DNA from: Sphingobacteriales bacterium
GTDB lineage: Bacteria > Bacteroidota > Bacteroidia > AKYH767-A > OLB10
Direction: 5' to 3'
DNA length: 33,213 nucleotides
NCBI GenBank assembly: GCA_021299095.1
Contig: JAJTFW010000021.1
Location: forward strand, 1-33,213
Part shown: positions 1 to 33,213 of the stretch, in pieces
How the letters are laid out: every line of letters begins with the position of its first letter
Position numbering within the stretch: position 1 is the stretch's first letter
Program-made: the position numbers and the translations under genes
Notes under the pieces: generated by a model
Seen by the model: the letters and a program-made list of their open reading frames with translations, nothing else
What the model was told of the DNA's origin: nothing
Databases searched by the model: none

Positions 1-1
1 G

Positions 2-1957
2 TACAGAGGAGTCTCTCCCTGGGTCAAGAGCCAAACGGGCGAAAAAATGCAGGACGCAGTTCGTTTGTTGGAGCGTGTAGGGGAGTGGACCGTTTTGAAA
101 TTAGAAATGGAAAATGATGCGTTCAACGTTTCTGGTCAAACGCTCGTTGCTGATACCTTCTCCTTTTTGAAGGTGTTCTACTCTCAACGACCCGTACGCC
201 AGGATCTTTTGGGCAATATGTCAATTCGTACTGTCGCCGCTGTTGCCTGGGGCATGCATGACCCGCCTGCGCTGTTGGATGAACTTCATGCGACTTCCGT
301 CGTATCCCAAGTGGATGGTATACAATCGGAAATGGTGCGAAAAACTTTTGCGCGCTTTCTGGGAACCCAGCTTGTATTTTCAGTTCAGGAGAGTAGCAGT
401 GACGCAGAAGGAAAGGTGTTTTTGGCTATGTGCACTTTGCGTGACTCAGCACTTTGCAGGAAGGAACTTCGTAACCTGGAGGAGCAAGGTGCCGGCGAAG
501 AAATTTATGCTGGAACGCAGATTAGATTCATGGGCAAGGATGGCCTGCTTTCAACGGTTTTTGGCCCTCTCTACTCGCCACTGAAACGCTTCTACTACTG
601 TGTGGTGGACAACAAGCTAATCATGGCTCGACAAGCCAGCGTTCTTCGTTCCTATTTGAACGATTACAGGAATGGGAATCTTCTGAATAGCAGAGAAGAA
701 TTCGTTCGCCTTGAATCAGCTGTTTCGTCAAAAGGCAACATTCGTTTCTATGCTGATGTGCACCGTTCGCTGGGAGTGCTGGATGAGCTGGCTGCACCGG
801 AATGGATTCGATGGATGGGGCAATATGGATCGCTCACAAAAGGCTTGAGTCAATTCTTGTTTTCGATTTCCAATTCGAATGGAGTGTTTATCAGCGAAGG
901 CGTACTGAGTACGACTAAAAATACGGCAGAGGCTGAAAAGAAAATTCCGCTCCCTTGTTCTGCAGATAGCATTTACAGGTTAATGGAGGGGCCCGCAGGT
1001 GAGGATTGGCTGTGTGTGATGGATTGTACCGCGGTCCTTCATGTGAGCAGCTTTGATGGACGGATGCTATGGAGCCGCAGGCTTGGAGCATTACCGTCCG
1101 GTCCATGTATTTATGCCGCCGACCCGATTACCGGAAAAACACGCATGTTCTTGGCTGCCGACTCGCTCTACGGATTCAATCATCAGGGAGATAATTTGAC
1201 TGGTTTTCCCGTTTTTGTTGGCAATTCAACTTCCCGTTTGGTTTCAATCTTAAACGATTCTCTTGGCGTTGGAAGCGGTCTGCTTCTCAAAGGTCCGGAC
1301 AAGCCAATGTTGATTGATTTTACCGGTAAGCGAAGGGTTTATTCCTCAGGTACCTTACGCGAATTCGGTTCGCTGTGCGCGCAGGACTCCAGTACCGGAT
1401 GCGTTTGGTATGCAACAGCTCAGCGTTCGCTAAACTGTCTGGTTCCCGGTGGTCGTGTAAACACACCAGGTGTAAAGTCGATAGGTATGGTGGGAACATT
1501 CATTTCCCAGTCGCATGCCAGTGACATTCCCGCCTTCGTGTCGCTGAGTGATAGTTTGATTTATACAGTTGATTCGCAGGCGAAGACCCGTCAAGCTTTT
1601 TCAGGACAAACGGACAAATCCTTGTGCGGAGCCCGAATTGATATTGATAGGGACGGAACAGCGGAATGGTTTATCGGTGATGAGCGGGGAGTGCGCCTTC
1701 AAACCTCCGATGGATGGGTCTTGTTCCGGTATCCCAGTACACGTCCGGTTCAATCGGTTCAAGTCATACGCGAAAAGTCGGAGATTGCCCTGTTGGCTTG
1801 GGATGGAGTCGAGTTGCTGGTGCTAAACACGGCAGGTCAGCGCTTACATCGTTTGCAAGCACAATCATCGGGTTATCAGGTCAGCCGAAGCAAATCAGGC
1901 CTGTTTTTGCAGTTATTGTCGGATTCAAGCCTCAGGATCAGGCCATTGATTCCCTGA
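2..1957 (+). CDS. DUF3352-like hypothetical protein, 5' end outside window
   Basis: The frame is open from base 2 with no stop before the first ATG at 47, so the gene almost certainly starts upstream and only about 651 residues are visible. The N-terminal half (to about residue 310) reads like the DUF3352 proteins common in Bacteroidota. The second half (about 320-650) has short beta-rich repeats with pieces such as LWSRRLGALPSG and DIDRDGTAEWFIGDERG, which suggests a beta-propeller of PQQ or VCBS type. No catalytic motif is recognised, and no signal peptide can be judged because the start is missing. Transcription runs toward the small gene at 2096. I see no clear terminator between them. 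The domain-family assignment is from memory of the family and the function is unknown. Confidence 0.75.
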   Translation, partial: YRGVSPWVKSQTGEKMQDAVRLLERVGEWTVLKLEMENDAFNVSGQTLVADTFSFLKVFYSQRPVRQDLLGNMSIRTVAAVAWGMHDPPALLDELHATSVVSQVDGIQSEMVRKTFARFLGTQLVFSVQESSSDAEGKVFLAMCTLRDSALCRKELRNLEEQGAGEEIYAGTQIRFMGKDGLLSTVFGPLYSPLKRFYYCVVDNKLIMARQASVLRSYLNDYRNGNLLNSREEFVRLESAVSSKGNIRFYADVHRSLGVLDELAAPEWIRWMGQYGSLTKGLSQFLFSISNSNGVFISEGVLSTTKNTAEAEKKIPLPCSADSIYRLMEGPAGEDWLCVMDCTAVLHVSSFDGRMLWSRRLGALPSGPCIYAADPITGKTRMFLAADSLYGFNHQGDNLTGFPVFVGNSTSRLVSILNDSLGVGSGLLLKGPDKPMLIDFTGKRRVYSSGTLREFGSLCAQDSSTGCVWYATAQRSLNCLVPGGRVNTPGVKSIGMVGTFISQSHASDIPAFVSLSDSLIYTVDSQAKTRQAFSGQTDKSLCGARIDIDRDGTAEWFIGDERGVRLQTSDGWVLFRYPSTRPVQSVQVIREKSEIALLAWDGVELLVLNTAGQRLHRLQAQSSGYQVSRSKSGLFLQLLSDSSLRIRPLIP

Positions 1958-2095
1958 ATTCGCGCCTCATTTAGGCCGTTCACCAAATTTTCCTTGCACA
2001 TGTCCGGAATTCATCGGTTATTGTACATACTGATGTATAGTCTAATATCGAATTGAAATTCAACAGAATATAATAACCAACAAAACCCAAATACG

Positions 2096-2440
2096 ATGAA
2101 GAATCAATTCTTCCAATTCGAACAGCCCAAAACCCTTAAGGCAGTTCGAAAAGCAGTAATCCGCAGCGGATTCACACTGAGTGTAAGCGAAGACAACTAT
2201 GTTGAGGCGGTTTGCGGAGACGGTTTACTGTTCAGCCGATATGTGCTGAGCGTTTCCGTTACTCACACAGAAACCGGTTTCATCAAGGTTTCTGCCGAGT
2301 GCAAACTCACCCGTAAGGGCGTTATCGGAACTACCGCCACCGAACAATTCGAGGAGGAATTACTCGACAAGGTGACCCGCACACTCACCGCACGCGCTTC
2401 TAATTTCTTTACCCAGGAGCCAGTACTGGTCGCTGCATAA
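2096..2440 (+). CDS. Small hypothetical protein, 114 aa
   Basis: I do not recognise this protein. It is soluble and mixed in charge, with no signal peptide and no membrane segment. It starts MKNQFFQFEQPKTLKAVRKA and has a central beta-rich part (YVLSVSVTHTETGFIKVSAE) followed by a helical segment. The 138 bp leader is AT-rich, ATG is the only sensible start, and codon use looks like that of its neighbours. A strong bidirectional terminator follows 30 bp after the stop, which supports a real, separately terminated transcription unit. I see no perfect TAnnTTTG box in the leader, so its promoter is unclear. Confidence 0.7.
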   Translation: MKNQFFQFEQPKTLKAVRKAVIRSGFTLSVSEDNYVEAVCGDGLLFSRYVLSVSVTHTETGFIKVSAECKLTRKGVIGTTATEQFEEELLDKVTRTLTARASNFFTQEPVLVAA

Positions 2441-2463
2441 GGTCATTCGACAGCCAATGAACT

Positions 2464-2494
2464 AAAAAAAGCCGGGTTTCGGCCCGGCTTTTCT
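2464..2494. terminator. Bidirectional intrinsic terminator
   Basis: A GCCGGG stem at 2471-2476 pairs with CCCGGC at 2483-2488 around a six-base loop. A-rich sequence lies to the left and TTTTCT to the right, so a U-tract follows the stem on both strands. It sits between the convergent genes ending at 2440 (plus) and 2511 (minus) and can terminate both. Confidence 0.85.
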
Positions 2495-2510
2495 ATGCTT
2501 TATGTGACGC

Positions 2511-4055
2511 TTATTCTACGGTGAAATCCGCTCGGCGGTTCATGGAGTTCAAGCCGTTGGCGATTGGATTGTTCTTGCCGCGCGATTCCGTACGGATACG
2601 ATCGCCCTCGATACCGTATTTGCTTACAAGGTGTTGGCGCACGCCATCTGCACGGCGCTGACCCAGACGAAGGTTTTCAGACGAGCCTCCGTTTACATCA
2701 CAGTTTCCAATTACGCGAATGCGCAGATTGGGATTGGCTAACATGGCTCGAGCAACGGTAAGAAGCCTGTCGTGGTATGTTGAGCTGATTTCTGATGAGC
2801 CTGATTCGAAAAACACACTGGGGAGATAACTGCTGCCCGCATTACCGCTGTTGGAACCCATCACCCCGGCAACTCCACCGACAGCACCGCCATCGCGGCC
2901 ATCGTTACCAGAGCCGGATTCAGATGGGCTGCGGTACTGGCCCGGTGCGGCTACGGTCATTCCCTGGAAATTAACGAGTGATCCCTGTGCCGTGTTGGGT
3001 TCAAGATCCCGGCTGTCGGGTACACCATCAGCGTCCGAATCCAATTCCATACCGTTGGCATCCACCTTAGCTCCTTTGGGAGTGAACGGATCGGCATCGC
3101 GCATGTCGATTATTCCGTCGGCGTCGGTATCTACAGGCGTTCCATCACCATAAACCTTGGCGCCTTCTGGTGTATTGTTGTCCTTGTCAAAAAGATCGGA
3201 GATTCCGTCTTTGTCTTTATCGCCTGAAATGATGTCAACCTTCTCTTTCATATCGGCCAGGTCGTTGTACACCACTTCCATGGGGTTAACCCACTCCATG
3301 GGTTTGTTTTTCTTTCCGAGTGTATAGTTTACACCGATGGTCACCATGGCGTAGTTGTCGGTTTCAGAGAACGATTTGTAGGTGGCATCCGCGTCATCCG
3401 TAAAGGTCTTGCGATACTCCAAGGATAAACCGGCACTGACACGGTTTACGTTGTACCGGAAGCCAATGCTCATCGGAATCATGAATTCGGTCACTTTTCC
3501 GGATGAACGCAACAATACAGCATCCGCTGAATCCAGTTTTACATCGGTGTCGAAACCGAATACACCTGCACCGAGTGAAGCCGTGAGGTGAAAATGCTTG
3601 TTGCGATTAAGGAATGAGATGTTGCCGAAGTTGTAAACCATTTCAAGCGATCCTTCTTTAACAGGGCTTGAATATTTCACACCGATCCGCTTTTTGAAAA
3701 TAGCACCTGTGTTCGGATTAACAGCATCGATAAATTCTTCATCATATCCTTCGAAACGCGTCACCATTCCTCGCGCACGTACACCGATACTGTGCGTAAC
3801 CTGATAGCCTCCCTGCAGACCGACTGCGAGTGGGAAAAGACCCTGCTGTAAGTAGCGACTGTTACTAGAGCCGTCGCCGTAGAGAAGGTCACTGAACAAG
3901 TGGCTAATGCCGACTGTGGCGCCTACAGACCACCGGTCGAAATTGCGGGGTTGAGGTAATCCAGTGGAACTTGTTCCCTGAGGGGCTTCTTCCTGAGCTT
4001 TGGCAGCGGAAAGGCTGAATACCGACAGTGCAAACACGATCAGAATGTGCTTCAT
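2511..4055 (-). CDS. OmpA-family outer-membrane protein with thrombospondin type-3 repeats
   Basis: This is a 514-residue protein. It begins with a signal peptide (MKHILIVFALSVFSLSAAKA); I chose this ATG over an upstream in-frame start that would put eight polar residues before it. Residues about 25-265 look like an eight-stranded outer-membrane beta-barrel. Residues about 278-355 hold calcium-binding type-3 repeats (DKDGISDLFD, DTDADGIIDM, DSDADGVPDS). Residues about 414-514 are an OmpA C-terminal peptidoglycan-binding domain (VFFESGSSEIS, RRADGVRQHL, NRRADFTVE). By family knowledge it ties the outer membrane to the cell wall. The start is 52 bp beyond the dNK stop on the same strand. TATTATTG, a one-mismatch -7 box, lies upstream, so it may have its own promoter. 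A terminator follows. Confidence 0.92.
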   Translation of the reverse strand: MKHILIVFALSVFSLSAAKAQEEAPQGTSSTGLPQPRNFDRWSVGATVGISHLFSDLLYGDGSSNSRYLQQGLFPLAVGLQGGYQVTHSIGVRARGMVTRFEGYDEEFIDAVNPNTGAIFKKRIGVKYSSPVKEGSLEMVYNFGNISFLNRNKHFHLTASLGAGVFGFDTDVKLDSADAVLLRSSGKVTEFMIPMSIGFRYNVNRVSAGLSLEYRKTFTDDADATYKSFSETDNYAMVTIGVNYTLGKKNKPMEWVNPMEVVYNDLADMKEKVDIISGDKDKDGISDLFDKDNNTPEGAKVYGDGTPVDTDADGIIDMRDADPFTPKGAKVDANGMELDSDADGVPDSRDLEPNTAQGSLVNFQGMTVAAPGQYRSPSESGSGNDGRDGGAVGGVAGVMGSNSGNAGSSYLPSVFFESGSSEISSTYHDRLLTVARAMLANPNLRIRVIGNCDVNGGSSENLRLGQRRADGVRQHLVSKYGIEGDRIRTESRGKNNPIANGLNSMNRRADFTVE

Positions 4056-4107
4056 GGAGTTTAAGTCTTTGTGGCACAATAATAATGAAATAATTCCTGA
4101 GGCTGAA

Positions 4108-4761
4108 TTACACCGGATTGACTCGGGTTAGGCCGGGTTCCAAAGGCCGCATAACCAGGTCCAGGACCAGCCTAAGGTGCTCTGGCCGCTCAACAAAATC
4201 AAGCTCGTCCGAATCAATCAAAAGAATACGCTGACTATTTAAACCTTGAAGGTAATCCAGGTATCTTTCGCTGAGTCGATCGAGGTAATCGGGTTTGATT
4301 TGCTGCTCATACTCCCGCCCGCGTTTTGCAATGTTTTTCAGCAATGAGGGTGTGCTTTTGTGCAGGTAGATGATCAGGTCGGGCTTTCGTAGTCCTCCTT
4401 CAATCATGTGAAAAAAGCGACTGAATAGCTCCAGTTCAGCACCGCTTAGTGTCACATCTGCGAATAGTCTGCTTTTTTCAAAAATGTAGTCACCAATCAA
4501 CTTCCCGCCAGTCTGTTCCATGTGGGCTTGAGCCTGATGGATTTGCTGGTAACGCTCGGCAAGAAACGACATTTCAAGCGGGAAAGCGAAGCGCTCCGGT
4601 TGCGCATAAAATTGCGGAAGAAAGGTGTTTTCGGCGAATGATTCGAGTACCAGTTCTGTATTGTGAACTATTGACAGGATGTTGGCCAGGGATGTTTTAC
4701 CAGCTCCAATGTTGCCTTCAACCACCATGTAACGGTACGGTATGCGTTGTGAAACGTTCAT
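4108..4761 (-). CDS. Deoxynucleoside kinase
   Basis: This 217-residue kinase phosphorylates deoxynucleosides to monophosphates (salvage pathway). The P-loop GNIGAGKTS is at residues 16-24. FEKSRLFADVTL follows, then the family's KRGREYEQQI arginine-rich lid segment in the C-terminal third. The length fits bacterial deoxyadenosine/deoxyguanosine kinases. I chose the start at 4761 (MNVSQR), because an earlier in-frame start would run 26 odd residues back into folK. The gap to the folK stop is only 7 bp, so the two are co-transcribed. The substrate (dA, dG or a broader range) cannot be read from the sequence. Confidence 0.9.
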   Translation of the reverse strand: MNVSQRIPYRYMVVEGNIGAGKTSLANILSIVHNTELVLESFAENTFLPQFYAQPERFAFPLEMSFLAERYQQIHQAQAHMEQTGGKLIGDYIFEKSRLFADVTLSGAELELFSRFFHMIEGGLRKPDLIIYLHKSTPSLLKNIAKRGREYEQQIKPDYLDRLSERYLDYLQGLNSQRILLIDSDELDFVERPEHLRLVLDLVMRPLEPGLTRVNPV

Positions 4762-4768
4762 GGTCAAG

Positions 4769-5275
4769 TCATTCGGTCGGGTTGTGATAATGAGCCATTT
4801 CCACCAATCCCGAATCGTTGCAGCGTTCAAGCAATTCACGCTGGCTTAGACCCAGTTCAGGATGAATGAAATCCGGTATCAATTCTGAAAGGGGAACCAG
4901 TGCGAAACGTCTCTTGGAAATTTCTGGGTGTGGTACACGCAGTCCAGGGTTGTCAATCACCTGCGAACCTGCATAGAGCAAATCGATATCGATGATGCGA
5001 GGTCCCCAGCGTTCGGCACGTGTTCGTCCCATGTCCGCTTCAATTTGAAGAATGGATTGCATAATCTCTGTCGGCTTCTTATCGGTTTCAACCACAACCA
5101 GCCGATTCAGAAAATCTGGCTGATCGGTTTTTCCCCACGGGGCTGTTTGGTAAGTCGCCGATTCTGCGGTGATATTGCCGATGGATTGACCAATGCGTCG
5201 TGCGGCCTCAAAGAGGAATTCCATCGCATTACCTTGATTGCTTCCCAGAAGCAAAACGACACTGGACTCATTCAT
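4769..5275 (-). CDS. folK: 2-amino-4-hydroxy-6-hydroxymethyldihydropteridine diphosphokinase (HPPK)
   Basis: FolK transfers pyrophosphate from ATP to 6-hydroxymethyl-dihydropterin in folate synthesis. At 168 residues it has the normal length. Family motifs are present in order: the N-terminal LLLGSNQG, then QPDFLNRLVVVET, the catalytic GRTRAERWGPRIIDIDLL at mid-protein, and VPHPEISKRRFALVPLSE. Its ATG overlaps the TGA stop of the upstream peptidase gene in an ATGA arrangement, so translation is probably coupled. The deoxynucleoside kinase gene follows after 7 bp. No other folate gene is in view. Confidence 0.95.
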   Translation of the reverse strand: MNESSVVLLLGSNQGNAMEFLFEAARRIGQSIGNITAESATYQTAPWGKTDQPDFLNRLVVVETDKKPTEIMQSILQIEADMGRTRAERWGPRIIDIDLLYAGSQVIDNPGLRVPHPEISKRRFALVPLSELIPDFIHPELGLSQRELLERCNDSGLVEMAHYHNPTE

Positions 5276-7461
5276 TTTCCGTTCAGATTCTCCATCAGGA
5301 AATCGGTCATCTTTGAATACAGGTGTAAACGAGCACCTCCTCCGGAAATCCCGTGGTTTTTGTTCGGGTAGATGAACTGTTCAAAGGACCGGTTCGCCTT
5401 GACGAGTTCCGTAGTGAAGTCCATGGTGTTTTGCATGTGCACATTGTCGTCCGTAGAACCGTGCACCAATAGAAAAGCACCTTTAAGGTCCTTTGCGTAT
5501 CGAATGGGTGAATTGTCGTCGTACCCTTTTGGATTTTCCTGTGGTGTCTTGAGGTAGCGTTCTGTGTAAATGGAATCATAATACCTCCAGGTCGTCACAG
5601 GTGCAACTGCAATGCCTGCTTTAAATACGCCATCACCACGCGTCATCAGTAGAGAGGTCATATAGCCACCAAAACTCCAGCCCCAAACGGCAATCCGGTT
5701 CGGATCTGTCCATTTCTTCGATTTAAGGAATTGTACCACTTCAAGCTGGTCTCGCAATTCAGGACCGCCCATGTCACCATGGATGCAATTGGCAAACTCG
5801 AGACCCCTGCCTGGTGTTCCGCGGTTGTCGAAACTAACAACAATAATCCCTTTTTGGGCCAGCATCTGATGCCAGAGGTAGTTTGGACCGTCCCAGTCAT
5901 TTGTCACGGTTTGGACACCAGGTCCACCGTACACATGCATTAGAACCGGATAGGATTTTGAGGGATCGAAGTTGGGTGGTACGATCCGCCATCCATAAAG
6001 TCGAACTCCATCGGTAGTCAGGAAACTCAAGGTGTCTATGGCTCCAAGTGCAAAGGAGGCAAGCTGTTCGCGTAATGCGGCATTATCTTCAAGGGTGCGG
6101 ATTTTTTTCCCAGTCCTATCATGCAGGCTACAAGCGAAAGGTGTTCCAAAGCTCGAATGGGTATCAGCGAAATAGCGTAGCCCGGCGCTGAATTCGGCGT
6201 TGTGGATTCCGGGAGTGGGTGTAAGTAGGTTTTTTTTGCCTTTGCCGTTGATGGAGTAAACATGACGCTCAAGTGGGCTTTGTTCCGCACTTTGGTAATA
6301 ATATAAATCGCTTTTCTCATCGTAGCCATAAAACCGCGTTACATCATACGCGCCATTCGTTATCTGAACCGCTATTTTTCCGTCCATCGAGTACCGGTAA
6401 ATGTGATTGAATCCCTTACGGGTGGAGGTCCAAATGAATTGCTTGCCGCCTTTCAGGTAGGTTAGGTCATCGGTGACTTCGATGAAGCTGGTGTTTTCCT
6501 CGTGGACAATGACCTGTTGGTTGTTTTTGGTGACATCGTAATGCACTAGCTCAAGAATGTTTTGGTTCCGATTGCTGCGTTGAAATCCAAGGATTCCAGG
6601 TAGGGGAGTCCATTTTATCCTGGGAAGATATTCCCATTCGTTGTCGGTTGAAGCGATTGTGCGCGTATTGCCGGTTTCAAGACTATAAACGCGAATTTCC
6701 ACCTTGGCGTTTTCCTCTCCCGCTTTAGGATATTTGTAGTTTTCCTCTTTCGGATACAACCCACCATAATTGGTCAGGTTGAATTCCTTTACAGCCGATT
6801 CGTCAAACCGGTAAAAAGCAAGGTGTTTGCCATCGGCCGACCAAGCGAAACCGATATCCATGCTGAATTCTTCCTCATATACCCAGTCGACAGCGCCATT
6901 GATGATGCTGTTTTTCTTGCCATCGGTAGTGACCGTGAATTCTTTGTTGGTAGCCAAGTCAACAAAATACAGGTTGTTTTCGCGGACAAAGGCGATTTTT
7001 CCGGCATCAGGCGAGAACGTTGCGTACATGGCCTTACCTCCTCCGGTTATCCGTTTCAAGCTGCCACTTTTCAGATCAAGCACATCGTAATGATCCCTGC
7101 TCGAGTGCCGGTAGATCATTTCTGATTCCGAACTGAAGAGTATTTTTTTCTCATCGGGACTAAAAGTGTAGGAATCAAAAGTGAGTGTGTCATTTGCGCG
7201 AATCAGCATACTGGGTTTCACAAGGGTGTCGTTTGCCGAACCGGTTTTGAAGGTGTACATGAGGATTGATACCCCTTTTTCGCCCGTTTCCTCCTGGCTA
7301 TAATGTTCACCGTCGTTCATCGCGTTGAAGCCTCCTACGGTTTTTGCAAACAGTTTTCGGCTCGACCAGATGTCTTCGTTTTTAAGTGTTTTTTTTTGCG
7401 CCAATACCGACTGAGCTGTCAGTGTCAGTAGGCATAAGGTAAACAGTTTAATGGTTTTCAT
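5272..7461 (-). CDS. S9 family dipeptidyl peptidase IV-like serine peptidase
   Basis: This is a 729-residue exported prolyl-type dipeptidyl peptidase. A signal peptide starts MKTIKLFTLCLLTLTA; this ATG was preferred over an in-frame one four codons earlier. An N-terminal beta-propeller (about 40-480) contains DWVYEEEFSM near residue 195, whose double glutamate binds the substrate N-terminus in DPP IV. The C-terminal alpha/beta-hydrolase domain has the nucleophile in GWSFGGY (Ser about 596), the Asp in GSTDDNVH (about 670) and the His in NKNHGISGG (about 703). All catalytic residues look intact. It probably cleaves Xaa-Pro dipeptides from peptides in the periplasm or at the cell surface. It is the first gene of the group with folK and the kinase, and a perfect -7 box lies at 7485-7492. 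Confidence 0.95.
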   Translation of the reverse strand: MKTIKLFTLCLLTLTAQSVLAQKKTLKNEDIWSSRKLFAKTVGGFNAMNDGEHYSQEETGEKGVSILMYTFKTGSANDTLVKPSMLIRANDTLTFDSYTFSPDEKKILFSSESEMIYRHSSRDHYDVLDLKSGSLKRITGGGKAMYATFSPDAGKIAFVRENNLYFVDLATNKEFTVTTDGKKNSIINGAVDWVYEEEFSMDIGFAWSADGKHLAFYRFDESAVKEFNLTNYGGLYPKEENYKYPKAGEENAKVEIRVYSLETGNTRTIASTDNEWEYLPRIKWTPLPGILGFQRSNRNQNILELVHYDVTKNNQQVIVHEENTSFIEVTDDLTYLKGGKQFIWTSTRKGFNHIYRYSMDGKIAVQITNGAYDVTRFYGYDEKSDLYYYQSAEQSPLERHVYSINGKGKKNLLTPTPGIHNAEFSAGLRYFADTHSSFGTPFACSLHDRTGKKIRTLEDNAALREQLASFALGAIDTLSFLTTDGVRLYGWRIVPPNFDPSKSYPVLMHVYGGPGVQTVTNDWDGPNYLWHQMLAQKGIIVVSFDNRGTPGRGLEFANCIHGDMGGPELRDQLEVVQFLKSKKWTDPNRIAVWGWSFGGYMTSLLMTRGDGVFKAGIAVAPVTTWRYYDSIYTERYLKTPQENPKGYDDNSPIRYAKDLKGAFLLVHGSTDDNVHMQNTMDFTTELVKANRSFEQFIYPNKNHGISGGGARLHLYSKMTDFLMENLNGK

Positions 7462-7484
7462 TGTTGAGCACAAGAATGAGTCAT

Positions 7485-7492
7485 CAAACCTA
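7485..7492 (-). promoter_or_regulatory. Predicted -7 box for the dipeptidyl peptidase operon
   Basis: On the minus strand this reads TAGGTTTG, a perfect match to the Bacteroidota TAnnTTTG consensus, 23 bases upstream of the ATG at 7461. I see no good -33 element at the expected spacing. Confidence 0.5.
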
Positions 7493-7552
7493 CTGAAAAT
7501 ACAGCCTTACAGATCATCACGTTTTAAAAAGCCCTATTTTAGCCCCGCTTTG

Positions 7553-8209
7553 ATGGTGTCGATACGGTTAATAACCACTTTTTTCATTTTCAGTGTCTTA
7601 GTGGGTAAAATCCCGGCTTTTGGTCAGGAGGAATCCGGTCACGTCACATACGATGTTCGCTTTGAGTCGCCCGAATTATCAGATGAGGAGAAGGCGTTGC
7701 TACCCACCGAAGCACATATATGGTTCGCTCCCGGCAAGATGAAGATGCGTATGGCACTAGGCCCCGGAATCGGATCAGATGTTTTGATTCGAGGCGATGA
7801 GGTGTTGGTCATGCTTGATTTAATGGGTAACCGTATGGCTATCCGAAATACACGGAAAGAATTGGAGTCACAGTCGTCTAAGCCCTTTGTTTTGAGGCAG
7901 AATCTTGACGAAACGCGTACCATCGCCAATCAGCCATGCCGTAAGGCAATTTTCGCCGCTTCGGGTGAAAACGATATGGTGGTTTGGTACACCGAAAAGA
8001 TCAGGTTGTCGGGTAACTGGTACTATCGCCTTCAGGGTCTCGATGGGTTCCCTTTTGAATTCGATTATAAAACGATGGACATCGGTTTGCGAATGGTAGC
8101 ACGTGAATTTGATGAAACGATGCCACCGGATGCTGTCTTCGAGCCAGGTACTGACTATAAAATCATGACGCAACGTGAACTGGAACAGCTGTTGAACGGA
8201 ACACGGTGA
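7553..8209 (+). CDS. Exported DUF4412-like protein
   Basis: This is a 218-residue secreted protein of unknown function. I chose the ATG at 7553 because it gives a clean signal peptide (MVSIRLITTFFIFSVLVGKI, then PAFGQ). The open frame extends further upstream, but only through sequence that belongs to the divergent promoter region. The body has an extended beta-rich pattern typical of DUF4412: MKMRMALGPGIGSDVLIRGD, then MLDLMGNRMAIRN and ANQPCRKAIF. Such proteins are thought to be periplasmic or outer-membrane associated. It is divergent from the S9 peptidase gene (91 bp apart) and heads a plus-strand group with the SdpI-like gene and the broken M61 gene. Confidence 0.75.
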   Translation: MVSIRLITTFFIFSVLVGKIPAFGQEESGHVTYDVRFESPELSDEEKALLPTEAHIWFAPGKMKMRMALGPGIGSDVLIRGDEVLVMLDLMGNRMAIRNTRKELESQSSKPFVLRQNLDETRTIANQPCRKAIFAASGENDMVVWYTEKIRLSGNWYYRLQGLDGFPFEFDYKTMDIGLRMVAREFDETMPPDAVFEPGTDYKIMTQRELEQLLNGTR

Positions 8210-8228
8210 AGCTTTTCAAAAAAAACGA

Positions 8229-8588
8229 ATGAACTTTTCATTGATTCTTGCGGCGTTTGTCGCTATTGCCCAATTCACAGTTGGTTTGCGAGTCAATCGC
8301 TTTACACCCGATTTCGGTTCGCTGTTTGCCTACCGCACGGATTTGGCGCGTAGAAATGATGACACCTGGTACGAGGCCAATCTTTTTGCCGGAAAGGTCC
8401 TGATGCGGAGTGCCAGTCTTGTTTTACTGCTCCTTGTCGTTATGGAAAGTTATCGCTTGGGGCGTGATCGGGAGCTTCTGGTCGTTTTCGTATGCAGTTT
8501 GCTTTCCTTGGTCTTTGTCTATATCCGGACGGAAAAACACCTCAAAGGCGTTTTTTTCAAAGACGGTAAACGTCGGCCGAAATTCTAA
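8229..8588 (+). CDS. SdpI-like small integral membrane protein
   Basis: This 119-residue protein has an N-terminal hydrophobic segment (about 2-20) and two more around residues 62-75 and 82-97. The stretch YRTDLARRNDDTWYEANLFA resembles the conserved loop of the SdpI/YhfL family (arginine near an S/N-rich turn, then W..AN). In Bacillus, SdpI gives immunity to a killing peptide, but no toxin gene is nearby here, so I infer only a membrane protein of this family. It starts 19 bp after the DUF4412 stop and ends just before the M61 remnant, so the three are probably one transcript. Confidence 0.75.
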   Translation: MNFSLILAAFVAIAQFTVGLRVNRFTPDFGSLFAYRTDLARRNDDTWYEANLFAGKVLMRSASLVLLLLVVMESYRLGRDRELLVVFVCSLLSLVFVYIRTEKHLKGVFFKDGKRRPKF

Positions 8589-8633
8589 TTCATGCAATGG
8601 CTTGCCTTGATTAGGCAGTGTACCTTTGTTGCT

Positions 8634-10239
8634 ATGAAACAAATCTGCTCCATTTGCTTAACACTTTGCCTATTGCTTTGTAGCGTATTTTTTGCACGAG
8701 CTGGCAATCCGGTAAAGTATACGCTTCGTTTTCCTGAGCCACATACCCACTATGTGGAGGTTGAAATGGAGTTAGACATGCTGAATGGAAAAACCGTCGA
8801 TCTCAGTATGCCGGTTTGGGCGCCTGGTTCCTATCTGGTTCGCGAATTCCCAAGGCATGTTGAGCGTTTCCGTGCATTCGGAGCGAGCTCCGTTCCACTT
8901 CGGCACCTGAAAGTCAGCAAGGATACGTGGAGAGTTGAACTTGAAGGCCAACGTCGTATTCGTATCCGCTATGCAGTGTATGCGAATGAACTGAGTGTTC
9001 GTACCAGTTATATAGATGATGAACACGCCTATTTGAACGGGACCAGTATTTTCCTCTATGCCAAGGGCGGACTTAAGCGTCCCTGCACCGTGAAAGTAGA
9101 GCCATATGCTTCATGGAAACGAATGTCAGTGGCGCTTGATCCAACTGCGAAGAATGATTCATGGACTGTTCAGGCTGATAATTACGATTGCCTGGTTGAC
9201 GCGCCGTTCGAGATTGGAAATCACAGTATATTCCATTTTCAGGCAGCGGGTGTGCCTCATGAGGTTGCCATGTTTGGAATAGATGAATATGACAGCTTGA
9301 GACTTCAAAAAGATATGATGCGTGTTGCTGAAACCTGCACACGGATTTTTGGAACGCACCCATGCAAACGCTATGTTTTCATCGTACACCACTTGCCATC
9401 GGGCGGCGGAGGTCTGGAGCATGAAAATTCGACTACCCTTCAAACTGCGCGCACAACCTATAACGCTGAGAGTGCATATACTGGATTCATGAGTCTGGTA
9501 GCACATGAGTATTTCCATCTTTGGAATGTGAAGCGATTGAGACCTTTGCTACCGACCCCATGAGAATAGTTCAAACACATCGGTGTCCTATTACACAAAG
9601 GGTGCAGCTGTTGCTTTTCTACTTGATATGCAAATTCGCGAAAGGACCGCTGGCAGGAAAAGTCTGGATGATGTGATGCAGGCTATGTACGAGCGGTATT
9701 TCAAAAGCCTCAACAAGGGCTTTACGCGCGCAGATCTTGACCAAATGTGTACGCAAATCGCGGGTGTCGATTTGAGTACATTTTTAAGCGGATTGGTTGA
9801 TTCGCTATCCTTTCCCGATCCTGCGGATGCGCTTTCCGTAGTCGGACTTTCTCTCAAGGATTTGAATCAGGGCTCGATGGTTGCTTGGTCAGGCATTACG
9901 ACAAACGCTAAGGATGGAAAATTGACTGTAAGTGCTATCGAGCGTGGTTCGCCTGCATGGGATGCGGGTATCAATGTAAACGATGAGTTGATTGCCGTTG
10001 ATGAGTTCAGGCTTAGTGATGATTTGACCAAAGTGATATCATCCTACAAGTCTGGTGAAGCTGTTGAAATCATCCTCTCGCGGGCTGGAACGATTCGACG
10101 CATTAAAATGAACTTGAGATCCAATCCGAACGTCAAGTATCAGATCAATCGAATTTCAGGATCAACAAAGGCGGATCATTCCGATACGGGTACTTTACTA
10201 TCCGTTGACGCCAAATTCCGCGCCTGGTCCGGAAAGTGA
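8634..10239 (+). pseudogene. M61 family aminopeptidase with PDZ domain, broken by an internal deletion
   Basis: The family is a zinc glycyl-type aminopeptidase with a C-terminal PDZ domain. Fragment one (8634-9563, 309 aa, signal peptide MKQICSICLTLCLLLCSVFF) has the N-terminal domain and the zinc site HEYFH (about 291-295), then NVKRLRP. It then falls into five unrelated residues and a TGA. In the +1 frame, homology restarts at about 9550 with YRPHENSS, then SVSYYTKGAAVAFLLDM, and runs to a PDZ domain (TVSAIERGSPAWDAGI) and a stop at 10239. By comparison with the family, about 80 residues between the two parts are gone, including the glutamate that is the third zinc ligand. The loss is out of frame, so neither product should be active. 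The second part also has an in-frame GTG at 9583. Confidence 0.85.
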
Positions 10240-10240
10240 T

Positions 10241-12172
10241 TTATTGAGCCAGGATGAGGAATTCCGTTCGCCGGTTTTTGGAGCGACCTTCCTGCGTGGC
10301 ATTGTCTGCGATTGGTTTTTCTGAACCGTATCCCTTGTATTGCATTCGGGACAGGGGGATGCCCAGTTGACCCAGAAAAACATACACTGCCTCTGCACGT
10401 TCTTCCGATAAGCGTTTGTTTCGCTCTGGTGATCCGCTGCTGTCTGTATGTCCATGCAAGGCGATTCGGATTCCAGGATTCTCCTTCAGGTATTCGGAAA
10501 AATCAGTGATTATATAGCGGTCCTGTTGTGTCAAAGCCGCTGACTCCGTTTCGAATAGGATGTTGTCCAGTTCATACGCCTCTCCGATCTTGTTGGTTTT
10601 GAGATTCAACTCGACTTTACGAGGTTCGGCATTTAGTGTATCTCCTTTGCTGAAATAAGCCGATGAGTAAGCAAATCCTTTTTTCTTTACGGTAAGGATG
10701 TAGTCCTCGTCAGCCCTGACAACTGAGGCAAATCGACCGCTTAGACTATCGTAACTCACATCAGCCAATTGTTGGGTGCCCGCACTCTTAAGTTGTATTT
10801 TAGATCCTTCCAGGTCCGTTTCGTCATCTGCTTTGACTTCGCCCTTGATGAAAATCACCTTCTCAGGTCTTGCAGCTTCATGCAGCTCGAAGGAATAAAT
10901 GTCGTATCCACCATGTCCTTTGAGGTTGTTGCTGGCGAAGTATCCCTTTTTTCCGTCTGTACTCACAAAGAATCCCAGCTCATCGGCTTCGGTATTGATG
11001 GGGTATCCGAGATTGACCGGTGCGCTGAAGCCACCTTCAGACGTTAACTTGGTTACATAGATATCATAGCCTCCCATTCCCGGAAGACGGTCGCTACTGA
11101 AGTAAAAGGTATGGTTGTCGGGATGGATAAAAGGTGTTTTCTCGTTGCCCTCTGTGTTGATGTTGTGGCCCAATGGTGAAGCGGTTCCCCATGTGCCATC
11201 AGCCTGCCGCTTGCTCACGTAAATATCGCTGGTGCCAATAACTGAGTCGCGGATACTGACAAAGTACAGGCTTTTTCCGTCAGGTGCAACCGAAGGTTGG
11301 CTTTCCCAACGTAGGGGGTGATTTAGTCCATTGCCGACGCTACGGGGTTCCGACCAAACATTCCCCGATTCATCGCTTGTGTAAATGTCAAAATTGCCAT
11401 TCTTGTTTACGGTGAAAAACAAGTGCTTGTTATCGATGGTGATGCTGGCACCACCTTCATTATTCGAACCGGATTTGTTGAAAGGCGGAGGCATGGGCTC
11501 GCCTCGGCCATAGCGTTGTCCGTAACGTTGACTGACCATGAATTTCTCTACTGTACTTGGAAACAACGAGCCTCTTTTTTGTTCTTCGTAGCGACGGGTG
11601 AAAAAGCAAAAGTCCTGGTCGGGAGAGATGATTGCAAGGTATTCTGGATCTGCTCCACTAACGCTATCCAGTGGTGTAGGATTGAATGGGACAGGAACTT
11701 TCATCAGCTTTGCCTGAACAATCTTTTTCGACGCTGTTGCCGCTTGTTCTTCATTGATTTTGGCGAAATCGAGGTATGAAGTGTATTTCGCAATGGCCAG
11801 ATCGTAGTCCTTTATGCCAAAATGATATTCACCCAGCCTGTAGTAAGGATCAGCACCGATATCTGGGCACTGTTCCAGCAAGCGGGTATAGGCTTGTCCG
11901 GCATCGTTGTCTTTGTGTTGCTGCCAGGCATAATCACCCCACCATTTCAAAACCTCCCAACAGGTACTGTCGTCCTCTAGTGCTTTCAAAACGATACCGC
12001 GTACCTGATCGTAGGGTTTGCGGTCGTTACGTGCTGATTTGGCTTTCTCAAGAAATCGTTCATGCGTTTTTCCGGAGCAAGGCGGACAATGTTGTTTTCC
12101 CTGCGCTGAGAGCTGCGTACTCGCGGTAATGTGCAGTACAAGGCTAATACAGGTGAACAGACGGATGTGCAT
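10241..12172 (-). CDS. porE: PorE-like T9SS envelope protein (TPR, beta-propeller, regulatory-like and OmpA domains)
   Basis: The 643-residue protein matches the four-part architecture known for PorE of the type IX secretion system. It has a signal peptide, TPR helices (about 50-150), and a PD40-type beta-propeller (about 170-430) with repeated motifs such as GGYDIYVTKL and GGYDIYSFEL. A carboxypeptidase-regulatory-like domain (about 438-515) and an OmpA peptidoglycan-binding domain (about 530-643, with HGHTDSSGSPERNKRLSEE) complete it. I chose the ATG at 12172; longer readings need a TTG inside a hairpin. It probably anchors the T9SS machinery to the cell wall. Related OmpA/PD40 proteins exist that are not PorE, so the symbol is tentative. 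The stop lies one base from the convergent M61 stop. Confidence 0.8.
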   Translation of the reverse strand: MHIRLFTCISLVLHITASTQLSAQGKQHCPPCSGKTHERFLEKAKSARNDRKPYDQVRGIVLKALEDDSTCWEVLKWWGDYAWQQHKDNDAGQAYTRLLEQCPDIGADPYYRLGEYHFGIKDYDLAIAKYTSYLDFAKINEEQAATASKKIVQAKLMKVPVPFNPTPLDSVSGADPEYLAIISPDQDFCFFTRRYEEQKRGSLFPSTVEKFMVSQRYGQRYGRGEPMPPPFNKSGSNNEGGASITIDNKHLFFTVNKNGNFDIYTSDESGNVWSEPRSVGNGLNHPLRWESQPSVAPDGKSLYFVSIRDSVIGTSDIYVSKRQADGTWGTASPLGHNINTEGNEKTPFIHPDNHTFYFSSDRLPGMGGYDIYVTKLTSEGGFSAPVNLGYPINTEADELGFFVSTDGKKGYFASNNLKGHGGYDIYSFELHEAARPEKVIFIKGEVKADDETDLEGSKIQLKSAGTQQLADVSYDSLSGRFASVVRADEDYILTVKKKGFAYSSAYFSKGDTLNAEPRKVELNLKTNKIGEAYELDNILFETESAALTQQDRYIITDFSEYLKENPGIRIALHGHTDSSGSPERNKRLSEERAEAVYVFLGQLGIPLSRMQYKGYGSEKPIADNATQEGRSKNRRTEFLILAQ

Positions 12173-12180
12173 GGAAACAA

Positions 12181-12222
12181 AGATGCCCAACCTTTACCTC
12201 TGGAGGTAGGGGTTGGGCATCT
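12181..12222 (-). terminator. Strong hairpin, probable terminator or attenuator before porE
   Basis: A 12-bp perfect stem (12181-12192 with 12211-12222) continues through two T/G wobble pairs into a second 6-bp stem (12195-12200 with 12203-12208), so it is almost one 20-bp arm pair. On the minus strand it is followed by TTGTTT and, after only eight bases, the porE ATG. It lies 30 bp past the stop of the T9SS cargo gene and looks like that gene's terminator, but it occupies the porE leader. Confidence 0.75.
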
Positions 12223-12252
12223 GAATGTCAACAAGTCCTTGTAGAAAGCCGA

Positions 12253-14613
12253 TTAACGTTTTACGACACGAAGCGGTGCGTAGGAGGAAGTTTCCCCCAG
12301 AGGGGTAATCACATATACGCCGGATGTCCAATCCTGGCCAAGGTTGATGAATCGGGTGTTGTCGCCAAGGGATACACGCTGAACCAATCTGCCTTGTGTG
12401 TCGGTCACTTCAAGAATGGTTCCGGAAGGAAGACGCTGCCCCAAATCTATGTACAGGCTTTCTGAGAATGGATTTGGCCATGCATTGAACGAGGCGCGGT
12501 TACTTTCAGAAAGCGAGGTTGCTTCAACAACTTCAAAGGCATCCAATCCACCCTCAACGATGTTGAAAATAGGACCCGGATCACCAACGTCAACTATAAA
12601 CTGCATCGTCGAAGTAGGGGTTAGGAAGCCACCCACATTCAAAGTCGCTTGGTTCCATTGAGAAGTCGATGCAGCTGGACCAAGTGATTCAACCAGTATG
12701 GCAACCGTTCCATTGCTGAGGAAAACCTTCATGGAATCATCGGGTGCACCATTGGTGGTTCCTCCATTGAAAAACCAACGCTTGTATTGAATAACTGGAT
12801 TTTGGTATGTGGTCAGGTCGAATGTTGGTGAGTTTAAAATGGTACTTCCCTGGTCCACATCGTTGTCCCAGGCTCCGCCGCCCCCATTATCCGTAACCAT
12901 AGCTAAGTCCTGGCAATCACCGAATATGTCGGTGCCAGGATTGGCCGTCTGTCCTTGCTGAGTTGTCGTAGCGATTGGCACACTACGTTCCCACGCATTA
13001 CCCGAAGGTCCGCTTACCGTCCACCCGAAATCGAGTGAGAAATCATCGTAGTATCCCTTTTGAAGGGTGATGGAGTAGGGGCCACTGACATTCAGGTTCT
13101 GACCGGTTGTGCAAAAGGTGCGATGCCCCCAGTGTCCTGCGGTGACATCGTACGTGCCACCAAAGAAGTTCGAAATGCTGAACTGGCCATTGGCGTCCGC
13201 CTGTACAGTGAAGTCGAATTGTAAATTCTTGAATAATACGATGGCTCCGGGAATCGGATTGCCTGTTCCGGCCTCCGTTACGGTGCCACTCACGGTGATT
13301 GTAGGAGAGGAGGTGCTAAGCGCTACGTTCAACACGGTCAATTGACCATTCACAAGACTGACTCCTGTTATGGTCTTGGTTGTATAACCCGACTTGCTGA
13401 ACTGTACACTGTATGTGCCCGATTGAGCAAGCCCGGTTTTGTATTCTCCGTTGAGTTTCGAATTGTCTGTGGTGCCCGGTCCAATGATGGTTACCAAAAC
13501 ATTGTTGAGCGGGGCTCCCGTAGCACTGTCTGTAACCAGACCTTCAAGATAACAAGCGCGGATATAGTCCGGCGTAAGTACATACAAACCGTTATTGATG
13601 TCCGAAACAACGAGGTTTCCGGATGGGAGGAAAGGGTATACTCCCCATGCACCATTGAAACCGCTTCCCGAACCCTGGGTGTACGTGTCGTAGCTTCCTG
13701 TAACAATCATGTTGTCGGGTCGACTTACATCCACTATGGCAATCCCATCTTTGTACCAACTTACAATCTCGAAGTCGTTCAATGTATGGGTATTGTGGAT
13801 AATGGAGCCCGAGCCCGGCGTGACCTGCACCCTGTCAAGTTCCGTAATGTTGTTCAGGTCGCTGATGTCATAAGCGCCCAGATAGGAACCCGTATTCTCA
13901 TCGGTTGTGAAGAGTACATTGCCCGCATCGTTGAGCCAGGTGTTGTGTGTGAATTGCGTTGGTGTGAGCTGTGTAGTAATCAGTACTGGATTGGACTTGT
14001 TCGTGATATCGAATACCGAGAAAAAGCCATCGTAAATGTGCGCGCTGTACAAGTAGTTGCCGCGAACGTATCCATCGTGGATGTATGATCCCGGAGTCTT
14101 TCCCACATAGGAGGGGTTCCATGGATTACTTAAATCAGCTATGATGGCCGCACCGTTGAAAAGATTGCTTCCGAACAGGTAGGCATATCCGTCTTCGACA
14201 TGGAGGGCGTGGATGGTTTCTATTTGACCGGCAATGCTTCCGGATCCGGTCCAATAGGTGTAGGTGACGGAGTCGGGTAGGTAGCCAAGGTTCACAATTT
14301 GAAGCCCATTGCAGCAACCTTCCGTGGTGACATAAGCATAGTTTTGCCAGGTTTTTACTTCTCGCCAACTGGAATTTGTGCCCGGAACCGTGTGTGCAAC
14401 GAAGGGGTTCGCAGGGTCTGTTACATCTACAATATCGAGACCGCCCGAGTAGCCAACAAGTGCATATTCGTTACCGCTGGAGTCAACATAACCTCCGATG
14501 TTGGACAAGGCCTGTCCCGGATATTGAAGGTTGGAGCGAAAGGTAACGTTGAGTTGAGCCTGAGCCTGGATGCCGATGCAAATCAACAGGACGAGTTTGA
14601 GTAATTTTTTCAC
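12253..14613 (-). CDS. T9SS cargo: LVIVD (choice-of-anchor B) propeller protein with sorting domain
   Basis: This 786-residue secreted protein begins at a GTG that gives a signal peptide (VKKLLKLVLLICIGIQAQA); no ATG lies near. Residues about 20-355 contain LVIVD-type propeller repeats (GGLDIVDVTDPANPF, NGLQIVNLG, DGIAIVDVSRPDN). Two carboxypeptidase-regulatory-like beta-sandwiches follow (about 360-440 and 445-530), then a jelly-roll-like region (about 535-695). The C-terminal type A sorting domain starts FNAWPNPFSESLYIDL and ends in KR. By family knowledge it crosses the outer membrane through the T9SS and is attached to, or released from, the surface. A clear promoter (14631-14660) and a downstream hairpin make it a single-gene unit. 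Confidence 0.9.
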   Translation of the reverse strand: MKKLLKLVLLICIGIQAQAQLNVTFRSNLQYPGQALSNIGGYVDSSGNEYALVGYSGGLDIVDVTDPANPFVAHTVPGTNSSWREVKTWQNYAYVTTEGCCNGLQIVNLGYLPDSVTYTYWTGSGSIAGQIETIHALHVEDGYAYLFGSNLFNGAAIIADLSNPWNPSYVGKTPGSYIHDGYVRGNYLYSAHIYDGFFSVFDITNKSNPVLITTQLTPTQFTHNTWLNDAGNVLFTTDENTGSYLGAYDISDLNNITELDRVQVTPGSGSIIHNTHTLNDFEIVSWYKDGIAIVDVSRPDNMIVTGSYDTYTQGSGSGFNGAWGVYPFLPSGNLVVSDINNGLYVLTPDYIRACYLEGLVTDSATGAPLNNVLVTIIGPGTTDNSKLNGEYKTGLAQSGTYSVQFSKSGYTTKTITGVSLVNGQLTVLNVALSTSSPTITVSGTVTEAGTGNPIPGAIVLFKNLQFDFTVQADANGQFSISNFFGGTYDVTAGHWGHRTFCTTGQNLNVSGPYSITLQKGYYDDFSLDFGWTVSGPSGNAWERSVPIATTTQQGQTANPGTDIFGDCQDLAMVTDNGGGGAWDNDVDQGSTILNSPTFDLTTYQNPVIQYKRWFFNGGTTNGAPDDSMKVFLSNGTVAILVESLGPAASTSQWNQATLNVGGFLTPTSTMQFIVDVGDPGPIFNIVEGGLDAFEVVEATSLSESNRASFNAWPNPFSESLYIDLGQRLPSGTILEVTDTQGRLVQRVSLGDNTRFINLGQDWTSGVYVITPLGETSSYAPLRVVKR

Positions 14614-14630
14614 GAGAATGAGGTATGAAT

Positions 14631-14660
14631 CAAAGATAAACTTAAGCGTAAACAATCAAA
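14631..14660 (-). promoter_or_regulatory. Bacteroidota-type promoter of the LVIVD T9SS cargo gene
   Basis: On the minus strand a TTTG (14657-14660) and a perfect -7 box TATCTTTG (14631-14638) are separated by 18 bases. The box lies 17 bases upstream of the GTG start. This is the best two-part promoter in the window. Its -33 element is shared with one arm of the typA terminator. Confidence 0.65.
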
Positions 14661-14699
14661 TGCCGGTGCTGGTTTGTGAAACAGCGCCGGCATTTGATT
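14654..14699 (-). terminator. Hairpin downstream of typA
   Basis: A 17-bp inverted repeat (14654-14670 with 14683-14699, one wobble pair) encloses a 12-base loop, 39 bp past the typA stop. On the minus strand it is followed by GTTTACG, a weak U-tract. It probably ends or stabilises the typA transcript. Confidence 0.65.
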
Positions 14700-14738
14700 C
14701 AGATTGTACGATGGACAAAAAGGTTTAACTGGTCGGAC

Positions 14739-16550
14739 TCAAGCTTCAGCCAGCTTTTTTGCGTGGCGCTTGCGCTCGTTCTCGTCGAGGTGGATTTTAC
14801 GCATCCTGAGCGACTTCGGGGTGATCTCCAAGTATTCATCTTTTTCGATGTATTCCATCGATTCCTCTAAGGAGAACTGGGTTTTTGGCGCAATCCTCAC
14901 GTTATCGTCCGATCCGGATGCCCGCATGTTCGTGAGTTTTTTGGCTTCACAGACATTGATGATGAGGTCGTCTGGACGAATATGCTGCCCAATTACCTGA
15001 CCGCCATAGACCTGGTCGCCCGGTTCAATGAAGAAGAAACCACGATCCTGCATGCGGTCGATGGAGTAGGCGGTAGCTGCACCGTGTTCCTTGGCCAAGA
15101 GTACTCCGGCAATACGGCCAGAAATTCCTCCTTTCCAGGGTTCAAATCTTGAAAATCGGTGAGCCATGATGGCGCGACCTGCGGTTGCCGTGAGTACATT
15201 GCTGCGCAAACCAATCAGTCCACGCGCCGGAATCTCAAATTCGAGGTGCTGGAGATCACCCTTGGGTTCCATCACTTTCAGTTCACCCTTCTTTTGCGTG
15301 ACAAGCTCAATCACCTTTCCTGCTACATCCTCCGGTACATCAACCGTGAGGTGTTCCACCGGTTCGTGTTTGATTCCGTCAATTTCCTTGGTGATGACCT
15401 GCGGCTGGCCAACCTGAAGTTCATAACCCTCCCTGCGCATGGTTTCAATCAGAATCGACAAGTGGAGTACTCCTCGGCCGTAGACGAGATAGGCATCCGG
15501 AGAATCGGTTTCGATAATCCGCATGGCAAGGTTCTTTTCCAGTTCCTTATAGAGGCGGTCGCGCAGGTGCCGGGAGGTCACAAAGCGTCCTTCTTTTCCG
15601 AAAAACGGACTGTTATTGATGGTGAAGAGCATACACATGGTAGGCTCATCCACTGCAATCGGTTTCAAGGCTTCGGGTTGTTCGGCGTCGGCAATGGTAT
15701 CGCCGATGTCGAAATCTTCAATGCCCGTCACAGCGCAGATGTCACCACAATACACTTCGGTAGCCTTGCGGCGACCAAGCCCTTCGAAAACGAATACCTC
15801 CTTGGTGCGCATCTTCTTGATGCTTCCGTCCTTTTTCATGAGCGAAACCGGTTGGTTTTCGCGCAATGTCCCCCGACTGATTCGTCCGATGGCGATACGG
15901 CCAACGAAGGTTGAGAAGTCAAGTGAAGTGATGAGCAATTGAGGTGTGCCCTCCACCACAGCGGGTGCAGGGAAATAATCTATGACGGTGTCAAGCAAAG
16001 CCGTAATGTCTTGGGTCGGAGTGCGCCAGTCATGTCCCATCCAGCCCTGCTTCGATGATCCATATACGGTAGGGAAGCTCAGTTGTTCCTCTGTGGCGTC
16101 CAAATGGAAAAACAAATCGAATACCTTCTCGTGAACTTCCTCCGGTCTGCAGTTTTCCTTATCGACTTTGTTGATGACCAAAATGGCCTTTTTGCCCATT
16201 TCAAGTGCCTTCGAAAGCACGAATCTCGTTTGGGGCATGGGTCCTTCAAAGGCATCTACAAGCAGAAGAACGCCGTCCGCCATGTTCAGTACGCGTTCAA
16301 CCTCTCCACCGAAATCCGCGTGACCAGGTGTGTCGATAATGTTGATTTTAACACCTTTGTATTGTACAGAGACGTTTTTCGCGATGATGGTGATTCCGCG
16401 TTCGCGCTCAAGTTCGTTGTTGTCGAGAATCAGATCTCCTGCTTTGTCCGATTCACGGATCAGCTCAGTTTGATGTAAAATCTTATCAACCAGGGTCGTT
16501 TTGCCGTGGTCAACGTGGGCAATAATGGCAATGTTGCGAATTGATGACAT
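14739..16550 (-). CDS. typA: Translational GTPase TypA/BipA
   Basis: A 603-residue ribosome-associated GTPase of normal length, involved in ribosome assembly and stress adaptation. The G1 motif AHVDHGKTT is at residues 11-19, and the switch II motif [12 protein letters not shown] and the G4 motif NKVDK follow. Domain II, the EF-G-like domains ([18 protein letters not shown]) and the BipA-specific C-terminal region ending in a basic tail are all present. The start [12 protein letters not shown] is the family's usual one. A predicted -7 box lies at 16619-16626, giving a leader of about 65 bases. It is on the same strand as the rrf2-type gene, whose stop is 100 bp upstream. Confidence 0.97.
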
Positions 16551-16618
16551 GTGTTGGGGGATTGCGCTTTGTTAATGCGCTGATTATCAATAATTTAAAT
16601 CTTGTTGAAGTCTGACTG

Positions 16619-16626
16619 CAAAGGTA
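16619..16626 (-). promoter_or_regulatory. Predicted -7 box of typA
   Basis: Minus-strand TACCTTTG, a perfect consensus match, 68 bases upstream of the typA ATG and 24 bases downstream of the preceding gene's stop. The -33 region has only a run of T. Confidence 0.45.
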
Positions 16627-16650
16627 AGGAATCCCGCCCTGTAAAAGCGC

Positions 16651-17124
16651 TTAGGCTCTTCTTTTCGTACGGCGCACACCTTTGCTGTTACCGGCTGTTG
16701 GTCTATTGCCACTTCCGGGAACAATATCCGATAGCATCGTGTCATCCAAAATACGTGCGGTTTCCTCACGGACAGATCGGAAAACGGGCCTGAACCGACA
16801 AGTTCCCTGCAAAACACACTCGGTGCACCGTTCGGGTCCGTTGGGAGATGCACAAGGCGCCAGGGCAATGGGTCCGTCAACCAATCGGATGACACGGCCC
16901 AGCGGGACCAGTTTCGGATCGGTGTTGAGCGTATACCCGCCCGATTGCCCTTTCTTGCTGGAAAGCAATCCGTCTTTACGCAGTTCAACCAGAATGGCCT
17001 CGAGAAATTTCCGGGGTATACCATTTTGCTCTGCAATCTCAGCAATACGGAGTGCACCCCTGTCACGGTTGCGGGCCATGTAGGCCAATGCATGTAAAGC
17101 GTACCTGGCTTTCATTGAGAGCAT
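16651..17124 (-). CDS. Rrf2-family transcriptional regulator with cysteine cluster
   Basis: This 157-residue DNA-binding protein has the Rrf2 winged helix at the N terminus (MKARYALHALAYMAR, IAEIAEQNGIPRKFLEAIL) and the wing KKGQSGGYTL. Four cysteines at residues 91, 100, 103 and 109 form C-x8-C-x2-C-x5-C, at the place where IscR and NsrR hold an Fe-S cluster, so a redox or iron-sulfur sensor is likely (inference). The C-terminal 20 residues are basic and low-complexity, ending RRTKRRA. Two ATG codons three residues apart could start it. It is divergent from the LpxD-like gene, 153 bp apart. A CAAAG-tag-CTTTG dyad at 17142-17154 may be its own operator. Confidence 0.9.
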   Translation of the reverse strand: MLSMKARYALHALAYMARNRDRGALRIAEIAEQNGIPRKFLEAILVELRKDGLLSSKKGQSGGYTLNTDPKLVPLGRVIRLVDGPIALAPCASPNGPERCTECVLQGTCRFRPVFRSVREETARILDDTMLSDIVPGSGNRPTAGNSKGVRRTKRRA

Positions 17125-17141
17125 GAATGCAAATGAAAGCG

Positions 17142-17154
17142 CAAAGTAGCTTTG
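17142..17154. promoter_or_regulatory. Short dyad upstream of the Rrf2 gene
   Basis: CAAAG and CTTTG arms around a three-base centre, 18 bases upstream of the regulator's start. Rrf2 proteins often bind dyads in their own promoters; that this is one is inference. Confidence 0.3.
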
Positions 17155-17232
17155 TCAATCCCTAGGTCCAGCCGTATTTTCAGCCTTGTGATGTTGAAAT
17201 CCTTGTTCGGTTGTTGATACAATTCTGGAAGT

Positions 17233-17254
17233 GCAGCGGTCGAGCCACTGCTGC
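17233..17254. promoter_or_regulatory. Inverted repeat in the promoter of the LpxD-like gene
   Basis: GCAGCGGT and ACTGCTGC arms (one wobble) flank a six-base spacer. It ends four bases before the -7 box, so a protein bound here would block or assist polymerase. It is a candidate operator only. Confidence 0.3.
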
Positions 17255-17258
17255 ATTC

Positions 17259-17266
17259 TACCTTTG
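17259..17266 (+). promoter_or_regulatory. Predicted -7 box of the LpxD-like gene
   Basis: TACCTTTG, a perfect TAnnTTTG match, with 11 bases between it and the ATG at 17278. It implies a transcript leader of only a few bases. No TTG is seen at the -33 position. Confidence 0.5.
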
Positions 17267-17277
17267 TGTGCATACGC

Positions 17278-18207
17278 ATGAAACTAAATCCGCCACGGAA
17301 GCTTTCCGAACTTGCCGCGATCACCGGCGCATCAGTCATCGGTGATCCGGATGCACTTGTTATTGGTATCAATGAAATCCACAGGGTTGAAATCGGTGAT
17401 TTGACCTTTGTCGATCATCCCAAATATTACGAGAAGGCGCTGAACTCAGATGCCACCTTTGTGCTCATCAACAAGGAGGTTACGCCGCCAACCGGGAAGT
17501 CGCTCTTGTTTTCTGATGATCCATTTCGCGACTATGTCTTTCTGACGCGGAAATTCATGCCTTTTGTGCCATCGTCCAGTTCTATTCATCCCGATGCGTT
17601 CATCGGCGAGGGGACTGTGGTGCAGCCCAATGTCAGTATCGGACCCGGAGTGCGTATAGGGCGTGATTGCATCATCCACAGTGGTGTTGTCATTTATGAC
17701 CATACATTCATCGGGGATCGTGTCGTCATTCATGCTAACACCGTGCTTGGGGCCGATGCCTTCTACTTCAAGCGTAGACCTGACCACTACGACAAGATGC
17801 ATTCATGTGGTCGGGTGGTGATTCACGATGATGTGGAAATCGGTGCATTATGTACGATTGACCGGGGTGTTTCATCCGATACGGTGATCGGTTCGGGAAC
17901 CAAGCTCGACAACCAGGTTCATGTCGGACACGATACCGTTATCGGGTCGAATTGTCTGTTTGCCGCTCAGGTCGGAATTGCAGGTTGTGTAAATATTGAG
18001 GATGAAGTCATCTTCTGGGGACAGGTCGGTTGTCAGAAAGATCTAACAGTCGGCAAAGGCGCAGTAGTTCTCGGTCAATCGGGTGTCACCAAGTCAATTG
18101 CAGGCGGCCAGACCTACTTCGGCACACCGGCCAAGCCTGCTCGTGAGAAGCTGAAGGAAATCGCTCTCACGGGGCGACTACATGAATTATTTCCATCTGC
18201 CACCTGA
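17278..18207 (+). CDS. LpxD-like UDP-3-O-acylglucosamine N-acyltransferase
   Basis: This 309-residue protein has an N-terminal uridine-binding-like domain (KLSELAAITGASVIGDPDAL) and, from about residue 105, a left-handed beta-helix of hexapeptide repeats (AFIGEGTVVQPNVSIGPGVR, EIGALCTIDRGVSSDTVIG). The conserved LpxD histidine region appears as DNQVHVGHDTVIG. In lipid A synthesis LpxD adds the second acyl chain. Bacteroidota often carry an additional LpxD-like paralogue, so this may not be the essential enzyme and I leave the symbol empty. The ATG at 17278 was chosen over an in-frame GTG four codons earlier. Its TGA overlaps the next gene's ATG by one base (TGATG), so the phosphatase is translationally coupled to it. 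Confidence 0.85.
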   Translation: MKLNPPRKLSELAAITGASVIGDPDALVIGINEIHRVEIGDLTFVDHPKYYEKALNSDATFVLINKEVTPPTGKSLLFSDDPFRDYVFLTRKFMPFVPSSSSIHPDAFIGEGTVVQPNVSIGPGVRIGRDCIIHSGVVIYDHTFIGDRVVIHANTVLGADAFYFKRRPDHYDKMHSCGRVVIHDDVEIGALCTIDRGVSSDTVIGSGTKLDNQVHVGHDTVIGSNCLFAAQVGIAGCVNIEDEVIFWGQVGCQKDLTVGKGAVVLGQSGVTKSIAGGQTYFGTPAKPAREKLKEIALTGRLHELFPSAT

Positions 18208-19439
18208 TGTCTATGAATCCGGAAAGTAAGCCGACTAGCGAACTCAGTATCAAGAAGCTTCAGCTTCATTGGTTGCTTCAGATTACAAAAGCAATCAATT
18301 ACAATCTTCCAGCACCGCAGCTATATGCCATTTATGAAACGGTGATGCGGGACCAGCTGAAGATTGAAAAGCTGGTTCTGTATATCCACGAAGACCGTTG
18401 GGCGCGCATGCTGGCTTACGGTGTCGATAATTCATTTGATCTGAAGGATGTCGAGTCCAGGCTGGGCGAATTGAATCAGTTGCAGCTGAACAATGTTCAT
18501 ATGCCCGATTGGGTTGAAGGTTTTGAAAGTATTATTCCGGTGTTTCATGACGAAAAAGCACTGGCTTATGCCTTCATTGGCGATACAACCAATGAGGAGG
18601 TTGAGCATCTCAAGGAGATTCTTCCCTTCATACATACGATTACGAATATCATTGTTGTCGCCATCGAGAACAAGCGTTTGACTCGCGATACGATCCGCCA
18701 GGCCCAGATGCAGCGTGAACTCGAACTTGCTGCGCGCATGCAATCCATGCTGTTTCCCGTTCAAGCGCCACACAACCACCGAGCTGATCTTGCGGCTAGT
18801 TATCTGCCACATACGCAGGTAGGTGGTGACTATTACGATTACATACGCCTGAATGACCAGGAACTGTTGCTATGTCTTGCCGATGTTTCAGGCAAAGGCA
18901 TTTCAGCGGCACTGCTCATGTCGAATTTTCAGGCCAACCTCAATGCCAAGGCTCCGTATTTTAAAAAGCTTGAAAAACTGGTTGCTGAGTTGAATGAATG
19001 TGTTAACCGTGCAGCGAGAGGTGAGAAGTTTATCACTGCATTTATCGGAATACTTAATACGGATACGTTTAATCTGCGCTACATCAACGCCGGTCAGAAC
19101 CCTCCTTTCATCCTCAATCAGGGCAAATGCGAGTTGTTAGAAAAGGGAACAACCGGTCTGGGTATGTTTCCGGATTTACCTTTTATCCAGACTGGAGAGG
19201 CAGAATTACCTCCAGGTGCGATTCTGTTCAGTTACACGGATGGAGTGGTAGAACAGGAAGATGCACAAGGAATTCCCTTTGGTCTTGAGCGTTTGATTGA
19301 ATTGGTAGCCGAGTTGGAAAAAGACCGCAGCGTACATGAATTGAATCTGGCTGTATTGAATAGCTTCCAGGAGTATAAGGCTGATACAGACGCCCTGGAT
19401 GATGTGACCTTATTGTCGTGCAGGATGCTCGGAAGGTGA
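18207..19439 (+). CDS. GAF-like plus SpoIIE/RsbU-type PP2C serine phosphatase
   Basis: A 410-residue signalling phosphatase. Residues about 30-155 look like a GAF-type sensory domain, and a helical linker at about 155-185 (RQAQMQRELELAARMQSML) carries the sequence typical of RsbU-like proteins. The PP2C domain has GGDYYDY at 206-212, then LADVSGKGISAALLMS and the C-terminal DDVTLL. The metal-binding aspartates in these motifs are intact. Such enzymes dephosphorylate anti-anti-sigma factors or related partners, but no partner-switch gene is visible here. It follows the LpxD-like gene in TGATG coupling. Its last 30 bp overlap the convergent O-antigen polymerase/ligase gene. Confidence 0.92.
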   Translation: MSMNPESKPTSELSIKKLQLHWLLQITKAINYNLPAPQLYAIYETVMRDQLKIEKLVLYIHEDRWARMLAYGVDNSFDLKDVESRLGELNQLQLNNVHMPDWVEGFESIIPVFHDEKALAYAFIGDTTNEEVEHLKEILPFIHTITNIIVVAIENKRLTRDTIRQAQMQRELELAARMQSMLFPVQAPHNHRADLAASYLPHTQVGGDYYDYIRLNDQELLLCLADVSGKGISAALLMSNFQANLNAKAPYFKKLEKLVAELNECVNRAARGEKFITAFIGILNTDTFNLRYINAGQNPPFILNQGKCELLEKGTTGLGMFPDLPFIQTGEAELPPGAILFSYTDGVVEQEDAQGIPFGLERLIELVAELEKDRSVHELNLAVLNSFQEYKADTDALDDVTLLSCRMLGR

Positions 19440-20885
19440 TTGATTCGACTCGATTTCCTGGTTAAGCCCTAGTTGAAGTGCAACGAGGGCAGCAATGAAT
19501 CCCCAGTGGGGGACAGATGCTTTTTCGGTATCCAGGAAGTAGTTCAATAAACCGTGAACCCAGTAGGTGACCAGGCCAAGTAAAATGCTTCGGGCAAGGA
19601 TCTTATCACTGTTGCTTCGGGTTTTAACCATGAACCGTGCTGTGGTTTGAACCGTTACCGCAATGATGGCCAGATATAAAATTGGACCCAGGATGCCTTG
19701 CTCTGATAAGGGCCCCAGATACTCGCTGTGTGATCCACCACCTTCGGCGAAATTGGTGCTGATTCCCGAACGCTCACTGTATTTCTGCAAGGCACCATAT
19801 TTGAACATGTAGGTTCCCGGACCGTATCCATGAATCGGTTCGTTCGCAAACATCCGTAAAGCACAAGCCCATCGGTTTAGGCGTTCAACATTGGAATCGT
19901 CACTTGAAATATTCCCGATTGATTGAATGTGCGAACCATAATCGTCTGAGGAAACTTCCTGGTTGGATTCGAGCGCCATGGTGATTTGCGTCCAAAACAG
20001 GATAACGAAGAGTAGCGTCATGATGATTCCGCTGTAAACGAGTGCGGTTTTCAGGCGCATTACAAAAATCAGGTAGCAGCAAAGGGCTGCCGCTAAACCG
20101 ACCCAAGCTGCGCGCGTATAGGACAGTACCGTAGCAGAAAGCAGAACCAAGGAGACAAATCCGGTGATGAAGCGTTGATTCTTCGATCGATTTCTGTCAG
20201 CGGTCAGTCCGATCATGACCGGGATGAAAAAGCTGAGTACTGCAGCATAGGCTGTATGGTCATTGTAAAAGGGTACCATGGCCGTATGGGCCACTTCTTC
20301 CGAAAATCCTCCTAAAGCGTGCTGGAAAACCGTGTAGCCAACTACTAGCAATAACGGGACAGTATACAGCCAAATGAAGCGTAAAATATCTCCTTTTCGT
20401 CTGAAAAGGACCAATAACATGAAGTAAAATACTGAAATGTAACAAAGTCTTGCCAGCGTATATTTCACCGATACCAGCGGCATGGTGCTGTATGCCGTGG
20501 TGATAATAAACCACAGCAGGTGAACAATAATCACGACGCTGACTGGATGCAAGAGAATCTTTCGATCCAAAAGTCCGTCATGAAAAACCTTAAGCCAAAA
20601 TAAAACGAAAAGCATGAACATGATAGGCTCCGAAGGTAAGCTCATACCTATACCCAAGGAAGTTTGGGCCAGATTGATGGACAGAGGTGTGATCAGAACC
20701 GAGAAATACACAATGAAATCGAGCCTGAAAATGGCGAGTAAGCCAAATAGAATCAGTAACGGTGAAGCCACCGCAACCGTCCACCCCATCAACAAACTAC
20801 AGGCTAGTCCCGCAGCAAAGATTCCGACAAGTACCGCAAAGTGCAGCTTGTCATCTTTGGGAATGCTTACAGGTGCTGGCTTCAT
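19410..20885 (-). CDS. O-antigen polymerase/ligase family membrane protein
   Basis: A 491-residue protein with about 11 to 12 hydrophobic segments spread along its length. It has a large periplasmic loop (about 305-390) carrying the Wzy_C/WaaL-type pattern ERLNRWACALRMFANEPIHG, then YGPGTYMFKYGALQ and GGGSHSEYLGPLSEQGILG. These proteins polymerise polysaccharide repeat units or ligate O-antigen to lipid A; sequence alone does not tell which. It is 13 bp downstream of the Wzz-like gene and belongs to the minus-strand group with the flippase. The C-terminal tail is hydrophilic and overlaps the phosphatase gene. Confidence 0.88.
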   Translation of the reverse strand: MKPAPVSIPKDDKLHFAVLVGIFAAGLACSLLMGWTVAVASPLLILFGLLAIFRLDFIVYFSVLITPLSINLAQTSLGIGMSLPSEPIMFMLFVLFWLKVFHDGLLDRKILLHPVSVVIIVHLLWFIITTAYSTMPLVSVKYTLARLCYISVFYFMLLVLFRRKGDILRFIWLYTVPLLLVVGYTVFQHALGGFSEEVAHTAMVPFYNDHTAYAAVLSFFIPVMIGLTADRNRSKNQRFITGFVSLVLLSATVLSYTRAAWVGLAAALCCYLIFVMRLKTALVYSGIIMTLLFVILFWTQITMALESNQEVSSDDYGSHIQSIGNISSDDSNVERLNRWACALRMFANEPIHGYGPGTYMFKYGALQKYSERSGISTNFAEGGGSHSEYLGPLSEQGILGPILYLAIIAVTVQTTARFMVKTRSNSDKILARSILLGLVTYWVHGLLNYFLDTEKASVPHWGFIAALVALQLGLNQEIESNQSPSEHPARQ

Positions 20886-20898
20886 GCAGGTACTATAC

Positions 20899-21891
20899 TT
20901 ATGCCGGCATTTCAGGGTTCAGAATCTCGTCTTCAAACCGCTTTCGGTAATGCTCCTTATAAACGATAACAAGTACGGAAACGAACAATACGCTGATGGA
21001 AAAGAGTAAAATTATCAGGGTCCGCTTCGGATAATCCTTGCGTTCAGCCGGAGTTGCGCGAGAAACCATGGAATGGTAGCTCCTTTCCTTGCGAATCTCA
21101 GATAGCGTATAGTCGTACCTGAGTTTGGTATCGTAATAGTCGCCACGCGCCCTCCAAAGTAATTCCTTCAATAGGATGTATTCACCACCTTTCTCCTGCA
21201 TGTTTTGCTGTGCAGTACGCATTCCCTCATTCAAGTTGCCTGCACCCAGTGAGTGATAGTACTCCCTCGAAAATCCTTCTACCTGATTTTCAAAATCCGT
21301 GATGCCATATTGCATACGAATCACCTTAATCGCATTCTCCATTGAATCCAGTTCGGATTTCTTCTTAGTCATTATACGTTCGATGACAATAAGTGCTTCC
21401 TGACAGGAATCTCGGTGAATGCTGCGTGCTTTCAAATCGGCAAAGCGGATCAGACTATCGCACATTTGAGCCGCCGTGATTGGGGTCTTGTCCCACACAT
21501 TGATTTCGATGGATTCGAACTCAGTTTTGGCAACTTTGACGTTTTCATTGATTCGCTTTAACATCTCGAAGCGAGGGAATTGCCCATTGCTGTCGATTTC
21601 GTAATGCATATACAGGTCGAAGGCGTTGGCCAATTGAATCAATACATCTTCCGAGTGCAGATACTGGACCATCTGCTCGGTGGGTGATTCCTTCGAATAG
21701 GCCCTCAAGTTGGACGGATAGATTACCGCGGTTGACTTGAACATCGGAGTCATGAATTGCGGCATGGTAATGATGATGGCCGCAACAACGGACAGGATAG
21801 TTGTGATGATCAGCTGTTTCCGCCACTTGATCAGAAGTTTCAGTAGTCGAATGGAATCCAGTTTTCCGGACATATGGTTGGAGGGGTTCAT
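20899..21891 (-). CDS. Wzz-like polysaccharide chain-length determinant
   Basis: A 330-residue protein with two membrane segments (about 28-46 and 289-309) and a long, mostly helical periplasmic region between them, which is the topology of polysaccharide co-polymerases. The stretch TPAERKDYPKRTLIILLF before the second membrane segment corresponds to the proline-rich motif of the family, with fewer prolines. There is no C-terminal tyrosine kinase domain, so it is the Wzz/PCP1-like type. It likely sets the length of the polymer made by the neighbouring polymerase. A perfect -7 box at 21917-21924 suggests a promoter separate from the flippase gene. Confidence 0.85.
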   Translation of the reverse strand: MNPSNHMSGKLDSIRLLKLLIKWRKQLIITTILSVVAAIIITMPQFMTPMFKSTAVIYPSNLRAYSKESPTEQMVQYLHSEDVLIQLANAFDLYMHYEIDSNGQFPRFEMLKRINENVKVAKTEFESIEINVWDKTPITAAQMCDSLIRFADLKARSIHRDSCQEALIVIERIMTKKKSELDSMENAIKVIRMQYGITDFENQVEGFSREYYHSLGAGNLNEGMRTAQQNMQEKGGEYILLKELLWRARGDYYDTKLRYDYTLSEIRKERSYHSMVSRATPAERKDYPKRTLIILLFSISVLFVSVLVIVYKEHYRKRFEDEILNPEMPA

Positions 21892-21916
21892 GGCAGGTAT
21901 TGAGGTAACAGTGCGT

Positions 21917-21924
21917 CAAAAGTA
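21917..21924 (-). promoter_or_regulatory. Predicted -7 box of the Wzz-like gene
   Basis: Minus-strand TACTTTTG, perfect consensus, 25 bases upstream of the ATG and 33 bases after the flippase stop. It may allow the Wzz/polymerase pair to be expressed without the flippase. Confidence 0.45.
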
Positions 21925-21957
21925 ATCGAAAGGGCGTCGACAGACACTTTACGTGTA

Positions 21958-23400
21958 TTATGCTTCCGCCCGTAGCGTTTGTAGAAGCTCTTTTGGTCTT
22001 ATCAGCCTAAGGATTAAAGCTATGGCGATGCAAATCAGGGCTGTGAGCACAGCCTGTATCAGGAAGTATTGAGGCAATGCTTTTCCAGCGTAGGCTACTG
22101 AAAAGCAAGTGGCCAAAAAGGCCAGGTAACGGATGGCTAGGCTCCAGCGAAACTTGAACGCAAAGATGGAGTGGGCCAGGAGCATTTGTGCCAACGCCGC
22201 CAGAGCTTGGGTGATCAGACCCGCCAGTGCAGCGCCAACTGCTCCGTACGTGGGTATCAGGAAAAAGTTGAGGGCCATGTTCAGTACCATGGCACCAAGT
22301 GCAATTTGGTTTAGTTGTTTCAAATTGCCATTTGCCGTCAGAAGGGTTCCAAATATGTATACGGAACCCATGGCAAGGAAACAATGAATCAGGATCATGA
22401 ATACTGAGGCAGCCTCCTGGCCATGGTGAACATAAAGAAGGTTCATCAATGCATCTGCGTGAGCGGTGCCGACCGACATGACGATGAGGGCGGGAACGGC
22501 AATGAAGGAAAATGCCAGCTCGGTGAGTTGTTCGGGTGATTTGCCATGTCGGATCATGTGTGAAAACATGGGAAGCAAGAGGGCCGAAAAAAGATACGCA
22601 ATCATGTTGGCTGCATCCAGAAGACGGTAAGCCTGGGCGTAGATCCCGGCCTGTTCCGCGCCATCGTCCCGCAAGCGTTCAAGCATGACTGAATCAATCC
22701 GATTGTAAAACGTCATCAAGAGAATCAGAATGGCAAAAGGGTAACTCTTTTTCAATATCACTAGGGCGAATTTTGGATTCCAGCTAAGGTGGATTTCCGT
22801 AACGCGGGTCTTTAAGAAGAGATATGTCAGGATCGCCGTGATCGCATATGCGATTGTTTGAGTCAAGGCGAACCACTCAATTCGGAATGAACCTCCTCCG
22901 TGGTCGGTCCACAGCAAGAATCCACACATAACAATCATGATGAAACGGTCCAACACAGAAACGATGCTATCGGCTCGGAAAAGATGGAGACCGGCAATGT
23001 TGGAACGTAGGTACAGGATGAGTGATAAAAGTGCCTGATTCAGTAGAAGAATGAACAGTAGGGACAACTCTCCACCACGATAACCCAATGCAAATGCAAT
23101 ACCAATGCTAAACAGGGAATAACCTATAGCCAGAATGATCCTCAACGTGAGGATACCGCTTAAGTGCTTTTTGAGCAGATGGTTGTGTCGGGCAATATTT
23201 CGGTTGTTGAAATTGGTAATGCCCAGGTCAAGCAGGATGTTAAACAGGAAGGAAAAGTTGAAAAGTGCGGCGTATAATCCATACTCTGCGGCCCCAACCT
23301 CGTTTTGTACCGCCCTGTCAATCCCCAGAATCCAAAACGGTTTGATCAGGAGGTTCAGGAACAGCAGGAAAGCCAGGTTGGTAACAAATTTCCGCTGCAT
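21958..23400 (-). CDS. Wzx-like polysaccharide flippase
   Basis: A 480-residue membrane protein with about 12 to 14 hydrophobic helices and the pattern of polysaccharide biosynthesis/export transporters of the MATE/MVF superfamily. Recognisable pieces are FNFSFLFNILLDLGITNFNN near the start, then YNRIDSVMLERLRDDGAEQA and NFFLIPTYGAVGAALAGL. It probably moves lipid-linked sugar units across the inner membrane. I chose the ATG at 23400 (MQRKFVTNLAF); the open frame runs 20 residues further, but that would overlap the divergent rnhB start. No glycosyltransferase lies inside the cluster. Confidence 0.9.
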   Translation of the reverse strand: MQRKFVTNLAFLLFLNLLIKPFWILGIDRAVQNEVGAAEYGLYAALFNFSFLFNILLDLGITNFNNRNIARHNHLLKKHLSGILTLRIILAIGYSLFSIGIAFALGYRGGELSLLFILLLNQALLSLILYLRSNIAGLHLFRADSIVSVLDRFIMIVMCGFLLWTDHGGGSFRIEWFALTQTIAYAITAILTYLFLKTRVTEIHLSWNPKFALVILKKSYPFAILILLMTFYNRIDSVMLERLRDDGAEQAGIYAQAYRLLDAANMIAYLFSALLLPMFSHMIRHGKSPEQLTELAFSFIAVPALIVMSVGTAHADALMNLLYVHHGQEAASVFMILIHCFLAMGSVYIFGTLLTANGNLKQLNQIALGAMVLNMALNFFLIPTYGAVGAALAGLITQALAALAQMLLAHSIFAFKFRWSLAIRYLAFLATCFSVAYAGKALPQYFLIQAVLTALICIAIALILRLIRPKELLQTLRAEA

Positions 23401-23415
23401 CGCTTGTAAGGTCGG

Positions 23416-23423
23416 CAAATTTA
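23416..23423 (-). promoter_or_regulatory. Predicted -7 box of the flippase gene
   Basis: Minus-strand TAAATTTG, perfect consensus, 15 bases upstream of the ATG, with TCTG 20 bases further upstream as a weak -33. The whole intergenic region shared with rnhB is only 46 bp. Confidence 0.5.
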
Positions 23424-23446
23424 GTCCAATTTGGTGGTCGCTACAG

Positions 23447-24052
23447 ATGCTGGAACTCAACTACACCACACAAACGCTTGAATCCGGGGTGGATGAAGCG
23501 GGTCGGGGCTGCCTCGCCGGACCTGTTGTGGCTGCTGCGGTAATTCTGAAGCCGGATCTCAAGCTCGATTGGTACGAAGTCTTGGATGATTCCAAAAAAC
23601 TACCGGAAACACTGCGCGAAAAGCTTAGGTTGCTCATCGAAAAGGATGCATTGGCTTGGAGTGTCGCCATGGTTATGCCCGAAGAAATCGATCGCATCAA
23701 CATCCTGAATGCTACGTTCATGGCTATGAACCGTGCGGTGGAAGGCCTGGGAACTGAACCCGAGTTTCTCCTGATTGATGGGAACCGATTTCCGGGGCAC
23801 CCGCGCATTCCGCATCGCTGTATCGTGAAAGGTGATGCCACCTACTTATCTATCGCAGCTGCATCGGTCTTGGCTAAAACCCACCGAGACGCCTACATGC
23901 GCCGGTTACACGAAGAGTATCCGTACTATGGTTGGGACAGAAACAAAGCCTATGGTACAGAGGCCCATGTTGAAGCTATCCGTCAATACGGTTATTCCCC
24001 CTACCACCGCCGCAGTTTTCAATTGAAAGAACTGCAATTGTCCTTGTTTTGA
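23447..24052 (+). CDS. rnhB: Ribonuclease HII
   Basis: This 201-residue enzyme removes ribonucleotides misincorporated in DNA and cuts RNA in RNA/DNA hybrids. The four acidic active-site residues are visible: D16 and E17 in VDEAGRGCLAGPV, D111 in LLIDGNRF and D148 in AKTHRDAYM. GKDSKKL-like DDSKKL and YGWDRNKAYGT also match the family. The frame is open for 104 codons upstream, but that part is antisense to the flippase gene and has no homology, so the ATG at 23447 is the start. The tRNA-Leu gene follows 47 bp after the stop. Confidence 0.95.
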   Translation: MLELNYTTQTLESGVDEAGRGCLAGPVVAAAVILKPDLKLDWYEVLDDSKKLPETLREKLRLLIEKDALAWSVAMVMPEEIDRINILNATFMAMNRAVEGLGTEPEFLLIDGNRFPGHPRIPHRCIVKGDATYLSIAAASVLAKTHRDAYMRRLHEEYPYYGWDRNKAYGTEAHVEAIRQYGYSPYHRRSFQLKELQLSLF

Positions 24053-24077
24053 AGTTCGGGGCAAGACGAAAAACTCC

Positions 24078-24085
24078 TACATTTG
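24078..24085 (+). promoter_or_regulatory. Predicted -7 box of tRNA-Leu
   Basis: TACATTTG, perfect consensus, ending 14 bases before the mature tRNA 5' end; TTCG lies 20 bases upstream as a partial -33. The placement suits a stable-RNA promoter. Confidence 0.5.
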
Positions 24086-24099
24086 CCATCGCTTCACTT

Positions 24100-24183
24100 G
24101 CCCGGGTGGCGGAATTGGTAGACGCGCTGGTCTCAAACACCTGTGATAGCAATATCGTATCGGTTCGACTCCGATCCCGGGTA
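24100..24183 (+). tRNA. tRNA-Leu, anticodon CAA
   Basis: The acceptor arm GCCCGGG pairs with CCCGGGT (G1-U72 wobble). The D-arm region TGGCGGAATTGGTAGACGC is typical of tRNA-Leu. The anticodon loop is CTCAAAC, giving CAA for UUG codons. A long variable arm (GATA/TATC stem) and the T arm ATCGG-TTCGACT-CCGAT confirm a class II tRNA. CCA is only partly encoded (ACCG follows). The anticodon stem CTGGT/ACCTG contains one U-U mismatch (positions 28-42). Confidence 0.95.
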
Positions 24184-24187
24184 CCGC

Positions 24188-24224
24188 AAACACAACCGGT
24201 GAGTTTACTGGTTGTGTTTTTATT
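24188..24224 (+). terminator. Intrinsic terminator after tRNA-Leu
   Basis: The arms AAACACAACC (24188-24197) and GGTTGTGTTT (24210-24219) form a 10-bp perfect stem followed by TTTATTT, a few bases after the tRNA end. Confidence 0.8.
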
Positions 24225-24255
24225 TAATTCGGATAGCCGATTTACACCGGATCAA

Positions 24256-24288
24256 TATCCCGGGTTACACTCACTGCATTCCGGGATA
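24256..24288 (+). other. Stem-loop in the queA leader
   Basis: TATCCCGG (24256-24263) and CCGGGATA (24281-24288) form an 8-bp perfect stem with a 17-base loop, ending 11 bases before the queA ATG. It could affect translation start. The 116 bp between tRNA and queA contain nothing else I can name apart from the tRNA terminator. Confidence 0.45.
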
Positions 24289-24299
24289 AATTCCGCTTC

Positions 24300-25550
24300 A
24301 TGAGTACGAATCCCCACGACCTGGACATCAAAGCGTTCGATTATCATCTCCCGGATGAACGAATTGCCCGTTATCCACTGGAGAAGAGAAGCAAATCCGC
24401 TTTACTTGTTTACAGAAATGGAGCTATCGGGCACAGGATTTTTGACCAGATTGGAACTGAGCTGCCAGCGGATTGCCTGCTTGTGATGAATGAAACCAGA
24501 GTCATGAATGCCAGGCTCGAGTTTTTTACGGATTCAGGTGCCCGCATCGAATTGTTCTGCCTTGAACCTGCTGCAGGTGTTTTACCTACGGAAGCCTTGC
24601 AGTCAGAGCGAGAAGTGGAGTGGACTGTGATGGTAGGAAATAAGAAGCGCTGGTCGCAACAGGTTCTAAGCCGGGACTTGCCTCAGTCAATGGGGGGCGG
24701 GCGTTTATGTGTTGAGCGAGTATCAGACATGGGTCGTGAGTCGCGTGTTCGTTTTTTTTGGGATACACCCGGAGTACGTTTCGCAGAAGTCCTTGAGGCT
24801 GCCGGAGAACTACCTCTTCCACCATACCTCAAGCGCAAGGCTGATGCCGAGGATGCATCCCGTTACAATACGGTGTATGCACGGATAAGTGGTTCGGTCG
24901 CTGCTCCCACTGCAGGTCTGCACTTTTCTCCTGAACTCCTGGAGGAATTACGAGGCAAAGGGTGTTCTACACTGAATGTTCGTTTGCACGTTGGAGCAGG
25001 AACCTTCATGCCTGTTAGTGCGTCAAGGCTAGAGGAACACGACATGCATTCCGAGCGGATAGATGTTGATATCGATTCAATTCGAGCTTTGGCTTCTCAG
25101 GCATGCAAGGGGAAGATCCTTGCGGTAGGAACCACTTCCATGCGAACACTTGAGTCACTCTATTGGTATGGATTGCGTTGTATGCTGGGTGCTCCCGAGC
25201 GAGGTGATTTGCTGGTCGATCAATGGGATCCATATCAACCACATGATAGGGAATTACCTGCTGCCTCTGCGGTGCTGGAATTCCTGGCAAACCACCTGCA
25301 TGCACATGGTAAATCAAGTCTGATGGGTAGAACCAGATTGCTTATTGCACCAGGCTATGACTTCAAACTTGTGGATTTACTGTTGACCAACTTCCATCAG
25401 CCCGGCAGCACTTTGTTGCTGCTGGTTGCTGCCTTCATAGGCGAGGACTGGAGGCGATGCTATTCGTATGCGCTTGAACATCAGTTTCGTTTCCTGAGTT
25501 TCGGTGATGCATCACTGTTGGTGCGAACGCAACAGGCAAATGCTGGTTGA
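24300..25550 (+). CDS. queA: S-adenosylmethionine:tRNA ribosyltransferase-isomerase (long form)
   Basis: QueA transfers and isomerises the ribosyl part of SAM onto preQ1-modified tRNA to give epoxyqueuosine. Family motifs are clear: LPDERIARYPLEKRSKSALL, then RYNTVYARISGSVAAPTAGL, GAGTFMPV, DMHSERID, GTTSMRTLESLYWYG, and VDLLLTNFHQPGSTLLLLVA near the C terminus. At 416 residues it is about 60 longer than the E. coli enzyme, with extra sequence at about 95-150 and between the GTTS motif and the C-terminal motif (WDPYQPHDRELPA). Bacteroidota can carry such long forms besides a standard QueA, so it may be a paralogue. Its stop directly abuts the convergent neighbour's stop. Confidence 0.85.
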   Translation: MSTNPHDLDIKAFDYHLPDERIARYPLEKRSKSALLVYRNGAIGHRIFDQIGTELPADCLLVMNETRVMNARLEFFTDSGARIELFCLEPAAGVLPTEALQSEREVEWTVMVGNKKRWSQQVLSRDLPQSMGGGRLCVERVSDMGRESRVRFFWDTPGVRFAEVLEAAGELPLPPYLKRKADAEDASRYNTVYARISGSVAAPTAGLHFSPELLEELRGKGCSTLNVRLHVGAGTFMPVSASRLEEHDMHSERIDVDIDSIRALASQACKGKILAVGTTSMRTLESLYWYGLRCMLGAPERGDLLVDQWDPYQPHDRELPAASAVLEFLANHLHAHGKSSLMGRTRLLIAPGYDFKLVDLLLTNFHQPGSTLLLLVAAFIGEDWRRCYSYALEHQFRFLSFGDASLLVRTQQANAG

Positions 25551-26273
25551 TTACCATAAACCTCGGGTTTGCCCCGCCCGCTTGGATGGCGCATAATAGA
25601 AACCCAGCATAACCTGGTTTGCGCTTTGGCGAACGATTTGACTGAACAAAACAGGTTTACTGGCCACATTGGCTACACCCCATTCACCACGCATATCCAG
25701 GCAGAAGTGAATTCTTTTCCCGGCATTGAACCGCAATCCCGTACCAAGAACGAGACCCCCATCCCAAGGGACATATGGCGCCGTGCTGTTGTCACTGAAT
25801 GATTCACCGGAAATGAGGTCATTGTATTCGGTGCGTTGGTTAAGCATCAAGCCCAGGTAGGTACCGATGCCAATGCAAAATTGAAGCCTCTTTCCCCAGG
25901 CTTTTTCGAACAGTAAGGGCAAGCTGAGGTAATTGAAACGAATATCCGTTTGGAAGAAACCCAAGGGGTCTCCGTCCTCATTGAATAAGGGCAATACTCC
26001 CTTTGCGCCTTTTTGGCAATACAATAGCTGCGCTCTGAATGCGCGGTTGTTTTTCATGGGTACCCAAATAGCAGGGCCGATGAGCGGACGTAAATCGCGT
26101 TCAAGAAAAATGTCCAGATTGGGGTCGCCTTTTAGTCCTACGGAAGCGATACCGGTTTGAATTCCAGCACGAATGAAACCCGACTGAGCCTTCGCTGCGC
26201 AAGTGCAAACAATTAGCAGGCAAAGTGCAACGAACCGCATATCCAAATGTACTCTGATTGCTGCATATTTCAT
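25551..26273 (-). CDS. Outer-membrane beta-barrel protein (PorT-like family)
   Basis: A 240-residue exported protein with alternating beta strands ending in aromatic residues (GIQTGIASVGLKGDPNLD, FNYLSLPLLFEKAWGKRLQF, GGLVLGTGLRFNAGKRIHF). This is typical of the Bacteroidota outer-membrane beta-barrel domain that includes PorT, but I see no PorT-specific feature. Two starts are possible. The ATG at 26273 overlaps the glycosyltransferase stop as ATGA and suggests coupling. The ATG at 26240 gives a tighter signal peptide (MRFVALCLLIVCTCAAKAQ). I use the first because of the coupling. It is the last gene of a minus-strand group with the S4 protein and glycosyltransferase. Confidence 0.8.
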   Translation of the reverse strand: MKYAAIRVHLDMRFVALCLLIVCTCAAKAQSGFIRAGIQTGIASVGLKGDPNLDIFLERDLRPLIGPAIWVPMKNNRAFRAQLLYCQKGAKGVLPLFNEDGDPLGFFQTDIRFNYLSLPLLFEKAWGKRLQFCIGIGTYLGLMLNQRTEYNDLISGESFSDNSTAPYVPWDGGLVLGTGLRFNAGKRIHFCLDMRGEWGVANVASKPVLFSQIVRQSANQVMLGFYYAPSKRAGQTRGLW

Positions 26274-27286
26274 CCGGCGGCAAGGATAAAATCCCGGATT
26301 TCCTCGAGCCCTTTTTCGATCAGAAAACTTCGAATCTCTTCACCTTTTCCGCGCGAAGAAACCAGACTGATGTAAAACCGTCCGTCACCCGCGTGGATTT
26401 GGTTTGCGGGTAAAAAGGCTTTTTCTCCCGCGTTTCGCTTAACTACATCGGTGTATCCGGTAATTCGAACTCCGGATTCTTCTAGCAGCAAACTTTTCTT
26501 GCGGATGTGCCGATTTGCTCCGCAGATGTACAGGCTCCTGTGTTGTTGGATTTCAGTCAGAAATGGACTGAGGTAGTCCAACTTTACCTTAAAAAAGCGG
26601 TCGCTGCGACATGCCTTAGCGGTTCGTGTGAGTCTTTGTGCGTGATCGCGCCAGCATAGAAGTGGTTCGCGCAGTTTGTAAAAATGAACTCCGTTGTTCA
26701 TCCAGCGAAGCCAAAGTTCATAGTCCTCGGGAATTTCAAGCTCAGAGTACGGTCCGTATGATTCAATCAAACTACGTCTAAATACGACAGTTGGATGGGC
26801 AATTGGGGATTCGATGAAGCGGTTGCAGAAATGCGAATCTTGGTCAATAATACCATTTTGCCAATTCATGAAGGAGAGCATTCCCTGGCCGGTTTCACAA
26901 TCAGGGTGGACACTGGTTTGGCAGGCGATTAGGCCGATCTCTGGATGCTGATGTAGATATTCCAGTTGTTTTTGTAGCCGCATCGGATTTGACCAGTCAT
27001 CCGCATCCATGCGCGCAATCCAATCGGACTTGCTGTGTATGAGGCCGGTGTTCAATGCCAAAGAGATACCTGGAGCATTCGCTTCCACGATGCGAATCCG
27101 TTCATCGCGCAGGTTAAGATCACAGGCAACCGCAGCTGCAGCGGCTGTGGCCTTACTGTCAATCAAAATCAATTCAAAATCCCTGAATGTTTGGTTGAGA
27201 ATACTCTCGACCGCCTCTGAAAGCCAGTCGGTTTCATTGTGAAAGGGGAGTAGGACGGAAAGTTGCGGCGAATTGTTGTATTGCAT
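26270..27286 (-). CDS. Family 2 glycosyltransferase with C-terminal Rossmann-like domain
   Basis: A 338-residue GT-A enzyme. It has LSVLLPFHNETDWLSEAVES at the N terminus, the metal-binding DADD at 94-97 and the ED catalytic-base motif in IPEDYELWLRW at 187-188. Oddly, the usual DDGSxD nucleotide-binding motif near residue 43 is replaced by DSKATAAAAAVA. From about 251 a second domain (LYICGANRHIRKKSLLLEES, GYTDVVKRN) resembles the small Rossmann-like domains fused to some Bacteroidota glycosyltransferases. Acceptor and donor sugars are unknown. Its ATG overlaps the S4-protein stop (TAATG), and its own stop overlaps the next ATG, so all three are probably coupled. Confidence 0.9.
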   Translation of the reverse strand: MQYNNSPQLSVLLPFHNETDWLSEAVESILNQTFRDFELILIDSKATAAAAAVACDLNLRDERIRIVEANAPGISLALNTGLIHSKSDWIARMDADDWSNPMRLQKQLEYLHQHPEIGLIACQTSVHPDCETGQGMLSFMNWQNGIIDQDSHFCNRFIESPIAHPTVVFRRSLIESYGPYSELEIPEDYELWLRWMNNGVHFYKLREPLLCWRDHAQRLTRTAKACRSDRFFKVKLDYLSPFLTEIQQHRSLYICGANRHIRKKSLLLEESGVRITGYTDVVKRNAGEKAFLPANQIHAGDGRFYISLVSSRGKGEEIRSFLIEKGLEEIRDFILAAG

Positions 27287-27681
27287 TACCAGTCACCCAT
27301 GAATTCATCCATCTGCCTACGATCGCGCTTAGTCGGCCGGCCTAAACCACTCCCTACATTAAACGCTGACATTGCAGCCTGGTGCAACTTCAAGCGTTCA
27401 CGCTCTGTCTCAGGTGTGATGTCATCAATAAATTCCTGAACTGCCGACGCGGACATTCTTCGCTCGGAAAGGGATTTCACCCGAATATGCTGCATCCAAG
27501 GTCCACGGTGAATGACGATGGTTTCACCGGGCTTCACCTGTCGTGAAGGTTTAACGGCCTGCTCATCGATTTTGATACGCCCCTTTTCACAGGCCTCTGC
27601 AGCAAGCGCACGTGTTTTAAAAACACGCACTGCCCACAGGAACTTATCCATGCGGGTTTTTCCGGCCTGTTGTTCACCCAT
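27286..27681 (-). CDS. S4-domain RNA-binding protein (HslR/Hsp15-like)
   Basis: A 131-residue protein with an S4 domain at about 11-70 (MDKFLWAVRVFKTRALAAEA, then GRIKIDEQAVKPSRQVKPG). The C-terminal basic tail GLGRPTKRDRRQMDEF is typical of the Hsp15-like family, which recycles stalled 50S subunits carrying peptidyl-tRNA. I chose the ATG at 27681; an earlier in-frame start would run through the terminator hairpin at 27721-27752, and an internal ATG at 27651 is also possible. A perfect -7 box sits only four bases upstream of the chosen start. Confidence 0.88.
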   Translation of the reverse strand: MGEQQAGKTRMDKFLWAVRVFKTRALAAEACEKGRIKIDEQAVKPSRQVKPGETIVIHRGPWMQHIRVKSLSERRMSASAVQEFIDDITPETERERLKLHQAAMSAFNVGSGLGRPTKRDRRQMDEFMGDW

Positions 27682-27685
27682 GACA

Positions 27686-27693
27686 CAAAGGTA
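27686..27693 (-). promoter_or_regulatory. Predicted -7 box of the S4-protein operon
   Basis: Minus-strand TACCTTTG, perfect consensus, four bases from the ATG at 27681, with ACTG 18 bases upstream as a weak -33. Transcription would begin at or next to the start codon. Confidence 0.5.
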
Positions 27694-27720
27694 AGCGGTG
27701 TGAGTAAGGCTCAGTTGAAA

Positions 27721-27752
27721 AACAAAAGGCCGCTGTTGAGCGGCCTTTTGTT
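27721..27752. terminator. Strong intrinsic terminator
   Basis: A 14-bp perfect stem (27721-27734 with 27739-27752) with a four-base loop; A-rich and T-rich flanks make it usable on both strands. On the minus strand it ends the T9SS cargo gene, 20 bp past its stop. Confidence 0.9.
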
Positions 27753-27772
27753 TTCTGTTCGGTATGCAGCAA

Positions 27773-29611
27773 TTAGCGGGCAATGGTGAACTTCCTGCTT
27801 ACTTCTGCAGCGTTTAGGCTGAAGCGGGCTGTGTACAAGCCATTGGCGAGCTCGGAGGTAGAGAGTTCGATGCGGTTGCCGGAAACCGGAGTTAAGTTGG
27901 AACTTACAATTCTTCCTGTGGCATCGAAAATGCGAACAAGAATTCCGGGTGCCTTAATCAAGGCATTGTCAACATCAACGTAAATCCGATTGCTTGATGG
28001 GTTTGGGTAAACTGGTCCGAAAATTCGCTCTGCGGTATTTTCAGCGATACCTGTGGCAACACGGCTGATTGTTGCTCTGATCATCAGGTCTTCAACCTCA
28101 CGGTAACGATAATCCGCCAAGACACCACCAAGAATTTCAAAGGCACGGTTTGACAATGGTGTGACCTGATTTTGGCCCAGGGCAACGCCGTCCCCATTCA
28201 TAACCCATGCTACATAGAATCCACCGCTATCGATTCGTACCGGCTGTGTCAGTTGGCTGGTTGTAAATGTGCCGGTGATGATTGAGCCCGATGCTACTGA
28301 AATGGAATCCAACACGGTTCCGGCACTTCCGTTGGGGCCGTCATCATCCAACACCAACATAGAATATCCTACTGCATTCGGATCGGCTACAATGTGCGCT
28401 GAAACTTTGGTGACATCACAGGGATAAAATGGCGGAATGAAGTAATTGGCACAACCTCCGTCACCACCGTTCCATGAAATACCTGCAGCTGCAGCAATAC
28501 CATTGTCGTATTTAAGCTCGATGTCCGTCAGTGTGGTGTCTACCACCTGTAATTCCAACGTGCAGGGATCGTTGCTGGGAACTGCATCACCAGCAAGGGT
28601 TGTTGTGTTGATATAGCGGAATGTTCCAGCGTTTGTCGGAATGAACGGATTCGTGTAATTGATTAACTGGGATTGTTGTGCAGCCAAAGGACCGGCCTGA
28701 AACGTGTTGGTTACGACTGTAGCATTTGTTAGGGTTTTCACCTGGCCAGTTACAGAGAAGGAACCGAGGGCCGTGTTACCTGCGTTCTTAACCATTGATT
28801 GCAGGGAGAATGCTCCTCCTACATTTCGCGAAACAAAGCGTGCACCCGAGGTTGGATTGTCGTTGTAAACGGACGCAGCATCATTGATTTGCAAGGTGCT
28901 GCTGGAAGGCTGGTAAAATCGGATGGCGTACTGTGTGGGCGGATAAGCGTCATGGGCATACTGAAGTCCAATCGTACCTGAAGCGTTCTCGATTCCGACG
29001 GTGACATAGTCGAGCGTTGAAAGGCTAACTCCGTTTTGGTCTTTGTATTGGTAAGTGATGGTACTGTCGGAATAATTGAGGACGATTTGGAAGCTATTGC
29101 TACCGGTCCACTGAGGTGTTCCGCTGGTCCAGAATGGTACGCTGTCGAAACTGATGATGGCCGAATCCATGGCCGCATTTTTCCAATAGTAGCATGCTGC
29201 GGGGTTCCCTGCTCCGGCGGCGCCTGTGTTGACGAAGTTCAGGTCGGTCATCATGGCAGCCAGGTAGTCGTTGGCGCCGTTTGGTGTTGGGATCAGGGGA
29301 AACGGATGCGCAAATTGGGTTGGGCCGAATGCGATGTACCCGTTAGAACCGATCCAGAATTTGTCTACCGTGTACCAGTAGTAAGGGAAGGGAGCCGGGA
29401 GGAAAAAGGGTCCTACAAAATTGTCATCGGCAAGGCCACTGATTTCCATGGTTTCAGCGCGGTTGCTGATATCAATCCAAGAATAAGCAGGACCATTCGG
29501 GTCATTGCTATCGCGCCAGATGGTTCCATAGGTATCGGGTCCGCCGGAAGTTTGTGCTGCTACCATCCGGAAAACGAGGGAAAGTAGCAATAAGCTGTAA
29601 AGTTTTTTCAT
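27773..29611 (-). CDS. T9SS cargo with C-terminal sorting domain, otherwise unknown
   Basis: A 612-residue secreted protein. The signal peptide is MKKLYSLLLLSLVFRMVAAQ. Residues about 20-235 form a beta-rich region (WIGSNGYIAFGPTQFAHPFP, YWKNAAMDSAIISFDSVPFW) that resembles nidogen/lectin-like domains of Bacteroidota surface proteins. The middle (about 255-350) looks like an Ig-like or CARDB-type domain, and 360-510 is a further beta-rich region. The C-terminal type A sorting domain begins near FGPVYPNPSSNRIYVDV and ends RKFTIAR. By family knowledge the domain directs export through the T9SS. No catalytic motif is seen. The gene is a single unit with a strong terminator and a weak -7 box (TACCTTAG, 29636-29643). 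Confidence 0.9.
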   Translation of the reverse strand: MKKLYSLLLLSLVFRMVAAQTSGGPDTYGTIWRDSNDPNGPAYSWIDISNRAETMEISGLADDNFVGPFFLPAPFPYYWYTVDKFWIGSNGYIAFGPTQFAHPFPLIPTPNGANDYLAAMMTDLNFVNTGAAGAGNPAACYYWKNAAMDSAIISFDSVPFWTSGTPQWTGSNSFQIVLNYSDSTITYQYKDQNGVSLSTLDYVTVGIENASGTIGLQYAHDAYPPTQYAIRFYQPSSSTLQINDAASVYNDNPTSGARFVSRNVGGAFSLQSMVKNAGNTALGSFSVTGQVKTLTNATVVTNTFQAGPLAAQQSQLINYTNPFIPTNAGTFRYINTTTLAGDAVPSNDPCTLELQVVDTTLTDIELKYDNGIAAAAGISWNGGDGGCANYFIPPFYPCDVTKVSAHIVADPNAVGYSMLVLDDDGPNGSAGTVLDSISVASGSIITGTFTTSQLTQPVRIDSGGFYVAWVMNGDGVALGQNQVTPLSNRAFEILGGVLADYRYREVEDLMIRATISRVATGIAENTAERIFGPVYPNPSSNRIYVDVDNALIKAPGILVRIFDATGRIVSSNLTPVSGNRIELSTSELANGLYTARFSLNAAEVSRKFTIAR

Positions 29612-29635
29612 AGGGTTTGGCTTAGGTTTCTAGGC

Positions 29636-29643
29636 CTAAGGTA
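29636..29643 (-). promoter_or_regulatory. Weak -7 box of the second T9SS cargo gene
   Basis: Minus-strand TACCTTAG matches five of the six fixed consensus bases, 24 bases upstream of the ATG; a TTTG lies 16 bases further upstream. Confidence 0.3.
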
Positions 29644-29666
29644 GTTAAATCAGGAAAATCAAAAAA

Positions 29667-30392
29667 TCATGACCAATAGGCCAAGAGTCCAATCAAACCG
29701 CCACCGGTAATTGCAGCCATTTTATAGAGGTTAAAGCGGTGGTTGTTGCTTGATTCGAAGAGGATGGTTGTACTGATGTGAAGGAATATGCCAATCACAA
29801 TGGCCATCAGTGCCGGATAGGCGGCCCGAATCATTTCGCCACTGGCTTCATGTGCCCACATGGAGAAGAAGGCCCCCAGCGGGGCCATCGCAGCGAAAAT
29901 CAACAAATAAAGGAATGCGTAGCGGCGTGATAAACCTGATGCCGTTAGCATGCTCGTGAGCGCAAAGGCTACAGGTGCATGGTGTAACATGATTCCGTAC
30001 AAGAGTCCATGGCCATGGCCATCCTGTCCTGTGTCGCTTGACAAAGGCATTCCTTCCAGGAAACTATGCAACGAGAGGCTCAGCATCATGGCGAGCGGAA
30101 ACCGGTTTTGATTATGGTCATGGACATGCACGTGGCCATGCTCTATCCCCTCGGAGAAAAACTCCAGAATGATCTGGATTAAAAAACCTGCCAGGATCCA
30201 AGCGCCGATACCAGGACCTGAATTGGCGTAAGTTTCGGGCATCAGGTGCAAAACAGTGAGTGCAAACAGGAAAGCTCCGGAAAAAGCGAGAATAAGTTTT
30301 AGCAGGTGAGGTGAAGGGTTCCGGATGAGAAAAAACAGTGTCCCGCTCACCAAAACCGAGAGAAAGAGGAGAATGAGGTCGGTTGTATTCAT
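29667..30392 (-). CDS. ZIP family divalent-metal transporter
   Basis: A 241-residue inner-membrane protein with about eight hydrophobic helices, the length of bacterial ZIP proteins. The metal-site motifs are HSFLEG at 109-114 (TM4) and HHAPVA at 137-142 (TM5), with a further LHLMPE at about 49-53. Two histidine-rich loops, HGHVHVHDH (85-93) and GHGHG (125-129), probably bind metal before transport. It likely imports zinc or another divalent metal; the exact ion cannot be told. Its ATG overlaps the methyltransferase stop (ATGA), so the two are coupled. Confidence 0.92.
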   Translation of the reverse strand: MNTTDLILLFLSVLVSGTLFFLIRNPSPHLLKLILAFSGAFLFALTVLHLMPETYANSGPGIGAWILAGFLIQIILEFFSEGIEHGHVHVHDHNQNRFPLAMMLSLSLHSFLEGMPLSSDTGQDGHGHGLLYGIMLHHAPVAFALTSMLTASGLSRRYAFLYLLIFAAMAPLGAFFSMWAHEASGEMIRAAYPALMAIVIGIFLHISTTILFESSNNHRFNLYKMAAITGGGLIGLLAYWS

Positions 30393-31162
30393 GAAAGCCT
30401 GGTTATAAAGATAAGTCTTGGCGATTCTTCCGGCAGGAAATCATGTAGAAAGTAATCACCATAAACGCCTGCGATCTCGAGTCCGGCAGCTTTGAAATAC
30501 CGCTCAAAGTCTGCTATGTTGAGCAAGCGAATCTCCTCCGAGTAGTTGTGGATTTCACCCTTGTCTTCAACCGCAATGGATTTGATTAGTTTTCCTTCCT
30601 TCAGGCTGCGTCGAATGGTGAACCGTAAATCAGGTCTCAACTGGGTTTCTTCTGCTACAAGATTCCTGAGTGCCCGATGAATGTTCAGGTAGTCGAGCAC
30701 AAGGTAGCCGCCAGGTTTCAATGCACTGGCTGCAGAGCGAACAACGCGCTCGTTTTCGAAGTCTTGCGAAAAATATCCAAAGCTCGTGAACAGGTTTAGC
30801 ACTGCATCAAACAGACGCACTCCAACCGGCTTGCGCATGTCATGCTCCACAAAGCGTATTTCCCCGGGAAGGGTCCTCAAGCAGTGGTCGATGTTGGCGG
30901 GGGAGAGGTCGGCTCCCGTCACCCGGTAACCGAGTTTGAACAGGCTCAAACTATGGCGTCCTTTTCCACAAGGCAAATCCAGGATATTCGCTCCTTCAGG
31001 CAGGGGAAGTTTCTGCATGAGTCGAGCAATGAATGCTTCTGCCTCCGACTCATCCCGATTGTTGTAAAGGGCGTGGTAATAGGGCGTATTGAACCAGGCC
31101 TGATACCAGGCCTGTTCAGCTGACTGATTCCCCTCGCGCATTCCAGTACCCAGGTTTTCCAT
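30389..31162 (-). CDS. Class I SAM-dependent methyltransferase
   Basis: A 257-residue protein. Motif I reads NILDLPCGKGRHSLSL. Next come the acidic residue of motif II (VTGADLSPANID) and the later motifs RFVEHDMRKP, DAVLNLFTSFGYF and ALKPGGYLVLDYLN. The substrate is unknown; the fold is of the methyltransferase_25/31 type often acting on small molecules. I chose the ATG at 31162 rather than a TTG further upstream. It is divergent from corA, with 73 to 77 bp between them, and has a predicted promoter at 31175-31206. Confidence 0.88.
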   Translation of the reverse strand: MENLGTGMREGNQSAEQAWYQAWFNTPYYHALYNNRDESEAEAFIARLMQKLPLPEGANILDLPCGKGRHSLSLFKLGYRVTGADLSPANIDHCLRTLPGEIRFVEHDMRKPVGVRLFDAVLNLFTSFGYFSQDFENERVVRSAASALKPGGYLVLDYLNIHRALRNLVAEETQLRPDLRFTIRRSLKEGKLIKSIAVEDKGEIHNYSEEIRLLNIADFERYFKAAGLEIAGVYGDYFLHDFLPEESPRLIFITRLS

Positions 31163-31174
31163 ATGAATTCGACA

Positions 31175-31206
31175 CAAAAGTCCCCAAATAGCTGCGACCA
31201 GACAAA
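31175..31206 (-). promoter_or_regulatory. Predicted promoter of the methyltransferase/ZIP operon
   Basis: Minus-strand TTTG (31203-31206), a 20-base spacer, and GACTTTTG (31175-31182), a one-mismatch -7 box 12 bases from the ATG. The two-part spacing is good although the -7 box is imperfect. Confidence 0.45.
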
Positions 31207-31227
31207 TTCCGTTGGCATCTATTCAGC

Positions 31228-31235
31228 TATTTTTG
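31228..31235 (+). promoter_or_regulatory. Predicted -7 box of corA
   Basis: TATTTTTG, a perfect consensus match, directly followed by ATG at 31236 and the chosen ATG at 31240. The transcript would have almost no leader. Confidence 0.5.
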
Positions 31236-31239
31236 ATGC

Positions 31240-32376
31240 ATGTCCTCGCAGCGAAAAAATGGTCACAGGCGAATTCGCTTGTGGAAGCCCAAGCGGACTT
31301 CACCCGGTGCAGCTCCGGGGATGATCACGCCGGCCGAGGACGCGATGGTTCCACGTATTCTGGTTACCACTTACGACTCGGTATTTATTCAGGAACTGAG
31401 CTTTACCGATCTGCAGGCCTTGATGGTGCACTTGGATCAGCATCCGAACCGGATCAACTGGGTCGAGCTTCAGGGGTTTGGAGATCGCAGGCTGTTGGAG
31501 CAATTCTGCGCTGCCTTCGGAATACATCGCCTGGAAATGGAGGATGTCATCAACAATTATCAGCGTCCCAAGCTGGAGGATTATGACGATCACTTGTTTG
31601 TTGTAACCCGGCTGTTACGGAAAAATGGTGATGATCAAATTCGAAACGACCAGTTCGCACTTTTTCTCAAGCAGAATCTCGTCATCACATTCCAGGAAAC
31701 ATACGATGAGAATTTCGATCCTGTGCGTGTGCGTCTTAGATCCGGAAAAGGTCATTTGCGTTCGTCCTATGCTGATTATCTCACCTATGCTTTGCTCGAT
31801 TGTGCTGTTGACCATTATTTTCCTTTGCTTGAGATTTACGGTGAGAAACTGGATAGTCTTGAGGATGAGTTGTTCGGAAAGCCAAATCGGGATTGCTTGC
31901 ATAGGATCCAAAGCCTGAAGCGCGAGCTAATTTTGGTACGGCGAACTGTTTTCGCAGAGCGAGATAAGGTGAACGATATGTTGCGTACAGCCTCCGATCT
32001 GATCGGCGACCAAACCAAGATCTATTTGCGCGACACGTATGATCACACGATCCAAGTGATGGATTTGGTTGAGAGTTACAAGGAAATCATCGCTTCATTG
32101 ATGGAGATTTACTTATCAAGTGTCAGCTTTCGGCTCAATCAGGTGATGAAGGTCTTGGCAATCATTTCTACGATTTTTATACCGCTCACGTTTATTGTGG
32201 GTGTGTACGGAATGAATTTTTCAAGTACGGATCCTTCTACTGGAGCTTTCTTACCCATGAACATGCCCGAGTTATACTCGCCTTATGGGTATACCGGTGT
32301 GATGGTATTTATGTTGGTGTTGGTAATCGTCCAGCTTTTGATTTTCTGGCGAAAAGGTTGGCTGGATAAGAGTTGA
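31240..32376 (+). CDS. corA: CorA family magnesium/cobalt transporter
   Basis: A 378-residue inner-membrane ion channel. The large cytoplasmic domain holds IHRLEMEDVINNYQRPKLED and the long helices (KLDSLEDELFGKPNRDCLHR). The two C-terminal membrane helices are separated by the signature YGMNF (GMN at 324-326) and the MPEL loop. The N terminus (first about 35 residues) is basic and longer than in many CorA proteins. A later ATG at codon 28 or 36 is an alternative start, but the -7 box position supports the first. The priA gene begins one base after its stop. Confidence 0.95.
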   Translation: MSSQRKNGHRRIRLWKPKRTSPGAAPGMITPAEDAMVPRILVTTYDSVFIQELSFTDLQALMVHLDQHPNRINWVELQGFGDRRLLEQFCAAFGIHRLEMEDVINNYQRPKLEDYDDHLFVVTRLLRKNGDDQIRNDQFALFLKQNLVITFQETYDENFDPVRVRLRSGKGHLRSSYADYLTYALLDCAVDHYFPLLEIYGEKLDSLEDELFGKPNRDCLHRIQSLKRELILVRRTVFAERDKVNDMLRTASDLIGDQTKIYLRDTYDHTIQVMDLVESYKEIIASLMEIYLSSVSFRLNQVMKVLAIISTIFIPLTFIVGVYGMNFSSTDPSTGAFLPMNMPELYSPYGYTGVMVFMLVLVIVQLLIFWRKGWLDKS

Positions 32377-32377
32377 T

Positions 32378-33213
32378 ATGGCCTCAACCCGCATGCTTTT
32401 TGCAGATGTCATTTTGCCTTTGCCTTTGCCGGGGACTTTTTCCTATGCAATTCCTTCACATCTTCAACTTCAGGTGAAAGTCGGTGTCCGTGTAGTTGTA
32501 CCCTTCGGAAAGCATAAGATTTATGCCGCCATTGTACAGGAAGTCAAAACATCCGCTCCACCCGCCAGTCATTCATTTAAGGAAATCATGGACGTGCTGG
32601 ATCCAGTTCCAGTGCTGGCATCCGGACAACTGGATTTTTGGCGGTGGATGTCCGATTATTATCTCTGCACACCCGGGGAAGTCATGGCTGCAGCTCTGCC
32701 TGTAGCACTTCGGCTTCAGAGTGAGACCTCGGTCTGCATTAATCCGTCTTTCGACGGTGATGTTACCGGACTAAACCAGCGCGAGTTGGGAATGCTTGAA
32801 TTGCTCCAGCAAAAAAACAGTCTTAGCCTTAAGGAGCTTGCCCGACTCTTAAATGTCAGAGAAGCAATACCCTTGGTGCGTAATCTGATTGCACGTGGAG
32901 TGGTTGATGTGCACGAGGAAGTTGAGGAACGGGTAAGGCCCAAAATGATTGAAGTGATTTCTTTGTCCGAACGTTTCTCTGAAGAGTCGGAGCTTGGAAA
33001 GATACTGGATAAATTGGAGCGGAAGGCCCCTCGGCAATGCGATTTGGTTATGGCTTTATTGCACCACCGGAACGTGGCAGGTGAAGTGTTTGATGGAGTT
33101 CCGCGGTCAACGCTCATGAAAATACCTGATGCATCCGCATCTGCACTCAGTGCATTGATCAAGTCAGGAGTGCTTGAACTTTCCAAGCGGGTTGAAGGAC
33201 GCTTGAAAGCCTA
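32378..33213 (+). CDS. priA: Primosomal protein N' (PriA), N-terminal part
   Basis: The frame starts ATG at 32378 and is still open at the window end, giving 278 of about 800 residues. The opening ADVILPLPLPGTFSYAIP and VKVGVRVVVPFGKHKIYAAI are the classic PriA 3'-DNA-end-binding domain, and DFWRWMSDYYLCTPGEVMAA matches the family. The part from about residue 130 fits the winged-helix domain. The helicase and zinc-binding regions lie outside the window. PriA restarts stalled replication forks. It is one base from the corA stop, so the two are probably co-transcribed. Confidence 0.92.
   Translation, partial: MASTRMLFADVILPLPLPGTFSYAIPSHLQLQVKVGVRVVVPFGKHKIYAAIVQEVKTSAPPASHSFKEIMDVLDPVPVLASGQLDFWRWMSDYYLCTPGEVMAAALPVALRLQSETSVCINPSFDGDVTGLNQRELGMLELLQQKNSLSLKELARLLNVREAIPLVRNLIARGVVDVHEEVEERVRPKMIEVISLSERFSEESELGKILDKLERKAPRQCDLVMALLHHRNVAGEVFDGVPRSTLMKIPDASASALSALIKSGVLELSKRVEGRLKA

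Follow-up and report, generated by a model that had tools for sequence, protein, structure and literature searches.

A probable recent out-of-frame deletion in the gene for a secreted M61-family aminopeptidase of a Sphingobacteriales bacterium

Background

The glycyl aminopeptidases of the M61 family (MEROPS M61) comprise an N-terminal domain (Pfam PF17899), a catalytic domain (PF05299) and a PDZ domain, and the solved M61 relatives are 4fgm, 8j9c and 8j9d. In an intact orthologue (L003), the PF05299 profile was matched at positions 2-118 and the solved protein 4fgm was matched over its length. The gene considered in this study shares the domain order of the family and its HEYFH motif, and is 42-60% identical to orthologues from Bacteroidota. 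Unlike the members of the family, it is without 76 residues, including the glutamate of the EGFT motif, and is split over two reading frames.

The gene lies in a stretch of 33,213 nucleotides (contig JAJTFW010000021.1 of assembly GCA_021299095.1, forward strand), referred to as the window, which represents the whole or a part of contig C88 of the source genome. This genome (G000) is a draft of 2.51 Mb in 93 contigs, with a completeness of 96%, and its relatives are uncultured Bacteroidota. The window gene was aligned with 23 intact relatives, giving an alignment of 24 sequences, and its context, its state and the distribution of related genes were analyzed.

Gene context and distribution

A gene order of GLPGLI-like, SdpI-like, M61, OmpA-like and LVIVD protein genes is common to the window, to a genome of the same genus (G003) and to G007 and G022. 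The M61 gene is a single open frame at the syntenic locus of all three of these genomes, and the window frame is thus disrupted relative to intact syntenic orthologues, as is expected of a pseudogene. The remaining window ORFs with Pfam matches each appear as a single open frame. For one of them, a ZIP transporter ORF of 241 aa at 29670-30392, the match to the Pfam Zip profile was confined to its C-terminal half (best stretch 167-318).

A close M61 copy (at least 42% identity, or partial) was present in about half of the 24 family genomes, and most of the remaining ones had only a distant paralogue (25-30%), orthologues and paralogues being separated here by identity and synteny and not by a tree. 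Such a paralogue, intact and 571 aa long, is also carried by the source genome on contig C80 and has the motifs HELFH and EGFTTYY. The 641 bp that follow the OmpA gene of G002 contain no M61 gene, and no close copy was found in that assembly. A different ORF (VLSDYWNKAIQVVDSMNEDAF..., perhaps DinB-like; L159, 6918-7558) takes the place of M61 beside the OmpA-like gene there, so the site is variable in the genus. Two apparent further cases proved unfounded. The seeming absence of M61 from G001 is explained by a contig break, an intact-looking tail being present at the start of contig C92, and a short match in G021, taken as a candidate second broken gene, lies at a contig end with its frame intact.

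Structure of the disrupted gene

The first ORF (8592-9563, plus strand) matched Peptidase_M61_N (PF17899) over its full length with an E value of 2.2e-51 and contains HEYFH, the HExxH zinc motif, while the Peptidase_M61 profile (PF05299) was covered only at positions 2-21 of 118, so that no single frame of the window gene holds a complete catalytic domain. The native start is likely the ATG at 8634, and the N terminus that it would give, MKQICSICLTLCLLLCSVFFARAG, is hydrophobic and looks like a signal peptide. Both the Pfam matches and the orthologue alignment place the N-terminal half of the gene at 8634-9545.

In agreement with the preliminary description, homology to M61 orthologues in the first frame ends at ...VKRLRP (9545) and is picked up in another frame at YRPHENS (9550), which confines the frame change to 9546-9549; ORF reading places a premature TGA of the first frame just past this junction, at 9561-9563. 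The C-terminal half (9550-10239, plus strand) comprises the end of the catalytic domain, including the YRPHENSSNTSVSYYTKG region, and the PDZ domain in the new frame, with its own stop intact. The largest ORF of this half begins at GTG 9583 (9583-10239), the frame being open from 9550. The N-terminal and C-terminal halves are 58% and 45% identical to G003 (E values of 1e-111 and 5e-57, respectively), where their counterparts are contiguous in one frame of 628 aa, and chance similarity is therefore not an issue. At 10170-10239 the M61 C terminus bears a short extension or insertion of about 7-14 residues (TKADHSDTGTLLSV...) that is absent from the aligned orthologues and leaves the frame unaffected.

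Size and content of the lesion

The KR(L/M/I)RP motif and the Y-R/H-P/R-x-E-N motif are exactly 76 residues apart in all 23 intact relatives, which sharpens the earlier estimate, from comparison with the family, of roughly 80 lost residues. The four bases TTGC at 9546-9549 (plus strand) thus stand where the relatives have 228, a net loss of 224 bp, and since 224 is not a multiple of three the frame is shifted and the first ORF stops at the TGA described above. The missing stretch runs from LGPF-Y--E-YT--L---EG(F/I)T-(Y/F)YDD... to ESSFDAWIK and represents nearly the whole Pfam M61 catalytic segment. Within it falls the glutamate of the conserved (S/A)EGFTAYYDD motif, which we take to be the third zinc ligand from pattern homology between M1 and M61 and from general knowledge, and the downstream EG(F/I)T ligand is consequently missing from the window gene, as had been claimed. 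When the 93 G003 residues that correspond to the lost segment were used to search the genome, the segment was not found elsewhere in the assembly, the only matches being the paralogue on C80 (33% identity) and a residual right edge in C88.

Microhomology between two Arg-Pro codon pairs had been proposed as the cause of the deletion, but both pairs are retained (AGACCT at 9540-9545 and CGACCC at 9553-9558), each at its normal place relative to the orthologues, and this explanation fails because a repeat-mediated deletion leaves one copy. In the orthologues, no more than three bases in a row agree between the edges when these are compared at the 224-bp offset. A few bases of microhomology within TTGC itself may have been involved. 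Only one direct repeat was detected in the vicinity, with 16-nt copies at 9265 and 9512, neither of which adjoins the junction.

State of the two halves

No stop was present in the two frames examined (8634-9545 and 9550-10236, 1599 nt). About 3-4% of random substitutions would create a stop, and the stop-free frames limit neutral divergence since inactivation to at most 4-6% at the 95% level. A lower ceiling of about 2% (95%) was obtained from the 66 positions that are invariant in the 23 relatives, none of which is changed in the window gene. When its divergence was compared with that predicted by the N-terminal half, the C-terminal half showed no signal of relaxed evolution (residual -0.03, sd 0.04), and this divergence falls inside the range covered by intact orthologues. 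The absence of stops, the unchanged invariant codons and the undiverged C-terminal half together indicate that the lesion is either recent or not real. The earlier view that both halves are otherwise undamaged is thus borne out, and its dating of the event as recent holds in part: if the lesion is real, we infer an age below roughly 2% neutral divergence, but the lack of decay in either half fits an artefact equally well.

Interpretation of the lesion

We consider it probable that a recent deletion, out of frame and with a net size of 224 bp, inactivated the gene for a secreted M61-family aminopeptidase and that the deletion is carried by the organism itself. Translation from the native start would yield a product of about 310-320 residues ending in LLPTP, which would keep the N-terminal domain and HEYFH and lose the third zinc ligand together with the remaining catalytic domain; such a product should be inactive and the enzyme activity lost. 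Of the C-terminal half, either nothing would be translated or just a fragment initiated at an internal start. The organism probably tolerates the loss, because the gene occurs patchily across the family and an intact, distant M61 paralogue is kept in the genome.

The principal alternative, which we regard as unlikely though worth serious attention, is that the gene of the organism is intact and that its consensus lost 224 bp during assembly. The division of the draft into 93 contigs counts against a real deletion, and the fresh state of both halves, which show full family constraint and no second lesion as in a living gene, is equally expected if the assembly deleted part of an intact gene. 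The contigs of G001 also break in or beside the M61 gene (the start of C92 falls inside the M61 tail, and C154 ends short of SdpI), so that assembly may be difficult at this locus, or the locus may be polymorphic. Contigs C92 and C91 of that genome (L160 and L161) are near-identical, each 4276 bases long, and in both the OmpA-like gene lies 200 bases from the contig start, which suggests that strains are mixed or contigs duplicated here. Against an artefact, collapse of an assembly normally requires a repeat of k-mer length, whereas the edges offer no such repeat in the relatives and the 16-nt repeat is not at the junction; in addition, the missing segment is on no other contig. The lack of a k-mer-length repeat and the single open frames of the rest of the window make it more likely that the deletion is real, at least in some of the population.

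It is very improbable that selection maintains the gene in a functional form, either as two ORFs or as a truncated pseudoenzyme. Both ORFs are long and conserved and GTG 9583 could start the second, but the core of the catalytic fold is deleted and the full-length close relatives examined in the family and class, all in one frame, include no two-ORF form, the finding that had been named as counter-evidence to decay. A non-catalytic pair, in which a truncated N-terminal product that retains half of the zinc site is kept beside a separately started C-terminal PDZ product, is scarcely credible, and a programmed frameshift was rejected since it cannot restore the 74-76 missing residues.

Comparison with known systems

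The finding matters mainly for annotation, in which the two ORFs should be entered as a single disrupted M61 gene rather than as two proteins. No general principle is at stake, and the case illustrates the dispensability of a secreted M61 peptidase in its family. Gene loss by internal deletion is already familiar, and the recent deletion favoured here is an ordinary recent pseudogene with nothing distinctive about it. It resembles other recent bacterial internal-deletion pseudogenes in having one frame-disrupting deletion, an otherwise intact sequence and an intact orthologue at the locus of its relatives.
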